From positions 1,520,501-1,584,500 of the forward strand of contig NZ_CP089291.1 in assembly GCF_022818495.1 (NCBI RefSeq): a stretch of DNA of 64,000 bases, given 5' to 3'. Positions within the stretch are counted from its first letter, which is position 1, and each line of letters opens with the position of its first letter. The translations under genes and the position numbers were made by a program. The notes under the pieces were generated by a model. The model had not been told where the DNA came from and ran no database searches. It worked only from the letters and a program-made list of their open reading frames with translations. This stretch comes from Fodinisporobacter ferrooxydans. Its GTDB lineage: Bacteria > Bacillota > Bacilli > Tumebacillales > MYW30-H2. Below are positions 1 through 64,000 of the stretch, piece by piece.

Positions 1-2990
<2,990 letters not shown>

Positions 2991-3071
2991 AAACAAAAAG
3001 GTTTACGTGCGCAAAGGATACGATAGCATTCGCATCTGGTTTTGAAAGAACATCTTTCTTTATGATTCGCT

Positions 3072-3297
3072 AGAAGCGAGAAGTGCAAGGAATGACCGGA
3101 GCGAGTGAAGGAGCGTACGGTATTGGTACGTGACTGAAGCGAGTGATGGGAAATGACACAGCAATTCGAAGCTTAGAGTGAATGGAGTCGAATCAGAAGC
3201 GAGAAATACAAGGAAGCGCTTGAGTGACGGAAGGAGCGTACGTATTTGGTACGTGACTGACGGAACGAAAGATGCTGACGCAGTAGTTCGAAGCTTA
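3072..3297 (+). repeat. Two degenerate ~104-bp tandem units in the 23S-5S spacer
   Basis: Unit A (3072-3175) and unit B (3195-3297) both begin agaagcgagaa, carry a central ggagcgtacg...ttggtacgtgact hairpin core, and end with ttcgaagctta. They diverge elsewhere by substitutions and small indels. The core resembles the centre of the 159-bp dispersed elements at 42707 and 50139 (ggagtgtacgtgtttggtac). No tRNA gene is recognisable in the spacer. Confidence 0.7.
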
Positions 3298-3310
3298 TCA
3301 TTCGACGGAT

Positions 3311-3428
3311 GTCTGGTGATGATGGCAGAGGGGATACACACGTACCCATCCCGAACACGACCGTTAAGCCCTCTAGCGCCGATGGTACTTGGAGCGCAGG
3401 CTCCTGGGAGAGTAGGACGTTGCCAGGC
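3311..3428 (+). rRNA. 5S ribosomal RNA
   Basis: About 117 nt with canonical 5S features: conserved cccatcccgaacacg in the loop B/C region, gccgatggtac in the helix IV region and ggagagtaggacg near the 3' end. The ends tctgg and ccagg pair to close helix I. It follows the 23S gene in the same orientation, so both belong to one rrn operon. Confidence 0.95.
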
Positions 3429-3437
3429 AAATAAAAA

Positions 3438-3490
3438 ATACAGTAAAAAGAAGCACTTACTTCATGAGAAGGTGCTTCTTTTTACTGTAT
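3438..3490 (+). terminator. rrn operon terminator
   Basis: A perfect 19-bp inverted repeat (atacagtaaaaagaagcac and its complement) flanks a 15-nt loop 10 nt after the 5S gene. The right arm carries a run of five T. Confidence 0.85.
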
Positions 3491-3845
3491 AGGAACAATT
3501 CCAAAGCCAAAGAACTTGGTTGACTGGAAGCCGATACTAATATTTCAACAGCTATTTGTAGATAAGGTTCAGACTTTGGCAATCCTTCTAGTTTAAAGAT
3601 TAGAAATTATTACCTTTAGCGATTAGTGTATCCGAAAGGGAATGATAAATGCAAAGAGATCTGCAAAATTTAGACATAGCTCTCTCAAACCGTGTTGCTG
3701 CCTAGGCGTTAACATGTTATAAAAATACAATTCAAACTTCAAGACATACTGCCGAATTTTGCATTTTTATTGCCGTATACAGTTGATTCCTTGAAATAGT
3801 TAGAAATGGTAGAATATATGATAATGGTTAGAAGGAGAGAGACGT
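3491..3845. other. Intergenic region between rrn terminator and esterase gene
   Basis: I see no gene, tRNA or repeat here. A weak sigma-A-like promoter for the next gene may be TTGAAA (3793) followed after 18 bp by TATATG. The ribosome binding site agaaggagag lies just before the ATG at 3846. Confidence 0.4.
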
Positions 3846-4778
3846 ATGCCGTTGGATCCACAAGCGCAAACATTTCTGGTGCAAAATGCCGGGACTGATT
3901 TTTCAGTCGTAAAAACAATGCCTCTTGACCAATCAAGAAACATGCATGTAGAGTCTGTTATCAATTATCACAGAGTACTTGAGCCTGTAGCACAAGTAAA
4001 AGATATCGAGATACCAGGCCCGTATGGTTTGATACCGATCCGGATTTACATACCTGATGGGAAGAACTCTTTTCCACTGCTTTTGTGGTTTCATGGAGGC
4101 GGATGGGTTTGGGGCAATCTCGAAACAGCAGATGAAGCATGTAGAGTAATCGCAAATAAGGCGAATTGCATTGTAGTTTCCGTAGATTATCGATTGGCAC
4201 CGGAACATACATTTCCAATCGCAATCGAAGAAGCATATGCGGCAATCAAGTGGGCCTATGAAAATGCCTCTGAAGTTCATGGTGATCCCTCCCGCATTGC
4301 TGTTGGCGGTGACAGTGCGGGTGGAAATCTGGCTGCTGTTGCATCTATGATGGCACGCGATCGGAATGGACCGAAAATTATATACCAATTGCTGGTTTAT
4401 CCTGTCATCGATAGCAGGTTGTCTACTGAATCATTTCAACATTTTGAAAATGGATATTCTCTGACGAAAGAAAAAATGAAGTGGTTCTGGGAACAGTACG
4501 CACCTGGCATCGCGGATCAACAACATCCATATGCTGCACCCGTTTTTGCAGGCAATTTGAGAAACTTGCCGCCGGCACTTGTTATTACTGCAGAGTTTGA
4601 TCCTTTGCGCGATGAAGGTGAAGCATATGCAAACATGTTGAAGGAAGCGGGCGTTTCGGCAAGATGTATAAGGTTTGATGGGATGATTCACGGATTTTTC
4701 ACGCGTGTTGCAGCATTTGATCAAGCAATGCGAGCGATAGAGGAAGCTGCACAAGAATTGCACAAGGTTTTTCAATAA
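3846..4778 (+). CDS. Alpha/beta hydrolase, HSL-type carboxylesterase (310 aa)
   Basis: A cytoplasmic ester hydrolase of the hormone-sensitive-lipase family (bacterial esterase family IV). The oxyanion-hole motif HGGG is at residues 83-86. The nucleophile elbow GDSAGG puts Ser at 157, and the triad is completed by Asp252 (FDPLRDEG) and His282 (HGFF). The length is normal for the family. The start follows agaaggagag with good spacing. The gene stands alone, bounded by the rrn terminator and its own hairpin at 4899. The natural substrate cannot be told; short-chain acyl esters are typical for this family. Confidence 0.9.
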   Translation: MPLDPQAQTFLVQNAGTDFSVVKTMPLDQSRNMHVESVINYHRVLEPVAQVKDIEIPGPYGLIPIRIYIPDGKNSFPLLLWFHGGGWVWGNLETADEACRVIANKANCIVVSVDYRLAPEHTFPIAIEEAYAAIKWAYENASEVHGDPSRIAVGGDSAGGNLAAVASMMARDRNGPKIIYQLLVYPVIDSRLSTESFQHFENGYSLTKEKMKWFWEQYAPGIADQQHPYAAPVFAGNLRNLPPALVITAEFDPLRDEGEAYANMLKEAGVSARCIRFDGMIHGFFTRVAAFDQAMRAIEEAAQELHKVFQ

Positions 4779-4898
4779 AAAATCATGATTACCGAAATAT
4801 ACCATATTGCCGAAATAGGCTATTTTACTGAAATGTACTATCGATAACAAGTGATTCTTCAAATATTTATAAATAACAAGTGTTTTTTAATATTTGCC

Positions 4899-4930
4899 AA
4901 AAAGATCAGGAACAATTTTCTGATCTTTTT
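4899..4930 (+). terminator. Terminator after esterase gene
   Basis: Inverted repeat aaaaagatcag / ctgatcttttt with a 10-nt loop and an A/T-flanked stem. It can work in both directions. Confidence 0.75.
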
Positions 4931-4989
4931 GACATTATGACATTGATTCTCGGCCGCTCATTGCAAACAAAAATCAAAAAAATTCTCCA

Positions 4990-5019
4990 TTAAAGCACTC
5001 GGCATGACAGGTGTATAAT
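4990..5019 (+). promoter_or_regulatory. Sigma-A-type promoter of larA-like gene
   Basis: TTAAAG (4990-4995), an 18-bp spacer ending in TG, and TATAAT (5014-5019). It predicts a leader of about 100 nt containing a 7-bp hairpin (cggcatc/gatgccg near 5044-5063). Because the -10 box overlaps an in-frame upstream start at 5011, that start cannot be the one used. Confidence 0.65.
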
Positions 5020-5127
5020 AGAATCAAGCGATCAAGACAGAGTGCGGCATCGAATTGGATGCCGTTTCCCGTGTTTTTGTTTCCCATGTTTTTAAGTAGG
5101 AATGTTGAAAAACAAGGAGGCATACGT

Positions 5128-6390
5128 ATGGAATTCCCAAAATGGGTGAAAATCAGGCAAAAGTTTACCGGTCCCGAAGTGAAAGACATAGACCAAGAGA
5201 TTGCAAATCAATTGTCTTCCGTACATTTGATGGCATCGATCAAACCGGGGATGCGGATTGCCATTACGGCAGGCAGCCGAGGAATTGCGAATATTGCCAG
5301 GATCGTTCGGGCAACGGCAAATGAGTTGAAGAGAGCGGGAGCAGAGCCGTTTATTGTCCCTGCGATGGGCAGTCATGGCGGTGCAACTGCAGAAGGACAG
5401 GTAGAAGTATTACATAGCTTAGGGATTACGGAAGAATTTTGTGGCGCTCCGATACGCTCTTCCATGGAAGTCGTAAAAATTGGGGAAACAGACCAAGGTA
5501 TGCCGGTTCACATCGATAAACATGCATGGGAAGCAGATGGAATTATTTTAATGGGGCGAGTCAAGGTGCATACCGATTTTAAATCTCCGATCGGGATTGA
5601 AAGCGGGTTGATGAAAATGTCCGCCATAGGCCTTGGCAAGCATAAACAGGCATTATTGATTCACACATATGGTGTTCAAGGAATTCGCGATATGATGCCG
5701 GAAGTGGCGAAAGTTGTCTTGCAAAAAGCAAACATTCTCTGTGGTGTAGCGATTATTGAAAATGCGTTTGAACAAACGGCAAAAATTGAAGCCATACCAA
5801 CTGCTCAAATTCCAGAACGTGAGAAAGAGCTGTTGAAAGAGTCCGCTTCCTATATGCCAAGCTTGCCGACGGATGCGATTGATATTTTGATGGTTGATGA
5901 AATTGGAAAAAATTATAGCGGCACTGGAATGGATACGAATATCATCGGAAGAATCCGCATTTTAGGTGTGGAAGAGCCGAAAACCCCAAATATTAAATAC
6001 ATTATCGCAAGTGACTTGAGTGAAGAATCCCATGGCAATGCGCTTGGCATCGGCCTTGCGGATCTGACGACAAGGCGTTTATTTGAAAAAATTGATTTGC
6101 AGAAGATGAATGAAAATGTAATTACGAGCTCCTTTTTGTATCGTGCGATGATTCCAATTGTCCTGGAAAGTGATCGAGATGCTTTCGTTGCTGCATTGCG
6201 TTGCAACTGGGGAGTGGAGCCCAAGCAGGCAAGAATTATGAGAATTCCGAATACGCTGCATTTGGAAACGCTGTATGTGTCGGAAGCATTGCTTCCAGAC
6301 ATTCGTGATAAAGCCCATATTGAAATACTGGGTGAACTGCAAGAGATGCAGTTTGACGAGAACGGGTATTTGCCAAAATTTCATAAATAG
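5128..6390 (+). CDS. LarA-like nickel-pincer isomerase family protein (DUF2088-type)
   Basis: This 420-aa protein belongs to the lactate racemase (LarA) superfamily, whose founding member interconverts D- and L-lactate with a nickel-pincer nucleotide. Family signatures are the glycine-rich AMGSHGGAT near residue 80, the GRVKVHTDFK segment near 145, and KMSAIGLGKHKQA near 170. The start at 5128 follows aacaaggaggcat; the frame is open upstream to 5011 but that part is promoter and leader. No larB, larC or larE cofactor genes are in the window, so the cofactor must be made elsewhere. The substrate is unknown; many members of this family are not lactate racemases. Confidence 0.75.
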   Translation: MEFPKWVKIRQKFTGPEVKDIDQEIANQLSSVHLMASIKPGMRIAITAGSRGIANIARIVRATANELKRAGAEPFIVPAMGSHGGATAEGQVEVLHSLGITEEFCGAPIRSSMEVVKIGETDQGMPVHIDKHAWEADGIILMGRVKVHTDFKSPIGIESGLMKMSAIGLGKHKQALLIHTYGVQGIRDMMPEVAKVVLQKANILCGVAIIENAFEQTAKIEAIPTAQIPEREKELLKESASYMPSLPTDAIDILMVDEIGKNYSGTGMDTNIIGRIRILGVEEPKTPNIKYIIASDLSEESHGNALGIGLADLTTRRLFEKIDLQKMNENVITSSFLYRAMIPIVLESDRDAFVAALRCNWGVEPKQARIMRIPNTLHLETLYVSEALLPDIRDKAHIEILGELQEMQFDENGYLPKFHK

Positions 6391-6423
6391 CAGAGATTGA
6401 AGAACGAAATGGTTGGATACGTG

Positions 6424-6495
6424 ACCGGGTTGAGGAATCGCCCGGTTTTTGCATTGATTTACAAGCACAAGTGTCAATTGGCACTTGTGCTTTTT
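6424..6495 (+). terminator. Two consecutive hairpins ending the larA-like gene
   Basis: The first is ACCGGG/CCCGGT followed by T5 (6424-6450). The second is aagcacaagtg/cacttgtgctt with a T-run (6463-6495). The second overlaps the stop codon of the convergent lysR-type gene and so lies between the two units. Confidence 0.75.
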
Positions 6496-7343
6496 GCGAT
6501 TTGCAAAAAAGCTTTCACCAGCGGAGAGTGATCTCCTTTCCGCCAGGAAATGCCCATGGATGCCATTGGCAGTTGATTATGCAAATCAAGGTAGGCGACA
6601 TCTTGTGTATGCAAATTTATGGCGGATTGGGGAACAATGGCAATACCAAGTCCTGCTGCAACCAATCCAATGACAGTTTGAAACTCCAATGCTTCTTGAG
6701 AAATTGTAGGATTGCATCGTGCAAGAATTTCATCATACAGACTTGCCCAGGTTTTTCTTGACAACATGACGAACGGGTATTTGGATAGAATTTCTAGGGA
6801 GATTTTCTTCCTATCGATTAACGGATGATTTTTTGGCACGGCAAGTACACAGGGAACGGTCATCACGATTTCTGTACACACTCCATCGTCTGTAACAGGC
6901 GGACGCAACACACCCACATCAATGCGTTTTTGGTGCAACGCTTCGATTTGTGTGGGCGTCGACATTTCATGCAACAATACTTGAACAAGCGGGTACAGAT
7001 TTCGAAACTCTCGCAGAACAGCAGGCAGAATATCATATGTGGCAGATCCCACGAATCCAACGGTGAGCGTTCCGACTTCTCCTCGATGCGCCCGCTGTGC
7101 ATTTTCCGCGGCTCGATTGAGATCATCAAAGATCTGACGGATATCGCTGTAGAACACTTTTCCAGCTTCCGACAGCTCGACGTGTCGATTATTTCGGAAA
7201 AAGAGCGGGATGCCCAATTCTTTTTCCAACTGTTTGATCTGCAGACTGAGAGGAGGTTGTGTAATTTTGAGCCGAATTGCGGCGCGACTGAAATTTAATT
7301 CCTCTGCTACTGTAAGAAAACACTGCAATTGCCAAAGTTCCAT
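6474..7343 (-). CDS. LysR family transcriptional regulator
   Basis: A 289-aa DNA-binding regulator. The N-terminal winged helix-turn-helix occupies residues 1-60, with the typical LNFSRAAIRLKITQPPLS segment and a following dimerisation helix. The remainder is a LysR-type effector-binding domain. It is transcribed away from the bicupin gene, and the 134-bp AT-rich gap between them is the expected place for its operator. I infer that it controls that gene in response to an aromatic or related small molecule, but the ligand cannot be read from sequence. Confidence 0.9.
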   Translation of the reverse strand: MELWQLQCFLTVAEELNFSRAAIRLKITQPPLSLQIKQLEKELGIPLFFRNNRHVELSEAGKVFYSDIRQIFDDLNRAAENAQRAHRGEVGTLTVGFVGSATYDILPAVLREFRNLYPLVQVLLHEMSTPTQIEALHQKRIDVGVLRPPVTDDGVCTEIVMTVPCVLAVPKNHPLIDRKKISLEILSKYPFVMLSRKTWASLYDEILARCNPTISQEALEFQTVIGLVAAGLGIAIVPQSAINLHTQDVAYLDLHNQLPMASMGISWRKGDHSPLVKAFLQIAKSTSAN

Positions 7344-7477
7344 GTGTGATCACCTGTGTTTTGTTATATAAATTTTGAATCATTTCTATTTAAATTATAT
7401 ATTAGACATTCTCCATTTCCTCAAGATATCATAGCCATATAGAAAAGAAAACAGAAATTGAAAATGGGGGTATTACT

Positions 7478-8446
7478 ATGCCAAATGCAACCATTCAACC
7501 AGGGCAATTAGCTGTAGGAACAGTAAACGAAAATTGGACAGGAGACGCTCGTTTTTACGAGTATACGACAGCGGCCGATCCCATCGGCTCCGGCATTATC
7601 AGCCCAGTTCCGGCGGTGCAATTTCCGGCCGAATTATATAACTCGGGTGAAACACGTATTGTAACTTTGGATTTATCAAAAGAGTTGGGAACGAACTATC
7701 CGGCAACAAGCCCATCGTTGCTCGCTAATTTCATTCGTATAAATGCCGGCGATGCAGTTTCGACAAAACCGAATGCGACAAGCGAATTGTACTATATCAT
7801 CTCCGGCGCAGGCAGCACCGAAGTAAACGGACAGACAATCCAATGGAAAAAAGGCGACTTTGTGACACTTCCATCAGGATCTGCCAGCCGCCATACAGCA
7901 ATCGAAGATACGACGATCTATTACATCGTCGATACGCCATTGCTCGACTATTTGGGCGCCACAGCTACCGAAGCCCGCTTCAATCCTACACTCTTTACAG
8001 CGGAAGAAGCGAAAGCAAAATTGGATGAAGTGGCGAATGCACCGGATGCACACTTGAAAAATCGGATCTCTATTTTATTGAATAATAAAAATTTTGATCA
8101 AACATTGACGATTACACACGTATTGTGGGCGATGTTCGGGATTGTTCCAGTTGGTTCCAATCAAGCGCCGCATTGTCACAAATCGGTTGCCCTCGATTTT
8201 GTTGTAGATGCAAAGCCAGGCACATACACACTTGTGGGTGACAAGGTAGATCCGGAGACAAAGCAAATCATCGATCCGATCCGTATCGATTGGGAGCCGG
8301 GGAAAGCATTTGTGACACCTCCGGGCTTATGGCACTCTCACCACAATGAATCCGGTGCGGCTGCATTTATTATTCCCATTCAAGATGCAGGTCTGCAAAC
8401 ATATCTTCGTACATTGGATATCCAATTCTTCCATTATGATGAATAA
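7478..8446 (+). CDS. Bicupin protein, gentisate/quercetin dioxygenase-like
   Basis: A 322-aa protein with two beta-barrel cupin domains, about residues 65-150 and 215-315. The first contains SELYYIISGAGSTEVNG and a GDFVTLPSG strand. The second has candidate metal ligands in APHCHKS and PPGLWHSHHN. This arrangement matches ring-cleaving dioxygenases such as gentisate 1,2-dioxygenase and 1-hydroxy-2-naphthoate dioxygenase, but identity to any characterised enzyme cannot be judged by eye. It has a ggggg ribosome binding site and sits opposite a LysR regulator, a common layout for aromatic catabolism. It is followed after 12 nt by a DUF1450-like gene. Confidence 0.7.
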   Translation: MPNATIQPGQLAVGTVNENWTGDARFYEYTTAADPIGSGIISPVPAVQFPAELYNSGETRIVTLDLSKELGTNYPATSPSLLANFIRINAGDAVSTKPNATSELYYIISGAGSTEVNGQTIQWKKGDFVTLPSGSASRHTAIEDTTIYYIVDTPLLDYLGATATEARFNPTLFTAEEAKAKLDEVANAPDAHLKNRISILLNNKNFDQTLTITHVLWAMFGIVPVGSNQAPHCHKSVALDFVVDAKPGTYTLVGDKVDPETKQIIDPIRIDWEPGKAFVTPPGLWHSHHNESGAAAFIIPIQDAGLQTYLRTLDIQFFHYDE

Positions 8447-8458
8447 CTGAGAAACATC

Positions 8459-8701
8459 ATGAGTCAGAAAAAGCGCATGGCACTGTTTTGCAAGCGCAAT
8501 GTGGAAGTCGGCGGCGCTCGGACTGTTGTGGATCTCCTGGAGCGTGAACATAAAGACGAGATAGAGGTCCGTATTGTCGATTGTTTTAAACGTTGTCTCG
8601 CATGTTCCAGAACCCCCTTTTGCAGAATGCAACTAACTACACTTGAAGCTGGGGACGGGAATGCGTTAATTGAAAAAATTATTCAAACAGCAAGAAAATG
8701 A
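8459..8701 (+). CDS. DUF1450-like small cysteine-rich protein
   Basis: An 80-aa protein whose end VDCFKRCLACSRTPFCRMQ has four closely spaced cysteines, resembling the DUF1450 (YuzB-like) family of unknown function. It may bind iron-sulfur or another metal, which is inference. The first ATG at 8459 has no clear ribosome binding site; an internal ATG seven codons later is an alternative. It follows the bicupin gene closely and shares its terminator at 8761. Confidence 0.65.
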   Translation: MSQKKRMALFCKRNVEVGGARTVVDLLEREHKDEIEVRIVDCFKRCLACSRTPFCRMQLTTLEAGDGNALIEKIIQTARK

Positions 8702-8760
8702 TAAAATGAAACATGGATCATGTGGAATTTTTGCTCAATCATAAAAGAATCTATGACAGG

Positions 8761-8791
8761 CCCTTGTATCTCGAGATACAAGGGTTTTTTT
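8761..8791 (+). terminator. Rho-independent terminator
   Basis: Perfect hairpin cccttgtatc/gatacaaggg followed by seven T. It ends the bicupin/DUF1450 transcript. Confidence 0.9.
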
Positions 8792-8793
8792 AT

Positions 8794-8811
8794 AGAGGAT
8801 GTTCAAAAAGT
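8794..8811 (+). repeat. Orphan terminal repeat of the 159-bp element family
   Basis: agaggatgttcaaaaagt is identical to the reverse complement of the right end of the 159-bp elements at 42707 and 50139. The following ~80 bp contain a hairpin (cttcgcc...ggcgaag) but do not match the interior of those elements, so this is either a decayed copy or a different element with the same end. Confidence 0.5.
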
Positions 8812-8902
8812 GATCGGCAAGTATAAATTTTAAAGATCGATAGTCGTCTTCGCCGAAACGCTTGGCGAAGCTAAGTTTTCTTTAGCATGAAAGACGAATA
8901 TT

Positions 8903-9697
8903 ATGAGCATTACTGTTAATACTAAGATAGTTTACCTATCATATGAAATGGATGAAAATGTATTGAATAAACAGTCGAAAAGCAAGATGTCAAATCTTCA
9001 ATTGATGATGATGATGATGATTGGTGTTGCCGCCAGTGTATTGACTTTTCCGGATAAGCTTCCAAGGCAAGTATTGATCGTAAGTATCATTATCGGATTC
9101 ATGTTTTTGGGACCTTCTACAGGGCCGATCATGATCTTTGATCAGCTTCAGTCCGAACGGATCTACTATCCAACGTATGAGGAAATTAAATATATTCAAA
9201 TTGAAGACTTTTTTTACAACCTGGATATTTTGGGACTGCTCCTTTGGACGGTTGGTTCCTTTATACGAATCTCTGTATATATATTTGCCGGAATGAAAAG
9301 CGCAGCAAATGTATTTGGAGCCAATAAAGAAACGGTATTTGCCATCCCGGTTGCCATATTGGTTTCTGCTGTCGTTTACAGCTTGCAATCGGTGACAGTT
9401 GGAGAAATGGGATACTTTATACGAACATATTATTTAGTTGCGGCTCTCGTTATAGGAGCCATGTTTCCACTCCTCACCTTACTTGTGGCAAAAATACGAA
9501 AAATACCCATTGCAGCAAACGAATTTGAATACGATATTGAAGATACAAAAGAATGGTTGACATATGCCGGAATCAAGCAAAGCATCACGCAAATGACCCC
9601 TTTGCTGAATACCGTGATTCTAATGATTGCAATCGGGTTTGTCGAATATTTTGTGTTTATTAAAGGAATTCACTGGTTATCAAGAATCGGGAAATAA
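8903..9697 (+). CDS. Truncated or rearranged GerAB-type spore germination permease
   Basis: A 264-aa polytopic protein. Residues ~70-195 resemble the second half of GerAB-family permeases (ILGLLLWTVGSFIRISVYIFAGM, then a segment ending VAKIRK). The front holds only one or two membrane segments, where the family normally has about five more, and the last ~65 residues are an unfamiliar tail with another membrane helix. Family members are usually near 365 aa; compare the intact one at 42996. No good ribosome binding site precedes the ATG at 8903 or the next ATG at 8948. It is probably a decaying or chimeric gene, though the frame is fully open. Confidence 0.5.
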   Translation: MSITVNTKIVYLSYEMDENVLNKQSKSKMSNLQLMMMMMIGVAASVLTFPDKLPRQVLIVSIIIGFMFLGPSTGPIMIFDQLQSERIYYPTYEEIKYIQIEDFFYNLDILGLLLWTVGSFIRISVYIFAGMKSAANVFGANKETVFAIPVAILVSAVVYSLQSVTVGEMGYFIRTYYLVAALVIGAMFPLLTLLVAKIRKIPIAANEFEYDIEDTKEWLTYAGIKQSITQMTPLLNTVILMIAIGFVEYFVFIKGIHWLSRIGK

Positions 9698-9713
9698 TAA
9701 GGATTTTATCGAT

Positions 9714-9742
9714 GCGTCAGCTTTAGCGGCTGGCGCTTTTTT
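9714..9742 (+). terminator. Rho-independent terminator
   Basis: Hairpin gcgtcagc/gctggcgc followed by T6 directly after the GerAB-like frame. Confidence 0.85.
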
Positions 9743-9794
9743 GTGAACGTTGCGATTCGTTCGTTTCAATATAGTACAAATGGACCATATTAAA

Positions 9795-9815
9795 ATACCA
9801 TATAGGGTATATAAT
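9795..9815 (+). promoter_or_regulatory. CsoR/CstR-like operator overlapping a TATAAT box
   Basis: ATACCATATAGGGTAT (9795-9810) is a palindrome with a single mismatched pair, of the ATACC...GGGTAT type bound by CsoR-family repressors. It overlaps a perfect -10 box TATAAT (9810-9815). It lies about 40 bp upstream of the CoA-disulfide reductase/rhodanese gene. The -35 region is poor. Confidence 0.6.
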
Positions 9816-9853
9816 AAATGTGTGTCAATTGTTTGAAAGTGGAGGAATGAAGC

Positions 9854-11533
9854 GTGGAAAACAAACAAACAATCGTTGTCATTGGTGGAGTGGCTGCAGG
9901 AGCAAGCGCTGCTGCGAAAGCTCGTCGAGAGGATGAAAGGGCAACTATTCTTGTATATGAAAAAGGAAAATACGTATCCTTTGCCAATTGCGGTTTGCCA
10001 TATTATGTGGGAAATGAAATCATGCAAGAGCGAGCATTGCTGCTGCATACGCCGGATTCCTTAAAAACAAGATTTAATTTGGATGTCTTTGTTGAACATG
10101 AGGTTTTGGAAATCAAACCAGAGGAACATCAAGTAGTCGTGAAAAATTTGCAAGCTGGTGAGACATTTACACAGTCTTATGACAAGGTAATCCTTGCAAC
10201 GGGTACGAAACCGATTGTGCCGAATATCGATGGAATTCATTCTCGTAATGTGCACTTGCTTCGTACTGTTCCAGATGCGGTACAAATCAAACAGCAGATT
10301 GAAGCAGGCAATGTCAAAAAAGCAGTTGTTGTAGGCGGTGGTTTTATTGGATTGGAAGCAGTTGAAAATCTGCATCGTCAAGGGGTATCCGTCACTTTAA
10401 TCGAAAAAGCCGATCAGGTGATGACGCCATTTGATCGTGAAATGGTTGTAGATTTGGAAGACATGTTGCAAAAGTTGCGGGTTGAAGTCATTTTGAATAA
10501 TGGAATCACAAAATTTGTGGCCCAAGGAGATAGGGCGGAAGCTGTGCAATTAGAAGATGGGACTGTTATTCATGCAGATATGTTTCTTTTAAGTATCGGT
10601 GTTCGGCCGGATGTAACACTAGCGGAAAAAGCGGGAATCGAACTGGGAGCAACCAGGGCAATTGCTGTAAATGGGCGAATGGAAACCAGCATCCCCGACA
10701 TCTACGCTGCCGGGGATGCTGTAGAAATTCACCATAGGGTAAGCGGCAAATCCGCATGGATTCCTTTGGCTGGCCCTGCGAATAAGCAAGGACGTGTGGC
10801 GGGCGCCAATGCTGTGGGTCGGTCGATGGAGTTTAAAGGAGCGTATGGCACTTCCATCGTACGCGTGGGCAATGTCGTTGCTGCGAAGACCGGCTTGAGT
10901 GAAAAAGAATGTATAAGAGAAGGCATGGATTATCGAGTCACTTATAACTACCATGGGAATCACGCCGCCTATTATCCGGGATCGGAAGGCATGATGATAA
11001 AATTGATTGCCGAACAACAGACCGGGAGAATTTTAGGGGCGCAAATTGTTGGCGGAGCAGGTGTTGATAAACGCATTGATGTTCTTGCTACAGCGATTTA
11101 TGGACACATGACTGTGGAGGATTTGGAACATTTAGATCTGGCCTATGCTCCACCTTTTGGGGCTGCAAAAGATCCGATCATCATGGCTGGCATGACGCAT
11201 GCCAATTTGTATCGGGCAGAGGGAAACGCATATACACCCGCACAGGTAGCTGAACAAATGGAGAAAAAAGATATACAAATTGTTGACGTACGGAATGAAG
11301 ATGAATGGGCGGTTGGGATGATTCCGGGAGCGATCGGAATTCCTTTGCCAATGCTGCGTGCACGTTTGAACGAACTAGATCCGGCCAAGGAAACGGTAGT
11401 ATACTGCCGAAGCGGGCAGCGAAGTTATTTTGCCTCCCGAATTCTTATGCAAAACGGTTTTCAGAATCTCAAAAATTTGATGGGTGGATATTTAGGTTGG
11501 ACGTTGTTTCAAAAGAGTTTGAAAGAATCATGA
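9854..11533 (+). CDS. cdr: CoA-disulfide reductase with C-terminal rhodanese domain
   Basis: A 559-aa flavoprotein fusion. Residues 1-450 are a pyridine nucleotide-disulfide oxidoreductase: FAD motif GGVAAGASAA near 11, redox-active Cys46 in SFANCGLPYY, second nucleotide fold GGGFIGLEA near 160. Residues ~465-555 are a rhodanese domain with the active-site loop YCRSGQR. Such CoADR-RHD proteins reduce CoA disulfides, CoA persulfide or polysulfide. The GTG start follows gtggaggaatg. A CsoR/CstR-type operator in its promoter fits control by a persulfide-sensing repressor, as in known cst-type systems. A terminator follows at 11586. Confidence 0.88.
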   Translation: MENKQTIVVIGGVAAGASAAAKARREDERATILVYEKGKYVSFANCGLPYYVGNEIMQERALLLHTPDSLKTRFNLDVFVEHEVLEIKPEEHQVVVKNLQAGETFTQSYDKVILATGTKPIVPNIDGIHSRNVHLLRTVPDAVQIKQQIEAGNVKKAVVVGGGFIGLEAVENLHRQGVSVTLIEKADQVMTPFDREMVVDLEDMLQKLRVEVILNNGITKFVAQGDRAEAVQLEDGTVIHADMFLLSIGVRPDVTLAEKAGIELGATRAIAVNGRMETSIPDIYAAGDAVEIHHRVSGKSAWIPLAGPANKQGRVAGANAVGRSMEFKGAYGTSIVRVGNVVAAKTGLSEKECIREGMDYRVTYNYHGNHAAYYPGSEGMMIKLIAEQQTGRILGAQIVGGAGVDKRIDVLATAIYGHMTVEDLEHLDLAYAPPFGAAKDPIIMAGMTHANLYRAEGNAYTPAQVAEQMEKKDIQIVDVRNEDEWAVGMIPGAIGIPLPMLRARLNELDPAKETVVYCRSGQRSYFASRILMQNGFQNLKNLMGGYLGWTLFQKSLKES

Positions 11534-11585
11534 TTTAAAATTGGGGCTGTCCCAAAAGAATTTGCGGTGGTGAGTTGACTCAAAA

Positions 11586-11629
11586 AGCATCCCAATCCAC
11601 ATGAAAGTGGAGCAGGATGCTGTTTTTTT
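11586..11629 (+). terminator. Rho-independent terminator
   Basis: Hairpin agcatcc...aggatgct with an inner tccac/gtgga stem and a run of T. It ends the CoADR gene. Confidence 0.85.
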
Positions 11630-11741
11630 GCGTTGCTTTTCAGGTGTATTTTGATACTACTATAAAATTTTTCATTTTTAAAAGAATATTTTGAAATGAT
11701 TTGATTTTCATAGTATCCTTTAGTGGGTGAGGTGTATGAAG

Positions 11742-12824
11742 ATGACAAAATATATCACAAATATAAACCACATCCTAGACATACCTGAACAAGAACGTCT
11801 CATGCTGAAAGAGGTTACCGAAAAATACGCATTTCGTGTAAATGAGTATTATTTGCAGTTGATAAACTGGCAAGATCCTGACGATCCGATTAAGAAGTTG
11901 ATTATTCCCAGCATAAATGAATTGAATGAATACGGAGATTGGGATGCATCCGATGAAGAGAGTAATTATGTTGCTCCCGGCTGCCAACACAAATATCAGA
12001 CAACGGCGCTTTTGCTCGTTTCCGAGGTATGTGGAGCGTATTGCAGATACTGCTTTCGCAAGCGGCTCTTTCAAGAGGATGTAACGGAAACGGTGTTGGA
12101 TTGTAAAGAGGGGCTTGCGTATATTCATGAACATCCTGAAATCAACAATGTGCTGTTAACAGGTGGAGATCCTTTACTCTTATCAACAGCGCGAATCAGG
12201 AACCTGATACAGAGTTTGAGGCAAATGGACCATGTGCGGATCATTCGGTTTGGATCGAAACTGCCGGTCTTTGATCCGATGCGAATTTATAACGACAAAG
12301 AATTACTGGAAACGTTTCAGGAGTATTCTCAATTGGATCGCAGAATCTATGTTGTCACGCATGTGAGCCATCCCCGAGAGATCACAAATGAGGCTTTACA
12401 GTGTTTTGATGCTTTGCAAAAAGCCGGTGTAATTATGGTGAACCAAACCCCTATATTGCGTGGGATCAATGATGATGCGGATGTATTGGCAGAATTGTTA
12501 AATCGTCTTGCTTTTGCAGGAGTTACTCCTTACTATTTCTTTGTCAATCGTCCGGTCGTTGGCAATTCGGAATTTGTACTGCCTTTAAAGAAAATATATC
12601 GACTAGTCGAACAAGCAAAAGCCGAGACATCCGGACTGGGCAAGAGAGTGCGGTTGGTTTTAAGCCATTCTTCCGGTAAAATAGAAATATTGGCGATTGA
12701 AGATGATACAGCGTATTTAAAATACCATCAAGCACGCAATGGACAATATGGGAAATTTATGGTGTTGCCATGCCCGGACGATGCTACATGGTTTGACGAT
12801 CTCACTGACTATGGTCAATATTAG
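11742..12824 (+). CDS. KamA-family radical SAM enzyme (aminomutase-like)
   Basis: About 360 aa with the radical SAM cluster motif CGAYCRYC (Cys97, 101, 104) and the family sequence LLTGGDPLLL. Relatives are PLP-dependent lysine or glutamate 2,3-aminomutases and EpmB, which move an amino group from the alpha to the beta carbon. It is shorter than lysine 2,3-aminomutase (about 416 aa). In-frame starts exist at 11727, 11736 and 11742; only the last has sensible spacing (7 nt) from ggtgaggtg. It is followed by an ATP-grasp gene on the same strand after 52 nt, so the product may be a beta-amino acid that is then ligated (inference). Confidence 0.8.
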   Translation: MTKYITNINHILDIPEQERLMLKEVTEKYAFRVNEYYLQLINWQDPDDPIKKLIIPSINELNEYGDWDASDEESNYVAPGCQHKYQTTALLLVSEVCGAYCRYCFRKRLFQEDVTETVLDCKEGLAYIHEHPEINNVLLTGGDPLLLSTARIRNLIQSLRQMDHVRIIRFGSKLPVFDPMRIYNDKELLETFQEYSQLDRRIYVVTHVSHPREITNEALQCFDALQKAGVIMVNQTPILRGINDDADVLAELLNRLAFAGVTPYYFFVNRPVVGNSEFVLPLKKIYRLVEQAKAETSGLGKRVRLVLSHSSGKIEILAIEDDTAYLKYHQARNGQYGKFMVLPCPDDATWFDDLTDYGQY

Positions 12825-12876
12825 ACAAAGGGAATGGATTGATGTTGAAGGGATTTGATCCTAAGGAGGATTTGAT

Positions 12877-14049
12877 CTGAATACAGTTTTATTGACAAAT
12901 GGAATGCTTAGTAAAACACTCGCAGCTGTACGTTCTCTTGGCGCACGGAATGTACGCACAATCGTTTCAGAAAAAATCCGGTTTCATACAAGCGGATTTT
13001 CCAGATACGCCGATCATACACTTGTAAATCCGGATCCAAAAGAATCCCCAGAGCAGTTTTACAGCTGGTTATGTGATACAGTAAAGCGCGAAGATTGCAA
13101 CGTCTTGTTTCCGATGGACGACGATACGATGGAAATCGCCGTCAAGCATCAACAAGAATTAAGAGCTTTTTGTCATGTTCCCGTTCCGCCGCTTGCGAGT
13201 TATCAAATCGCAGCAGACAAAAGGCAGACGATGCAATATGCCAAAAAGGCGGGAGTTCCCTGTCCGCAAACAGTTGAAACGAATTTTGACTCGGAGTATG
13301 ACCAAGACGAGTTGGTGCGCATTTCGAGTGAATTGGAGTATCCCCTGGTTATCAAGCCTCGGTTTAGCTCCGGTTCTCGGGGTGTTCGTTTTGCGTATAA
13401 CCAAGATCAATTGCTTGCACTATTTCCTATCATCCATAAACAATATCCCAACCCCCTTCTGCAAGAGTATATTCCACCTGGCACAAAATACGATGTTGGC
13501 GTCTGTTATGATGCCAATCATATGCTGAAAGCGGCTTTTGTGCAGAGACAAATTCGCAATTATCCGATACAGAGAGGGCCGAGCACGGTTCATGAAAGTG
13601 TGAACCACCAAAAACTTATTGACTATGCCGCGCAATTAATGGCACATTTGCCTTGGTATGGGGTAGCAGACATTGAATTTATCATCGATCCGCGGAATGG
13701 AGAGCCCAAACTCTTGGAAATTAATCCTCGATTTTGGAGTTCCCTGCATCTTTCGATCCGATGCGGTGTTGATTTCCCATGGATTCTCTATCAATTGGCG
13801 ATGGGTCATGAGGTAGAATCCATTCTGGAATATCGTTCCGGAATCCTGGGACGCGCTCTTTTACCGGGGGACATTTTGCACTATGCAAGCAATCCGGATC
13901 GAAAAAACATGAACCCGCCTTTTTGGACACTTGGTATTCCGGATGATACTCTTTCAAAAAACGATCCTATGCCTGCTGTCGGCTTCTTTTTTTCCGCTTT
14001 GCGTTATTCTTTTGACATAGATTTTTGGAAGTTTCTCATTCATCGTTGA
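12877..14049 (+). CDS. ATP-grasp ligase-like protein, probable CTG start
   Basis: About 390 aa. The N-terminal segment (NTVLLTNGMLSKTLAAVRSLG) is the nucleotide-fold lead-in typical of carbamoyl-phosphate-synthase-like ATP-grasp proteins. The ATP-grasp core follows, with YPLVIKPRFSSGSRGV near residue 153 and metal-binding EFIIDP...LLEINPRFWSS near 268. Such enzymes activate a carboxylate with ATP and join it to an amine or thiol. The ribosome binding site aaggagga (12863-12870) is 6 nt from CTG at 12877 and 21 nt from the TTG at 12892, so CTG is the better start. It probably forms an operon with the KamA gene. The substrate is unknown. Confidence 0.75.
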   Translation: MNTVLLTNGMLSKTLAAVRSLGARNVRTIVSEKIRFHTSGFSRYADHTLVNPDPKESPEQFYSWLCDTVKREDCNVLFPMDDDTMEIAVKHQQELRAFCHVPVPPLASYQIAADKRQTMQYAKKAGVPCPQTVETNFDSEYDQDELVRISSELEYPLVIKPRFSSGSRGVRFAYNQDQLLALFPIIHKQYPNPLLQEYIPPGTKYDVGVCYDANHMLKAAFVQRQIRNYPIQRGPSTVHESVNHQKLIDYAAQLMAHLPWYGVADIEFIIDPRNGEPKLLEINPRFWSSLHLSIRCGVDFPWILYQLAMGHEVESILEYRSGILGRALLPGDILHYASNPDRKNMNPPFWTLGIPDDTLSKNDPMPAVGFFFSALRYSFDIDFWKFLIHR

Positions 14050-14108
14050 ATGTATATTCCTAAATTTTTTCAATTTATGATCGATTCATTGGATAGATCA
14101 TAGATCAA

Positions 14109-14146
14109 GGGGACTGTCTTGCGATTCGCAGATCTTGGACAGCCCC
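14109..14146 (+). terminator. Hairpin after the ATP-grasp gene
   Basis: GGGG-A-CTGTC pairs with GACAG-CCCC with one bulge. There is no clear T-run, so the terminator function is uncertain. Confidence 0.4.
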
Positions 14147-14307
14147 GCTTTACATACTATGATTTCACAATCAAGCTTTCCATAGGAACTCTGCAATCTC
14201 TTTTTGTACAGGATTGTTTATAGATTGCTTTTCCTATTTATAGAAATAATTCAACAACATTTGTTTCCCATATAAAATAGGGTGGTCTTGGCTGTATGGC
14301 AATGTCA

Positions 14308-15192
14308 TCATTTGTTGCTATACCATTTGATCAATGCTTGTGTCCCGCTGTTGTCTTCCCCCATTTTCTCCATTTCCTGATATAAGGATAACGCCAATTC
14401 CAGGCCGGGAGCCATGATTCCCATATTCTTTGCAGCATCTAATGCAATTCCCATGTCTTTGATAAAATGTTTGATATAAAATCCGGGTTCATAATTATGA
14501 GCAATCATTCGCGGTGCAAGATTGCTTAATGACCAGCTGCCCGCAGCGCCTGCTTCAATGCTTTTCAATACAGTTGCAGGATCAAGACCGGCGTTTCTGG
14601 CATAATTGATGGCCTCACAGACACCCAACATATTCGATGCAATCGCAATCTGGTTGCACATTTTCGTATGTTGACCGGCTCCTGCTTTCCCTTGCAGAAT
14701 AATATTTTTGCCCATGATTTCGAGGATCGGCTTGACGGTTTGGAATACTTCCTCATCGCCGCCGACCATAATGGTTAAACGAGCTTCTTTCGCTCCTATA
14801 TCGCCGCCGGAAACGGGCGCATCGAGGGCATGAATCCCTTTTGCCAATGCGGCTTGATAAATTTTCTCCGCCAGAGCAGGTGTCGATGTTGTCATGTCGA
14901 TTACATACGTACCCGGTTTGGCGTTTGCAAGAATTCCATCGTGATCGAGATAAATGCTTTCCACGTCTTTTGGATAGCCCACCATTGTAAGAATGACATC
15001 AGCTTCCCGAGCCAACTCTGCAACCGTCTCTTTCCAGACAGCGCCTAATTGCAGGAGTTCTTCCGCTTTTTCCTTTGTCCTGGTAAAGACGCGCAGACGA
15101 TATCCATGCTTCAACAAATGCGACGCCATGCTTTTTCCCATTACGCCAAGTCCAATAAAACCGATAACTGTAGATTCTTTCTGCAATGCCAT
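14308..15192 (-). CDS. 3-hydroxyisobutyrate dehydrogenase family protein
   Basis: A 294-aa NAD(P)-dependent beta-hydroxyacid dehydrogenase. It has the Rossmann motif GFIGLGVMGKSMA near the N-terminus, the substrate-binding DAPVSGGDIGAKEA near 120, and the catalytic-lysine segment GQHTKMCNQ near 170. Family members oxidise 3-hydroxyisobutyrate or reduce tartronate semialdehyde; sequence alone does not decide which. Two ATGs overlap the ribosome binding site: the first touches ggggg, the second (15192) is 6 nt downstream and is preferred. It is divergent from a tartrate/malate dehydrogenase-like gene, so the pair may serve hydroxy-dicarboxylate metabolism. Confidence 0.88.
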   Translation of the reverse strand: MALQKESTVIGFIGLGVMGKSMASHLLKHGYRLRVFTRTKEKAEELLQLGAVWKETVAELAREADVILTMVGYPKDVESIYLDHDGILANAKPGTYVIDMTTSTPALAEKIYQAALAKGIHALDAPVSGGDIGAKEARLTIMVGGDEEVFQTVKPILEIMGKNIILQGKAGAGQHTKMCNQIAIASNMLGVCEAINYARNAGLDPATVLKSIEAGAAGSWSLSNLAPRMIAHNYEPGFYIKHFIKDMGIALDAAKNMGIMAPGLELALSLYQEMEKMGEDNSGTQALIKWYSNK

Positions 15193-15534
15193 ATGCATCC
15201 CCCTGCAATCTGTAACTCTTCTCGGATTTATGAATTGATCTGACCTAATAGTACCATTTCCTGCAGAAGTTATCCAAATGTAATGTATTCATTGAAGAAA
15301 ATACGTGTGGGATGTCATTCCTTTGTCTTTTGAAATGGTATACTATGTATAATTGAAATATGTAGACAAACTGGAATAAAATATGAACGTTGGAAAATGG
15401 GGGAGAGGCTGCGGAATGATGGATCTTTCATTGAAAGCGTTATCTGCGATTGGTGAACCACATAATGAAATGATGTACTGTTTTGCAATTTAACATACTT
15501 TTGGAGAAATGAAAAGCAGGGAGGCGCATTGCAA
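15193..15534. other. Divergent promoter region
   Basis: 342 bp between two divergent dehydrogenase genes. A good -10 box tgTATAAT lies at 15348-15353 on the plus strand with no good -35 box (TTGTCT is 19 bp upstream), giving a leader of about 175 nt for the gene at 15535. I see no gene or repeat here. Confidence 0.4.
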
Positions 15535-16596
15535 ATGATGAAACATTCGATTGCTGTATTGCCTGGAGACGGCATCGGGAATGAGGTAGTCCCGGCTGCA
15601 TTGGAAGTGTTGCATACGTTGGCCGATCTTCATGGCGGCGTAAAGTTTGAAACGACATCCTTTCCTTGGAATTGCGATTACTATTTGGAACATGGAAAAA
15701 TGATGCCGGATGACGGACTTTCCATATTAAAAGATTTTGAGGCGATTTTTCTCGGAGCTATCGGGGACCCAAGCAAAGTTCCCGATCATGTTTCACTTTG
15801 GGGGTTATTAATCAAGATCCGCCGGGAATTTGAACAAGTAATCAACGTACGCCCTGCCAAATTGATGCAAGGAATTCAGTCACCTTTGACAAGCCCGAAA
15901 GATTTTGATTTGATCGTCGTCCGCGAAAACAGCGAAGGTGAGTATAGTGAAATCGGCGGTCGAATTTTCCGTGGGGATGACGAAATCGCCATCCAAAACA
16001 ACATTTTCTCCAGACGCGGTGTGGAGAGAGCGATGCGCTACGCATTCCAATTGGCGCAAAAACGGAGAAATCATGTGACAAGCGCAACCAAGTCGAATGG
16101 AATCGTCTATACGATGCCGTTTTGGGATGAAGTATTTCAACAAGTAAAAACAGAATATCCGGATGTTCAGACATCTTCCTATCACATCGACGCGTTAGCC
16201 GCATTTTTTGTGCAAAGGCCGCAAGTGTTTGACGTGATTGTGGCAAGCAATCTATTTGGCGATATTTTGACAGACATTGGCGCTGCCATCATGGGCAGTA
16301 TCGGCGTGGCGCCCGCAGCGAATATTAACTTGAATGGCAAATACCCTTCGATGTTTGAACCGGTTCATGGATCGGCTCCGGACATTTGCGGCCGCGGCAT
16401 TGCCAATCCGATCGGGCAAATATGGACGTTAAAAATGATGTTGGATCATTTGGGACTGGATGAACTTGGGTCGGTTTTGTTGGATGCGATCGAAGGCGTA
16501 ACAAATGATGGAATAAAGACACCGGATGTCGGCGGCAAAGCAAGTACGCAAGAAGTAGTCGAAGGGATTATTGCACGACTCAGAAATATGGTATAA
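15535..16596 (+). CDS. Tartrate/D-malate dehydrogenase-type beta-decarboxylating dehydrogenase
   Basis: About 353 aa of the isocitrate/isopropylmalate dehydrogenase family, with the IAVLPGDGIGNEV opening, the VVRENSEGEYS segment near 125 and the metal-binding SNLFGDILTDIGA near 240. The shape of the substrate region (HVSLWGLLIKIRREFEQVINVRP) is that of TtuC/DmlA proteins, which oxidatively decarboxylate tartrate or D-malate with NAD. The best start is ambiguous: TTG at 15529 is 4 nt from gggagg, ATG at 15535 is 10 nt from it. A long imperfect hairpin follows. Confidence 0.82.
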   Translation: MMKHSIAVLPGDGIGNEVVPAALEVLHTLADLHGGVKFETTSFPWNCDYYLEHGKMMPDDGLSILKDFEAIFLGAIGDPSKVPDHVSLWGLLIKIRREFEQVINVRPAKLMQGIQSPLTSPKDFDLIVVRENSEGEYSEIGGRIFRGDDEIAIQNNIFSRRGVERAMRYAFQLAQKRRNHVTSATKSNGIVYTMPFWDEVFQQVKTEYPDVQTSSYHIDALAAFFVQRPQVFDVIVASNLFGDILTDIGAAIMGSIGVAPAANINLNGKYPSMFEPVHGSAPDICGRGIANPIGQIWTLKMMLDHLGLDELGSVLLDAIEGVTNDGIKTPDVGGKASTQEVVEGIIARLRNMV

Positions 16597-16600
16597 TTCA

Positions 16601-16660
16601 CCTGAACAAAAATGTAATATTTTGATTAAGAAATATTGCGTTTGTTCACACTAATTCAGG
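16601..16660 (+). terminator. Long imperfect hairpin after the dehydrogenase gene
   Basis: Nested arms cctgaa/ttcagg, gaacaaa/tttgttc and aatattt/aaatatt. It separates the dehydrogenase from the peroxiredoxin gene. Confidence 0.55.
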
Positions 16661-16704
16661 TAGCACCATTCTTTCCAAACTCATAAGCTAAGGAGGAACC
16701 GTTC

Positions 16705-17193
16705 ATGCCAGCAGGCGCAACGCAAACGAAAACGTTGAAAGTTGGCGACAAGGCTCCTGATTTTACGCTAAAAGCGCACGGAAATCGGGAAATCAAGTTG
16801 TCTGACTATCACGGCAAGAAGAATGTATTTATCGCTTTTTATCCTCTTGATTGGACACCTGTCTGAGGTGCCCAGATGCCTTCTTACGAGGACGACTTGT
16901 CCAGATTTGAAGGGTTTAATACCCAAGTTTTGGGTATCAGTGTAGATAGTATACCAAGCCATGAAGCATGGCAAAAATCTGTCGGAGGAATCACCTATCC
17001 GCTTTGTTCCGATTTTTACCCACACGGAAAAGTCGCAGAAGCGTATGGCGTGTTACGCGAGCAAGGCATGTCCGAACGGGCGCTCTTTATTATCGACAAA
17101 GAAGGCGTCATCCGTTTTATTGATGTGCATCCGATCGATAAACAGCCGGACAATGAAGAATTGTTCCAAATCCTTAAAACCCTGGCGCAGTAA
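16705..17193 (+). CDS. Peroxiredoxin with in-frame TGA at the peroxidatic Cys (probable selenoprotein)
   Basis: A 163-codon AhpC/TSA-type peroxiredoxin starting at an ATG behind aaggagg. The frame reads [18 protein letters not shown], so the TGA at 16864-16866 (codon 54) falls exactly on the peroxidatic cysteine of the family motif TPVC. The rest is intact and typical ([42 protein letters not shown]) and ends at TAA. The simplest reading is selenocysteine insertion, as in known Prx selenoproteins. The alternative is a TGC/TGT to TGA nonsense mutation, or an assembly error. The next gene encodes a glutaredoxin-thioredoxin reductase fusion, a plausible reductant. Conventional gene callers would report only the part after TGA. 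Confidence 0.8.
16864..16905 (+). promoter_or_regulatory. Candidate bacterial SECIS element
   Basis: After the TGA, GGAC (16890-16893) pairs with GTCC (16899-16902) around the loop GACTT, whose first base is G. An outer TCT/AGA stem surrounds a bulge. The loop starts 27 nt after the TGA, inside the distance range described for bacterial SECIS elements. The stem is short and was found by eye only. Confidence 0.4.
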
Positions 17194-17240
17194 TGGTATT
17201 GGCGATGGGAACTGAAAGATCAAGTTAAACGCGACTGGTA

Positions 17241-17307
17241 AAGACATATGGGAATTTTGATCACGAATTGTGATCATCCTTGTAAAGGAAATTCTCATAT
17301 GTCTTTC
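17241..17307 (+). terminator. Terminator after peroxiredoxin gene
   Basis: Long hairpin with outer arms agacatatg/catatgtct, inner aattt/aaatt pairing and an inner tgatcac/gtgatca palindrome, followed by T-rich sequence. Confidence 0.75.
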
Positions 17308-17375
17308 TTTCATTCTATTACTTTGTATTTTCTGCCGTAGGGTTTTAAAATTCACTTGAAAATCTGGAGGCTGGG

Positions 17376-18617
17376 ATGAAAAAAGCAATCATCTATACGA
17401 CGACAGGCTGTCCGTATTGCAAAAAAATCAAAGAAGAACTGACCGCTTGGGGAGTTGAATACGAAGAGCGAAATGTAACCGAGCAACCGGAATTTTTTAA
17501 TGATTTGCATGAAAAGGGGATTTTCTCAACGCCTGTTACATTCATCGAAGGAGAAGTGTTTATCGGGTATCGTCCCAATAAGATGAAAACGTATCTGGGC
17601 ATTGATGAGACGGTCGCGAAGAAGAATGATCCCGGTGAAGACACTTCCGATATTTTTTCGGCTCCCTCTGAAGATATGTTTCAGCAAGTGTATGATTTGG
17701 CTATTATCGGTGCAGGTCCGGCGGGGGCATCTGCTGCTGTGTATGCAGCGAGAGGACGGCTGAATACCATTGTGATTGACAAGGCGCCGGGAGCCGGAGC
17801 TTTGGCGATTACACACAAAATTGCCAACTATCCGGGTGTTGCCGATGAGTTGACAGGATTGCAACTGGTCGACCGCATGCGTCGGCAAGCAAAAGGATTT
17901 GGTGCGACATTTATCCGCTCTCAGGTGATGTCCACAGATCTTGCAGGTGAGGTCAAACAGTTGACAACGTCAGATGGGCGCATTCAGGCAAAAGCCGTGT
18001 TTATCGCAGTCGGAGCCCGTGCCAAAAACAAAAAGATCAAAGGCGAAGAAGAATTTACAGGCCGTGGTGTAAGCTACTGTTCCACTTGTGACGGAGCTTT
18101 TTTCCAAAATCGCGTCGTCGGCGTTTCCGGTGACAATGAGGAAGCGCTCTTGGAAGCGATGGCTCTTGCCAAATTTGCCAAAAAAGTATATTTCTTTATT
18201 CCATCCAATAAATTGCAAGGGACGGCAGATATTAAAGCTGCAGAATCCTATGACAATATCGAAGTGTTGTGGCAGCATCGCGTTTTGGAAGTGACGGGAA
18301 CCGAACGTTTTGAAGGAGTTCTTGTAAAATCTTCAGAAGGTGAGAAAACCTATACGTTGGATGGCGTATTTTTCTATATGGCGGGTAATAAACCGAATAC
18401 CGAATTTCTTGGCGATGAAGTGAAACGGGATGCGGAAGGATATATTGAAGTTGATGAATTTCTAAAGACCAATTTGGTAGGAGTGTTCGCAGGCGGAGAT
18501 GCCCGGCGTACCCCTGTCAAGCAAGCAGTTGTAGCAGCGGCAGATGGTGCCATTGCGGCAATTGGGGCAGACGCTTTGATCAAACATCGCAATTCTTTAG
18601 TTCCGCAATACAGCTAA
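17376..18617 (+). CDS. Glutaredoxin-thioredoxin reductase fusion
   Basis: A 413-aa two-domain redox protein. Residues 1-80 are a glutaredoxin-like domain with GCPYCKK. Residues ~105-410 resemble thioredoxin reductase: FAD motif IIGAGPAGASAA near 110, redox pair CSTCDG near 235, and the C-terminal FAGGDARRTPVKQ segment. The NADPH site is abnormal: where TrxR has GGGDSA and HRR, this protein reads GVSGDNEEA and FFIPSNK. That loss is known from thioredoxin reductases that use ferredoxin or another donor. The fused Grx is likely reduced internally and could pass electrons to the upstream peroxiredoxin. Both points are inference. Confidence 0.8.
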   Translation: MKKAIIYTTTGCPYCKKIKEELTAWGVEYEERNVTEQPEFFNDLHEKGIFSTPVTFIEGEVFIGYRPNKMKTYLGIDETVAKKNDPGEDTSDIFSAPSEDMFQQVYDLAIIGAGPAGASAAVYAARGRLNTIVIDKAPGAGALAITHKIANYPGVADELTGLQLVDRMRRQAKGFGATFIRSQVMSTDLAGEVKQLTTSDGRIQAKAVFIAVGARAKNKKIKGEEEFTGRGVSYCSTCDGAFFQNRVVGVSGDNEEALLEAMALAKFAKKVYFFIPSNKLQGTADIKAAESYDNIEVLWQHRVLEVTGTERFEGVLVKSSEGEKTYTLDGVFFYMAGNKPNTEFLGDEVKRDAEGYIEVDEFLKTNLVGVFAGGDARRTPVKQAVVAAADGAIAAIGADALIKHRNSLVPQYS

Positions 18618-18639
18618 TGGCTCGATTGTCAAATAAACA

Positions 18640-18685
18640 GCCCCAGGTGGCAGTGGATTGAAAATCGTCACTCTTCATCTGGGGC
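18640..18685 (+). terminator. Hairpin after TrxR fusion gene
   Basis: gccccag pairs with ctggggc, with an inner cagtg/cactc stem. The T-run is weak. Confidence 0.6.
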
Positions 18686-18779
18686 AAGTGTTATTGGCCA
18701 TTGCTACAACAGGAAGAAACGTCCGGCAATCATTGATTTCTGCAAAATTTCAGTCCGGCCATCGATTGATCGGGCTGTC

Positions 18780-20063
18780 TTATTTAAGGAGAAATTGGAC
18801 GACTCCTTTATAAATGCTGTCAGCCATTTTTTCCTGATAATCGGTGGTGACACTATCGGCCAACTCTTTTGGATTCGATAAAAATAGCCCTTCTACCAGT
18901 GTTGCCGGTTGTGTGTTGTGGTGAAGAACATAAAGCTCGTCGTTATTTACGCCCGTACGCAAATTGGCGGTATCATTGCTTTTGTCAAATGAAAATTGCT
19001 TTAACGCTTGTTCTTCAATATCATGTGCGAGAATATGGGATTGTTGAGATTCATAATAATAGGTCATCGTCCCATGCATTTGCGGATTATCAGGATACAT
19101 ATTTTGATGGATACTGATAAATGCGTCTGCATGATTTTCGTTCGAAATTTTGACGCGGTCGGCCAAGGATACGAAAACATCAGTCGTTCTGGTCATAATG
19201 ACATGGGCGCCTGCTGCCAGCAATTTTTGCTGAAGTACTTTTGCGACTGCAAGATTGATATCTTTTTCATCGATTGGCTGGATTTTGCCGATCGCTCCTG
19301 TATCCTTTCCTCCATGACCCGGGTCGATGACAATCGTCTTGCCTGCCAGTAAACCATCCGGACTTGCTTGCACAGGTGTTGCAGCGTCTGCAAACCACAG
19401 CGAATCTACTGTCTCTTTTCCAAAATTTGCGGAATCGATAGGGATCCAACCGCTTTGTTCCTGTTGATCCAGTACTTTTACATAATCGCCGCTGACAAAG
19501 AGCGGCTGTACGATCGTATTTTTTGAGAGTCGGCGGATCATTTTAAATTCATTGCCGGGTCCTGCAAATAAAGGCACATTGTCTTTGTTCAGAATGGTAC
19601 CCAGAGAATCTGCTGCATGGAAACTTTGTGTATTTGCGACCCAACCGGCGATCCACCCGGTCTGATGTGGTGAAACTGCAACTTCATACCAGCTTCCTTT
19701 TTGCGATATAACCGGATAGGATTCACCTGCGTGCGCTTCTTTCAATACGGGTGTATCCGTGCTTGGCTGTGTTCGAATATTGACGACTGAAGCTGTTGGT
19801 GACAGCCACGTTGTATATGTCGGCAAAGAATGTTCCGATCCTTTTGTTGCCAGATTCATTGATATATTGGATGAATTTAGATCCTTGGCAGCTTTTTTGG
19901 AAGACAACGAAAAAGTCTTTAAAGCGGCGGGAATCGTCTGAGTCAGGATAGGCGTTGGAATAGCTTGTTCCTTGACAGGTTCATGGGATGCCGATTGTGT
20001 CGGCACTGCGATTCCTGCTATTGTTAATAATACCGCAAACGTTTTTTGAATCATGGAATGCAT
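18780..20063 (-). CDS. Secreted N-acetylmuramoyl-L-alanine amidase with two SH3-type domains
   Basis: A 427-aa exported cell-wall hydrolase. A signal peptide covers about residues 1-24. Two bacterial SH3-like domains follow (about 85-145 and 150-215; motifs VNIRTQPST and VPLFAGPGNEF), which usually bind peptidoglycan. The C-terminal Amidase_3 domain has zinc-binding candidates in IDPGHGG, KDINLA, SIHQN and LVEGLFLSN. It cleaves the amide bond between MurNAc and L-Ala. The start lies behind gagggtgagag. It stands alone. A role in spore or vegetative wall turnover cannot be separated by sequence. Confidence 0.9.
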   Translation of the reverse strand: MHSMIQKTFAVLLTIAGIAVPTQSASHEPVKEQAIPTPILTQTIPAALKTFSLSSKKAAKDLNSSNISMNLATKGSEHSLPTYTTWLSPTASVVNIRTQPSTDTPVLKEAHAGESYPVISQKGSWYEVAVSPHQTGWIAGWVANTQSFHAADSLGTILNKDNVPLFAGPGNEFKMIRRLSKNTIVQPLFVSGDYVKVLDQQEQSGWIPIDSANFGKETVDSLWFADAATPVQASPDGLLAGKTIVIDPGHGGKDTGAIGKIQPIDEKDINLAVAKVLQQKLLAAGAHVIMTRTTDVFVSLADRVKISNENHADAFISIHQNMYPDNPQMHGTMTYYYESQQSHILAHDIEEQALKQFSFDKSNDTANLRTGVNNDELYVLHHNTQPATLVEGLFLSNPKELADSVTTDYQEKMADSIYKGVVQFLLK

Positions 20064-20410
20064 AATCTCTCACCCTCTATCATGTTTGATCTATGAAGTA
20101 AGTAGGCTTGCCAAAAACACAAGCAATAGAATAAGCCAAGGCCATGCACGTCTGTTACCAGTATTGTCATGATGAAGAAAGGATATACGGTGTGAGGGAG
20201 ATACGATTTAAGAAATCTATTAGACCAATTGCTATGAATTGCTGTACAGGAAGAATGAAAGGCGAAAGGGGAAAAGGATCAAAAAAGGCAAAAGGAGCAA
20301 AAGGGAAACAATGAAAAAACTCCCGAATGTATTGGTGCATTCAGGAGCCTGAAGAACATTTTATCCGTCATGATAATAAAGTCATAATAATTATAGATAG
20401 AAAGGTTTGT
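20064..20410. other. Intergenic region with minus-strand terminator
   Basis: 347 bp between the amidase gene and a minus-strand mini-gene. A minus-strand terminator at 20314-20347 (ctcctgaatg...cattcgggag then T6) ends the ytaF unit. Upstream of it lies a purine-rich tract (aaggcgaaaggggaaaagg type, 20250-20315). No coding region seen. Confidence 0.5.
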
Positions 20411-20533
20411 TTATGACCGCCGGCGTTTCGTATTCATGTAAATCAAAAATACGAGCGCAGTTACAATTATAATGGATAAGACAGTAATGACAACACTTCC
20501 ATTGTTGGTAAACATGCCATGAGTGGGAAACAT
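20411..20533 (-). CDS. Small single-pass membrane protein (40 aa)
   Basis: From an ATG behind agaggtgatcgg it encodes about 40 aa: a short polar head (MFPTHGMFTNNG), one hydrophobic helix (SVVITVLSIIIVTALVFLIY) and a basic tail NTKRRRS. An in-frame upstream ATG at 20599 lacks a ribosome binding site. It follows ytaF on the same strand and precedes a terminator, so both may be one operon. The family is unrecognised; sporulation-related expression is only suggested by its neighbour. Confidence 0.6.
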   Translation of the reverse strand: MFPTHGMFTNNGSVVITVLSIIIVTALVFLIYMNTKRRRS

Positions 20534-20599
20534 CCGATCACCTCTGTCACAAGTGTTCCCATTTTTAAAGGAAACTTGTATGTACAGAAGGACTGACAT

Positions 20600-21208
20600 T
20601 TAAAACAATTGATGCAGTCCGATGAAAATAAGCAGAATTCCTGCGATATAGGTTGCTTTGTTGCCGAATACTCCGGCTACGTATGTTTTGCCGATATAAA
20701 TGGAAATGCCAAACAAGACGTAACTGAATATACCTACAGAGAAAGCGGTGAGAAAAATATTTAATTGAATGACACCTGCATCAAATCCACCCGCCAATGC
20801 ATTAATGGCTAGCGCTGCCCCTAATACAATCGATTCGGCAAGACTGATTGTCTTGGATTTGTCCGAATCGGCCGCCTCCGGATTTTGCAAAATTCGTATC
20901 ATGGTGGATGAAGTATCGGATGCTTTGGATGCTTTTTCAAAAAACGGCTGCAACATGACCCAAAACCCCACCAAGATGAGCAGAATGGTGCCTAGTATTG
21001 TCCCGATGCGTGGGGAAATCCAGAGACCGATCCATTTTCCGGCAATCCCTGCCGCAAGTGTTGCGAGTGCAGACATGATTGCGATCATTGCGTTTGAATA
21101 CCAGGGAACTTGTATATCGCGGATTCCGTACGAAATACCGACGCCTGCATTGTCTAAATTCGCGGCAATGCCGATCATGATGATATTGAAGAGGTTTGAT
21201 TCATGCAT
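20600..21208 (-). CDS. ytaF: Sporulation membrane protein YtaF (MntP-like)
   Basis: A 202-aa integral membrane protein with six predicted helices. It has the family features GIAANLDNAGVGISYGI at the N-terminus and a second copy-like ALAINALAGGFDAGV in the second half, typical of the MntP/YtaF superfamily. YtaF is a sporulation-associated protein in spore formers; its transport substrate is not established, while MntP relatives export manganese. The start follows gtgaggtgattt. It is divergent from the P-type-ATPase-like gene at 21242 with only about 33 bp between the predicted starts. Confidence 0.85.
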   Translation of the reverse strand: MHESNLFNIIMIGIAANLDNAGVGISYGIRDIQVPWYSNAMIAIMSALATLAAGIAGKWIGLWISPRIGTILGTILLILVGFWVMLQPFFEKASKASDTSSTMIRILQNPEAADSDKSKTISLAESIVLGAALAINALAGGFDAGVIQLNIFLTAFSVGIFSYVLFGISIYIGKTYVAGVFGNKATYIAGILLIFIGLHQLF

Positions 21209-21241
21209 GAAATCACCTCACTTGTCGATGGTTGAATATAT

Positions 21242-24200
21242 ATGCATAACGGTTTGACCATTATCCGAAAAAATTTTGCAATTCTTTTGGGAAAAGAGGA
21301 TGAATCGCATCAATCCTTGCAAGATGGAGAGTCTAAACCTGTAGGAGGTGTATGCGAATGCAAAATTGGCAGGATGGTAAATTCGAATTTGTTTGGAACA
21401 ATAAACGGGGTGACTCGTGTGGCGTATTCCATCGGCAGGCTTGAATCGTTGGCGTTTCGAATCGTCAATGCCACCCGGCAAGTGGTTACAGAAGTAATTT
21501 TTACACATGGCGGATGTACGGATCACCGATATAACCCCGAGAAAGGGAACCCTAAAGCATCAAATATTGATCGCAGGCCATCAGATCGTAATAGCAGGTC
21601 ATCAGATCTTGATATGGAATGGCAGGCAGAAGATGCCCGATATGCCGGAGATTCTTCCCATGCAGAAGTTGAAAGGCTAAAAAGATCACATCAACAAAAC
21701 CAGGGAGATCCATTTATTTGGGATTTGCAAGCCATTCGGAAATATCAGGAACAAAACCGTGATTCCGGCCTTACAAATGAGGAAGCGCAACAGAAACTCA
21801 ATCAATTTGGATGGAATGAAACACGTGGACAGCCTGGAAGCATTCCGATGTTTCTGCACCAATTTGCAAATGTATCGACGGTAAGCCTGCTGGGATTTGG
21901 CGTATTGGCATTATTTTTGGGAAAATATATCGACGCGGCCATTGTATTTTTTACATTTTTGCTTTCAGGCGTTTTGACCACACGGTATAAAGGCTTGTCA
22001 GAACAAGCGCATCAGGAGCACTTGCGAAAACATAAATCGGTTATGGCGCTAAGGGAGGGAAGATTGAGCCAAATATCTTCCCACTTGATTGTACCTGGCG
22101 ATCTTATTTTTATAAGGCCAGGTGATATGGTACCGGCAGATGGGATTCTTTTACAAACGAATCATTTTGAACTGCGGGAACTTGCTTCTGACGCTTCGTA
22201 TCAATGGAAGACGAAAAAAGGTGTAGAGGACCCTGACTGGATTCAAGCCGATTGGGCTATGTCCAAGCGCAATCTTGATGCATTTAGAGCCTCTGAAGCT
22301 GCAGTGTATGCAGGATCTGTCGCGATTCGCGGTACTGCCAAGATGCTAGTCACCGCTACCGGGAAACGTACACGGTATAGCCAATTGCTGCAACAGCCCA
22401 AACACCAGCAAATGTTTACGGAAAAACATTATCACCATATTACTTCATATCTCACAAAATATGGTTGGTTAAGTATTCTTGCAATTGGTGCAATTACGAT
22501 GCTTTTGCGCTGGTCCGGTACTGCCGCATTGCAAACAGCTGTCGCGGTTGGGACATCTGTCATTCCCGGCGGTCTTTCCCTGCCTGTGTGCCTGGCATAT
22601 TGGTCGGCATTGAAAAAAAGCAGAAAGACAAATGGCATGCAAGGACTGCCGAGTATGCACCATGTAGACAAGCTGGAAGATAGTAAGGGGATTATTTTGT
22701 CAGAACATGGGATAACCAAAGAGTTGAACATTCAACAATTGTGGTGTGCCAATACGCAATGGAATCTGGACCAGTCGGGAACAATCGGCGCAAAAAGTGT
22801 TTGGCAGGCAGCCGCGTTATATGCACAACACCAAACGGCCGCCCAGACATCCCATTGCAGCGAGCCTAGTCTATATGATCAGGCGATTCAGCGGGCAACC
22901 GCTCAGTTCGGGCAGAGTATGGAAGCAAATCCGGCAAAGTGGATTTGGATTCATCACGGCGGGATGCAAGATCATGAATTGTTTGAAATGCGGGTGTTTA
23001 AGGACGAGAATGGCCGTTTGATCGAAGTCGTACGGGGTCCTGCGGGACTGTTGTTTCAAGCATGTGCAAAAGCGGCCGGTGCTGATCAAGATCTTGCTTC
23101 CATTGATACAGAGCAAAGTCTTGAAGCTTCGGTTGTCGAAGATTCTTTTCGGAGTTGGCTGCACACAGCAGACGAACACCAAGCATGTACGATTGGTTTT
23201 GCCTGCCGGGTTCGCGATCAAGGTGGGACATCCTCTGATGGAAAAGACCTATTGCCAAAGGATGGACAGGATAAACAGGATGTGTTCAAATCCGATTTGA
23301 TTTGGATTGGCGCTTTCTCGATGAAACGAACATATCAGCATGTACAGGATTTGTTATACCGGTGCAAAGAGCGGAAATTGCCCGTTTTTCTATTGGCCGA
23401 TTTCTGTATGGCGGAAGATTCGGATTTCTGGAAAGCGATCGATCACAAACAGTTGCATATAAAAACAGTCGCGGCAGACAAATGTTTCGAAGAAATGTCT
23501 GAGCAGACGCTGGGACATTATGATATCTGGGTCATTCACGGAAATGATGAGCAGCGGTTGCAAGTGGTTCATACGCTGCGGGAACGCATGTCTGATGTTT
23601 GTTTTATCGGCTGCCAAGAGCAAGAGAGAGCGTATTTTGGTGCAGCGTGGATGTCGATTGAGCAAGGAGTGTTGCGTGGTTTAAAGGATGTGATTCATTT
23701 CATCGAAGAAGCGCAAGACGCGCGCTCTCGTTTATCCCGCGCCAATGGAATGATTATCAGCGGGAATTTTGCAGAAGCCGTGTATACGACAATGACTGGA
23801 ATTCTTGGCTTAACGCATGCACATGGTCCCATCAATCTCAATATTTTAACAAACCTCATCACTTCGATCGGTATCGCAATCGGGGGACAGCGCAATGGAG
23901 AAGCAAAGCATGCGCAAGATTTCGGGGAGTTGAAAAAACCGATCCTTTCCCACGGTGTGATCAACGGCTTGATCGCTACAAGTGCATACGGAATCGGACT
24001 ATGGATTCGCACCGATCCGATGTTTGCAAGTACGTTCGCCTTCGCAACATTGATTCTGTCACAACTGATTCATGCGTTGAAGTGGGGAAGAAAAGAACAT
24101 GTGGATAAACTTGCCGAATTGACGGAGGAAACCGTTATGGTGGTGAGTGTCATAACTGCATTGGGAATATTAATCGTTAGTGCACATACGCCAGCAGTCG

Positions 24201-24382
24201 CGCAAATGTTCCGTTTAACGCCGTTAGCCTTGCATGAATGGCTGGCAGCTGCAGCGATTGCCGGGGTAACAGGCCCAATTGCGGCAAAAATTGAGCAACC
24301 GATTTGGCGTGGCATGAAACGATTGAACCCAATTAAGGATCGATTCAAAATTCGTTCGATCAATCAACCGGAAGTGGCATGA
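21242..24382 (+). CDS. P-type ATPase-like pseudoenzyme (catalytic motifs lost)
   Basis: A 1046-aa homologue of the P2-type ATPases at 27152 and 30441. The actuator region is recognisable (VPGDLIFIRPGDMVPADG), as are paired membrane helices and the TM5 motif GNFAEA. The phosphorylation site DKTGT is replaced by EHGIT (residue 488), TGES by a sequence near ELASDASYQW, the TM4 PEGLP by PGGLS, and GDGVND by IGCQEQERA. It therefore cannot form the aspartyl-phosphate. The reading frame is intact over 3 kb, so it is not an ordinary pseudogene. The start is uncertain: 21242 has no clear ribosome binding site, and ATG 21374 is an alternative. A regulatory or partner subunit role is inference. Confidence 0.75.
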   Translation: MHNGLTIIRKNFAILLGKEDESHQSLQDGESKPVGGVCECKIGRMVNSNLFGTINGVTRVAYSIGRLESLAFRIVNATRQVVTEVIFTHGGCTDHRYNPEKGNPKASNIDRRPSDRNSRSSDLDMEWQAEDARYAGDSSHAEVERLKRSHQQNQGDPFIWDLQAIRKYQEQNRDSGLTNEEAQQKLNQFGWNETRGQPGSIPMFLHQFANVSTVSLLGFGVLALFLGKYIDAAIVFFTFLLSGVLTTRYKGLSEQAHQEHLRKHKSVMALREGRLSQISSHLIVPGDLIFIRPGDMVPADGILLQTNHFELRELASDASYQWKTKKGVEDPDWIQADWAMSKRNLDAFRASEAAVYAGSVAIRGTAKMLVTATGKRTRYSQLLQQPKHQQMFTEKHYHHITSYLTKYGWLSILAIGAITMLLRWSGTAALQTAVAVGTSVIPGGLSLPVCLAYWSALKKSRKTNGMQGLPSMHHVDKLEDSKGIILSEHGITKELNIQQLWCANTQWNLDQSGTIGAKSVWQAAALYAQHQTAAQTSHCSEPSLYDQAIQRATAQFGQSMEANPAKWIWIHHGGMQDHELFEMRVFKDENGRLIEVVRGPAGLLFQACAKAAGADQDLASIDTEQSLEASVVEDSFRSWLHTADEHQACTIGFACRVRDQGGTSSDGKDLLPKDGQDKQDVFKSDLIWIGAFSMKRTYQHVQDLLYRCKERKLPVFLLADFCMAEDSDFWKAIDHKQLHIKTVAADKCFEEMSEQTLGHYDIWVIHGNDEQRLQVVHTLRERMSDVCFIGCQEQERAYFGAAWMSIEQGVLRGLKDVIHFIEEAQDARSRLSRANGMIISGNFAEAVYTTMTGILGLTHAHGPINLNILTNLITSIGIAIGGQRNGEAKHAQDFGELKKPILSHGVINGLIATSAYGIGLWIRTDPMFASTFAFATLILSQLIHALKWGRKEHVDKLAELTEETVMVVSVITALGILIVSAHTPAVAQMFRLTPLALHEWLAAAAIAGVTGPIAAKIEQPIWRGMKRLNPIKDRFKIRSINQPEVA

Positions 24383-24394
24383 GAATTTTTTTAT

Positions 24395-24442
24395 AAGAGA
24401 ACGGCGAGAATTACTTTTGAGTAAATTCTCGCCGTTCTCTTT
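24395..24442. terminator. Bidirectional terminator between convergent genes
   Basis: A perfect 18-bp stem (aagagaacggcgagaatt and complement) flanked by T-runs on both strands. It separates the pseudo-ATPase gene from the minus-strand gene at 24449. Confidence 0.9.
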
Positions 24443-24448
24443 TGTGGA

Positions 24449-24826
24449 CTAAGGCTTGGGAAGATATTTTTCGATCGTTTTGTCATCCAGCACGGCAAAT
24501 GTTTGGGATATGTCAGGCAAGGTTTCCCCAGGAACTTCAGCAGCCGTATCCATCCTCTGCGAATACTCATTGGATGGATTGTCGGAGCTTTGCAGTCCAT
24601 CATATGCATACTCTTCATACGAATGCATACCACTTGTCGTACCGGCAGCAGAGAATTGCTCACTTTGCAACTGGGAATCTTTTTTCATACTTTTGATTGT
24701 ATGATTCATTTGGTCTTTTACTTCCAGCGCGGCAACCGTACCTTTCACAGCCAGACTTCGCAATGCCCGTTTTGCTTTTGGTGAGCTTAAAAGTATCCCT
24801 GCCATGGAGGCAATGAATTGAAGCAT
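24449..24826 (-). CDS. Unrecognised small protein of the P-type ATPase locus (125 aa)
   Basis: I do not recognise the family. The ATG at 24826 is chosen because ggaaaggagaaatccc precedes it; an upstream in-frame ATG at 24850 has no such site. Residues 1-20 form a short hydrophobic helix (MLQFIASMAGILLSS). Residues 20-50 are helical and basic. The last 70 are polar, rich in Ser, Glu and Asp and likely disordered. It is encoded opposite to all other genes in the locus and diverges from the gene at 25012, sharing a 185-bp promoter region with it. Confidence 0.6.
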   Translation of the reverse strand: MLQFIASMAGILLSSPKAKRALRSLAVKGTVAALEVKDQMNHTIKSMKKDSQLQSEQFSAAGTTSGMHSYEEYAYDGLQSSDNPSNEYSQRMDTAAEVPGETLPDISQTFAVLDDKTIEKYLPKP

Positions 24827-25011
24827 GGGATTTCTCCTTTCCTGCACCATTTTCTATGTTGACGATTTCTGAGACACCTTTCAGCGTTTCCCACATTTTC
24901 TACTGTAACCAAAATACAAAATTTTCATTACGGAAATGAGTGCACAATACATAATTCCAATCGCGATAGCTCAAACTTTTAAATGTATTTTTTGAAAAAG
25001 GAGAATTCTGG

Positions 25012-26862
25012 ATGCAGCAAAAAGAAGCAAGATTGATCCGGGCAATTCCAGGTCGAGTGCGCTTCATCGTATGTCATTTAAAGGGAAACCGCGTACTTGC
25101 GGCGCACATGACAAAACACTTACAACGGGTGGAGGGAATTCAGCATGTGGAATGTTCTGTTATCACCGGAACCCTTCTCGTACGATATGATGTTCGATTG
25201 CTGTCCATCCAAGACATGGAGCGGGAAGTTCAGGCGGTCCATCGTCATAATAAAATTCCATCTGACATGACAGTCGGATGGAGGGAAACGGCAGCATTTT
25301 CTGAACTATCACCCATACGGAAAGACATGTTAGCTGCCGGTCTCATGCATCAGGGAAAGACTTTTGCCGATCACTCTCTCCGTACGAATCCAAAAGTCCC
25401 TTTGCCTTTGATGATTTCTGTCGCAGGCTTGGGATTTTTGACAATCAAGCAAATGATGGTGGGGCGTACCGCATTAGCTTCCAGTCCGGCGTTATTTTAC
25501 CTATCCGGAATTCTCTCAATCGTCAGTGGTTATTCCTTTGTCAACAGGGGGGTGAAGCGATTCCTGAGAGATCGCCAAATTCCTATGGATGTTCTCCTTG
25601 GGACCGGTGTATTGGTGTTTGGTTTGCTGCGTGAAAATCTGGTTGTATTGGCAGGATTGAGTTTGCTGCAGTATGTCAATTGGAAACAGCAGCAGCTTGC
25701 ATGCTACCCGGCACAGCAGCCAATCGTTCCAAAGGATATTCGAGAGTATATTGAAAAAACCAGCAAACGGGGATTTTTATTTGCCGCAATGACTTTGGGC
25801 ATGACGGGGAATCCTTTATTTGGTCTAGGGATTTTATTGGCTGCGAATCCGCGCCCCGTATTGGTGGCAACAGACTATGCCTGGAAACAGGCAGAGGTCG
25901 TCTCCATGCAAAGGGGATATATGATACCGAAAGATGGTTCCTTGGAACAGTTGTCACGCACCAAAACGATTGTATTTGAAGATACGGCACTTATGTTTGA
26001 GCCGCAAAAAACGCAAGTGCAATGTATGTCGTATGGAGATGAACAGGAAGTTTGGTCGTTGGCTGCAGCCGTATTGGAAAAAACGGGACATTTTTGGCGG
26101 GATGCAGTCATGAAAAAAGCGCTGGAAAGCGGGAAAACCATTCGTACAGCTTTTGCAGTGAAGCAGACACAAGAAGGTGTGACGGTACAGATCAGCGGCA
26201 TGACCGTATACTGTGGAACGATCAAGTTTATGAAACAGCACCAAGTGAATATCCAGGCATACCAATTGGAAACGAAACGATTGCAAAAATTAGGGTATGA
26301 AGTGATACTGCTGGGGAAACAGGTTGCTGATGAACGCACCTGTATAGGAATCCTGATCGCTCCAACCAATAGTTTTACAAAGGAATTTCAGCAGCTTAGA
26401 GAGCTGGCGCAGCAACAAAATTGGAACATTGGCGTGATCGAAAACCAGATGAATATCGATACCGGCATTTTAATCCGCAACAACATTGTGACTTCATGGC
26501 TGACAAATGATATCGATCAGTTGGAACAACGGTTGCAGTCGGAAAACAATCTTGGCAATGAAATTGTATTGGTGAAAAAACAGCTGGGAACAAGAGAGCA
26601 CAGTTCACCATATGTTCGTTGTGTGCCAAGTATTGATATTACACAGGTCAATGACCTGTATCATGCAGTTGTGTACGCAAACCGCATGAAGCAGGTCGTG
26701 TATGAACATTTGGCAATCACAAAAGTGTGGAATGTAGTTGGAAGTGTTTTGGCGGTGCCGCTAACCATGTATGGTGCGCCGATTGCCAATATTATGTCAG
26801 ACTCGATTTCCTTGATATTTTTGTCAAGGGCAAAACGAATCAGTGAAACAGCAACAGCATAG
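25012..26862 (+). CDS. P1B-ATPase-like pseudoenzyme with N-terminal HMA-like domain
   Basis: 616 aa. Residues ~8-70 form an HMA-like fold (IPGRVRFIVCHLKG ... GTLLVRYD) without the CxxC metal site. Residues ~125-230 resemble the first membrane helices of P1B-type metal ATPases, with DVLLGTGVLVFG. The helix that should carry CPC reads NPRP, and the phosphorylation site reads FEDTALM (around residue 323) instead of FDKTGTL. The nucleotide and hinge motifs are also missing. It keeps two C-terminal helices. The frame is intact and it has a good aaaggag site. A scaffold, sensor or partner role for the active pumps is inference. It is 18 nt upstream of the gene at 26881. Confidence 0.75.
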   Translation: MQQKEARLIRAIPGRVRFIVCHLKGNRVLAAHMTKHLQRVEGIQHVECSVITGTLLVRYDVRLLSIQDMEREVQAVHRHNKIPSDMTVGWRETAAFSELSPIRKDMLAAGLMHQGKTFADHSLRTNPKVPLPLMISVAGLGFLTIKQMMVGRTALASSPALFYLSGILSIVSGYSFVNRGVKRFLRDRQIPMDVLLGTGVLVFGLLRENLVVLAGLSLLQYVNWKQQQLACYPAQQPIVPKDIREYIEKTSKRGFLFAAMTLGMTGNPLFGLGILLAANPRPVLVATDYAWKQAEVVSMQRGYMIPKDGSLEQLSRTKTIVFEDTALMFEPQKTQVQCMSYGDEQEVWSLAAAVLEKTGHFWRDAVMKKALESGKTIRTAFAVKQTQEGVTVQISGMTVYCGTIKFMKQHQVNIQAYQLETKRLQKLGYEVILLGKQVADERTCIGILIAPTNSFTKEFQQLRELAQQQNWNIGVIENQMNIDTGILIRNNIVTSWLTNDIDQLEQRLQSENNLGNEIVLVKKQLGTREHSSPYVRCVPSIDITQVNDLYHAVVYANRMKQVVYEHLAITKVWNVVGSVLAVPLTMYGAPIANIMSDSISLIFLSRAKRISETATA

Positions 26863-26880
26863 CATAAGGAGTTTTTTCTC

Positions 26881-27132
26881 ATGATACAACGTAGTGTGGA
26901 ACGATTGATCGTAGGTGCCGCTTTAGCCGTAACCGGCAGTATTCTGCTGCCTGTAATCAAAGAGGTAATCAAGCCTGTAAGCGGTATGGGAGGCAAAAGT
27001 TTTTCCGATTTGCGGGAACGCGGCCAGTATATGATGCAGATTGCGCGGGAAGAAGTGGAAGATATCGTAGCGGAAGCGCAATTTGAACGTATGAGGAAGA
27101 AGATCGACCGGGAAATCGGCGGGATGCAATGA
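26881..27132 (+). CDS. DUF5132-like small protein (83 aa)
   Basis: One hydrophobic segment (ERLIVGAALAVTGSILLPVIKEVI, residues 8-30), then an amphipathic acidic helix (AREEVEDIVAEAQFERMRKK). This resembles DUF5132 proteins, which I recall beside P-type ATPase genes. It has an aaggag site. It lies between a pseudo-ATPase (18 nt upstream) and an active ATPase (19 nt downstream), so it is almost certainly co-transcribed. Its N-terminal helix pattern is similar to the 48-aa protein at 33615. The function is unknown; a small regulatory membrane subunit is possible. Confidence 0.65.
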   Translation: MIQRSVERLIVGAALAVTGSILLPVIKEVIKPVSGMGGKSFSDLRERGQYMMQIAREEVEDIVAEAQFERMRKKIDREIGGMQ

Positions 27133-27151
27133 CCGATGGAAGGAGGTTCTA

Positions 27152-30100
27152 ATGAAACAGAATAGAGATGGCGGCAAACGGTGTCTGCACCAATTGCCCG
27201 GGCGGATCCGAATATTTGTAAAAGGAGTGCAAGGACACGATCAAACCGCTGCAGAGTTGGACACATACTGCAGCCGCATATCCGGAGTGATCGGTGCTTC
27301 CGCAAGCAGCCGGACAGGAAGAGTGCTGCTGTATTTTGATGAACATGTGATTCCAGGCGAAATTCTGATACAGAAAATCCTTGAATTTGAGCATGTCCTT
27401 GAATTTGAACAAAGACGGATCGAAGAAGCTGCGGAAACATGTGTTGCCGCTTGTGCCGAGCGGCTGGCAACAGATGGTGCGCTGGCACAAAAGCCTGCAT
27501 GGTACGCGATGAGCGCAGAGGAAATCCTGGAGCGCTTGCAAAGTCACTCACGGAGCGGTCTTTCCACCCGGGAAGTGGAATCGAGATATCAGTTTTTTGG
27601 GAAAAACGAAATTCCCGAACCTGTTTCACCGCCCTGGTATCAGACGTTTCTCAAACAATTTTTCAATTTTACCACCTTTACCATGGTCAGCATTGCAGCA
27701 CTTCCCATATTTTTTGGACGTTTTCGCGATACGGCCGGTGTGCTTATGCTCCTTGGAATCAATGCGGTTATAAGTACATATCAGCAGCAAAAAGCACAGA
27801 AAGACGTTCGATCGTTGAAGCAATTAAGCATTCATCAGGCAAAAGCGGTCAGGGACCGCAAGGAAACAGTGATTCCGGCAAACCAACTGGTTCCAGGGGA
27901 CATTATCATCCTCGAAGCGGGAGATCGGGTGCCGGCGGATGCCATTCTTCTGGAATGTTGGAATGTAGAAGCAGATGAATCCTCACTGACTGGAGAATCT
28001 GTTCCTGTAGCCAAAGCAGAGTCGATCTGCTGTGAAACGGATACGCCTTTAGCGGAACGAAAAAATATGGTATTTATGGGGACGATCCTGACAAGGGGTC
28101 GGGCACATGGGATTGTCGTGGCAACGGGAGCGGATACGGAGATCGGCAAGTTGATCATAGGTTTGCAGCAAGTGAAAAATCGCCCTACACCGCTGCAGAA
28201 AAAATTGACGGTTGTTGCCAAGACGATCGTAATCACTGCATTGGCAATTGCCGGAGTTGTCGTCGGATTGCGCTTTATGCAAGGCTATCCGATCGCCGAA
28301 ACGCTATTGACAGGAGTATCTGTAGCGACAACGGCGATTTCCGAAGGATTGCCAATCATGATTACCGTATGCTTAGTTGCCGGGATGCGCCGCATGGTTC
28401 GGCATAAAGCTCTGGTGAAAGAAATGTCGGCACTTGAGACATTAGCGAAAGTAGATGTGATTTGCACAGACAAGACAGGTACGTTAACGAAGAATGAGAT
28501 GACTGTCAAAACGATTGTCCAAAATCAGCACAAATGGCATGTCACAGGTGACGGCTATCAGTTATCCGGCAGCATCGTCGACGAGAATCAGCGGCAAGTT
28601 CGCGTGCACCCATCCCATCCGCTTTATTGGATAAGTACATTGGCGGCACTTTGCAATGATGCAGAGTTGGGTGAATCCAGGGCTTCGGGGGCTTCCGGGG
28701 GTTCTGTTCAGAAAGCTGTATCGATTCAGGGAGATCCTACAGAGGCAGCTTTGCTGATTGCCGCCGGGAAAGCGGGTGTCGATGCGAAGCAGTGCCGGTC
28801 GCATTTTCGGCGTGTGCGGGAAATTCCTTTTGATTCGGATCGTCGGCGCATGACAGTCGTCTGCCGCAATCGCAATGGCGAGTACATCGTTTGTACAAAG
28901 GGATCTGTCGATGTTGTGTTGGGCAGTTGTGATTTTATGCAGCAGGATAAAGAAATCGAACAATTGGATGAAAAAAGCCGCGCCGGGATCCTTAAGCAAG
29001 AATATGACCTTGGGAAACAAGCCATGCGTGTGTTAGGCATCGCTTTTAAATCTTTGGATAGAGATCCGCACACTCTGTCACCGGAAGAACTGGAAAGCGG
29101 ACTTACCTGGGCGGGGATGTTTGCCATGAAAGATCCGCCGCGTGAGCATGTGAGCGAAAGCATTGCGGTCTGTCTGAAAGCGGGACTCCATGTTGTCATG
29201 ATTACAGGCGATCATCCGGTAACGGCAGAAGCCATCGGGAGAGAACTTGGCCTCATTCAAGGTGACAGTCAAGTTCTGACCGGTCGGGAACTGGAGTCAT
29301 TGTCGGATGAGGAACTTCTGGGAGCAATCCAAGGCGTGCGCATTTTCAGCCGGGTAGCGCCGACGGACAAACAGCGGATTGTAGCTGCATATCAACAACT
29401 GGGCAAACATGTTGCGATGATCGGTGACGGCGTCAATGATGTGCCTGCATTAAAACAAGCGGATGTGGGCATCGCTCTCGGGACGGGAACGGATGCGGCC
29501 AAGGAAGCATCCTCCATGGTGCTGACGAATAATGATTTTTCTGCCGTTGTCAAAGCCATTCGTCAGGGGCGCAGCGTGCTTGGGAACATTCGCAGCACCA
29601 TCGGGTATGTGTTTCTCGGGAATCTGTCCGAAGTATTCTATGCGGCGATGGTGGTTGTAGCCGGGCTTCCACTTGCGCTGATGCCGATGCAAATGATGTT
29701 CATGAATATGTTGACAGATTCCTTGCCGACCCTTTTGCTGACAATCGGCCATCCGAGCGTGAAGCACGATTGCTCTGTTGCGACTCCATTGTCAAACGTA
29801 AAAGACATTTTTGATCGTTCCTTTTTATCGAGAGTGACGGCAAGTGGTCTTATCGTCGGCGGTTTAACGACAATCACGTTTTTGGCAATGAATGGCGTGA
29901 CAGGCAATTTGCCGTTAGCGAGTACGATGGCTTTGGCTGTGTTGTGTATCGGGAAGCTCTTGCAGGTTTCCTATTGGCGGCGAGCCAGTGTCGGCACAGA
30001 TGACGCCAAACTCGATTCGTTGATGAAATTCACGCTGGCTCTTGGCATCACAGGGCTTTTGGCAGCTATATACGTACCATCCTTGCGGTTTGTATTCCAT

Positions 30101-30268
30101 AGTGTGCCGCTTGGTTTTACACATTGGGGAATTGTGATCGGCGCAGTTCTGCTTGGCACCAAATTAACAAGGCCATTCGCTTCTTATATAGAAAGAAAAT
30201 GGCCGCAAACACAGTCTTCCATAAATGAATGTTCGACGATCCCTTCGTCAGATGTCGCTGTGGCATAA
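27152..30268 (+). CDS. P2-type cation-transporting ATPase with N-terminal HMA-like domain
   Basis: A 1038-aa active-looking membrane pump. Residues ~10-70 form an HMA-like domain without CxxC (LPGRIRIFVKG ... TGRVLLYFD). The cation-ATPase N-domain, A-domain with TGES (280-283), P-domain DKTGT (Asp440), KGS (CTKGSVDVV) and GDGVND (758-763) follow. Membrane ion-site motifs are SEGLP in TM4, GNLSEV in TM5 and NMLTDSLP in TM6. These resemble Ca2+/Mn2+ P2A pumps (Asn-x-x-Glu in TM5, Asn/Thr/Asp in TM6), but TM4 has Ser for Pro. The substrate is a guess (Ca2+ or Mn2+). It overlaps no gene and follows the DUF5132-like gene. Confidence 0.85.
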   Translation: MKQNRDGGKRCLHQLPGRIRIFVKGVQGHDQTAAELDTYCSRISGVIGASASSRTGRVLLYFDEHVIPGEILIQKILEFEHVLEFEQRRIEEAAETCVAACAERLATDGALAQKPAWYAMSAEEILERLQSHSRSGLSTREVESRYQFFGKNEIPEPVSPPWYQTFLKQFFNFTTFTMVSIAALPIFFGRFRDTAGVLMLLGINAVISTYQQQKAQKDVRSLKQLSIHQAKAVRDRKETVIPANQLVPGDIIILEAGDRVPADAILLECWNVEADESSLTGESVPVAKAESICCETDTPLAERKNMVFMGTILTRGRAHGIVVATGADTEIGKLIIGLQQVKNRPTPLQKKLTVVAKTIVITALAIAGVVVGLRFMQGYPIAETLLTGVSVATTAISEGLPIMITVCLVAGMRRMVRHKALVKEMSALETLAKVDVICTDKTGTLTKNEMTVKTIVQNQHKWHVTGDGYQLSGSIVDENQRQVRVHPSHPLYWISTLAALCNDAELGESRASGASGGSVQKAVSIQGDPTEAALLIAAGKAGVDAKQCRSHFRRVREIPFDSDRRRMTVVCRNRNGEYIVCTKGSVDVVLGSCDFMQQDKEIEQLDEKSRAGILKQEYDLGKQAMRVLGIAFKSLDRDPHTLSPEELESGLTWAGMFAMKDPPREHVSESIAVCLKAGLHVVMITGDHPVTAEAIGRELGLIQGDSQVLTGRELESLSDEELLGAIQGVRIFSRVAPTDKQRIVAAYQQLGKHVAMIGDGVNDVPALKQADVGIALGTGTDAAKEASSMVLTNNDFSAVVKAIRQGRSVLGNIRSTIGYVFLGNLSEVFYAAMVVVAGLPLALMPMQMMFMNMLTDSLPTLLLTIGHPSVKHDCSVATPLSNVKDIFDRSFLSRVTASGLIVGGLTTITFLAMNGVTGNLPLASTMALAVLCIGKLLQVSYWRRASVGTDDAKLDSLMKFTLALGITGLLAAIYVPSLRFVFHSVPLGFTHWGIVIGAVLLGTKLTRPFASYIERKWPQTQSSINECSTIPSSDVAVA

Positions 30269-30440
30269 GTGTGAAACGGAGCAGCGAACGATACGGAAAA
30301 ATGTTTGACGGAAGAAAAGTAAAATCGTGCATCCATTTACATGAAATTTGTTTACATGCAAACACTATCTAGTACGCAATCAATCGTAGTTAGGGCTTTG
30401 AATTTCGGAACTACAACTTTTCAATTAGGGGTCGAAGTGA

Positions 30441-33400
30441 ATGGTTAACAACAAGACACATCGCTGGACGAGACAACTGCCGGGGAGACTGCGTGTATAT
30501 ATCAAAGGATTACGGCACAATTCACAAAATGCGCAGATCATTGCAGATTCCTTGCAGTCAGTCCCTGGCATTTTACAAGTGCGTCCATGTATTGTAACAG
30601 GCCGCGTCCTGATCCAGTACGACCATCAACAACTCGATCAAGTCAGTCTTTTGCAGGAAACCACACGTTTGGAGCAGCAATTCTCGGCAGACAAGCGGGA
30701 AGCGAATACCATAAGAGTCGACCATCATCAGTGGATGGAAAAGGATGAAGCAGCGGCAACGGCCGAATTCACAGGAACTCTGCATGCTGTTGAATCCGCA
30801 CAGGAAATGAATTGGCATGCTGTTGAAAGCGGGCAAGTGTTGGAACAATTTCAGGTCAATCACCACCAAGGGTTAACTGCCAATCAAGTACATATGTTGC
30901 GGGAGCGATTTGGAGCCAATCAACTGCAAGCAAAGCCCCCTACTCCTTGGATTCAATCATTTGCAGAACAGTTTAAGGAATTTACCACCGTTGTTTTGCT
31001 TGGCGCTTCCGTTCTTTCCATTTTTACAGGTGGATTGATTGACGGTTTGGCGATGGGAGGCATAGTACTTTTAAATGCGGTAATTGGTGCAGTTCAGGAG
31101 CAGAAAGCGGAGCAAGTGGTGCTATCGCTGAACCAATTCCAGCCGCCTGTTTGTACTGTGCTGCGAGATGGAGAAGAAGTTCAACTCTCGGGAATGGATC
31201 TTGTGCCGGGGGATATCGTACAGTTTGAAGCCGGTGATCGTGTCCCTGCCGATATCCGCATTATTCATGCCTGGAACCTGGAAGTGAACGAAGCGGCGTT
31301 AACCGGAGAATCCTTGCCTGTAGCCAAACATGAGGAAATGCTTGCGATCGCCTGTCCGTTGGCTGACCGCAAAAATATGTTATACATGGGTACGAGCATC
31401 ACTCGCGGCAAAGCGATCGGCATCGTTGTTGCAACGGGGATGGATACGGAAATCGGCCATTTGATGGCACTGATGAAAGACTCGGGGAGAGAGATTACAC
31501 CGCTGCAGCAGAAAGTGACTTCGATTACGAAACTCTTCTTTAAAGCCGCCATGATTGGGGGGGGTATTGTCTTTGCTACAGGACTTGTGCGCGGTATTCC
31601 GCTCATGCAAATGGTCACTACATCCATTACGCTGGCAGCATCAGCCGTACCGCAAGGATTGCCGATCGTCATCACGATTGCATTGAGTGCAGGCATCTTC
31701 CGAATGGCCGAAAAGCAAGTATTGATCCGAAAACTTTCCGCTTTGGAAACACTCGGGCGTACAACGGTCATATGTTCGGACAAGACGGGCACATTGACGA
31801 AAAACGAAATGACTGTACGAACGATCGCGACACCGGGTCAAGCATGGATTGTTACCGGGAACGGATACGATCCGGAGGGATCCATTCTGCCGGAAGACGA
31901 GGAAGTTGCGATTGCCTCAACTACGTCTGCGTCGGACAAAGAGACAATGTTGGAACAACCCTTGCAACATCCGGAATTGAAACGCCTGCTTGAAATCAGC
32001 TTGCTTTGCAATAACAGCAAATTGGAGCAAAGCGCCGATCAGTGGACAATCAAAGGAGATCCGACAGAAGGCGCGCTGGTAAGTCTCGCGGCAAAAGCCG
32101 GTATGCAGCAGGATCGGATGTACCAATGGAGCCGCTGTCACGAGATACCCTTTGACTCCAACGTCGGGACAATGAGCGTTGTTTGCAAGGATACTGCACA
32201 AAAAGACCAGTGTTACGTATTTGCGAAGGGATCCGTCGAAGCGATTTTGCGCTATTGTAATCAATATCAGGAAAATGGTGAAATCTATACACTGACCGCA
32301 GAGAAAAAGCAGATCATTCTAAAGCAAAATGAGATGTATGCAAAAGAAGCGCTGCGTGTTTTGGGATTTGCGTATCGTTCGTTGGAGTGGGACGAATCGA
32401 AAAAAAATGTGGATCAGACGGAGATGATTTACGTTGGCATGGTTGGCATGATGGATCCTCCCAAACCGGAAGTGGAAAATCACATCCGTGAAGCCTATCA
32501 GTTAGGCGTGAAACCGGTGATGATTACGGGAGATCATCCGATTACGGCAATCGCCATTGCCCGGCAATTGGGAATCGGGCACGGCGGGCAAGAGGTACTG
32601 ACCGGTCAGGAACTGGAGCGTCTAACGGATGAGGAATTGCTGCAAAGAGTAGAGCATGTGTCGATTTTTGCCAGAGTGACTCCGGAACATAAATTGCGCA
32701 TCGTCTCGGCGTATCAGAAATTGGGTCACTATGTCGCGATGACAGGTGATGGAGTCAACGACAGTCCGGCGATTAAAAAAGCAAATGTGGGCATTGCCAT
32801 GGGCAAGTCGGGGACGGAAGTAACGAAAGAAACATCAGACATGATCTTGAAAGAAGATCATTTCGGGTCCATTGTGGATGCGGTGAAAGAAGGCCGGACG
32901 ATCATTGGCAATATTCGGCGTGCAGTCGGGTGTCTGCTTACCGGGAATTTGGCGGAAATTCTGGTGACAGGCGCCGCCGTGCTCGTCGGCTTGCCGATTC
33001 CATTGGTACCGATTCAGATTCTCTTAATGAATCTGCTGACAGATGCGGTACCGGCGACGATTTTGGCGATTAATCCGGGCAATAGCCGCAAGCTGACAAA
33101 GCGGCAGGATATTGTGGATCGTTCTCTCTATCAAAAAGTCGTGACACGCGGCATTCTGCTTGGCACAGGCTCCCTCGGACTGTTTGCCTATTCATTGGCT
33201 ATGGGCGCTCCGCTGGTTGTAGCACAGACAGTGGCCTTTGCAACACTTGTTGCCGGACAATTGATGCAAACATTCTCCTGGCGGCAAGAGGGAAGTGTCG
33301 GGGGTGTCAGGGACTGGTTCAAAGACCGCTTCTTTGTGGGAGGTCTCGCGATCTCGTGGGCAGCATTGTTGTCTGTGATTTATATTCCGCCATTATCAGT

Positions 33401-33560
33401 TGTATTCCATACGGCACCTTTGACAATCGGCCAGTGGATACCGGTTTTGGCGGTTGCCGCATCCATATCGATGCTTGCCAAGCCCGTCCTGGGCCTTCTA
33501 TATAAACAAAATCAGCAATCCGATTCATTTCAGCCGACAAATTCATTGGCGGCAGCGTAA
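30441..33560 (+). CDS. Second P2-type cation-transporting ATPase with HMA-like domain
   Basis: A 1039-aa paralogue of the preceding pump. It has an HMA-like N-domain (LPGRLRVYIKG ... TGRVLIQYD, residues 8-60) without cysteines, TGES at 288-291, DKTGT with Asp447, KGS (FAKGSVEAI) and GDGVND at 769-774. TM5 GNLAEI and TM6 NLLTDAVPAT keep the P2A ion ligands. TM4 reads VPQGLP: Gln replaces the Glu that coordinates Ca2+ in SERCA-type PEGLP. That suggests altered ion selectivity or charge. It starts after an atypical aggggtcgaagtg site, 172 bp behind the first pump, so it may have its own promoter. Confidence 0.85.
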   Translation: MVNNKTHRWTRQLPGRLRVYIKGLRHNSQNAQIIADSLQSVPGILQVRPCIVTGRVLIQYDHQQLDQVSLLQETTRLEQQFSADKREANTIRVDHHQWMEKDEAAATAEFTGTLHAVESAQEMNWHAVESGQVLEQFQVNHHQGLTANQVHMLRERFGANQLQAKPPTPWIQSFAEQFKEFTTVVLLGASVLSIFTGGLIDGLAMGGIVLLNAVIGAVQEQKAEQVVLSLNQFQPPVCTVLRDGEEVQLSGMDLVPGDIVQFEAGDRVPADIRIIHAWNLEVNEAALTGESLPVAKHEEMLAIACPLADRKNMLYMGTSITRGKAIGIVVATGMDTEIGHLMALMKDSGREITPLQQKVTSITKLFFKAAMIGGGIVFATGLVRGIPLMQMVTTSITLAASAVPQGLPIVITIALSAGIFRMAEKQVLIRKLSALETLGRTTVICSDKTGTLTKNEMTVRTIATPGQAWIVTGNGYDPEGSILPEDEEVAIASTTSASDKETMLEQPLQHPELKRLLEISLLCNNSKLEQSADQWTIKGDPTEGALVSLAAKAGMQQDRMYQWSRCHEIPFDSNVGTMSVVCKDTAQKDQCYVFAKGSVEAILRYCNQYQENGEIYTLTAEKKQIILKQNEMYAKEALRVLGFAYRSLEWDESKKNVDQTEMIYVGMVGMMDPPKPEVENHIREAYQLGVKPVMITGDHPITAIAIARQLGIGHGGQEVLTGQELERLTDEELLQRVEHVSIFARVTPEHKLRIVSAYQKLGHYVAMTGDGVNDSPAIKKANVGIAMGKSGTEVTKETSDMILKEDHFGSIVDAVKEGRTIIGNIRRAVGCLLTGNLAEILVTGAAVLVGLPIPLVPIQILLMNLLTDAVPATILAINPGNSRKLTKRQDIVDRSLYQKVVTRGILLGTGSLGLFAYSLAMGAPLVVAQTVAFATLVAGQLMQTFSWRQEGSVGGVRDWFKDRFFVGGLAISWAALLSVIYIPPLSVVFHTAPLTIGQWIPVLAVAASISMLAKPVLGLLYKQNQQSDSFQPTNSLAAA

Positions 33561-33614
33561 GTCAAGGTTGCTCGTATCGTATCTGTTCGTATTCGAAAAG
33601 AGGTGAATGCATCT

Positions 33615-33761
33615 ATGATTCATCAGAGGATTGAAAGCTGGATTATGGGAATGGCGATCGTGATGACCGCTCCCGCCTTGATTTCCGTCATGATCGAAAC
33701 TTTTTGTCCAAGGGCAGTTTTGGGGACGAGAGGATTAAATAAAATTTTTGGTGCAAAATAA
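33615..33761 (+). CDS. Small membrane protein (48 aa) of the ATPase locus
   Basis: A short frame behind aagaggtgaatgcatct: basic start MIHQRIESW, one hydrophobic helix (IMGMAIVMTAPALISVMIE) and a basic tail ending LNKIFGAK. The first 28 residues align by eye with the start of the 83-aa protein at 26881 (Arg, Glu, Gly and Thr at matching spacing), so the two may be paralogues. It sits 54 nt after the second pump. It is short enough to be missed by standard annotation. Confidence 0.6.
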   Translation: MIHQRIESWIMGMAIVMTAPALISVMIETFCPRAVLGTRGLNKIFGAK

Positions 33762-33804
33762 AGGTACAGATGTTACAGAAACTTTAACTAGAGGGTGATC
33801 TGCA

Positions 33805-34179
33805 TTGTTTAGAGGCGCATCTTTATGGACAGGATTAATTGCAGGTGGATTGTACCAGTTTGAGGATGCAAAATCCTATAATAACGGCGAAATCAAAAAA
33901 AATGATTATGCAGCCAAAACCACTACGAATGTGGTCAGCGCTGTCGGCATTATGGCTGGCGTTGAGTATGGCGCTATCTGGGGAACGGCGCTTATGCCGG
34001 GCATCGGCACTGTCGTTGGTTCCGTCGTTGGTGCGGTTGTCGGTGATCGGCTCGGTCAATATGTAGGCGGACAAGCCGGCAACATGATGTTCAACCGCAA
34101 TCGGAATGGACAGAGTCCGCTCATGGCGCCAAATGGGATGGAACAGAATCAAGCCGGACAGACTTCGATCATTCAGTAA
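33805..34179 (+). CDS. Glycine-zipper small protein (124 aa)
   Basis: TTG start behind agagggtgatctgca. Residues ~45-95 contain glycine-zipper helices (GTVVGSVVGAVVGDRLGQYVGGQAG pattern), which commonly form membrane-embedded or outer-envelope helix pairs. The C-terminal tail is polar (Asn/Gln-rich). It follows the 48-aa gene in the ATPase locus. The function is unknown; a membrane accessory of the pumps is inference. Confidence 0.65.
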   Translation: MFRGASLWTGLIAGGLYQFEDAKSYNNGEIKKNDYAAKTTTNVVSAVGIMAGVEYGAIWGTALMPGIGTVVGSVVGAVVGDRLGQYVGGQAGNMMFNRNRNGQSPLMAPNGMEQNQAGQTSIIQ

Positions 34180-34310
34180 TTTTCAAAGGTGTTTTTATGC
34201 CGGTACAAATGGGTTGGCAATTCCCCCATGCCATTCTGATAGGAAGATACATGCCGGAGGTCCTCGAGCAATCGGGGATTTCCGGCGTTTGTGCCAAGGA
34301 GGATAAAAAG

Positions 34311-34532
34311 TTGGAAACGGTTGATCAACATTTGAAACAAGCGTTTTCTCATTTGCGGGAAGCGCTGGATCTAAGTATTCAAATGGTGCAAAACGATACA
34401 AATGCCAAAGGGTCGGTAGGGCGTTTGTGGGAAGGGTTTTTGGGCGAGTTTTTCAACATGATTCGAGTCAAGGGAAAAGAAAGTCGCTTAAATTTATTGT
34501 CCTTTGTAAAATTTCCATCTTTATGGAAGTAA
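34311..34532 (+). CDS. Small helical protein of unknown function (73 aa)
   Basis: The TTG at 34311 has an ideal aaggagg site 7 nt upstream, whereas an in-frame ATG at 34197 has none. The product is helical and amphipathic (HLKQAFSHLREALDLSIQMV), with a Gly/Phe/Trp-rich centre (GRLWEGFLGEFFNMI) and a basic end. The family is unrecognised. It is the last gene of the ATPase locus, 76 nt before the glycosyltransferase. Confidence 0.5.
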   Translation: METVDQHLKQAFSHLREALDLSIQMVQNDTNAKGSVGRLWEGFLGEFFNMIRVKGKESRLNLLSFVKFPSLWK

Positions 34533-34608
34533 AACAAATGGGATAATTGTCCAAGCATGGAATACGAAAAACGGAAATGGTCATGGTTGTCAGAGAGGTA
34601 GGAGACTG

Positions 34609-35757
34609 ATGCCAATGAAAAAAATACTTGTCATGCCTTTTTTGAATATTCCATCTGGACACCATCAGGTTGCAGATGCAGTGATGGAGTGGATTCAATA
34701 CGTGGATTCATCAGTAGAATATGACAAAGTGGACATCATTGAATATAGCTATGGCAGACTGGTATCTGTGATATCTGCCGGCTATGTTCATTTCATACGC
34801 CTTTTTCCAAAAGCATATAGTTACATGTATCGAAAACTTTTCTATAGTCCGGACTCGGAAGAAAAACGGTTCCGCATGTATGAATGGTTGTTTATGAACG
34901 ATATGAAAAAGCTATTGGAAGAAAAACAGCCGGATTGTATTATTTGCACACATGCATTGCCATCATATCTGGCCAATCGGATGAAGATTTCCGGGTTGCT
35001 TACCACACCGGTGATCAATGTGTATACCGATTTGTTTGTCAATGACATTTGGGGAATTCAAGGAATTGATTATCATCTTGTCCCTAATCTTCATATAAAG
35101 GAATGGTTACAGCAAAAAGGCGTATTGGAAACCAGGATTTTCGTTACAGGAATTCCGACACATCCGCAAATTACCCGCTCCAAAAAACGTCTGCTTCACT
35201 CCAATTCAGCGATCCATGTGCTGGTGGCTGGAGGGAGTCTTGGCATTGGCGGCATGCGATCGTTTCTTAAGAGGAATTCGGTGACGGAAAACGTCCACTA
35301 TTTTGTACTATGCGGCAAGAATATTCGACTGTATCAAGAGTTGCTGAAGTTAAATCAATCACAGATTACACCATTGCCCTATATTTACTCGCGGGAAGAA
35401 ATGAACCGGCTGTATGATGAAGTGGATATTATTGTGACAAAAGCCGGCGGTGTGACGATCAGTGAAGGATTGATGAAACGAATCCCCATTCTTGTTTACG
35501 ATACGTTGCCCGGACAAGAAGAGATCAATTTGCAATATTTGAAACATATGGGGTTAATCTTTGATTTGCAAGATTGGAATCAAACAAAAACAGTTGAAGA
35601 TACCATTATTGCGATTTTAAAAAGCAAACATCAATTGGAAGAGGTTCTTGAGAAAATGGAGGAATACGAAAGACAGATTTCAGATAACAATCTTCCCTAC
35701 ATATTCAATCGTATCTTGCAAACACAAGTCCATGCGGGCATGGCGGAAAATATGTGA
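34609..35757 (+). CDS. UgtP/MGDG-synthase-like glycosyltransferase (GT28)
   Basis: A 382-aa membrane-associated glycosyltransferase. The N-terminal lipid-acceptor domain starts with the loop NIPSGHHQVADAV, typical of MGDG synthase and UgtP. The C-terminal nucleotide-sugar domain has VAGGSLGIGGM near 205 and the acceptor/donor loop VTKAGGVTISEGL near 280. Relatives transfer glucose or galactose to diacylglycerol, making glycolipids and the lipoteichoic acid anchor. The start follows gtaggagactg. The sugar donor cannot be told. A bidirectional hairpin follows. Confidence 0.82.
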   Translation: MPMKKILVMPFLNIPSGHHQVADAVMEWIQYVDSSVEYDKVDIIEYSYGRLVSVISAGYVHFIRLFPKAYSYMYRKLFYSPDSEEKRFRMYEWLFMNDMKKLLEEKQPDCIICTHALPSYLANRMKISGLLTTPVINVYTDLFVNDIWGIQGIDYHLVPNLHIKEWLQQKGVLETRIFVTGIPTHPQITRSKKRLLHSNSAIHVLVAGGSLGIGGMRSFLKRNSVTENVHYFVLCGKNIRLYQELLKLNQSQITPLPYIYSREEMNRLYDEVDIIVTKAGGVTISEGLMKRIPILVYDTLPGQEEINLQYLKHMGLIFDLQDWNQTKTVEDTIIAILKSKHQLEEVLEKMEEYERQISDNNLPYIFNRILQTQVHAGMAENM

Positions 35758-35779
35758 AGCAGGATCCTGTTTGAACGGT

Positions 35780-35810
35780 TTGGCTTCGAATCGCTCATGT
35801 TCGAAGCCAA
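35780..35810. terminator. Bidirectional terminator
   Basis: Stem ttggcttcgaa/ttcgaagccaa between the convergent glycosyltransferase and yetF-like genes, followed downstream by a T-run on the plus strand. Confidence 0.75.
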
Positions 35811-35828
35811 GCAACTTTTCAGCTTTTT

Positions 35829-36515
35829 TTAGCTGTTTTGTTTTAATGCCACGTAGAGTTTGCCATTGGCTTCAAGCTGTGCCACGAAAACATCCTCTGA
35901 CCGGTTGGCTCCTTGTTTTTGAATTTGTGCCAATAACCATTCTTTTGAATATCCCATCGTTCCTAATGTTCGCTCCATAATATGTCCGTCCATAATCACA
36001 ATTCGCGGCGGCAGTTCCCTCTGCGTTTGCAGATTGAGCAGGGAGGGAGTAACGGGCTGATACTCGGATTTCTTCATGATACTGATTCTTCCATTTGTCT
36101 CTAAAACTGCAAATTCGATATCCTGTAATTTGAATACATCTTTTTCCCTAAGCATCGATAGTAAATCATCAATCGCCAGTTTTTGTTTTCGCAAATTATG
36201 TTCGAGAATTTTGCCACTTTCGATCAATACGGTTGGATGTCCATCGGACAGGTTACGGAATGTATAGGATTTTAAATTGATTTTGCTGATACAAATTGGT
36301 GTAATTCCCCAAACGAGCAAACCAATGAGACCGTCAATTGTATTGACATCCCGTTCACAAGATAGACTTGATGCTATGTTTCCAATGGTAATTCCGACAA
36401 CATAATCAAAAAATGTGAGTTGAGCGATATGCCGCTTCCCAAGTATGCGGGCAAATACAAGCAAGAAAATAAAGGAACTGATTGCACGGATTGCCATAAA
36501 AAGAAAATCGGGCAT
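35829..36515 (-). CDS. YetF-like DUF421 membrane protein
   Basis: About 228 aa: three N-terminal membrane helices (AIRAISSFIFLLVFARILGKR, then FFDYVVGITIGNIA), followed by a soluble DUF421 domain. The segment GKRHIAQLTFFDYVVGITIGN is the family hallmark. The ATG at 36515 is 10 nt from ggggaggtg; an in-frame upstream ATG lacks a site. The function of the family is not settled; in Bacillus related proteins are spore-associated. Confidence 0.85.
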   Translation of the reverse strand: MPDFLFMAIRAISSFIFLLVFARILGKRHIAQLTFFDYVVGITIGNIASSLSCERDVNTIDGLIGLLVWGITPICISKINLKSYTFRNLSDGHPTVLIESGKILEHNLRKQKLAIDDLLSMLREKDVFKLQDIEFAVLETNGRISIMKKSEYQPVTPSLLNLQTQRELPPRIVIMDGHIMERTLGTMGYSKEWLLAQIQKQGANRSEDVFVAQLEANGKLYVALKQNS

Positions 36516-36716
36516 AAAACACCTGCACCTCCCCTGCTCCTTTATTGTCAAACAGTATCCCATTTTTTATCCCATAGAAAAGGAAGCAATCTTTTGATAT
36601 GAAAAATGACCAATGTAATTGTTCCGGCTTGAAAATATCCCTATTGATTTTTTATAGAAATGGTTTAATCTAAAGCTAGTTTGCGTGTGTCAATATTCCC
36701 GGTTGGGGTGTCTTAT

Positions 36717-38339
36717 TTGGAAAAATATCAACAACTGTTTATGAAGCGCCTGCAATCGACGATACAACGGTGGGTGCAGCAGCAACATGTGACAAATCAA
36801 GACCTATATCGCTTTGTACATACTGTCAAGGGGACTGCGGCTTCTATCGGTTTGCCGCATGTATCGGAGCTTGCGGAGGAAAGCGTACGGAATCTGAATG
36901 AAGCAGATGACCGCATATGGGAGTATCAGGATTGGTACATGATAGTAGATCCGATCTTACAAACTCTGGATTTTCAACAGTCCCTTCTGCTCAACAACCG
37001 GCCTCTTAAAAACAAACAACCACCCACAGCAAGAGAAGATAGTCCGCTCATCCTGGTTGTAGATGACGACATTGAGTTTTTGACATATTTAAAGGATGAG
37101 TTGGAAAAAGAGGGCCTGATGGTATTGGGCTCGTTGAATGCAGAAAAGGCTCTTGAACAGTTTTATGAACAAAAGCCGGATTGTGTCATACTTGATGTGC
37201 ATTTGCCGGACAAAAGCGGTTTGGATGTCCTTCATTCCATGATTGAAAAAGCACAGGCATTGTTTATTCCCATACTGGTAATCAGTGCGGATCATGACAA
37301 AAACAAGCGTATGCAAGCGTATGAAATCGGAGCCGTTGATTATATTGAAAAGCCTTTTGATTACGACGAATTTAAAGTGCGATTGAAAAATCGGCTGAAA
37401 TACAAGGAAATTGCCAATAAGGCGATATTGCTGGATGAACTGACCGGGGCGTTTAATCGCAAGTTTTTCAAATTGGAAATGGAACGACAGCTCCATGAAA
37501 TCAGCCGTTCGAATGAATCGTTTGCTATTGTTTTACTGGATTTGGACTATTTTAAATCCATCAATGATCGATTCGGGCATCATGTGGGAGATGAAGTCTT
37601 ACTTGCATTTTCAAATTTTATAAAAGAAAAGAAACGGTTTTCGGACTTTTTTATCCGGTATGGCGGCGAGGAATTTATTCTCCTGTTGCCGCGGACAAAC
37701 TCCAAGCAAGCGCATGTACTTACAAATCGGCTTTTGCAGGAATTTTCCGCTGTTACATTTGGAGGAAATGAAAATTCTTTCCATGTGACATTTTCTGCTG
37801 GAATCGTGGAAATTACATCTGAATCCGCACACATTGAAGAATATATGAAGAGAGTGGATCAAGCGCTGTATCGAGCAAAAGAAGATGGAAGAAATCGCGT
37901 CTGTATTTACGATAAAAACGCCGTTTCTGCCAGAGGCGCAGATATCATTCACATCGGTATTATCGATGATGACACTGTGATGCACCAATTGTTGTCAGAT
38001 CAACTCACCCGTTTGCAGCTCACCGGTTTTGCGCTTGATGTCAAAGCATTCCGCGACGGCGAAGAGTTTTTTGGTTGCGATTGGCATAAGCAAAAAGGGA
38101 AATATCTGATCTTGCTCGACGGCATATTGCCCCGTATGGATGGATTGGAAGTTCTGAAGAAAATTCGCAACGAATGCGACAAAAATGATTTTGTCGTGAT
38201 CATGTTGACTGGCCGCAAAGAGGAAAAGGATATTGTTGCCGCATTGGAAATGGGAGCGGATGATTATTTGACAAAGCCATTTAGCCTGATCGAACTGGAG
38301 GCAAGAATTAAAAGGCTTGTATTGCGGATGTTGAATTAG
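36717..38339 (+). CDS. Hpt-receiver-GGDEF-receiver signalling protein
   Basis: About 540 aa from a TTG behind ggggtgtctta. Order: histidine phosphotransfer domain (residues ~1-85, HTVKGTAASIG), receiver 1 (~110-225, phospho-Asp in CVILDVHLP), diguanylate cyclase (~245-400, active site RYGGEEF) and receiver 2 (~415-540, LLDGILPRMDG). It can probably accept and relay phosphate and make cyclic di-GMP. No inhibitory-site RxxD is seen immediately before GGEEF. It is followed by a stand-alone receiver and a hybrid kinase, so the three are likely one pathway. Confidence 0.88.
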   Translation: MEKYQQLFMKRLQSTIQRWVQQQHVTNQDLYRFVHTVKGTAASIGLPHVSELAEESVRNLNEADDRIWEYQDWYMIVDPILQTLDFQQSLLLNNRPLKNKQPPTAREDSPLILVVDDDIEFLTYLKDELEKEGLMVLGSLNAEKALEQFYEQKPDCVILDVHLPDKSGLDVLHSMIEKAQALFIPILVISADHDKNKRMQAYEIGAVDYIEKPFDYDEFKVRLKNRLKYKEIANKAILLDELTGAFNRKFFKLEMERQLHEISRSNESFAIVLLDLDYFKSINDRFGHHVGDEVLLAFSNFIKEKKRFSDFFIRYGGEEFILLLPRTNSKQAHVLTNRLLQEFSAVTFGGNENSFHVTFSAGIVEITSESAHIEEYMKRVDQALYRAKEDGRNRVCIYDKNAVSARGADIIHIGIIDDDTVMHQLLSDQLTRLQLTGFALDVKAFRDGEEFFGCDWHKQKGKYLILLDGILPRMDGLEVLKKIRNECDKNDFVVIMLTGRKEEKDIVAALEMGADDYLTKPFSLIELEARIKRLVLRMLN

Positions 38340-38386
38340 GGATCCGTTGCGGCAAAAAAATTGGCATTGAGGGAGCATGCTGTCTT

Positions 38387-38752
38387 ATGAAGCGCGTTTT
38401 ATTGGCGGAAGATGAAGAAGTTTTACGAATGCTTATTATCGATTCTCTGGAAGATACGGATATTGCGATTGATGAAGCTGCAGACGGTTTAGAAGCCTAT
38501 CAATGTTTTGAAAGAAACGAGTATGATTTGTTGATGGTCGATTATATGATGCCGGGGATGACAGGAATCGAAGTGATTCGGAAAGTCAGGGAACATCCGA
38601 CGAAGCACGATGTGGCAATCTTAATGCTCACGGCCAAGAGCCAGCAAAAAGATGAAGAATTGGCAAAAGAAGCAGGGGCTGATTACTTCCTGGCAAAACC
38701 TTTCAGCCCGGTTAAATTGATTGAACTTGTGGAGGAAATTTTGCGTGTTTAA
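38387..38752 (+). CDS. Stand-alone CheY-like response regulator
   Basis: A 121-aa single receiver domain: acidic pocket AEDEE, phospho-Asp in LLMVDYMMPG, conserved Thr in MLTAK and Lys in LAKPFSP. There is no output domain. Its stop codon overlaps the GTG start of the hybrid kinase by 8 nt, which implies translational coupling and direct phosphotransfer between the two. Confidence 0.9.
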   Translation: MKRVLLAEDEEVLRMLIIDSLEDTDIAIDEAADGLEAYQCFERNEYDLLMVDYMMPGMTGIEVIRKVREHPTKHDVAILMLTAKSQQKDEELAKEAGADYFLAKPFSPVKLIELVEEILRV

Positions 38753-41645
38753 CTATTTTAAAAAAAGTATATCCCGCCAGTTTTTGTTCATTATGTTGTT
38801 CATGTTTTTTCTTTCATTAATAGGCGGCGGCGTACTCACATACTTAAATGCGCGGATCCAGAATCATTATGTGGCGACAACACAGACGTTGCAGCAGAAA
38901 CAAATGCTGGTCGACAAAATTTCCAAGCATTTGAACCAAGTTTTCTATCTGTCGCGAGGATATTACGCATTTAAAGATTCAGCGGAATTAAACAATCTTT
39001 ATGATGAGATCGATCAACTGAATGTCGCCCTTGATCAGTTTGCACATCTGAATCTGACCGGCAATGAACAGAAACTTGTGATACAGACAAAAGACTTTAT
39101 AAGAAAATATCAAACGGTGACGCTGCCGACCGCTATCAATTACGTAAAGGCAAATAATTACAGTGCGTTGCAAAAACTTGCCGCTTCCGGGATGAACACC
39201 ACGATCAATCAGTTTTTGCAATACACAGACGATTTTGCAAAAGAGAGCAGGAACAACGTCTATAAAGAACAGCAAATCTTTCTACAGCGCAATGATATGT
39301 TAAATTATGCCGAGATCTTTTATGTACTTTTGGTGCTGGTGCTGATCACATACTCCATTCGCAGGATTAGTCTGCAGATTGGCGAACCATTGAAGGATTT
39401 GACGCTGGCCTCACAACAAATGGCTGCAGGTGAAACGATCACATTGGAACATACGGACCGCGTCGATGAAATCGGGATTTTATCCCGTTCCTTTCTGCAA
39501 ATGGTAAAGGTCATTCAAGAAAAAGAAGAGGAAATGAGCGCGCAAAATGAAGAATTGCTGGCACAGCAGGAAGAATTGTCAGATCAGCAGGAAAGGTTGA
39601 AGCAGTCATTAATCGAGACGGAATTCACCAAGAACACACTGCTGCGGCATAACGTGTTCAACCATGCGTTGTCCACGACGTTGCACAAGCAAGAATTACT
39701 GCAAAGTATCATCGAGAATATGACAAAAATTTACCACATGGATAAAGCAATGATTTTGTTGCTTGATCAATCGCAAGAGTTTGCTTCGATCGGCATTTCT
39801 CAAAATATTGCGGAACGAATTCTGCAAAGCATGCAAGATAGCATGATCATACGGCTGCAAGAAACGAAAAAGACACATGTGATAAAGCGTACGGCAGATC
39901 TTTACGAACTGGGCTTTCATGATGGGACATTGTATTGTTATGATATGTATACACCTATTTACTCGAAAGATCAAAAGTTAATGGCAGTATTTATTTCAAC
40001 GCGTATTGGCTCGCCTTTTCTTGAGGAAGAAATTCATGAAATTACCGGTATTATGAATCAGATTTGCCTGTCTTTAGAAAAAATATATCTTTATGAAGAA
40101 ACGGAGAGCAGCCGCCAACTGAATCAAGATATTATCGATCATGTGAATGAAGGAATTCAATTTGTGGGGATCGACGGCCATCTCTTGCAATTGAATCAAA
40201 AGTTATGCGAATTTTTTCAATGGGATACACCGGATCAATTGCAGTTTGCAGATTATGCTGTATGGTCACAGAGGATCCAACAATCAGTTGTGAATGGGGA
40301 AAGTTTATTAACATTTTTGGAGAATGCCATTTTTTCCAATCAGACGTATGGACATACGTATCGATATGAAGTCGAACAGCCGGATAAACGTGTGATCAAC
40401 ATTTATGCAGAATCGATTTTCCGTGAAGAGAAGAAAATCGGAACGTTATTCGTACACCGGGATATTACGGAAGAATATGAAATAGACCAAATGAAATCGG
40501 AGTTGGTCAGCACAGTCAGTCATGAACTGCGGACACCGCTGGCAAGTGTGTTAGGCTTTGCGGAATTGATGTTGACGAAAGAAATGAAACCAGAAAGACA
40601 AAAGAAATATCTGGAGACCATTTATAAAGAAGCACATCGATTGACAAATCTGATTAATGATTTTCTTGATTTGCAACGCATGGAATCCGGGCGGCAAGTG
40701 TATGAACAAAGGGAAGTCGATCTATTGAGAGTTGCGGAAGAGATTCTGGAATCCTTTAAGATCAACCATTCCGCACATCAGTTTGTCATAACAAATCATG
40801 CTGAAAAAACAGAGGTTCAAGGGGATCGGGAACGCATCATCCAATTGTATACGAATTTAATTGGCAATGCGGTGAAATTTTCGCCAAACGGCGGAACGAT
40901 CGAACTTTCTTTTTGCAACGCAGACAATGAAATTGAAGTCAAAGTCATCGATCAGGGATTAGGAATTCCAGAAAAAGATCTACCGAAGCTTTTTAATAAA
41001 TTTCATCGAATTGATAATTCGGATCGCAGGAAAATCGGTGGTACAGGATTAGGGCTTGCGATTTGCAAGGAAATTGTAGAGGCACATAAGGGCAGGATTT
41101 TTGTCCAATCCAAATTGGGTGAAGGAAGTATGTTTTGTTTTTGCATGCCTGTAGACACTTCCGCCCTTCAATTAAAAGAGCCGCAATCAGAACACATCCA
41201 TTCGGAAGCATTACAATCGAAAAAAATGCCTGTATTAATCATTCTGGAAGATGATTTAAGTCTTGCCATGCTGCTGATGGAGGGCTTAAAAGAAAGTGGA
41301 TTTCACGTCTTGCATTATACGGATGCCGGAAGGGCGGCAGAAGCGATTCAATCTTTGCTCCCGGAAGTTGTAGTGATCGATCTGTTAATAGAGGATCGGA
41401 TGGATGGATGGTCTGTGATCGAGTCGATGAAGAAAGATCCGAAAACAGCCAATATTCCCATTATTATTTCGTCAGCGTTGGATGAAAAAGAAAAGGGAAT
41501 AGCGCTGGGTGCGAATCAATACCTGACGAAGCCGTATCCGCCTGCAAAACTTACTACCGTAATATTGCAGACATTGCTGGAAGGAAAGCAGACAGGAGAA
41601 ATTATGATTCCTTCAGAAGATTCTTTCGTCAAAAAAGCAGAATAA
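38745..41645 (+). CDS. Membrane hybrid sensor histidine kinase
   Basis: About 966 aa. GTG start 9 nt after ggagg, overlapping the preceding stop. Layout: membrane helix ~8-30, extracytoplasmic helical sensor region ~30-185, second helix ~190-210, HAMP linker, coiled coil rich in Glu/Gln, GAF-like domain ~320-450, PAS-like domain ~465-580, HisKA (VSHELRTPL), HATPase (NLIGNAVKFS, GLGIPEKDL, GGTGLGLAI) and a C-terminal receiver (VVIDLLIEDRMDG). The ligand is unknown. It probably phosphorylates its own receiver and the neighbouring regulators. Confidence 0.9.
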   Translation: MFNYFKKSISRQFLFIMLFMFFLSLIGGGVLTYLNARIQNHYVATTQTLQQKQMLVDKISKHLNQVFYLSRGYYAFKDSAELNNLYDEIDQLNVALDQFAHLNLTGNEQKLVIQTKDFIRKYQTVTLPTAINYVKANNYSALQKLAASGMNTTINQFLQYTDDFAKESRNNVYKEQQIFLQRNDMLNYAEIFYVLLVLVLITYSIRRISLQIGEPLKDLTLASQQMAAGETITLEHTDRVDEIGILSRSFLQMVKVIQEKEEEMSAQNEELLAQQEELSDQQERLKQSLIETEFTKNTLLRHNVFNHALSTTLHKQELLQSIIENMTKIYHMDKAMILLLDQSQEFASIGISQNIAERILQSMQDSMIIRLQETKKTHVIKRTADLYELGFHDGTLYCYDMYTPIYSKDQKLMAVFISTRIGSPFLEEEIHEITGIMNQICLSLEKIYLYEETESSRQLNQDIIDHVNEGIQFVGIDGHLLQLNQKLCEFFQWDTPDQLQFADYAVWSQRIQQSVVNGESLLTFLENAIFSNQTYGHTYRYEVEQPDKRVINIYAESIFREEKKIGTLFVHRDITEEYEIDQMKSELVSTVSHELRTPLASVLGFAELMLTKEMKPERQKKYLETIYKEAHRLTNLINDFLDLQRMESGRQVYEQREVDLLRVAEEILESFKINHSAHQFVITNHAEKTEVQGDRERIIQLYTNLIGNAVKFSPNGGTIELSFCNADNEIEVKVIDQGLGIPEKDLPKLFNKFHRIDNSDRRKIGGTGLGLAICKEIVEAHKGRIFVQSKLGEGSMFCFCMPVDTSALQLKEPQSEHIHSEALQSKKMPVLIILEDDLSLAMLLMEGLKESGFHVLHYTDAGRAAEAIQSLLPEVVVIDLLIEDRMDGWSVIESMKKDPKTANIPIIISSALDEKEKGIALGANQYLTKPYPPAKLTTVILQTLLEGKQTGEIMIPSEDSFVKKAE

Positions 41646-41748
41646 TCGATTTGTTCGTATTGCATTGTAAAAGTATAATGATAGAATCACGGATGAATGT
41701 TTTCCTTGTCATTTTTTTATTTTGTCAGAAGTTAAAAGGGGTCTTCAA

Positions 41749-42708
41749 ATGAATACAAGTACATCGAAAAACTCCATATCTCCCTATATACGTTTTACAC
41801 GAGAGGAATGGTCGGATCTTCGGACCATTACTCCATTGACATTGACAGAAGAAGATTTAGAAAATCTGCAAGGGATCAACGAACGCCTTTCTTTCGATGA
41901 AGTCTCGGATATCTACTTGCCGTTGTCCCGATTATTAAATCTTTATGTGCAAGCTACACAGGAACTATATAATGCGACAAATACGTTTCTTGGCAAACAT
42001 GCAGAGAAAGTTCCCTATATTATTGGAATCGCGGGCAGTGTAGCAGTCGGCAAAAGTACGACTGCGAGGATTTTGCAAGCGCTTTTGTCCCGCTGGCCCA
42101 ATCATCCAAAAGTGGATCTGGTAACGACTGATGGATTCTTGTTTCCCAATGCAATTTTGGAGCAGCGGGGGATTATGAAGCGGAAAGGGTTTCCGGAAAG
42201 CTATGATATCAAGCGGCTGATTCGCTTTTTGTCCGATGTCAAATCCGGCAGCAGAAAAGTGATGGCTCCCGTATATTCCCACTTGTCTTACGATATTTTG
42301 ACAGATCAAATGCAAGTGATCGAACAACCGGATATCTTAATTGTAGAAGGCTTAAATGTTCTGCAAATTCCCAAAGATGAACAACTGCGGCCGGCACCTC
42401 GGGTGTTTGTATCTGACTTTTTTGATTTTTCCATATATGTGGATGCAGATGAAAAAAATATCAGCAATTGGTACATTGAACGGTTTAAAGTATTAAGAGA
42501 GACAGCGTTTAAAAATCCCAAATCGTATTTTCATCGCTATGCTTCCCTGACAGATGAGCAAGCGGTCAATACGGCAAAGGAAATTTGGCAGGAGATCAAT
42601 GCCGTAAATTTGCAATATAATATTTTGCCGACACGTTTTCGTGCAGATTTAATATTGGAAAAAGGGCTAAAGCATCGGGTACAAAAAGTGATGCTAAGGA
42701 AGCTTTAA
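41749..42708 (+). CDS. coaA: Type I pantothenate kinase
   Basis: A 319-aa P-loop kinase catalysing the first step of CoA synthesis (pantothenate to 4'-phosphopantothenate). It has Walker [10 protein letters not shown], the [11 protein letters not shown] segment and the FDFSIYVDA and YFHRYASL regions typical of CoaA. The start at 41749 has aaaaggggtcttcaa upstream; the earlier in-frame TTG at 41722 has no site. The 159-bp repeat begins at its stop codon. Confidence 0.95.
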
Positions 42709-42865
42709 GTGTGTGTTCAAAAAGTGGTTAAGTAAGACACAAGGAGTGCGAAGCCGAAGCACGAAAAGGCGACGGAGTGTACGTGTTTGGTACATGAGTA
42801 AGCCTTTTTGGGATTCGGCAAAGCAATCCGCCGTGGAGTTTTGACTACTTTTTGAACATCCTCTT
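42707..42865 (+). repeat. 159-bp MITE-like element, copy 1
   Basis: Nearly identical to 50139-50297 with a single difference (A/G in gaagc[a/g]cgaaaagg). The ends are inverted repeats (tgttcaaaaagtggttaa versus the complement of ttgactactttttgaaca). The interior holds a tgtac...gtaca hairpin (gtgtacgtgtttggtaca). It has no open frame. It starts at the coaA stop codon, so it may serve in mRNA end formation. Confidence 0.85.
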
Positions 42866-42995
42866 TAAGAAAAAATGAGAAAGCCATAACGGAAAACTCC
42901 TGCGTCTCCGTATCGTTTTCAAAATTCGAGGAAAGATAAACCAATATCACGTGTGCGATTGGTAAAGTCTTATCAAAAAAACTGCGGAGATGACA

Positions 42996-44108
42996 ATGGA
43001 AAGAATATCGGCATATCAATGGTTAACGTTAATGGTGTTCTTTCAAATAGGAAGTACAGTCATTTTTGGATTTTCCACAAATGCTGGGCGTGACGCCTGG
43101 ATTGTTGCTATTGTATCCAATGGATTCGGATTGTGTGTACTGTTTCTCTATGGTGTATTAATGCGGATGCAGCCGGGGCTGACACTTGTTCAATGGTTTC
43201 CCAGACAGTTTGGAAAGCTATTCGGAATACCTGTTGCGTGGCTGTATCCGCTTATTTTTTTATATATTGCCGGACGAGTCTTGCGGGATATCGATGAATT
43301 GATTAGTCTGGCATTGCTCAAGACTACGCCGCAATGGGTGGTTCTTGCGGCGTTTTTACTCGTGGTTTTATATTGTTTGCAGCAGGGATTTGAGAATATT
43401 GCCAGGCTTAGCGGATATATATTTCCGGTTTTGATTTTAGGCTTATTTTTTGTCGAAGTGGTTGCGCTCTATTTTTCCGGTGCGTTTCAGTGGAAAAATC
43501 TGCTGCCGATTGGCGAAAGTGGAGCAAAAGCACTTTGGAACATCATATGGCCGTTGAATGTGACAGTACCCTATGGAGAATCCATTGCATTTGCCATGTT
43601 TTGGACACAATTAAAAAAGCCGAAAGATGTTCTGCGGTTGTCCTTAATTGCAACTTTCTCTTATGGAGCGCTTACATTGTTTTCAACAATCATCACAATT
43701 GCCGCATTGGATGAACCGATTTTTAAAGGCGCAAAATTTCCTTTCTTTCAAATGATCCGCTTGATCGATGTGGGGCAATTTATATCCAATTTGGATCCGA
43801 TCGTTATCTCGCAAATTCTCGTTGATGCATTTTTCAAGATTACGGTTTTTATGGCTGCGGCCATTGAAGGGATACAACAGTTAAGCGGTTTTAAAAACCG
43901 TTCCACGATCATTCTGGGGGCAGGAGTGATCGTATTGATCGGTGCAAGGAATATGGCTCGAAATATTTCACAACATCAGGAAATTGGGTTAAATATTGTG
44001 CCCAAGCTCATATGGGTGCCATGTTTTATTTGCATACCGCTGCTGTTGCTTGTATGCATCCTCATACGCTCACGGCTGCATCAAAAAGCGAAAGCGACAT
44101 CCTCATGA
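42996..44108 (+). CDS. GerAB-family spore germination permease
   Basis: A 370-aa polytopic membrane protein with about ten helices, the size and pattern of GerAB/YndE-type amino acid permease-like germinant receptor B subunits. Recognisable parts are the N-terminal ISAYQWLTLMVFFQIGSTVIFG and the PYGESIAFAMFW loop. No gerA or gerC partner gene lies beside it, so it is an orphan. The ATG at 42996 has ggagatgaca upstream. It may respond to germinants with subunits encoded elsewhere. Confidence 0.85.
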   Translation: MERISAYQWLTLMVFFQIGSTVIFGFSTNAGRDAWIVAIVSNGFGLCVLFLYGVLMRMQPGLTLVQWFPRQFGKLFGIPVAWLYPLIFLYIAGRVLRDIDELISLALLKTTPQWVVLAAFLLVVLYCLQQGFENIARLSGYIFPVLILGLFFVEVVALYFSGAFQWKNLLPIGESGAKALWNIIWPLNVTVPYGESIAFAMFWTQLKKPKDVLRLSLIATFSYGALTLFSTIITIAALDEPIFKGAKFPFFQMIRLIDVGQFISNLDPIVISQILVDAFFKITVFMAAAIEGIQQLSGFKNRSTIILGAGVIVLIGARNMARNISQHQEIGLNIVPKLIWVPCFICIPLLLLVCILIRSRLHQKAKATSS

Positions 44109-44173
44109 TGGCCGGATCGATGATAGTTCCATCGGCGATGTTTTCATTAAAGAAAGCTCGAACCGAAAACAAG

Positions 44174-44200
44174 CTCGGATCAAAAGATTCGGGTTTTTTT
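44174..44200 (+). terminator. Rho-independent terminator
   Basis: Hairpin ctcggatc-aaaa-gattcggg (with two G-U pairs) followed by T7. It ends the gerAB transcript. Confidence 0.8.
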
Positions 44201-44307
44201 CTAATTTCTTTTTCAATGGACTCTTATGGCAGAGGTAAATTCTTGCTATGCTGTAAATAGGACTCTACACGTATCATGTATTTTCACAGTGAAAGGAAGT
44301 ATGCAAC

Positions 44308-45015
44308 TTGTCAGCGGCAAAAATATTGATCATAGATGATGAACCGAATATTTTGCAAGTGATTCAGGCGTATCTCGAAAAAAACGGGTATATTGTTTAT
44401 ATTGCAGAGTCAGGTGCGACGGGGCTGCATTTGTTTGAAAATTTGCATCCCGATCTTGTTGTTCTGGATTTGATGCTGCCGGATCTGCATGGCGAAGATA
44501 TTTGCCGCAATATCCGCAGATCCTCAGAAGTTCCCATATTGATGCTGACTGCGAAGAGCAATGAAGATGATATGGTGAACGGATTGTTGATCGGGGCAGA
44601 TGACTATATGACAAAGCCTTTTAGCCCGCGGGAGTTGATGGCCCGCATCATCAGCCTGCTGCGGCGTTCACACAAACAGTCGGAACTTGCCGAACAGCAA
44701 CTGCTGCGGTTTCGGGACGGCCATTTGGTCATCGATCTGGAACAGCATGAAGTCCGTGTGGACGGACAGCCGATATCCTTGACTTCCATTGAATTTAAAT
44801 TGCTTGTCACATTAGCCAAACATCCCAAACGAGTCTATAGCCGATTGGAATTGATCAACCAGATTCAAGGATATACATTCGATGGATATGAACGAACCAT
44901 AGATGTCCATGTGAAAAATTTGCGTCAGAAATTGGGTGACGATCCCAAAAAGCCTGCGTATATTGTGACTGTCTATGGCGTGGGTTACAAATTTCAGGTG
45001 AGTTCACATGAATAA
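44308..45015 (+). CDS. OmpR-family response regulator
   Basis: A 235-aa regulator with an N-terminal receiver (IIDDE, phospho-Asp in VVLDLMLPD, MLTAK, TKPFSP) and a C-terminal winged helix (residues ~135-230, ending ERTIDVHVKNLRQKLGDDP and VYGVGYKF). The TTG start lies about 9 nt behind gaaaggaag; an ATG seven nt earlier is out of frame. Its stop overlaps the start of the cognate kinase by 8 nt. Confidence 0.93.
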   Translation: MSAAKILIIDDEPNILQVIQAYLEKNGYIVYIAESGATGLHLFENLHPDLVVLDLMLPDLHGEDICRNIRRSSEVPILMLTAKSNEDDMVNGLLIGADDYMTKPFSPRELMARIISLLRRSHKQSELAEQQLLRFRDGHLVIDLEQHEVRVDGQPISLTSIEFKLLVTLAKHPKRVYSRLELINQIQGYTFDGYERTIDVHVKNLRQKLGDDPKKPAYIVTVYGVGYKFQVSSHE

Positions 45016-46396
45016 TGGCATTCGCAGAAAATTATTGGTTTCGTTTTTGGCCATTGCCTTTGTATCGTTGTTAACAGTAAATTTGCTTGTGAATATAGCC
45101 ATTTCCATCACATTTTATAATTATATTGATGAACAGCAGAACGCAGAAGCGCAAATGATCGTAAAAGACTTGACTGACACCTATTCGGAAACCGGACATT
45201 GGCCAGAGGCAACTCTCATGGATATCACGCACCAGGCATTGACAAATCATATGATTCTAAAAATTTTCAATCAAAAGAATCAGTTGGTTTGGGACTCCAA
45301 CCAGATGATACGTAATTCGTCACGGCCGGATTCTTCCATATTCCATTCCCAAAATGATGAGATTGCGACAAAGCAATTTCCTATTTTAAAAAACGGAGCA
45401 AAAATTGGAGCTTTGGAAATTCAGTTTTCCAAAGATCTTTATCAAGAACAGGAGGGAGTATTTCTTACAAGATTTAATATTCTTTCCTGGATTTCATTGG
45501 CAATCGTCTTGCTTGCTGTATACTTCTTTAGTGCATCGATTGCTCGGGGAATCAGTGCGCCTTTGATTGAGATCAAAAAAGTGGCGATACGTTTAAGAGA
45601 CGGGGATCTTAACCAGAGAGTTCCGATTCTGACGCGGGATGACGAGGTGGCGCAAGTAGGTCAATCCATTAATCATCTGGCGGATACATTAGAGCAACAA
45701 CAGCAATTGCGGAAATTTCTTACGGCCGATATTGCACATGAGTTGCGAACGCCCTTAGCGACGATGCGCAGCTATCTGGAAGCGTTTCAGGATGGGATAT
45801 GGGAGCCGACAGACGAGAAGCTGCAAATCTGTTATGATCAAGTGATGCAATTGGTCAATTTGATTCAAGATCTGGAGCATTTGGCGGATGTTGAAAATCC
45901 GATGTTGAAATTGAAAAAAGAAGAAATTGATAGTGTAATACTGCTGGAGGATGCGATTCGCTCTGTTGCGAAAAACTGGGACTATAAACAGATTGAATTA
46001 CAGTTTATTTATCGGGAGGGCGATGAAGACAACGAACATGCCGCATGTATTGTGAATGGGGATTATTATCGTTTGTTGCAAGTTTTTATCAATCTTCTGA
46101 ATAATGCATACAAGTTCACACCGGAAGCAGGTCGTATCACGGTTGAAATACAGAAGATGCAACGGAATATTTTGATACACATAGGAGATACGGGCTGTGG
46201 CATTGATCCTTTAGAGCAGGCAAAAATTTTTGAACGATTTTATCGTGGGGAAAAATCGAGGAATCGAAAAACCGGCGGTGCGGGTCTCGGGCTTGCGATT
46301 GTAAAAGCGATTGTGGAAGCGCATGGCGGGACGGTTACCGTCAGCAGCGTCGTCGATCAAGGAACAACATTTACGGTTTGTTTGCCAAAAGGATGA
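45008..46396 (+). CDS. BaeS-like sensor histidine kinase
   Basis: A 462-aa membrane kinase: helix ~8-35, extracytoplasmic sensor ~35-155, second helix ~157-178, HAMP ~180-232, HisKA (DIAHELRTPLATM), HATPase (NLLNNAYKFT, GDTGCGIDP, GGAGLGLAIV). It is translationally coupled to the upstream regulator. The stimulus is unknown; a SHOCT-type small membrane protein follows in the same direction. Confidence 0.92.
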   Translation: MNNGIRRKLLVSFLAIAFVSLLTVNLLVNIAISITFYNYIDEQQNAEAQMIVKDLTDTYSETGHWPEATLMDITHQALTNHMILKIFNQKNQLVWDSNQMIRNSSRPDSSIFHSQNDEIATKQFPILKNGAKIGALEIQFSKDLYQEQEGVFLTRFNILSWISLAIVLLAVYFFSASIARGISAPLIEIKKVAIRLRDGDLNQRVPILTRDDEVAQVGQSINHLADTLEQQQQLRKFLTADIAHELRTPLATMRSYLEAFQDGIWEPTDEKLQICYDQVMQLVNLIQDLEHLADVENPMLKLKKEEIDSVILLEDAIRSVAKNWDYKQIELQFIYREGDEDNEHAACIVNGDYYRLLQVFINLLNNAYKFTPEAGRITVEIQKMQRNILIHIGDTGCGIDPLEQAKIFERFYRGEKSRNRKTGGAGLGLAIVKAIVEAHGGTVTVSSVVDQGTTFTVCLPKG

Positions 46397-46517
46397 AATT
46401 CCACATTGGTACACTTGGGTGATGATGAATCGAGAAGTACGATGGTTCTTCAGAGCTTTTAAACAAGTTCTTCATATTCCTGTGTTACTGTATAAATAGG
46501 GAAAGGGGTGAGTGTGT

Positions 46518-46733
46518 ATGATGTTAGGATATGGATTTGGAATGAGTTGGATTGGCATGTTAATTCAGCTTGTGGTGATTGTCGGGGTGATCTATTTAAT
46601 CATTCATTGGATTAAAAAAGGCGACTCCAATGAAAGAGGGAATGATGCGATCCATATTTTGCGCCAACGGTTTGCCCGTGGCGAGATATCGGAAGAGGAA
46701 TATGAGCGAATGTTGAGAGTGTTGAAGAAATAG
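46518..46733 (+). CDS. SHOCT-domain small membrane protein
   Basis: 71 aa from the ATG 11 nt after aaaggggtgag. It has one membrane helix (IGMLIQLVVIVGVIYLIIHWI) and a C-terminal SHOCT motif (LRQRFARGEISEEEYERML), a short oligomerisation module. It lies downstream of a two-component pair and upstream of a terminator. The function is not known. Confidence 0.85.
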   Translation: MMLGYGFGMSWIGMLIQLVVIVGVIYLIIHWIKKGDSNERGNDAIHILRQRFARGEISEEEYERMLRVLKK

Positions 46734-46805
46734 TTCATAATCAAGCGGATGATTGCAGTTTGAAAATAGCAACAATTGGAATGCAGAATATATACGGAAT
46801 ATATA

Positions 46806-46834
46806 CAGGGCTGGAATCGCTGATTTCAGCCCTG
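46806..46834. terminator. Terminator between convergent genes
   Basis: cagggctg pairs with cagccctg around a 12-13 nt loop, between the SHOCT gene and ccdA. Confidence 0.7.
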
Positions 46835-46867
46835 ATTCAATTTCACGTATCAGCAAAATCCCGGGTT

Positions 46868-47584
46868 TTAAAATCCTGTAAACCCGCCAAACAGGCGAAT
46901 CAGCCAGGAAGTGATCAAAGTCATTTGGTTAAAATACAACAAGATGCCCATAACTACCATAATGACTCCGCCAATCTTGCTGATCAGGCCGGAATACTTT
47001 CGCAGCCATTTGGTGGAGCCGAGAGTATACGCCAAGATAAGAAATGGAATGGCAAAGCCGAGAATATAAAATCCCATCAAAGTCATGCCGCTGACAGGTT
47101 GTGATGCGGCCAATATAAGTACGGAAGCCAGAATAGGGCCGATACATGGTGTCCAGCCGGCAGCAAAACTGATTCCTACGAATACGGCACCTAAGTAGCT
47201 TGCCGGTTTTGAACGAATTTGCCATTTTTTCTCTTTCATTAACACATCAATTTTTAATAGCCCCAGCAGAAACAGACCCATCGCGACAATAATCACACCG
47301 CCGATTTGGCTGATCAAGCTTCGATATTCAATAAAGAAGCGGCCGAGGTAGCTGGCAGACATTCCAAGTGCAAGGAATATGATCGAAAAGCCCAGCACAA
47401 AAAACAAAGAATGGATGACTGCACGACGCCTTGCATCATTGGAAACTCGTTGTTGTCCCGCTTGAAAAGATACACCGGAGATATAAGAAATATAGGATGG
47501 ATACAAAGGCAAACAGCATGGTGAAACAAAGGATAACAACCCTGCCAAAAAAGCAATCCAGATCGTTGGGTTTGCGGAAGTCAA
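46868..47584 (-). CDS. ccdA: CcdA-type cytochrome c biogenesis/thiol transporter
   Basis: About 238 aa with six membrane helices. Redox cysteines are in LLSFVSPCCLPLYPSY (helix 1) and GWTPCIGP (helix 4), as in CcdA/DsbD-beta proteins that carry reducing equivalents across the membrane to extracytoplasmic thioredoxin-like proteins. The TTG start is 9 nt behind gggagg; the longer in-frame ATG at 47620 lacks a site. A ResA-like partner is encoded nearby at 48836 in the opposite direction. Confidence 0.9.
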   Translation of the reverse strand: MTSANPTIWIAFLAGLLSFVSPCCLPLYPSYISYISGVSFQAGQQRVSNDARRRAVIHSLFFVLGFSIIFLALGMSASYLGRFFIEYRSLISQIGGVIIVAMGLFLLGLLKIDVLMKEKKWQIRSKPASYLGAVFVGISFAAGWTPCIGPILASVLILAASQPVSGMTLMGFYILGFAIPFLILAYTLGSTKWLRKYSGLISKIGGVIMVVMGILLYFNQMTLITSWLIRLFGGFTGF

Positions 47585-47646
47585 TCGAGATATCCTCCCT
47601 TCTTTGAATGGAATTCTCAATACAAAACAAAATATCGAAAGAAATT

Positions 47647-47680
47647 TAGTACATATGTACTACAGATACCTATGTATGTA
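47647..47680. promoter_or_regulatory. Palindromic site between divergent ccdA and lipoprotein genes
   Basis: TAGTACATATGTACTA (47647-47662) is a perfect 16-bp palindrome. It is followed at 47666 by ATACC...GTAT, a weaker palindrome faintly like a CsoR-family operator. The regulator is unknown. Confidence 0.4.
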
Positions 47681-47822
47681 TTGATTTATACTAATTCTTA
47701 CATGCCGGAAAAAAATTCACAAGGGCTTTGACGATGAATTCATAACTTCTTCATAGTTGCCTGCTAATGTATATATGGCGCAATCTGGACAGAATATTCC
47801 TTTTTTCGGGAGGTAATCAAAC

Positions 47823-48761
47823 ATGCAGTTTTGGAATATGACAAAAGCCAAGAGAAGAGTTGCGGCATTTGGTGCCATAAGCATAATAGCTCTTGCACTG
47901 TCCGCATGTGGAAGCACACAACCGACTGCACAAAATGCACAGAAAGTTACACAAGATATCGAACACATTCACGGATTGGGGTATAGTGCAGATGGCCAAA
48001 CACTGTACTTGGCCACACATCGGGGGTTGTTAAAATATCGCGGAGGAAGCTTTGGCCAGCCGCTTGGCAATGATGATCTCATGGGATTTTCGATGACTGC
48101 GAAAGCGATGTATGCCAGTGGCCATCCGGGAGACAATCGTTTCAAGAATCCCCTCGGACTTGTAAAACTTGACGGCCAGGGAAACGTAACGCCGCTTGCG
48201 TTTTACGGCAGCGGCGATTTTCATCATATGGCAGCAAGTTATAAGACGGGAACGATATATGTATATGCGGAAGAAGATATGAACGGGTTGAAAAAGGGCC
48301 TGAATTATACCCAAGACGGGGGCAAGACCTGGCATTCTGTTCTGGGAAAAGGGATTGACGGGGAGATTGAAAGTTTAGCCATTGCTCCCGACAAGGATGG
48401 AATTGTGGCGGTAGGGACTCCGAAAGGATTATTCATGTCGACAGATTACGGGAATCATTTTCAGCAGATGATAGAGCATCTCAATACAACGGGTCTGTCT
48501 TTTGATTTGAAAAATTCCAATACTTTATACATCGGCGGATATGATAAAACGCCGATTTTTGAAGCATATGATCGCGTCCGCAAACAAGCCCTATCGATCC
48601 CGTTGCCTTTTTCCGATGTAGACTCTGTCTTGTTTATTTCAGAAAATCCATCTGTCCATGGAGAACTTACAATCGGTACATATAAAACGAGAGTCTATCA
48701 ATCTGCAAATTCAGGAAAACAATGGAATACTCTCATTGATAAAGGAATGATAAAAAAGTGA
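47823..48761 (+). CDS. Lipoprotein with beta-propeller, F510_1955/sialidase-like
   Basis: 312 aa. The signal peptide ends in lipobox LALSAC, so it is anchored to the outer face of the membrane. The remainder is built from repeating short strands with Asp-box-like YTQDGGKTWHS and STDYGNHFQQ, typical of BNR/sortilin-type propellers. It starts HIHGLGYSADG, as in lipoproteins annotated as F510_1955-type. It is followed after 74 nt by a ResA-like thioredoxin and then csoR, so a role in copper or thiol handling outside the cell is possible but unproven. Confidence 0.75.
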   Translation: MQFWNMTKAKRRVAAFGAISIIALALSACGSTQPTAQNAQKVTQDIEHIHGLGYSADGQTLYLATHRGLLKYRGGSFGQPLGNDDLMGFSMTAKAMYASGHPGDNRFKNPLGLVKLDGQGNVTPLAFYGSGDFHHMAASYKTGTIYVYAEEDMNGLKKGLNYTQDGGKTWHSVLGKGIDGEIESLAIAPDKDGIVAVGTPKGLFMSTDYGNHFQQMIEHLNTTGLSFDLKNSNTLYIGGYDKTPIFEAYDRVRKQALSIPLPFSDVDSVLFISENPSVHGELTIGTYKTRVYQSANSGKQWNTLIDKGMIKK

Positions 48762-48835
48762 AAGTATAACAATCCGGAATACATCCAGCAGCACATGACA
48801 AAAGAAATCCAGGTTATAGATATGGGGGGGATTTC

Positions 48836-49372
48836 ATGCATTCGCACCGGACGCGCTGGACGGTCATCCTGCTTATTTTCGTATTGGCGGTTGCAATAAT
48901 GGCTTCCATTTATAAACAATTCAAACAAACAACTCCATTGGACGGATTAAATCCGGGCCAGGCAGCGCCAAACTTTGTCCTGCAGAATTTGCAGGGGAAC
49001 GATGTATCATTGCAAGAGTTTAAAGGAAAAGTAGTGTTAATAAATATCTGGGCGAGTTGGTGCAAGCCTTGCAGGGATGAGATCCCGGGAATCGTGCAGA
49101 CATATCAAGCATATAAAAATCAGGGATTTGTTGTTTTGGGAGTCAATTATAAAGAAAATCCGGTAACCGTGAAAGGGTTTATGGAGCAATTCCATATGAA
49201 TTACCCTGTAGTATTTGACACAGACGGCAAAATGTCCGAAATGTACAAAGTGGGGCCGCTGCCGACGAGTTTCTTGGTGAATCGTAAGGGAATCATTGAA
49301 AAGGTAATAGTCGGGCAGATGTCTGAATCCTATTTGAAGCAGGCAATAGGAAACATGGTTAAGGAAAAATAA
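48836..49372 (+). CDS. ResA/TlpA-like membrane-anchored thiol-disulfide oxidoreductase
   Basis: A 178-aa protein with an N-terminal membrane anchor (residues ~9-27) and an extracytoplasmic thioredoxin fold. The active site is WASWCKPCRDE, with cis-Pro in GPLPTSFLVN. Family members reduce apo-cytochrome c or copper-site cysteines and are kept reduced by CcdA, which is encoded 1.2 kb away. Its stop lies just before the csoR promoter. Confidence 0.9.
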   Translation: MHSHRTRWTVILLIFVLAVAIMASIYKQFKQTTPLDGLNPGQAAPNFVLQNLQGNDVSLQEFKGKVVLINIWASWCKPCRDEIPGIVQTYQAYKNQGFVVLGVNYKENPVTVKGFMEQFHMNYPVVFDTDGKMSEMYKVGPLPTSFLVNRKGIIEKVIVGQMSESYLKQAIGNMVKEK

Positions 49373-49375
49373 GCC

Positions 49376-49404
49376 TTGAATACATCTACGGGGTATAGTA
49401 TAAT
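49376..49404 (+). promoter_or_regulatory. csoR promoter with GGGGTAT operator half in the spacer
   Basis: TTGAAT (49376), a 17-bp spacer and TATAAT (49399). The spacer contains ATAC...GGGGTAT (49379-49396), a CsoR-type half palindrome, so autoregulation is likely. Confidence 0.65.
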
Positions 49405-49431
49405 ATAAAGATTATGAAAGGAGGCGGAGAG

Positions 49432-49764
49432 ATGGCAGTCGATATTATGCATCAATGTTCGGATGGGGATGACGGTGAAGTTTCGGTAAGATCGAGTCAT
49501 CATTCGGAAAAGCTGAAAACCAATTTGACCAGCAGGCTGAATCGGATTGAAGGGCAGATTCGCGGCGTCAAAGGCATGATTGAGAAAAATGTGTATTGCG
49601 ATGATATTTTGAATCAGATTTCGGCGATTCAATCCGCTCTGAATGCAGTTGGCAAATTGCTTTTAGAGAGCCATATGAAAAGTTGTGTAGTTGAGCGAAT
49701 TCAGGAAGGGGACACGGAAGTACTTGATGAGTTGATGAAAACCATGAGCAAGCTTATCAAGTAG
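49432..49764 (+). CDS. csoR: CsoR-family copper-sensing repressor
   Basis: A 110-aa all-helical repressor. The start at 49432 is 7 nt behind ggagg. The copper ligands C-x24-H-x3-C are present (Cys56 in NVYCDDI, His81 and Cys85 in ESHMKSC), which assigns it to the Cu(I)-sensing branch, although persulfide sensors (CstR) share the two cysteines. It has a His/Asp-rich N-terminal extension. The next gene is copZ. A matching operator lies in its own promoter and another before the CoADR gene at 9795. Confidence 0.88.
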   Translation: MAVDIMHQCSDGDDGEVSVRSSHHSEKLKTNLTSRLNRIEGQIRGVKGMIEKNVYCDDILNQISAIQSALNAVGKLLLESHMKSCVVERIQEGDTEVLDELMKTMSKLIK

Positions 49765-49858
49765 TCGACCGACTCAATGCCCAGATGCTTATGCAACTTA
49801 ACTTAATAAAAATATCCAATATTGATACAAATGAACATGACAGGAGGATGGATTCATT

Positions 49859-50062
49859 ATGTCTAACGTAGTTTTAAAAGTAGAGGGAATGTCCTGCAAT
49901 CACTGTGTCAATGCTGTAGAAGGCGCATTGAAAAAATTGGGAGCGGAAGGAAAAGTAGATCTGCCAGGCAAGTCTGTAGCGATCCAATATGATGAATCCA
50001 AGGTCAATCTTGAGGCCATTAAAAGTGCGATTGAAGATCAGGGATACGATGTAGTCGGTTGA
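49859..50062 (+). CDS. copZ: Copper chaperone CopZ
   Basis: A 67-aa ferredoxin-like HMA domain with the Cu(I) motif GMSCNHC at residues 10-16 and the GYDV end. It carries copper to a CopA-type ATPase or to the CsoR repressor. It has an aggagg site. It follows csoR directly and is ended by a hairpin at 50081. No copA gene is in the window. Confidence 0.92.
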   Translation: MSNVVLKVEGMSCNHCVNAVEGALKKLGAEGKVDLPGKSVAIQYDESKVNLEAIKSAIEDQGYDVVG

Positions 50063-50080
50063 TGTATTCAGCTAATGGTG

Positions 50081-50138
50081 TGTGAGCAGCGGTGGATGAT
50101 TCATGTATCGTCATTCGCCGCTTGCACATATATTTTTA
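50081..50138 (+). terminator. Terminator after copZ
   Basis: Long imperfect hairpin tgtg-a-gcagcgg ... ccgcttgc-aca, followed by a T-rich tail that abuts the second 159-bp element. Confidence 0.65.
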
Positions 50139-50297
50139 AAGTGTGTGTTCAAAAAGTGGTTAAGTAAGACACAAGGAGTGCGAAGCCGAAGCGCGAAAAG
50201 GCGACGGAGTGTACGTGTTTGGTACATGAGTAAGCCTTTTTGGGATTCGGCAAAGCAATCCGCCGTGGAGTTTTGACTACTTTTTGAACATCCTCTT
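50139..50297 (+). repeat. 159-bp MITE-like element, copy 2
   Basis: Same length and orientation as 42707-42865 with one base difference. It also lies directly behind the end of a gene/terminator and is followed in both places by similar AT-rich DNA containing aaaatgag. It has terminal inverted repeats and a central tgtac/gtaca hairpin. Confidence 0.85.
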
Positions 50298-50427
50298 ATA
50301 GTAATAAAATGAGGATATTGCAGGTTAAACTAGTAAAAAGCTTCCAACCTATTTCGTTGAAAGCTTTTTGTATTTCTCCCACCCTATGTCCGCGACACAT
50401 CTCTTCGATTCCTTTTTTCCTATACAA

Positions 50428-50943
50428 TCATAAGCGATCTTTATTGATTTCCCGGATTACATGCGTCAGTTCCGGAAGGATCAGGCGATTCATGGCCAGT
50501 CGTACTGCACCTGTGGAGCCTGGCATGGAGAAAACCGCTTTCCCGTTGCAGACGCCGGCGATGGCGCGGCTGAGAATCGCTGCCGCACCAATATCCTCAG
50601 AAAAGCTCAAATAGCGAAACAGCTCGCCGAAGCCGGGCATTTCCTTATCCAGGCAGTCTTTCACCGCTTCGTATGTCGTATCCCGCATGGCAATGCCAGT
50701 GCCGCCGTTCAACAATATCCCGTCTATCCGCGAATCTGCCGCGATCTTCCGAATCAGCTCTTGAATGACAGAATATTCATCTTTGACGATCTGGTACGTT
50801 GTGATTGCATGACCGGCTTCCAGCAGCAATTGTTTGATCAACTGCCCGCTTTTGTCCGATTGCTCTGTTCTTGTATCAGAAACGGTTATAATCCCGCAGC
50901 GAACCGTCTTCGGCGCCGACTGACGGTGCTCCTCTACTGACAT
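50428..50943 (-). CDS. moaB: Molybdenum cofactor biosynthesis protein MoaB/Mog
   Basis: A 171-aa MogA/MoaB-type protein with GIITVSDTRTEQSDKSG near residue 18, GILLNGGTGIAMRDTT near 75 and FSMPGSTGAVRLAM near 138. It acts in adenylylation of molybdopterin. The start follows aaaggagaattccc. Its ATG overlaps the end of a fur-type remnant. No molybdoenzyme is seen in the window; a nitrate reductase elsewhere could use it. Confidence 0.92.
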   Translation of the reverse strand: MSVEEHRQSAPKTVRCGIITVSDTRTEQSDKSGQLIKQLLLEAGHAITTYQIVKDEYSVIQELIRKIAADSRIDGILLNGGTGIAMRDTTYEAVKDCLDKEMPGFGELFRYLSFSEDIGAAAILSRAIAGVCNGKAVFSMPGSTGAVRLAMNRLILPELTHVIREINKDRL

Positions 50944-51200
50944 TGGGAATTCTCCTTTGGATGTTCACAGTCTTTGCAAACACCATAGACTTCAAATTTA
51001 TGATCGATAATTTGAAAATCGTCCGCTTTACATTTCCAGGAATTCATTGGACAAACTTCAATCGCTTTTGTTTTTCCTCATTTTGTGCAGATCATATGGT
51101 GGTGATGCTTAGGACCCGGACAATGGAAGCGAAATTGTTTTTCACCTTTTGATTGTACCGTCACAATGTAAGCATAGCGAATATAACGGGAACGGTCAAA
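50934..51200 (-). pseudogene. Fur-family C-terminal remnant with internal TGA
   Basis: Reading the minus strand up to the TAG at 50934 gives the second half of a Fur-type repressor: FHCPGPKHHHHMICTK, then TGA (51080-51078), then GKTKAIEVCP and the closing VCKDCEHPKEN zinc motif. The TGA stands where the family has the second Cys of CxxCG. The N-terminal DNA-binding half is absent: the frame is closed by another TGA at 51203 and the V4R gene lies immediately upstream. I call it a truncated pseudogene; selenocysteine here is much less likely than in the peroxiredoxin. Confidence 0.65.
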
Positions 51201-51248
51201 TCAAAGAGATCTGCTCCTATTATATTTCAATTGCCTGTAGAAACGAAT

Positions 51249-51716
51249 CTAGCCCAAGAATCGAACTTCGTATTCACAGCGCTCATCGCCGTTTACATTG
51301 CATTTTACTTCTTTCACGGATACTTTTTTGTTTAAAATCTTGCTTAAAGCTCCCTCGAATATGGCTCCTTCCAAATCACAGACCAGGTTGCCGGCATGTA
51401 CAGGAAGTCCTTCGCAAAAGCAGTCTTCAATGGCAACGCGAAATCCTTTGCCGGTTTCTTCAATAACAGAAGGAATTCCGATCTTTAGCTGCTCGAATTT
51501 TTTTAACAATTCATTCACGGAGGTTGCTTCAATTTTCTCTCCGATGGTTCTGCCGATCGTCAGCGTAGTCGCTTTCCCATGCATGGGCAAACCTTCATAC
51601 ATGCCGATTAAACGAATCGCCCGGAACAATTCGAGGGGCACCTTGTCACCCAGTTTGTTTCGTTTTACCAAAGTCATGTCCTTAAAACTGAACGTCTCTT
51701 GTCCGATTATGCTCAT
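51249..51716 (-). CDS. V4R-domain protein
   Basis: A 155-aa protein of the V4R (4-vinyl reductase) family, a small ligand-binding domain found in stand-alone proteins and sensory regulators. The C-terminal half has the typical pattern DCFCEGLPVHAGNLVCDLEG and ERCEYEV, with several cysteines that could bind metal. The start follows aggaggagattggc. It diverges from the polytopic membrane gene at 51960 across a region containing an Fnr-type box. Its exact role in denitrification is unknown. Confidence 0.75.
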   Translation of the reverse strand: MSIIGQETFSFKDMTLVKRNKLGDKVPLELFRAIRLIGMYEGLPMHGKATTLTIGRTIGEKIEATSVNELLKKFEQLKIGIPSVIEETGKGFRVAIEDCFCEGLPVHAGNLVCDLEGAIFEGALSKILNKKVSVKEVKCNVNGDERCEYEVRFLG

Positions 51717-51842
51717 GCCAATCTCCTCCTGAAGAAAAGGGAACTAATAAATGATCAATTCCCCTTTTCAAATAGATACTATGTATGGTTGCTTGTAAGT
51801 TTCAATCTTGAAGTAAGAATGCCACAGAATATTTATACAAGG

Positions 51843-51884
51843 AGTGATACCTGTCACAAAAAGAGAGGAATTTTGAATTATAAT
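51843..51884 (+). promoter_or_regulatory. Fnr-type box and -10 for gene at 51960
   Basis: AGTGA-TACCTG-TCACA (51843-51858) is centred about 41 bp upstream of the start predicted from TATAAT (51879-51884). This is a class II activator arrangement. Confidence 0.7.
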
Positions 51885-51959
51885 GAGGAAAATAACGGAA
51901 TCCAATGGAAATTTAACGGAAATCCAATGACAATACAACAAGTGTAAGGTGGAATGAAA

Positions 51960-53258
51960 ATGGCTTTTAAAACTTCTACGAAAAAAAGCTTGTCAGCAAC
52001 TGTCTACTATATACTGACAGCGTTTCTCTTTATTTGGGTGGCACTTTTTCAAATTGGCAGAGTCTTGCCGCTATGGGCAAAAGGAATCACGACAGCACCT
52101 GTATCGTTGTTCACCATACATTTTACCATTCTGGGATTTATGCTGACGGCTGCATTTGGGGTCATGTACCAGTTTATCCCCATCGCATTCCAAGCTCCGC
52201 CCATTGGCAGACATGTTCTGTATTGGCATTTGCCGATTCACGCACTGGCTAGCGTAGTATTGTCAGTTGGTTTTTTGCGCTTTCAAATGCAGATGGTGAT
52301 GATCGGAGGCATCTTTTTGCTATGCAACTCCATTGCTTATTTGACGGTTGTTTTGCAAAGCTACCGAAAAGCCAGGAATCAGACATTTGTTCATAAAGGC
52401 ATGCTTCTTCCCATAGTCGCTGTTGTCGTTGTCATGATCTTTGGAATTTGGATGGCAGCCGGTTTGCCGGGGACTGGCCAAGCGCTCCTGGAAGCGCATA
52501 TTTTTCTTGGTGCGTTTGTTTTCTGGAGCGGACTTGTGATTGTCTTATCGTATAAGTTGATACCGATGTTTACACTGAGCCACGGGTATAAAATTTCACA
52601 AAAGACGACGATATTTCTCTATTTTTTCAGTCTTGCTCTCATGATGATTGGCGATATTGCATTCCGTACAGGCCCACAGTTCTTGGGGCAAGTCATTATT
52701 ATTCTGGGTGCGGTGCTTGGGATTGCCGCTTATATTCGCTTCACCGTCGACATTTATAAAATATTGCAAGCGAGAAAGCGCAAGTCGATCGTTTTGCCAA
52801 TTCGATATTCGCTTGTTTCTACAGGTATTCTGATTCTTTCAGGAATCTTGGCTTTTCTTATGATCGCTTTTCAGCAAGCGCAATTCTTCTATGGCATTGG
52901 CTATGTCATGTTGTTTGGCGGATTTGTGCCATTGATATTTTCCTATGCGCAGAAAATTATCCCGTTTTTGTGGTATGAGTACCGTTTCAGCCATCGTCCG
53001 GAACGCAAACAAGCGCCGTTGATGGACGATATGGTGTCGCATTGGAGAGCCAAATGGTCGATGAATCTTTACTATTTGGGAGTATGTATCGGCCTCCTTC
53101 ATTTTTTCATCCGATACGGGAATGGTGCCTATGTTCCGCAGTGGGTGGATTCGATTGCAGATCCGCTCAGCGGGATCTTGTCCATGGTTGCCGGTGTCCT
53201 GCTTTTCTCAGCCCTTGTGCGCGTATTGACAATCGGTGGACCGCGGCCAAAAGATTAG
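51960..53258 (+). CDS. Polytopic membrane protein A of the denitrification island
   Basis: 432 aa, about 12 membrane helices. ATG 51960 is 8 nt behind aaggtgg; the ATG six nt earlier is too close. Conserved polar spots shared with its paralogue at 53865 are a His in helix 2 (FTIHFTILGF), EAHIFLG, YKLIPMFTLSHG and YAQKIIPFLWY. The histidine pattern is reminiscent of haem-binding NnrS or haem-copper oxidase subunit I-like proteins, but I cannot assign it. An Fnr-type promoter precedes it. A role in NO metabolism or copper/haem handling is inference. Confidence 0.6.
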   Translation: MAFKTSTKKSLSATVYYILTAFLFIWVALFQIGRVLPLWAKGITTAPVSLFTIHFTILGFMLTAAFGVMYQFIPIAFQAPPIGRHVLYWHLPIHALASVVLSVGFLRFQMQMVMIGGIFLLCNSIAYLTVVLQSYRKARNQTFVHKGMLLPIVAVVVVMIFGIWMAAGLPGTGQALLEAHIFLGAFVFWSGLVIVLSYKLIPMFTLSHGYKISQKTTIFLYFFSLALMMIGDIAFRTGPQFLGQVIIILGAVLGIAAYIRFTVDIYKILQARKRKSIVLPIRYSLVSTGILILSGILAFLMIAFQQAQFFYGIGYVMLFGGFVPLIFSYAQKIIPFLWYEYRFSHRPERKQAPLMDDMVSHWRAKWSMNLYYLGVCIGLLHFFIRYGNGAYVPQWVDSIADPLSGILSMVAGVLLFSALVRVLTIGGPRPKD

Positions 53259-53267
53259 CCAACAACA

Positions 53268-53310
53268 AGTGATGTATCTCACAACATGTGATGCAAATTG
53301 ATTGTATTCT
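53268..53310 (+). promoter_or_regulatory. Fnr-type box and -10 for the DUF2249 gene
   Basis: AGTGA-TGTATC-TCACA (53268-53283) with TATTCT at 53305-53310 gives an activator centre about 41.5 bp before the predicted start. Confidence 0.65.
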
Positions 53311-53372
53311 AAGCTCAAGTTGAAACACAATATATTTTATGCAAACCATTCGGAGTATGGGAGGCGTTTCAA

Positions 53373-53837
53373 ATGGATCAAAGAATTGTCGATCTGGATG
53401 TAAGAGACATTTTAAAGGCTAAGCTGGAGCCATTTCAAAAAATTATGGAAACGGTAGGAAGTCTGCAAGAAACAGACATCTTGCAATTGCATACCACATT
53501 TCGCCCGACGCCTTTATTGAAAGTATTGGGGAAAAAGGGATACAATCATGTAGTTTTGCAAATGGATAAAGAACATTTCATCATTCAATTTTATAAGGAA
53601 TCATTTGATATGCCGGTTTTCCGTTTGAATAATTTAGGATTGGAGCCGCCGCAACCGATGATTCGGACATTGGAGATGCTGGACAATCAGAAAGAATTCC
53701 AGGAAGGGGAAGCGAGACTCGAAATCTGGAATGAGCGTGTTCCGGCGTTTTTGTTGCCGGAGTTGGATGAGCGGGGTTTTTCGTACAAAATAGTGGAAGA
53801 ATCAGAAGGGGAAGTTCACGTACAGATTTTTCGCTAA
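53373..53837 (+). CDS. Double DUF2249 protein
   Basis: A 154-aa soluble protein made of two DUF2249-like units (about 5-75 and 85-150). The first starts LDVRDILKAKLEPFQKIMETVG. DUF2249 is a small sulfur-carrier-like (SirA/TusA-type) fold often encoded in denitrification clusters; its job is unknown. It has a gggagg site. It probably heads an operon with 53865, 55135 and 55457, controlled by the Fnr-type box upstream. Confidence 0.75.
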   Translation: MDQRIVDLDVRDILKAKLEPFQKIMETVGSLQETDILQLHTTFRPTPLLKVLGKKGYNHVVLQMDKEHFIIQFYKESFDMPVFRLNNLGLEPPQPMIRTLEMLDNQKEFQEGEARLEIWNERVPAFLLPELDERGFSYKIVEESEGEVHVQIFR

Positions 53838-53864
53838 ACGTTGACCGACTAGGAAGTGAGCAGC

Positions 53865-55142
53865 ATGAACAAAACAACAAGCCATTCACCGCCGTTTGCC
53901 CTGCCCATGCGCTACATTACATTAGGTGTAGTATTGTTCGGCTTGTTTGCATTACAGTTACTGGCTGAATCTTTATTTCATCCGTTTCAAATGGCACTGA
54001 TGCCGTCTGTTGTGGCATTGACACATTTGTTGACACTCGGTGTATTGCTTTCGATCGTGACGGGAGCTGTTTACCAACTTACGACTGTCACGTTTTTGAT
54101 TCCCATTCGAAATGTCGGACTTGCAGGCAAGAATTTCTGGATATATGGAATGGGCATTGTCGGTTTGTGGATCTCCATGGAGCAATGGTGGACGGTTGGA
54201 TTGCTGATATTCGGAACTATAGTCACGATATCGATTTATATATTTGGCATCCTTGTCATGCTTTCCTTATCGAAATCGACAGTGAAAGGCATGATCCGCT
54301 GGTATATATGGTTCTCGATGATGTATTTGCTGCTGGCAGTCGCATTTGCATGGACGATGATCGCTTCCATTCAGTTTGGCATCGGCAGCCGTTTTTACAT
54401 GGAATTGCTGGAAACCCATATTGTACTGGCGACAATCGGTTTCTTTACATGTTTGATTATCGGATTCAGTCTCAAACTTTTTCCGATGTTTACACTGGCA
54501 CATGGCTTTTCGACTGCCAGACAACCCTATACATTTGGATTGTTGCAAGGCGGATTGGCACTCTTGATCATGGGAATTTGGCTGCATAGCCGCATTTTGC
54601 TGACCATTGGAGGAGTTGCCGCAGTTGCCGCATTTGTTAATCATGCGCTGGATTTGCGCGGCATGATCCAAAAACGTATGCGCAAGACGATGGAAACACC
54701 GATTCGTTATGTTGTTGTCGCAACGATTTTCGGATTGATCAGTTTTTGTGCCGTACTCGGGATTGCTTTGGCACATGGCGGCTTGACTCAGTGGCAAGGC
54801 ATCATTGGGTTTTATATTCTTGGATGGATTGTATTGACCGTAATGGGATATGCATATAAAATTATTCCTTTTTTGATATGGAATCAGCGCTATGGTACAA
54901 AAGCGGGCAAAGAAAAAGTGCCGATGATGTCAGAGTTATTTGATTTAAAGAAAAGCCGCTGGGTATTCGGTCTGTTCGTTGCAGGATTATTTCTGTTTTC
55001 TTGCGGCATGGTTCTTGGATGGTATGGCTTGACAATGGCAGGGGGAAGCCTGTTGACAATTGGTATTGGATTATTTGTATGGCAAATGCTGCAAATTCTC
55101 AAACCATCACAATTATGGAAGGAGATATATTCCAATGATTGA
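53865..55142 (+). CDS. Polytopic membrane protein B, paralogue of the gene at 51960
   Basis: 425 aa, about 12 membrane helices. The start at 53865 follows aggaagtg. It shares with the other protein the helix-2 His (ALTHLLTLGV), ETHIVLA, FSLKLFPMFTLAHGF and YAYKIIPFLIW. Conservation of these histidines in two diverged copies suggests a metal or haem site. Its stop overlaps the start of the MIP18-type gene by 8 nt, so the products are translationally coupled. Function inferred only from context. Confidence 0.6.
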   Translation: MNKTTSHSPPFALPMRYITLGVVLFGLFALQLLAESLFHPFQMALMPSVVALTHLLTLGVLLSIVTGAVYQLTTVTFLIPIRNVGLAGKNFWIYGMGIVGLWISMEQWWTVGLLIFGTIVTISIYIFGILVMLSLSKSTVKGMIRWYIWFSMMYLLLAVAFAWTMIASIQFGIGSRFYMELLETHIVLATIGFFTCLIIGFSLKLFPMFTLAHGFSTARQPYTFGLLQGGLALLIMGIWLHSRILLTIGGVAAVAAFVNHALDLRGMIQKRMRKTMETPIRYVVVATIFGLISFCAVLGIALAHGGLTQWQGIIGFYILGWIVLTVMGYAYKIIPFLIWNQRYGTKAGKEKVPMMSELFDLKKSRWVFGLFVAGLFLFSCGMVLGWYGLTMAGGSLLTIGIGLFVWQMLQILKPSQLWKEIYSND

Positions 55143-55434
55143 TTTAGAAAAAGTAAGAGAGCAGTTGCTGGAAGTATACGACCCGGAATTGGGGTTGAAT
55201 GTTGTGGAATTAGGCTTGATCTATCATATGGAGGAAGTGGCGGATGGACAATTAGTCATTGATATGACATTGACAACACCCGGTTGTCCTATGCACGATA
55301 CGATGAGTGAAGCTGTGGAATGGGCAGCCGGCCGAGTCGATGGTGTGGAAGATGTGCGTGTCAATGTGGTTTGGAATCCGCCGTGGACGCCAGCGCGTAT
55401 GAATGACCAGGCCAGAGCGAAATTAGGTTTTTGA
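55135..55434 (+). CDS. MIP18/SufT-type iron-sulfur assembly protein
   Basis: A 99-aa DUF59/MIP18-family protein: VYDPELGLNVVELGLIYHM near residue 14 and the key cysteine in TTPGCPMHDTMSE. It helps mature Fe-S or other metal centres. The ATG lies 9 nt behind ggaag-gag and overlaps the upstream gene. Its presence in this operon suggests a client among the denitrification or regulator proteins (inference). Confidence 0.85.
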   Translation: MIDLEKVREQLLEVYDPELGLNVVELGLIYHMEEVADGQLVIDMTLTTPGCPMHDTMSEAVEWAAGRVDGVEDVRVNVVWNPPWTPARMNDQARAKLGF

Positions 55435-55456
55435 TACCGGAGCCGAGGTGGGTTGC

Positions 55457-56164
55457 ATGGTTCAATCACAACAATCAGAAGAATTGTTGCGAAAAATTTC
55501 TTTTTTTCGCGATTTAGAACGGACGGAACTGGAGAAAATTCAGCATTTGTTGATTCAGTGGGCCTATTCGGAAAAAATGAATATCTTTCTGCAAGGAGAT
55601 CCACTGAAATATGTATATTTTATCATGCGTGGAAAAGTGAAGATCTTCCGTGCGGATGAACATGGAAGGGAGCAAATTGTAAATATTTTGCAGGAAGGCG
55701 ACATGTTTCCGCACAAAGGATTTTTCCATACGGCAGAATACCCTGCGAACGCTGTCATGATTGAGCGGGGTATTCTGTTTGCTTTGCCGACAGCAAGCTT
55801 CCGCAACCTGCTGGAGACGAATCCGTCATTGTGCATCAGGCTTTTGGCGATTATGGAAGCGCGGTTGACGGAACTGCAAGACAGGCTGGAAGAAATCGTT
55901 TTGCATGATGTAGCGGAACAAATCATCTACATGTTGATGCGCCTTGCACAGCGGCATGGAGTTTCAGTCGGAGAGCGGATCTGGATTAACGTCCCTTTTA
56001 CCAATCAGGAATTGGCCAATATGATTGGAACTTCCAGAGAAACTGTGAATCGTACGTTAAATCAGTTGAAAAAAATCGGGGCTTTGCGAATCACCACAGG
56101 CCATCATTTACTGCTTGATATGGAACTGCTGGAAAAACGGCTGCATGCAAAACCGATGCTTTAG
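55457..56164 (+). CDS. Crp/Fnr-family regulator of the denitrification island
   Basis: A 235-aa regulator: cyclic-nucleotide-like beta-barrel (residues ~15-120), long dimer helix, and C-terminal HTH with recognition helix TSRETVNRTLNQLKK. Arg, Glu and Arg match the residues with which CRP reads TGTGA. It lacks the N-terminal cysteine cluster of oxygen-sensing Fnr, so it may sense NO by haem or otherwise, as Dnr/NnrR proteins do. The start at 55457 is 6 nt behind gaggtg. Matching boxes precede most units of the island. Confidence 0.88.
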   Translation: MVQSQQSEELLRKISFFRDLERTELEKIQHLLIQWAYSEKMNIFLQGDPLKYVYFIMRGKVKIFRADEHGREQIVNILQEGDMFPHKGFFHTAEYPANAVMIERGILFALPTASFRNLLETNPSLCIRLLAIMEARLTELQDRLEEIVLHDVAEQIIYMLMRLAQRHGVSVGERIWINVPFTNQELANMIGTSRETVNRTLNQLKKIGALRITTGHHLLLDMELLEKRLHAKPML

Positions 56165-56297
56165 GTGGAGTATTTTTGCTTATCCATTTGAGTTTTTCTC
56201 ATGTAATTCAAGGTATATAGTTCAATTGAAGTAGTAAAAAACAACTATGCATGTGTGTTTTTTCATATTGTGGAAAAAAAGCGAACGAACGAAAAAA

Positions 56298-56313
56298 TGT
56301 GAAAAATATCACT
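56298..56313 (+). promoter_or_regulatory. Fnr-type box before nirK
   Basis: TGTGA-AAAATA-TCACT, 100 bp upstream of the nirK start. A weak -10 (TTTAAA at 56333) would put the box at about -40. Confidence 0.65.
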
Positions 56314-56412
56314 TGTTAATTCCTGCAATTGATTTAAAACAGAGATAAAGAAACAGTTTCTGAGATATATGCAGCAGTTGCTGGATTCTCGACACAATTG
56401 GAGGGATTGGCT

Positions 56413-57405
56413 GTGAAAAAATCAAATATTTTCTTTTCCGTACTAATGGCTGGTTCATTATTGGCAGGGTGTGGCATTCAGAGTGCACCACCGGATAAAT
56501 CGGCGCCTGCGCCAACAGCGCAAACTGCTAAGGACACAAAAAATCCTCAGCAAGCTGTCAATCAACCGCCAACGCCGGTCGTTGTAAAACGCATTGGCGC
56601 ACATGACGTACAGATCGAAATGACCGCACAGGAGACCGATGTTGAGATCGCACCAGGCGTCAAGTATCATTCCTGGAATTTTAACGGTACCGTTCCTGGC
56701 CCTGTGATCAAAGTCAAGCAAGGAGATACGATTCATTTTAAACTGAAAAATATGGACCCGAAAATCCCGCATAGCATGGATTTCCATGCCGTAACGGCAG
56801 CGCCCAATAAAGACTTTGCCAATGTTGCGCCAAATAAAGAAGGAGAATTCACGTATACAGCCGAAAATCCCGGCGTGTTCATGTACCACTGCGGCACCGC
56901 GCCGGTCCTGATGCATATTGCCAACGGCATGTATGGTACGATACTCGTGCAGCCAAAAGACGGCTACCCGACAGATAAGAGAATCAACAAGGAATTTGTC
57001 ATTACGGAGTCAGAAGTCTACAAACAGAACGACTTCAATGATATGAAAAACGGTTCACCGTCGTATGTATTGTTCAACGGGAAAACAACAGAAGCAAACA
57101 AGCCGCTATATGCCAAAGTCGGCGATTGGGTCCGAATTTACTTCAACAATGTAGGGCCGAATGATGTAAGCAGTTTCCATGTCGTCGGAACCCAATTTGA
57201 TACTGTGTATGTGGATGGCAATCCGCAAAATGTGCTCCATGGTTTGCAGTCGTATGCAGTACCCGCTTCCGGCGGATTGGTTGTGGAGTTTCAAGTGAAA
57301 AAAGAGGGGATTTACCCGATCGTTGACCATGAGTTCAGCAAAGCAACGAAAGGCGCGATCATGAAGCTGGTCGTCACGAAAGATGGAAATCCACCCCAAC
57401 AGTAA
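56413..57405 (+). CDS. nirK: Copper nitrite reductase NirK, lipoprotein form
   Basis: 330 aa, reducing nitrite to NO outside the membrane. The GTG start is 7 nt behind ggaggg. The signal peptide ends in lipobox LLAGC, so the enzyme is lipid-anchored; a Pro/Ala-rich linker follows. Copper ligands are all visible: PHSMDFH (type 1 His, catalytic Asp, type 2 His), MYHC...MHIANGM (type 2 His, type 1 Cys, His, Met), FHVVG and VDHEF (the remaining catalytic and type 2 His). An Fnr-type box precedes it and a strong terminator follows at 57454. Confidence 0.93.
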   Translation: MKKSNIFFSVLMAGSLLAGCGIQSAPPDKSAPAPTAQTAKDTKNPQQAVNQPPTPVVVKRIGAHDVQIEMTAQETDVEIAPGVKYHSWNFNGTVPGPVIKVKQGDTIHFKLKNMDPKIPHSMDFHAVTAAPNKDFANVAPNKEGEFTYTAENPGVFMYHCGTAPVLMHIANGMYGTILVQPKDGYPTDKRINKEFVITESEVYKQNDFNDMKNGSPSYVLFNGKTTEANKPLYAKVGDWVRIYFNNVGPNDVSSFHVVGTQFDTVYVDGNPQNVLHGLQSYAVPASGGLVVEFQVKKEGIYPIVDHEFSKATKGAIMKLVVTKDGNPPQQ

Positions 57406-57453
57406 AGAAAATCCGCTTCGCCAAAATTTTCGGCTTAAGACAAAAACTGCCCG

Positions 57454-57480
57454 GACGCCTATTGCCCTAGGCGTCTTTTT
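57454..57480 (+). terminator. Terminator after nirK
   Basis: Hairpin gacgcct/aggcgtc followed by T5. Confidence 0.9.
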
Positions 57481-57559
57481 CAATGTAAGAAAATGATACT
57501 AAATTAGAACGTAATTAACAACAGAAATTCTCTAATAATTTTTGAAAGAATTTCAAAGA

Positions 57560-57602
57560 TGTGAGAATCAGCACATCATACAATTGAAAAACTCGGTATC
57601 GT
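57560..57602 (+). promoter_or_regulatory. Fnr-type box before the second DUF2249 gene
   Basis: TGTGA-GAATCA-GCACA inside the wider palindrome gatgtg...cacatc. A -10-like TATCGT (57597) puts it at about -41.5. Confidence 0.55.
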
Positions 57603-57648
57603 TAATCCTGTAAGACACATTCATTTCTATACGTTGGAGGTAATGATC

Positions 57649-57885
57649 ATGAGTCAATATGCTGCTACAGTAAAAGCGATGGAGTATCCGCCGCAATTAA
57701 AGCACAAGGTGATTTTTCAAACATTTGAAAGTCTGCAGCCGAATGAGGAAATGTTATTGATCAACGACCATGACCCGGTTCCATTGCGCTATCAATTTGA
57801 ACTTGAGCATCCTGGGAAATTCACCTGGGAATATGTTGAACGTGGTCCTAGTCTGTTTCAAGTGAAAATCGGGCGTGTAGAGTAG
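57649..57885 (+). CDS. Single-domain DUF2249 protein
   Basis: 78 aa, one DUF2249 unit (HKVIFQTFESLQPNEEMLLIN, DHDPVPLRYQFE). The ATG at 57649 is 8 nt behind ggagg. It lies 41 nt upstream of the next small gene and between nirK and the NO reductase, the usual setting for this family. It was seen once more as a double-domain copy at 53373. Function unknown. Confidence 0.8.
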   Translation: MSQYAATVKAMEYPPQLKHKVIFQTFESLQPNEEMLLINDHDPVPLRYQFELEHPGKFTWEYVERGPSLFQVKIGRVE

Positions 57886-57926
57886 CGATTTTCATACAGC
57901 AATCCGATAAAAAAGGATGTTTGCCA

Positions 57927-58265
57927 ATGGCTAATGTTGAAATTCTGGATGAAAACTCCGTATGTATTCATGTTGCGCTGGAAGATGCGGTGCAAATGGT
58001 CAAATGGGCGGCTGAAGATATCAAGGGATATGCCAGTGAGATCGTAACGATCAGTGAAAAAATGCCGGCATTTGATTTCATATACTTTTGTTTCTATGCA
58101 TATGACAGTGCAAGGCTGTTCGAGCGGCTGTTGGGCGTTGATCCACGTCAATACACATCGTTCTCGCTGGATGCTCCGGATGCATTCTTTTATGCCTTGT
58201 ATGGCGGAATGCAGGCGCTTTATGCGCAGGCTGTGCAATACGCAACTTCACCGCAGGAAAACTAA
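57927..58265 (+). CDS. Unrecognised small acidic protein (112 aa)
   Basis: ATG 57927 behind aaaaggatg. The product is acidic, mixed alpha/beta, with no membrane helix and no cysteine pair. Visible features are the opening ANVEILDENSVCIHVALEDA and an aromatic-rich centre (DFIYFCFYAYDSARLFERLLG). I do not recognise the family. It is co-transcribed with the DUF2249 gene under an Fnr-type box and ended by a strong terminator, so a denitrification-linked accessory role is likely. Confidence 0.65.
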   Translation: MANVEILDENSVCIHVALEDAVQMVKWAAEDIKGYASEIVTISEKMPAFDFIYFCFYAYDSARLFERLLGVDPRQYTSFSLDAPDAFFYALYGGMQALYAQAVQYATSPQEN

Positions 58266-58280
58266 ATCCCACGGATATTC

Positions 58281-58327
58281 ACACACGCCGGATTCTTCTG
58301 TATCAACAGGATCCGGCGTGTGTTTTG
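58281..58327 (+). terminator. Terminator
   Basis: Hairpin acacacgccggat/atccggcgtgtgt followed by T-rich sequence. Confidence 0.9.
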
Positions 58328-58382
58328 TTTTGAAAACATCTATCAAACTCGTTTGTGAACAAACTTTGAACCCTGATTGTCA

Positions 58383-58425
58383 TGTGCGAATTCTCACAAT
58401 CAAGGTTCATGACTTCCAATATAGT
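58383..58425 (+). promoter_or_regulatory. Fnr-type box and -10 of the NO reductase gene
   Basis: TGTGC-GAATTC-TCACA (58383-58398) with TATAGT at 58420-58425. The box centre falls 41.5 bp before the predicted start. Confidence 0.65.
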
Positions 58426-58464
58426 TTTTATTGTTATAACAAACATATTAAGGGAGGTTTAAAA

Positions 58465-60798
58465 ATGAGTCATGATGCTCAGCACGAACAAGGGTCAAAA
58501 ACTCTAAAGCGAGTATTGCTGTCCGTAATCATTGTGAGTTTTCTTGTGCTGCTGGTAGGAGGTATATTTGTTTACAAAAACGAGGCTCCTATACCCAATA
58601 TGGTTGGGACAAATGATCAAATTGTAACAACACATAATAATTTGATCAACGGACAAGAAACCTACCAGCAAACTGATTTGGCGGATTATGGTTCACTACT
58701 GGGGAACGGTACATTTTTTGGCCAGGATTTTACGTCAGAGACACTGAATATTGTTGCCGACAGCATGCGCAATTTTGATGCAAAACAACAGTATGGCAAA
58801 TCGTATGCCCAATTGTCCAAGGAACAACAAGCAGCAATAGCTGATGCCGTTAAAAGTGAAATTCGTGTGAACCGCTATAATGCATCCGATAATACCTTAA
58901 AGTTGACAGCTTCACAGGTTTATGCGCTGGATCAGGTTCGGGCGCATTATGAGCAATTGTTTACGAAAGGCGATCCAGCTCGCGCATTGCCGAAGAGTAT
59001 TTTTAAGGCGGCTAGCTCTACGTCGACGATAAAAAATTTGAGCGACTTTTTCTACTGGACATCCTGGATGTCATCTACCGATCGGCCAGGATCCAATTAC
59101 TCTTATACAAACAACTGGCCATATTATCCGGCTGTAGGCAATGTCGAGTCCTTTTACGCAATATTCTGGAGTGGTATGAGCGCTGCATTCTTGGTACTGA
59201 TGCTGGCAATCATTATTTGGGTTTATAATCACTTTAAATTTCAAATGGAAAGCAACTACAAATCGTTCCCGACTATTAATGTAAATGATATAAAAATTAC
59301 TCCCAGCCAAAGAAAGACAGGAAAATATTTTGTCATTGTCTGCCTGGTATTCCTGTTTCAGACTTTGATGGGTGGATTGATGGCCCACTATTATGTGGAA
59401 GGTTCCGCATTCTACGGATTGCCGATATTAAAATGGCTTCCATATAACATTGCAAAAACGTGGCATTTGCAGTCAGCAGTGTTCTGGATCGCAACAGCTT
59501 GGCTTGGCATGGGGTTGTTTATTGCGCCGCTGGTCAATGGAAAAGAACCAAAAAGACAGGGATTTCTTGTCGACGTGCTATTTGCCGCACTGATTGTTGT
59601 CGTTGCCGGCAGTTATACCGGTGAGTGGCTTGGAGCCAAGGGTTTATTGGGCAAGGCATGGTTCTATTTTGGCAATGAAGGATGGAATTACCTGGAATTA
59701 GGGCGGTTTTGGGAAATTTTACTGATTGTTGGCCTGCTTCTATGGATGTATATCGTTTGGCGAGCATTACGCGTGCCATTGCGCAACGAAGCAGACAAAG
59801 GAGGACTTGTCCACCTATTATTTTATAGTGCATGGACAATTCCGGGATTCTTCGCTTTCTCTTTCTTGGTGAATCCTAGCTGGAACATAACGACGTCAGA
59901 TTACTGGCGCTGGTGGGTCGTCCATCTATGGGTTGAAGGTGTGTTTGAAGTTTTTGCCGTTGTTGTGATTGGCTTTATGCTTGTTGCAATGGGTCTGGTG
60001 ACAAAAAAATCAACAGTACGCGCTCTGTATTTTCAGATTATCATTTTAATGGGAAGCGGTATTATCGGTACCGGACACCATTATTATTGGATTGGCGATC
60101 CTGATATATGGATTGCTCTGGGTGCATGTTTTTCAGCCCTTGAAATTGTACCATTAACATTACTCGCCTCAGAGGCATACGACCAATATAAAATGCTGCG
60201 CGATGGCGGAAAAGATTTTCCATATAAAGCGCCATTTTGGTTTTTAATCTCAACGGCTGTCTGGAATCTGCTTGGAGCTGGTGTACTCGGATTCTTGATT
60301 AATCTGCCAGGAGTCAGTTTTTATGAGCACGGCTCTTTCTTGACGGCGGCACATGGCCATGGATCCATGATGGGTGTATACGGTATGCTGGCAATCGCTT
60401 TGGTGTTGTTTTCTATGCGCCAGATTGTTCAGTCTGACAAATACTGGTCTGAAAAATGGTTTAAGATGTCCGTATGGGGATTGAATATTGGTTTGGTGGG
60501 TATGATCGTAGTAACATTGTTCCCGATTGGTGTTGAGCAAATCAGATATACTGTTGAACATGGATTTTGGGCAGCCCGCAAGCTTGCGTTTTATCGTGAG
60601 CCTTTAATCTTTGCGCTTTTGTGGTTAAGAATTATCCCGGATTCCATATTCATCGTCTTCGGTGTACTTCCGTTAACATGGGGTGTCATAAAAGCGTTCT
60701 TGCATATGAAGCCAAGCCAGAAGGACGTCTTAGAAGCGCCAAAAGTATCATCGAGCGTTAAATCCGGCGTATCCAGTGTAAATGTTAAGGGAAATTAA
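58465..60798 (+). CDS. norZ: Quinol-dependent nitric oxide reductase (qNor)
   Basis: A 777-aa single-subunit enzyme reducing NO to N2O with electrons from quinol. One N-terminal helix and an extracytoplasmic domain (~40-215) precede about 12 helices. Haem and FeB ligands are visible: TWHLQSAVFW, HLWVEGVFEVF (His and Glu), GTGHHYYW (two His) and AAHGHGSMMG. The ATG at 58465 follows agggaggttta; the frame is open back to 58054 but that part overlaps the upstream gene and its terminator. No CuA motif is present. An Fnr-type promoter precedes it and a terminator follows at 60855. Confidence 0.94.
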   Translation: MSHDAQHEQGSKTLKRVLLSVIIVSFLVLLVGGIFVYKNEAPIPNMVGTNDQIVTTHNNLINGQETYQQTDLADYGSLLGNGTFFGQDFTSETLNIVADSMRNFDAKQQYGKSYAQLSKEQQAAIADAVKSEIRVNRYNASDNTLKLTASQVYALDQVRAHYEQLFTKGDPARALPKSIFKAASSTSTIKNLSDFFYWTSWMSSTDRPGSNYSYTNNWPYYPAVGNVESFYAIFWSGMSAAFLVLMLAIIIWVYNHFKFQMESNYKSFPTINVNDIKITPSQRKTGKYFVIVCLVFLFQTLMGGLMAHYYVEGSAFYGLPILKWLPYNIAKTWHLQSAVFWIATAWLGMGLFIAPLVNGKEPKRQGFLVDVLFAALIVVVAGSYTGEWLGAKGLLGKAWFYFGNEGWNYLELGRFWEILLIVGLLLWMYIVWRALRVPLRNEADKGGLVHLLFYSAWTIPGFFAFSFLVNPSWNITTSDYWRWWVVHLWVEGVFEVFAVVVIGFMLVAMGLVTKKSTVRALYFQIIILMGSGIIGTGHHYYWIGDPDIWIALGACFSALEIVPLTLLASEAYDQYKMLRDGGKDFPYKAPFWFLISTAVWNLLGAGVLGFLINLPGVSFYEHGSFLTAAHGHGSMMGVYGMLAIALVLFSMRQIVQSDKYWSEKWFKMSVWGLNIGLVGMIVVTLFPIGVEQIRYTVEHGFWAARKLAFYREPLIFALLWLRIIPDSIFIVFGVLPLTWGVIKAFLHMKPSQKDVLEAPKVSSSVKSGVSSVNVKGN

Positions 60799-60854
60799 TT
60801 TCAGAACTAACACTTCAAAACGATAAAAAATCGAATATAGCGATCTGCTGAAAC

Positions 60855-60895
60855 GCGCAGCACTCAAATAATGACGGAGTTCTGCGCTTTTTTTA
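60855..60895 (+). terminator. Terminator after qNor gene
   Basis: gcgcag/ctgcgc stem followed by T8. Confidence 0.85.
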
Positions 60896-60940
60896 TTTCT
60901 GTAAATGAAAATCTGACAATTTATTGAATACCTATGCGTG

Positions 60941-60983
60941 TGTGAGGAACATCACATGTCAAAACAGAACCAACCGTTATATT
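60941..60983 (+). promoter_or_regulatory. Perfect Fnr-type box and -10 upstream of nosZ
   Basis: TGTGA-GGAACA-TCACA (60941-60956), the best box in the window, with TATATT at 60978-60983. The box centre is 41.5 bp before a predicted start near 60990, about 410 nt before the nosZ ATG. Confidence 0.7.
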
Positions 60984-61402
60984 TGGGTTGGCATTCCGTT
61001 TTGAATGGCTCGACAGTTTTATAGTTGCTTCTATATTTCATATCCAATTTCACACCTACTTTAACTTTAGTCATTTTGACTGATTCGCCCCTTTTAAAAC
61101 CCTCATAAAAATCATCCATGACAGTCCTGTCCATTTCGCGCATAGAGTGGATGCAAACATTTACAAATATACATAAATATATATTTCTTCATATTTACAG
61201 ATTCAAGCTTATGCAAATATAAATATCAAGTTAGAAAAATTACAATATATTCTAATATTTGAAAATAGTAGAAAAAGACTAGATGTTTGACGGAAACATT
61301 AGCACATCCATGCTATGGAATAATTGCCCTTTCCGGAGTAATTTTGAATAAGCGAGGGCCCGCGCGATCAAGACATTAGAAACCAGAAAGGTGACTGGAT
61401 GT
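60984..61402 (+). other. Long AT-rich leader between promoter and nosZ
   Basis: About 410 bp without a convincing gene on either strand. A 63-codon minus-strand frame (60952-61143) lacks a ribosome binding site. The second half is very AT-rich. It may be an untranslated leader, the site of a second promoter, or the scar of a lost gene. Confidence 0.45.
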
Positions 61403-63283
61403 ATGAGAAAACGGACAAAGCAATTAGTAAGTGTAATTGCAGCCGCAGGTTTGATCGGTGTCACGTTAACAGGATGTGCATCCGATTCTTCCGCATCAAA
61501 TGCGTCAGCTTCAGGGGGAACAAGTGGCGCTTCATCTGACATTGAAAAGGCAGCATTGGCAACATATGTCCCATTCGGACAGAAAGACAAATATTACATG
61601 TTTGCATCAGGAGGCCACTCCGGGCAGGTATATGTGGTCGGTGTTCCATCCATGCGGCGAATTCGCACAATTCCCGTATTTACCCCGGATCCGGGCTCTG
61701 GTTATGGATTTGACGACAAGACGAAGGCGATGCTCGACGGATTTCACTGGGGGGACGTACATCACCCGGCATTGTCGGAGACAAACGGGAAATACGACGG
61801 CCGTTGGCTGTTTGTCAATGATAACGCAAACAATCGTGCCGCTATGATCGATTTGAAAACATTTACAACGGAACAAGTGACAAAGCCGATTCCGAACATT
61901 TCAGGGCCACACTGTGCCGCTTTCGTCACGCCCAACAGCGAATATTTCATGATGCCGACGCGTTTTTCTGTACCGCCGAATTTCAAATATTCGCCGCTGA
62001 CCGATTACGACAAAAAATATTCCGGCATGATGGCAGCGATGAAGATCGATCCGAAAACCGGACACATGAACCTTGGCTGGGAATTGCAATTGCCGCCTTG
62101 GGACTACGACTTGTCTGACGAAGGAAAAGGTCCTTCGAATGGATGGGCATTTATCACAACGTATAACACGGAAGAAGCGACAACCAATCTGGAAGTCAAT
62201 GCATCGCAAAAAGATCGTGACTATACGGTCATGGTGAACTGGAAAGCAGCTGCAAAAGCGGCAGCAGATCCAAAAAACACATATGAACTCAACGGTGCGA
62301 AAGTTCTCGATCCGACGAAAGTGCCTGGTCTCATCTATCTGTTGCCAACGCCGAAGTCGCCGCACGGTGTCGACGTATCGCCCGATGGAAAATACATTGT
62401 GGCGAGCGGCAAATTATCGCCGACAGTCACTGTGTTCTCTTTCGACAAGATTCAAAAAGCGATCGACAACAAAGATTTTGCCGGAATGGATCATGGCTTG
62501 CCGATTTTGAAATTCAACGATATCAAAGAAGCGGAAGTCAATGTGGGTCTTGGACCACTTCATACGCAATTTGACGGCAAAGGCTATGCGTATACAACGC
62601 TCTTCATTGACAGTGCAATTGTCAAGTGGAAACTGGGCGATTGGAAAGTCGTCGACAAGATTGGCGTAAACTACGCGCCTGGTCACTCTGCCGCATCTAT
62701 GGGCGACTCGGCTGTACCGGATGGCAAATATCTCGTATCACTGAATAAGATCGCCAAAGACGATTTCTTGCCGGTCGGTCCGTCACATCCGGTGGCCATG
62801 CAGCTAATCGATATATCCGGTCCGAAGATGAAACTGTTGTATACGGCGCCGATCGATGAGGAACCACACTATGCGCAGATTGCTCCGGCGGATCTTTTCC
62901 ATCCGATCAATGTGTATCCGAAAGATACGAGCAATCCGGCTGCCATCTATAATCCGAAGCAGGCGAAAGTCGTCCGCAACGGCAATAAAGTGGAGATTTG
63001 GATGACAGCGATCCGCAGCCACTTTACTCCTGACAACATTCAGGTCAATGAAGGCGATCAGGTAACGATTCACTTGACCAACCTCGACCGCGATGAAAGC
63101 ATTGCACACGGTTTTGCGATTGAAAGTTACGACATAAATGAGATTGTGGAACCTGGTCAAACAAAGACATTTACATTTACTGCCAAAAAGGCCGGTGTCT
63201 ATCCGTTCTACTGTACCAACTTCTGTTCGGCTCTCCACCAGGAAATGCAAGGATATTTGCTGGTGAAACCGAGTCAACAATAA
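61403..63283 (+). CDS. nosZ: Nitrous oxide reductase NosZ, lipoprotein (clade II type)
   Basis: 626 aa, reducing N2O to N2 at the outer membrane face. The signal peptide is Sec-type with lipobox TLTGC, not twin-arginine, as in clade II NosZ. Seven-bladed propeller His ligands of CuZ are visible in DVHHPAL, GPHCAAF, SPHGVDVS, GPLHTQFD, PGHSAA and EEPHYAQ. The C-terminal cupredoxin has the CuA motif CTNFCSALHQEM. ATG 61403 is used; an in-frame GTG at 61391 touches the ribosome binding site. A hairpin at 63414 separates it from the next nos gene. Confidence 0.95.
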   Translation: MRKRTKQLVSVIAAAGLIGVTLTGCASDSSASNASASGGTSGASSDIEKAALATYVPFGQKDKYYMFASGGHSGQVYVVGVPSMRRIRTIPVFTPDPGSGYGFDDKTKAMLDGFHWGDVHHPALSETNGKYDGRWLFVNDNANNRAAMIDLKTFTTEQVTKPIPNISGPHCAAFVTPNSEYFMMPTRFSVPPNFKYSPLTDYDKKYSGMMAAMKIDPKTGHMNLGWELQLPPWDYDLSDEGKGPSNGWAFITTYNTEEATTNLEVNASQKDRDYTVMVNWKAAAKAAADPKNTYELNGAKVLDPTKVPGLIYLLPTPKSPHGVDVSPDGKYIVASGKLSPTVTVFSFDKIQKAIDNKDFAGMDHGLPILKFNDIKEAEVNVGLGPLHTQFDGKGYAYTTLFIDSAIVKWKLGDWKVVDKIGVNYAPGHSAASMGDSAVPDGKYLVSLNKIAKDDFLPVGPSHPVAMQLIDISGPKMKLLYTAPIDEEPHYAQIAPADLFHPINVYPKDTSNPAAIYNPKQAKVVRNGNKVEIWMTAIRSHFTPDNIQVNEGDQVTIHLTNLDRDESIAHGFAIESYDINEIVEPGQTKTFTFTAKKAGVYPFYCTNFCSALHQEMQGYLLVKPSQQ

Positions 63284-63413
63284 TTCGGACACATAGAATG
63301 AAACTCCGAATTACACGCTGGCAGAGGAATCTTCAAAGTCCGCAAAGTTTAGAAAGTTTGTAAAGTTCGCAAAGGCTAGATTTCTGCAAACAAGAAATTC
63401 ATTTCTAAGTTGA

Positions 63414-63441
63414 AACTGGGTTCCAATAGAGGAACCCAGTT
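63414..63441 (+). terminator. Hairpin after nosZ
   Basis: aactgggttcc pairs perfectly with ggaacccagtt. It lacks a T-run, so it could also be a processing or partial-readthrough signal for the downstream nos genes. Confidence 0.55.
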
Positions 63442-63494
63442 ATCTACCCATCTGTCGTGAAAGATGAATAAATAACGGAAAAGAGGCGAGCGCC

Positions 63495-64000
63495 ATGTGG
63501 CGTAAAAAGGGGAAAGGAGCGACTGTGATCGAGCGGGCGGGGCTGTTTCTTGGAACGGTACTCATCATAATCAGTACATTTCAGCCTCTCTGGGGAATGA
63601 CTTTGATTGCGCCGCAATATCCGGAAGGCCTTCGAGTGGAGATATTTACAAAAGCCATCAAAGGCAATCTGGATATTATCAATACATTGAACCACTATGT
63701 GGGCATGAAAGATCTCGATAACATGAGTTTTCCGGAATTGAAATACATGACTGCACTCTTGCTTGCATTGGCAGCGTTGTTTTTTCTTTCCGCTGTCATC
63801 GGCAGACTCTGGATGGTTGCGGCCACGATGGGAATTTCTGCAGTTGTCGGGATTGCGGGAGTCTATGATCTGTACCACAAACTTTACAACTATGGCCATA
63901 ATTTGGATCCCCGCGCACCGATTAAACTCAGCGGCGGATTTACACCGCCGGTTATAGGTCAGAATCAATTGGCAAATTTTCATACGTATTCCTATTTTCT
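63495..64000 (+). CDS. nos-cluster membrane protein (NosB-like), cut by window end
   Basis: The frame runs from the ATG at 63495 (behind agaggcg) without stop to the window edge, at least 168 aa. It has at least three membrane helices (AGLFLGTVLIIISTF; MTALLLALAALFFLSAVIG; VAATMGISAVVGIAGVY) and an extracytoplasmic loop with NTLNHYVGMKDL and SFPELKYM. This pattern fits the membrane protein that follows nosZ in clade II nos clusters. It probably continues to nosD and related genes outside the window. Confidence 0.7.
   Translation, partial: MWRKKGKGATVIERAGLFLGTVLIIISTFQPLWGMTLIAPQYPEGLRVEIFTKAIKGNLDIINTLNHYVGMKDLDNMSFPELKYMTALLLALAALFFLSAVIGRLWMVAATMGISAVVGIAGVYDLYHKLYNYGHNLDPRAPIKLSGGFTPPVIGQNQLANFHTYSYF

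Follow-up and report, generated by a model that had tools for sequence, protein, structure and literature searches.

Two catalytically degenerate P-type ATPases encoded beside P2-type pumps in Fodinisporobacter ferrooxydans, and the fused relatives of one of them in Bacilli

Gene content of the locus

The window, that is, the whole stretch of 64,000 nucleotides analyzed from Fodinisporobacter ferrooxydans (contig NZ_CP089291.1, positions 1,520,501 to 1,584,500), includes a locus with four P-type ATPase genes, here called A to D, and genes of five small proteins. All of these were found where the original prediction had placed them, and also the motifs of A and B were as it had described. The features are, by position in the window:

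20600..21208, minus strand, membrane protein of the YtaF/MntP family, divergent from A
21242..24382, plus strand, A, pseudo-P2-type ATPase of 1046 aa, with EHGIT at the DKTGT position; start uncertain
24390..24440, no strand assigned, hairpin between the convergent A and 125-aa genes (-31.4 kcal/mol, z -7.9), a probable terminator
24449..24826, minus strand, 125-aa protein with a predicted membrane segment and a tail, divergent from B
25012..26862, plus strand, B, HMA_2 domain and pseudo-P1B ATPase, 616 aa, with FEDTALM; actuator domain missing
26881..27132, plus strand, 83-aa protein with a predicted TM segment and a conserved EEVEDIxAEAQFERM; DUF5132-like, below the cut-off
27152..30268, plus strand, C, HMA_2 domain and P2-type ATPase, catalytic motifs complete, SEGLP in TM4
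30441..33560, plus strand, D, HMA_2 domain and P2-type ATPase of 1039 aa, catalytic motifs complete, PQGLP in TM4
33615..33761, plus strand, 48-aa TM peptide, N-terminus similar to the 83-aa protein (by eye)
33805..34179, plus strand, 124-aa glycine-zipper protein, with homologues by the fused ATPase elsewhere
34311..34532, plus strand, 73-aa protein with a TTG start, with homologues near the ATPase elsewhere

The small proteins had been described as interleaved with the ATPases; those of 125, 83, 48, 124 and 73 aa are all present, but the 125-aa gene lies on the opposite strand. Since this opposite-strand gene and the strong terminator-like hairpin are located 3' of A, A seems to be transcribed on its own. 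Ribosome-binding sites are plausible for the plus-strand genes from B onward. Consensus scans of the locus for promoters and terminators gave matches no better than those in shuffled sequences, and the Rfam scan did not find a metal riboswitch at any of the loci scanned.

The HMA domains of B, C and D belong to HMA_2 (PF19991). They had been predicted to be free of cysteines, which is true of the CxxC motif, but one or two isolated cysteines are present in each domain.

The P2-type pumps C and D

The motifs TGES, DKTGTLT, KG, TGD and GDGVND are present in both C and D, and C has also the TM6 motif NxxTD. In TM4 of D glutamine replaces glutamate, and the acidic ion ligand is missing. The prediction of two active pumps with all motifs was thus upheld for the catalytic motifs of both but not for TM4 of D, which reads PQGLP instead of PEGLP. 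Judged from these motifs, C and D are apparently ATP-hydrolysing P2-type pumps.

The closest solved structures to C are LMCA1 and SPCA1, and the best NCBIfam model for both C and D is of the PMR1 type; neither protein reaches the curated cut-offs of the Ca2+-pump models. With the P2A Ca2+-ATPases (LMCA1, SPCA/PMR1) C and D share the full P2 body and the catalytic motifs, but they differ from these by the N-terminal HMA_2 domain and by the TM4 sequences SEGLP (C) and PQGLP (D).

B and the fused ATPases of Bacilli

Over 541 columns B could be aligned with a P1B-ATPase (E 1.6e-25), and the alignment has a gap in place of the actuator domain, where TGES would be located. It shares the helix and N/P-domain pattern of the P1B-ATPases (CopA, ZntA), but has NPRP in place of CPC and EDT in place of DKTGT, and lacks also GDGIND (GDGxND) and the CxxC of the HMA domain. 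AlphaFold modelling of B alone produced no confident fold (pLDDT 35).

FUPA24 (TC 3.A.3.24), which includes CtpH and CtpI of M. tuberculosis, consists of ATPases of about twice the usual length, with the catalytic motifs in the C-terminal part and a large N-terminal segment (PMC3573892). CtpH and CtpI are uncharacterised and have been reviewed as an open question (PMC10654040). The homologues of B are mostly N-terminal halves of ATPases of about 1420–1660 aa, present in 21 of the 300 Bacilli genomes surveyed, among them one encoded at a second locus of the F. ferrooxydans genome (L011:7188-11675). The N-terminal half of these fused proteins is a degenerate P1B-ATPase, with the actuator domain missing, NPR(P) for CPC and E/D-D-T for DKTGT; in all 21 this half has a degenerate P motif, and every catalytic motif is kept in the C-terminal half. 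In the trees, B falls among the N-terminal halves and D is nested inside the clade of the P2 halves of the same fused genes (support 99/97), with C and A both outside. A third architecture, B-like sequence of about 460 aa, was found in two genomes (G253 and G280), with no P2 pump in the stretch examined.

By its sequence, B is a stand-alone form, split off, of the N-terminal half of the FUPA24-kind proteins. It is an old pseudo-P1B half, dead already in the fused proteins, and not a recently disabled pump. The suggestion that unusually long mycobacterial ATPases of the CtpH/CtpI kind may be fused counterparts was borne out for B and within Bacilli, by the 21 fused genes and by the position of D. 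The fused homologues of B and D fit the length and motif placement of FUPA24, and it is by length and architecture that they are linked to CtpH and CtpI; that the N-terminal half is a degenerate P1B-ATPase is established for the Bacilli proteins, not for CtpH and CtpI themselves. In the window there is no single polypeptide of double length, B and D being separate genes (a split locus) and the pumps bearing their own HMA_2 domains. For Bacilli, B explains what the large N-terminal segment of FUPA24 is: a heavy-metal ATPase that has degenerated and has no actuator domain.

The degenerate P2 paralogue A

A starts at 21242 or 21374, and its homology is clear only from about residue 164. From there the P2-type relationship is evident, but TGES, DKTGT, TGD, GDGVND, PEGLP and the TM6 aspartate are missing in all four orthologues. 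The NxxE of TM5 is retained despite the loss of the TM4 and TM6 ion ligands, and the four orthologues have in common new conserved residues, RGPxxLL and CFIGCxDQERA. When A was modelled by AlphaFold with an alignment consisting of C and D only, no confident fold was obtained (pLDDT 34).

The retained membrane parts, in A the P2 membrane domain with its TM5 motif and in B the helix pattern of P1B-ATPases, where TM4 of most members has NPR, would suit ATP-independent channels or carriers. That A and/or B would have such a role, or be another kind of enzyme, instead of regulating C and D is improbable: the TM4 glutamate and TM6 aspartate ligands of A and the CPC of B are gone, and a new conserved catalytic motif was not recognised in either protein.

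Distribution and selection

In the order-level comparison with 13 other genomes, intact orthologues of A and B (33–43% identity) were detected in three (G001, G002 and G004) and not in the remaining ones. The dN values of the orthologues were 0.34–0.70 and the dS values saturated. With the frames intact in four genomes at 33–57% identity and dN far below saturated dS, A and B are kept by selection and not decaying, as had been predicted; absence or frameshifts in relatives and neutral dN/dS had been named as observations that would speak against it. The loss of all catalytic motifs in A and of the phosphorylation site in B could also mark decaying pseudogenes of former pumps. The same intact orthologues and dN values largely refute this reading, which is highly improbable also in view of the conservation of the replacement motifs and the degenerate P motif of B relatives across many families.

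In the survey of 300 Bacilli genomes, A, stand-alone B and C were present in the same four genomes, always with a second HMA_2–P2 pump at the locus, and A was never met without C. In each of the four, the gene-neighborhood check placed A and B at a single locus together with two active pumps. The other three split loci include no stand-alone pump of the D type but, as the second pump, a P2-type ATPase (x-type) that does not fall within the clade of the fused proteins; D thus need not be the specific partner of B. Gene order differs among the four loci, and within one genus the split locus is patchy, being present in G002 and G004 and not found in G003 and G005. Such variation would be expected if P-type ATPases with separate jobs had expanded in tandem neutrally and shared the locus by chance. 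The recurrence of the set in three other genomes shows that the grouping is not due to chance, however, and since A, stand-alone B and C stay together despite rearrangement and the fused gene, too, has the small proteins as neighbors, neutral expansion has little probability.

Small proteins and neighboring genes

The small-protein families recur in 9–18 of the 27 ATPase loci: homologues of the 125-aa protein are beside the ATPase in 18 loci (the window included), those of the 124-aa protein adjoin the fused ATPase in 14 other loci and those of the 73-aa protein are near the ATPase in eight other loci. Their recurrence beside the fused genes rules out that they are mere spacers between the pumps. 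In three other loci, all of one genus, a YtaF/MntP homologue is encoded close to the fused ATPase.

In the PacL1–CtpC metal-efflux platforms (DUF1490), and likewise with DUF6110, the gene of a P-type ATPase has that of a small membrane protein with a Glu/Ala-rich segment as its neighbor (PMC9374683, PMC13043812). Also the window has a small membrane protein with a Glu/Ala-rich segment by a P-type ATPase, but the partner of PacL1 is a P1B-ATPase and here the pump is of P2 type. Eight of the 11 members of the 83-aa family match DUF5132 (PF17195) weakly (best E 1.5e-4; best score among the matches listed 21.4 bits, against a gathering score of 25 bits), the window protein giving no match, and one of the 11 matches DUF1490, at E 0.02. 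A C-terminal metal-binding motif was not seen in the alignment of the family.

All seven Bacilli with an extra copy of ppk1 (polyphosphate kinase 1) carry the fused ATPase (p 3e-9), and in six of them the copy adjoins it. The fused gene of F. ferrooxydans is followed by ArsR and CDF genes, and in G008 a TerC/YjbE gene is a neighbor. By gene content, the fused loci thus resemble acidocalcisome- or ferrosome-like storage in pairing a P-type pump with polyphosphate enzymes. The split-locus genomes G001, G002 and G004 have no ppk1, and a polyphosphate role of the split locus itself is downgraded for this reason.

Proposed assembly

The usual picture of a P-type ATPase is one catalytic chain with small helper subunits that are unrelated to it. 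In this locus, selection keeps dead P-type ATPases of two different kinds next to live ones. On balance, the locus probably encodes a pump assembly for divalent metal cations with a division of labor between catalysis and other tasks, the ion, the complex and the function being inferred. C and D would be the ATP-hydrolysing pumps. As B is fused ahead of a D-type pump in most relatives, it would most likely be a non-catalytic subunit that binds C, D or both within the membrane and serves in regulation or docking. A, which never occurred apart from C and B, would most likely be another non-catalytic subunit, perhaps one that pairs with C, as suggested by co-occurrence. The HMA_2 domains, the CxxC being missing, more likely serve protein contact than metal donation. 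The small membrane proteins, which recur together with the ATPase, by analogy may act like the PacL-type scaffolds that cluster P-type pumps. For the fused form, but not the split one, the dedicated second polyphosphate kinase and the metal-handling neighbors hint that transport could be tied to polyphosphate metal buffering.

The original interpretation of the locus as a multi-component transport complex is thereby partly supported, by selection, the shared locus and the fused counterparts of B, but D lacks the acidic TM4 ligand of a standard pump. A more tentative proposal, for which the odds are somewhat unfavorable, is that P2-type metal pumps need both kinds of dead ATPase as structural or regulatory subunits, with small scaffold proteins and a fused form linked to polyphosphate metal storage. 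If this is true, a P-type pump would be regulated by subunits that are dead copies of its own fold.

Alternatively, A and B could be lone sensors or buffers of metals or nucleotides, signalling for example via the degenerate P domain, and not subunits of C and D. The new conserved residues and apparent own transcription unit of A, and the B-like form of G253 and G280, are compatible with this. It is nevertheless rather unlikely, because 21 Bacilli genomes encode homologues of B in fusion with a pump and A is always accompanied by C. With split and fused versions, small proteins and the ppk link of the fused form at hand, the question of CtpH and CtpI becomes testable in Bacilli that are not pathogens.

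Among the plasmids searched, no relative of A or B was found at the limits used. The one search of genome contigs with A matched a single weak Alphaproteobacterial stretch.

Layout of the split locus

The window, G000:C1:1520501-1584500, belongs to a 4.86-Mb Bacilli genome. Here the ATPases are encoded by separate genes (split form), in the following layout:

20600-21208, minus strand, YtaF/MntP-like gene
21242-24382, plus strand, A (1046-aa pseudo-P2-type ATPase)
between A and the 125-aa gene, hairpin (-31.4 kcal/mol, z -7.9)
24449-24826, minus strand, 125-aa gene
25012-26862, plus strand, B (616-aa pseudo-P1B ATPase)
26881-27132, plus strand, 83-aa gene
27152-30268, plus strand, C (P2-type ATPase)
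30441-33560, plus strand, D (P2-type ATPase)
33615-33761, plus strand, 48-aa gene
33805-34179, plus strand, 124-aa glycine-zipper gene
34311-34532, plus strand, 73-aa gene

From B onward the genes look like a single operon, because fewer than 20 bases separate the 83-aa gene from B on one side and from C on the other, and plausible ribosome-binding sites precede the genes. By the same layout A looks like a separate transcription unit. The higher G+C at the window start is due to 23S and 5S rRNA genes (1-2991 and 3312-3428), the window beginning within the former.

Conservation of the two pseudo-ATPases

Orthologues of A were found in just four of the 300 sampled Bacilli genomes, the source genome and G001, G002 and G004, and the same four also hold stand-alone B and C. 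A match in a further genome, G184, turned out to be a fused ATPase. Of the ATPase domains, Pfam recognised in A the N-terminal, E1-E2 and C-terminal ones but no hydrolase domain, and the A profile matched P2 ATPases with solved structures (E 8e-33). All four orthologues have lost TGES, DKTGT, TGD, GDGVND, PEGLP and the TM6 Asp while retaining the TM5 NxxE. The substituted residues are themselves conserved among the orthologues: EHG, EQA or DHG at the DKTGT position, GCxxQER at GDGVND and PGG(L/F)S at PEGLP. By its sequence, A is a true pseudo-ATPase family.

The original prediction that selection keeps the dead ATPases was borne out in the three other genomes, which belong to the same taxonomic order. 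There the A orthologues are open frames with 40-42% identity (dN 0.34-0.60, dS above 2 or beyond estimation, NG86), and the stand-alone B orthologues have 33-37% identity (dN 0.50-0.70), showing that both are under purifying selection.

The chance of A and C coinciding in the same four of 300 genomes is 3e-9, or 0.001 if the order's 14 genomes are taken, both by simple counting that ignores relatedness. All four split loci also contain a second HMA_2-P2 pump predicted to be active, and the gene order varies among them. The set had no match in G003 and G005, which belong to the genus of G002 and G004, and the locus is therefore accessory.

B as half of a fused ATPase

In a profile comparison the alignment of B with the CopA-like P1B-ATPase of the source genome spanned 541 columns (E 1.6e-25) and had a gap where the actuator domain lies. 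Relatives of B were detected in 27 of the 300 genomes, and in 21 of these genomes the relative makes up the N-terminal half of a longer, roughly 1420-1660-aa ATPase, the source genome itself having such a fused ATPase at a second locus (L011:7188-11675). Frames of similar length occur in two genomes elsewhere in the phylum. All 21 fused ATPases carry a degenerate phosphorylation motif in the N-terminal half (E/D-D-T and variants) and NPR(P) or a close variant in place of the TM4 CPC, and retain DKTGT and PEGLP in the C-terminal half. In length and C-terminal motif placement they match the FUPA24 (CtpH/CtpI) kind, whose members are described as double the normal length and as carrying their motifs in the C-terminal region (PMC3573892); both CtpH and CtpI are still uncharacterised (PMC10654040). 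Predicted proteins of relatives show the B type fused to the D type, and B is, as judged from these, one half, now separate, of a pump kind that is known but has not been characterised.

In the tree of P2 bodies D was nested within the fused clade (support 99/97), C formed its own clade (100/100), and A was a single long-branched clade of unsure placement. A second tree, of the N-terminal halves, placed B as a single group amid those of the fused ATPases (87/89). The positions of D and B suggest that the pair arose by fission of a fused gene; however, the second pump in G001, G002 and G004 is a different HMA_2-P2 ATPase (x), so that fission is one possible history.

In three fused ATPases (L011:7188-11675, L078:3612-7883, L079:3501-7757) the nucleotide-binding-domain part of the dead half has mostly been lost, in L011 approximately B residues 334-467, so that the dead half continues to shrink in some lineages. 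A third architecture consists of 459-465-aa B-like proteins (L081:4167-5546, L082:4638-6035) with no P2 ATPase within the fetched stretches. In both loci the B-like gene adjoins one for a 229-aa protein related to the 125-aa protein, and an 83-aa-like protein is present in L081.

Predicted active pumps and small proteins

C and D have complete P2 domain sets and every catalytic motif, and the solved proteins nearest to C are LMCA1 and SPCA1. Three of the ATPases had been described as carrying an HMA-like domain free of cysteines: HMA_2 was indeed found in B, C and D, but each has 1-2 cysteines, CxxC being absent. Residue 405 of D is Gln (CAA, 31653-31655), where fused relatives have the Glu of the TM4 PEGLP. 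The resulting PQGLP may alter or weaken transport by D, which could leave C as the main pump.

When 27 loci were compared all against all, members of the 125-aa family turned up in 18 of them, glycine-zipper proteins of the 124-aa family in 15 and members of the 73-aa family in nine; besides the window, ten loci hold a member of the 83-aa family. In this last family a conserved EEVEDIxAEAQFERM comes after a predicted membrane segment; eight of its 11 members weakly matched DUF5132 and one matched DUF1490 (E 0.02). The family resembles PacL1 without belonging with it; that DUF1490 protein combines a membrane helix with Glu/Ala repeats, is required by the P-type pump CtpC and clusters with this pump (PMC9374683, PMC13043812).

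Structure prediction gave no confident model. A and B probably serve as subunits without catalytic activity, stabilising, gating or localising C and D, with the small proteins as likely scaffolds and a divalent metal as the likely cargo; as to transport direction, support extends as far as the family habit of export.

Polyphosphate and metal genes near the fused form

The polyphosphate kinase gene ppk1 adjoins the fused ATPase gene in seven loci. At least two ppk1 copies were found in only 7 of 161 ppk1-bearing Bacilli genomes, and all seven have the fused ATPase (Fisher p 3e-9, related genomes being counted as independent here as in other co-occurrence statistics unless stated; by genus 4e-5). 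In six of the seven the extra copy is the neighbour of the fused ATPase. An ArsR-family metalloregulator and a CDF transporter follow the fused gene of the source genome, TerC/YjbE is present at that of G008, and YtaF/MntP homologues occur in L063, L077, L079 and the window. This context supports a polyphosphate- and metal-related function for the fused form, and for the split form by extension, since G001, G002 and G004 lack ppk1. In G001 the fused gene lies near an exopolyphosphatase-like gene and two tandem dTMP-kinase-like genes (L024:7693-10549).

The source genome has two ppk1 genes (G000:C1:3547286 and 2446421), and the ppk1 at L011:4879-7002 lies 185 bases upstream of its fused ATPase. 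An MGDG-synthase-like glycosyltransferase gene lies downstream of the split locus (34609-35757), with a 24%-identical homologue near the G001 fused ATPase (L024:10578-11705), a recurrence that may be due to chance. A selenocysteine tRNA is located near the fused ATPase of G008 (L025:3351-3443).

Follow-up and report, generated by a model that had tools for sequence, protein, structure and literature searches.

A Crp/Fnr-family class II activator, most likely the protein encoded at position 55457, probably drives a denitrification island together with dispersed nitric oxide (NO) genes in Fodinisporobacter ferrooxydans, in response to a signal that is most likely of the NO type. The window, i.e. 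the whole stretch analysed, comprises 64,000 nt of contig NZ_CP089291.1 (1,520,501 to 1,584,500, forward strand; assembly GCF_022818495.1), and positions below refer to it. In the proposed mechanism, six TGTGA-N6-TCACA boxes would be operators centred at about -41.5, from which the activator would switch on the island and NO-handling genes elsewhere, such as hmp, hcp, ric and qoxAB. The boxes, their spacing, the gene content, the conservation and the group membership are seen directly in the sequences; the identity of the binding protein, the direction of regulation and the signal are what I infer from them.

Box positions and promoter geometry

The sequence-only reading had placed the six boxes at 51843, 53268, 56298, 57560, 58383 and 60941, and these coordinates were borne out; the box at 60941 is perfect, and the other five carry one mismatch each. 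No other place in the 64 kb window fits the motif with one mismatch or none; 2.55 such places would be expected, and 2 of 100 shuffles reached six. The count at two mismatches was rejected as evidence, as it showed no enrichment (27 in the window versus 33 expected). At the genome rate of 152 places with at most one mismatch in 4.857 Mb, 0.286 boxes would be expected in 9,141 bp, and the Poisson probability of at least six is 6e-7. Judged by ORF coordinates, each of the six intergenic gaps of at least 100 bp between 51717 and 61390 holds exactly one box, and none of the three short gaps holds any.

All boxes and genes of the island are on the forward (+) strand. The first box (AGTGATACCTGTCACA, 51843 to 51858; -10 TATAAT at 51879-51884, predicted centre -40.5) precedes a gene for a 434-aa multi-span membrane protein without a Pfam or NCBIfam family (51954 to 53258). 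The second (AGTGATGTATCTCACA, 53268 to 53283; TATTCT at 53305-53310, -41.5) heads a unit whose last gene is crp. Behind this box lie genes for a 154-aa DUF2249 protein (53373 to 53837; PF10006), a second multi-span membrane protein, likewise without a family in Pfam or NCBIfam (53865 to 55142), a small Fe-S assembly-like protein (55135 to 55434; PF01883), and the proposed activator itself (55457 to 56164), which would thus probably amplify its own synthesis. The third box (TGTGAAAAATATCACT, 56298 to 56313) precedes nirK, encoding a NirK-like copper nitrite reductase (56413 to 57405; TIGR02376 at 200 bits, below the cut-off of 296). The fourth (TGTGAGAATCAGCACA, 57560 to 57575; TATCGT at 57597-57602, -41.5) is followed by a 78-aa DUF2249 protein (57649 to 57885; profile match) and a 112-aa protein without a family (57927 to 58265) that is kept beside DUF2249 in the relative G004 and others. 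The fifth (TGTGCGAATTCTCACA, 58383 to 58398; TATAGT at 58420-58425, -41.5) precedes the gene for a quinol-type nitric oxide reductase (qNor, 58465 to 60798) with a NorB cytochrome c-like domain and COX1, and the perfect sixth (TGTGAGGAACATCACA, 60941 to 60956; TATATT at 60978-60983, -41.5) lies ~400 nt upstream of nosZ, which encodes a Sec-type nitrous-oxide reductase (61391 to 63283; 883 bits, cut-off 625). A tblastn search of this long nosZ leader for leftovers of a nosC-like gene gave no match, and no Rfam match was found in the window between 46000 and 64000.

The spacing to the -10 hexamer was nearly constant: TANNNT follows five of the six boxes at 20 bp (51843) or 21 bp (53268, 57560, 58383 and 60941). 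The class II position, with the operator centred at about -41.5, is thereby predicted for four boxes, with a fifth at -40.5, so that the earlier description of the boxes as mostly at -41.5 holds for centres predicted from -10 positions. The nirK box has only weak candidates that match at four of six positions (TTTAAA at 56333, gap 19; TAAAAC at 56335, gap 21). In 50,000 draws of random anchors from the same six gaps, TANNNT never lay 20 or 21 bp downstream of as many as five of the six. Overall, the analysis supports a real class II N-oxide regulon, as predicted from sequence.

Boxes elsewhere in the genome and in relatives

The sequence-only reading had spoken of a local regulon, which proved too narrow, as the same architecture recurs elsewhere in this genome and in those of relatives. 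Genome-wide, the class II pattern occurred 20 times versus 8 in the control; four of the 20 are in the island, and the box with its -10 is also found upstream of hmp, ric, qoxAB and others. A double box lies upstream of hcp, and sdhC joins qoxAB among the box-bearing targets. The hemA site is a doubtful target, with a second TATAAT 7 bp past its box.

Among 59 loci fetched by Crp homology, TANNNT stood at gap 21 in 61 of 126 promoter-type boxes, versus a mean of 3.2 per other gap, where sites that share their flanks count as one, window boxes 58383 and 60941 are lost to the gene filter, and loci picked for their class II pattern (most of L097-L112 and L171-L190) are excluded. Twenty further loci taken by match rank held 55 boxes versus 5 in the control, with N-oxide-related genes in 18 of the 20, although one of them (L223) is the same contig as the earlier L069 and six come from one genus (g32). 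At the level of the order, nine genomes with an ortholog of the crp gene had 71 class II matches versus 20 in the control, and five genomes lacking it had 20 versus 18.

These data bear on whether the boxes might be sites of Rex, an NADH-sensing repressor, or palindromes arisen by chance, which is barely credible. The Rex consensus is TTGTGAA-N4-TTCACAA, which the six boxes match at 9-10 of 14 positions, the core being common to both. Rex sites carry A at position 6 and T at position 11, whereas the related boxes prefer the opposite, T at 6 (0.62) and A at 11 (0.51), in a locus set that still includes the pattern-picked loci named above. Moreover, clustering and spacing are far above chance, and a fixed position at -41.5 suits an activator.

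The candidate activator and its competitors

The 55457 protein belongs to the Crp/Fnr superfamily, with a cNMP-binding-like sensor domain (PF00027, 70 bits) and a Crp-type HTH (PF13545, 62 bits) both above cut-off, and fails the curated cut-off for cAMP-dependent CRP (NF008732, 88 bits versus 266). Its predicted model has a Crp-like fold; the DNR structure 3dkw is among the matches to this model (Z 18.3, rmsd 10.9 over 225 residues), a likeness that concerns the general Crp fold only. Lack of the Fnr cysteine cluster, noted before, was confirmed: there is one cysteine (residue 126) in 235 aa.

By profile matches, alignment and tree (77 of 79 Crp proteins; in L042 and L088 a further ORF each, truncated or duplicate, was left out), the protein falls into a group with an invariant Phe-Pro-His (FPH) in the sensor domain that is widespread in Bacilli and repeatedly associated with genes for denitrification and NO defence. 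In the tree it stands apart from eight Cys-cluster proteins; none of these has FPH, and none of the 47 FPH-group proteins has a C-terminal cysteine cluster. The recognition helix, SRETVNR, had been taken as pointing to 55457, but it turned out not to be diagnostic and was rejected as evidence for this protein alone: R180, E181 and R185 occur together in 63 of the 77 aligned proteins, and L025, a paralog in this genome, has the identical helix.

L025 is also of the FPH group, and two genomes (G032 and G053) encode two FPH-group proteins each, so it might read the boxes in place of 55457, or share them with it. This is unlikely: neither a box nor an N-oxide gene accompanies the L025 gene in the 3.3 kb read, and the order-level relatives with the same regulon (G002, G004 and G006) have the 55457 ortholog and lack the L025 type. 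All eight order-level 55457 orthologs are likewise in genomes without that type.

There is a slim chance that these are simply Fnr boxes of the Bacillus type, responding to the loss of oxygen, with 55457 a bystander. The consensus published for Fnr of Bacillus, TGTGANNNNNNTCACA (PMC8151001, Table 1, citing Reents 2006), is identical. Several Bacillaceae loci carry a Cys-cluster Fnr together with an FPH-group protein, and the presence of qoxAB and sdhC among the targets would fit an oxygen response. However, the four Crp/Fnr proteins encoded in this genome all lack the C-terminal cysteine cluster, as do those read from order-level relatives. Furthermore, narK-narGHJI, a typical Fnr target, has no box here with at most one mismatch.

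Another conceivable reader of the boxes is the L027 type, as an Fnr-like oxygen sensor: it has an N-terminal CxxC and one further conserved cysteine, which could hold a cluster, and the helix RETTSK. It keeps R180 and E181 and was found in G000 and ten order-level relatives read, yet it has K in place of R185. In G003 and G011, which have it too, class II boxes did not exceed the control (0 versus 5, and 4 versus 4); box count therefore follows the 55457 ortholog and not the L027 type, and this reading is very improbable.

The proposed mechanism has further points counted against it, besides the shared L025 helix, the poor nirK -10 and the distance from box 60941 to nosZ. Two genomes without an FPH-group protein (G012 and G013) keep a perfect box at truncated hemoglobin, and the orthologs in G004, G006 and G008 do not adjoin denitrification or NO genes.

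The signal for 55457 would most likely be NO itself or a species derived from nitrite or NO, sensed by means other than an iron-sulfur cluster, perhaps by heme. The sequence-only reading had derived NO from the missing cysteines, which do not imply it; the suggestion itself is plausible and is strengthened by the regulon content (hmp, hcp, ric). NO is better argued from gene content and from a genome without a Cys-cluster Fnr or a recognisable NsrR, and is the likeliest signal, though unproven. A search for Rrf2 domains gave four places in the genome, two of them over cut-off, and no NsrR above its cut-off. Of these two, which were the ones read, the first passes the CymR cut-off of 195 with 196.3 bits, and the second reaches 70 bits versus the NsrR cut-off of 182 and adjoins SUF-like genes.

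Discussion

The predicted regulon resembles that of Bacillus subtilis Fnr in its box consensus (PMC8151001, Table 1) and in having a Crp/Fnr protein, but differs in the missing cysteine cluster and in a target list centred on NO handling. HcpR, described for anaerobes (Clostridia, Thermotogales and delta-proteobacteria; Rodionov et al. 2005, PMC1274295), also shows Crp/Fnr control of hcp and other N-oxide genes, and the Desulfovibrio motif given there, wTGTGAnnnnnnTCACAw, is identical; the comparison with 55457 is by description and motif. In B. licheniformis, a second Crp/Fnr gene, fnr2, has qnorB (quinol NO reductase) and dnrN (ric type) for neighbours; the likeness is one of gene linkage, to a gene listed there as Crp/Fnr (PMC4719734).

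DNR and NnrR of Proteobacteria are Crp/Fnr activators that lack an Fe-S cluster, are marked by heme-dependent NO sensing, and place nir, nor and nos under NO control. Their motifs are of the FNR-like TTGAT type, whereas the box here is CRP-like. NnrR is described as an NO-responsive activator (PMC8139620). A literature search, mostly without subscription papers, found no Cys-cluster-free Crp/Fnr NO regulon of Bacilli, and an earlier description of the FPH group was not found in it either. In the portions of the literature on N2O-producing or denitrifying Bacillota that were searched for Fnr and Crp, these terms did not occur, or fnr genes were merely listed or located (PMC4719734).

A broader and more tentative proposal, on which I would not bet even odds, is that activation by NO of both denitrification and nitrosative-stress defence falls mainly to the FPH group in Bacilli, with the invariant Phe-Pro-His of this group forming part of a new site for sensing NO or heme. 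If true, the FPH group would use a CRP-type box at -41.5 for the role held by DNR/NnrR in Proteobacteria and by NsrR in B. subtilis. Denitrification would be tied to NO defence in a genome in which the searches showed no Cys-cluster Fnr and no recognisable NsrR. Gram-positive control of nirK, qNor and nosZ, and hence of N2O release or consumption, is poorly known, and the outcome here, open to testing in a single organism, consists of a candidate group of regulators, an operator and a list of targets.

Six boxes, mostly with class II geometry

The six TGTGA-N6-TCACA boxes of the denitrification island (51843, 53268, 56298, 57560, 58383, and 60941) were all exactly placed as first read. No other stretch of the window matches this pattern with one mismatch or none; 2.55 such matches were expected, and 2 of 100 shuffles reached six. 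The whole genome (G000; one contig, 4.857 Mb) holds 152 such places versus 84 for the reversed pattern; at this rate 0.286 boxes would be expected in a 9.1 kb stretch, giving P 6e-7 for six or more. By ORF coordinates, every island intergenic gap of at least 100 bp carries one box (51717-51953, 53259-53372, 56165-56412, 57406-57648, 58266-58464, and 60799-61390), and none lies in the three short gaps. Downstream of nirK, at 57453-57476, is a terminator-like hairpin.

The sequence-only reading had centred the boxes mostly at -41.5, and this held when judged by the -10 position: TANNNT lies 21 bp beyond four of the six (53268, TATTCT at 53305; 57560, TATCGT at 57597; 58383, TATAGT at 58420; 60941, TATATT at 60978), predicting a centre at -41.5, and 20 bp beyond one (51843, TATAAT at 51879; centre -40.5). 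Only weak -10 hexamers follow the nirK box at 56298. This pattern at five of six boxes arose in none of 50,000 draws of random anchors within the same six gaps. The boxes are almost certainly class II activator sites.

Three gaps showed further features. Box 51843 lies between the first membrane protein gene and a divergent gene for a stand-alone V4R-domain protein (51249-51716, minus strand). An inverted repeat of 13 bases with a single mismatch (TGAACCCTGATTG / CAATCAAGGTTCA; 58367-58379 and 58397-58409), found by eye, overlaps box 58383 with centres 2.5 bp apart, and may give the qNor promoter another operator. The leader predicted for the nosZ transcript is ~400 nt long (60990-61390) and gave no Rfam match and no nosC-like remnant; a second promoter-like pair ends at 61037.

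Sites elsewhere in the genome

Scanning the genome for a box followed by N21-TANNNT, with at most one mismatch, gave 20 matches versus 8 for the reversed control. Four of the 20 fall within the island, which makes up 0.19% of the genome (Poisson P 8e-8). The earlier notion of a local regulon is too narrow, as the same pattern occurs at hmp, RIC, qox, and other genes elsewhere. Class II sites precede genes for an NO-inducible flavohemoprotein (L098; 618 bits, cut-off 432), the Fe-S repair protein RIC (L103; 270 bits, cut-off 205), an OsmC protein (L097), and a cupin-hemerythrin protein (L100; gene and box starts 385 bp apart), as well as a quinol oxidase operon (L106), hemA (L109; a doubtful site), and sdhC (L110). 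A perfect site (L099, G000:C1:4851603) precedes a methyltransferase gene, which is convergent with the Crp gene L024. A further class II site (L111) precedes the gene of a membrane protein without Pfam family, as for the two island membrane proteins. The remaining seven were intragenic, had no gene within reach, or were a palindrome's second reading, as expected from the reversed-control count. Upstream of hcp (L113; 579 bits, cut-off 361) there are two perfect boxes 29 bp apart, the nearer with TATAAT at a gap of 22. Upstream of narK-narGHJI, past nosZ (L114), no box was found even when one mismatch was allowed.

Three long hydrophobic membrane proteins are encoded downstream of boxes (51954-53258, 53865-55142, and 1479-2888 of L111). 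None matched a Pfam family even at E 10, bar one chance match, and in Bacilli these types recur next to genes for DUF2249 and PF01883 proteins.

The candidate regulator

The genome encodes four Crp/Fnr proteins: 55457 (gene at 55457-56164, in the island), L025, L024, and L027. The recognition helix SRETVNR of 55457, proposed to match the box, does fit it, R180 being linked with G3 and E181 with A6 in PMC1274295, but it singles out no protein: L025 has SRETVNR too, and the helix is not specific because R180/E181/R185 occur in 63 of 77 aligned Crp/Fnr proteins (R180/E181 in 75). L024 has TPETVSR with R180 replaced, and L027 an N-terminal CxxC and the helix RETTSK. The Fnr C-terminal cysteine cluster is indeed missing from 55457, and is likewise absent from the other three. 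A Phe-Pro-His sensor-domain motif was found in 47 of the 77 proteins and in 0 of 8 Cys-cluster Fnrs, and is invariant across a 37-row alignment. 55457 falls within a 30-row clade (support 100/95), nested in a 49-row group with all Phe-Pro-His proteins; its structure was predicted with confidence (mean pLDDT 91.2) and is plain Crp-like. A Phe-Pro-His protein very probably binds the boxes, and 55457 is the probable binder rather than L025.

Conservation in relatives

Among order-level relatives, G004 has perfect boxes before hcp (two), a cupin-hemerythrin gene, hmp, and a DUF2249 operon. It has two qox operons, one with a perfect box and the other with a one-mismatch box. G002 has perfect boxes before nirK and a cytochrome c-nosZ unit and a one-mismatch box at qNor, and G006 a perfect box before hmp. 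Four Tumebacillus-like genomes carry a box, perfect in three and mismatched in the fourth, between their crp ortholog and a gene for truncated hemoglobin. No denitrification gene was seen beside the ortholog in G004, G006, and G008; in G006, narK and narG lie 7-9 kb beyond it.

Nine order-level genomes with the ortholog had 71 class II matches versus 20 in the control, and five without it, two being fragmented drafts and three from one genus, had 20 versus 18 (Fisher P 0.006 across the 14; palindromic sites can count twice). Restriction of the box to ortholog carriers is nevertheless disfavoured, because G012 and G013 lack the ortholog yet retain a perfect box at truncated hemoglobin.

A variant site, TGTAAC-N5-TCACA with a TA-rich -10 downstream at the same distance, recurs in seven genomes of the order, some of which have a Phe-Pro-His protein and some not (G001:C3:439827, G005:C14:115943, G007:C21:157551, G009:C1:266521, G011:C1:1550425, G012:C4:220445, and G013:C1:5010619), and may be the site of another Crp/Fnr, e.g. 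of the L027 type.

A profile of 37 related proteins matched 146 of 200 genomes of the class at E 1e-30, including other Crp/Fnr types. Twenty neighbourhoods, picked by match rank after excluding those already fetched (one, L223, duplicates L069), held 55 boxes versus 5 reversed. In 18 of the 20, the fetched stretch included one or more genes from the set hcp, hmp, ric, qNor, nirK, DUF2249, cupin-hemerythrin, and narG (17 if L232, with a single weak cupin-hemerythrin match, is left out); L235 and L236 had none of these eight.

The 59 loci fetched by Crp homology contained 126 promoter-type boxes, versus 0 for the reversed pattern, 2 for N7 spacing, and 6 for N5 spacing. TANNNT stood at a gap of 21 in 61 of them, at 20 in 5, and at 22 in 1, versus a mean of 3.2 (maximum 11) at other gaps, and by this sequence evidence class II geometry is therefore a property of the whole group. 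In genus g32, an L024-type Crp/Fnr gene lies immediately 3' of nirK (L233 5329-6896, L234 5216-6870, L238 5033-6600, and L239 7347-8957), making this type a second candidate N-oxide regulator.

Proposed mechanism

In the likeliest scheme, 55457 together with its effector would bind each box at -41.5 and activate the unit behind it. As its gene ends the unit headed by box 53268, the circuit would probably form a self-amplifying loop. I propose NO as the inducing signal because of the target list and because no recognisable NsrR was found in the genome; a signal of the NO type seems rather likely. DNR is a precedent for heme-based sensing, and by this analogy heme is my guess for the sensor of 55457.

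The box is identical to the Bacillus Fnr box in PMC8151001, and N-oxide regulons under Crp/Fnr proteins (HcpR, DNR, NnrR) are already known (PMC1274295, PMC8139620). No description of a Cys-cluster-free Bacilli group with this N-oxide regulon was found in the literature searched. The proposed regulon makes the control of Gram-positive denitrification directly testable.
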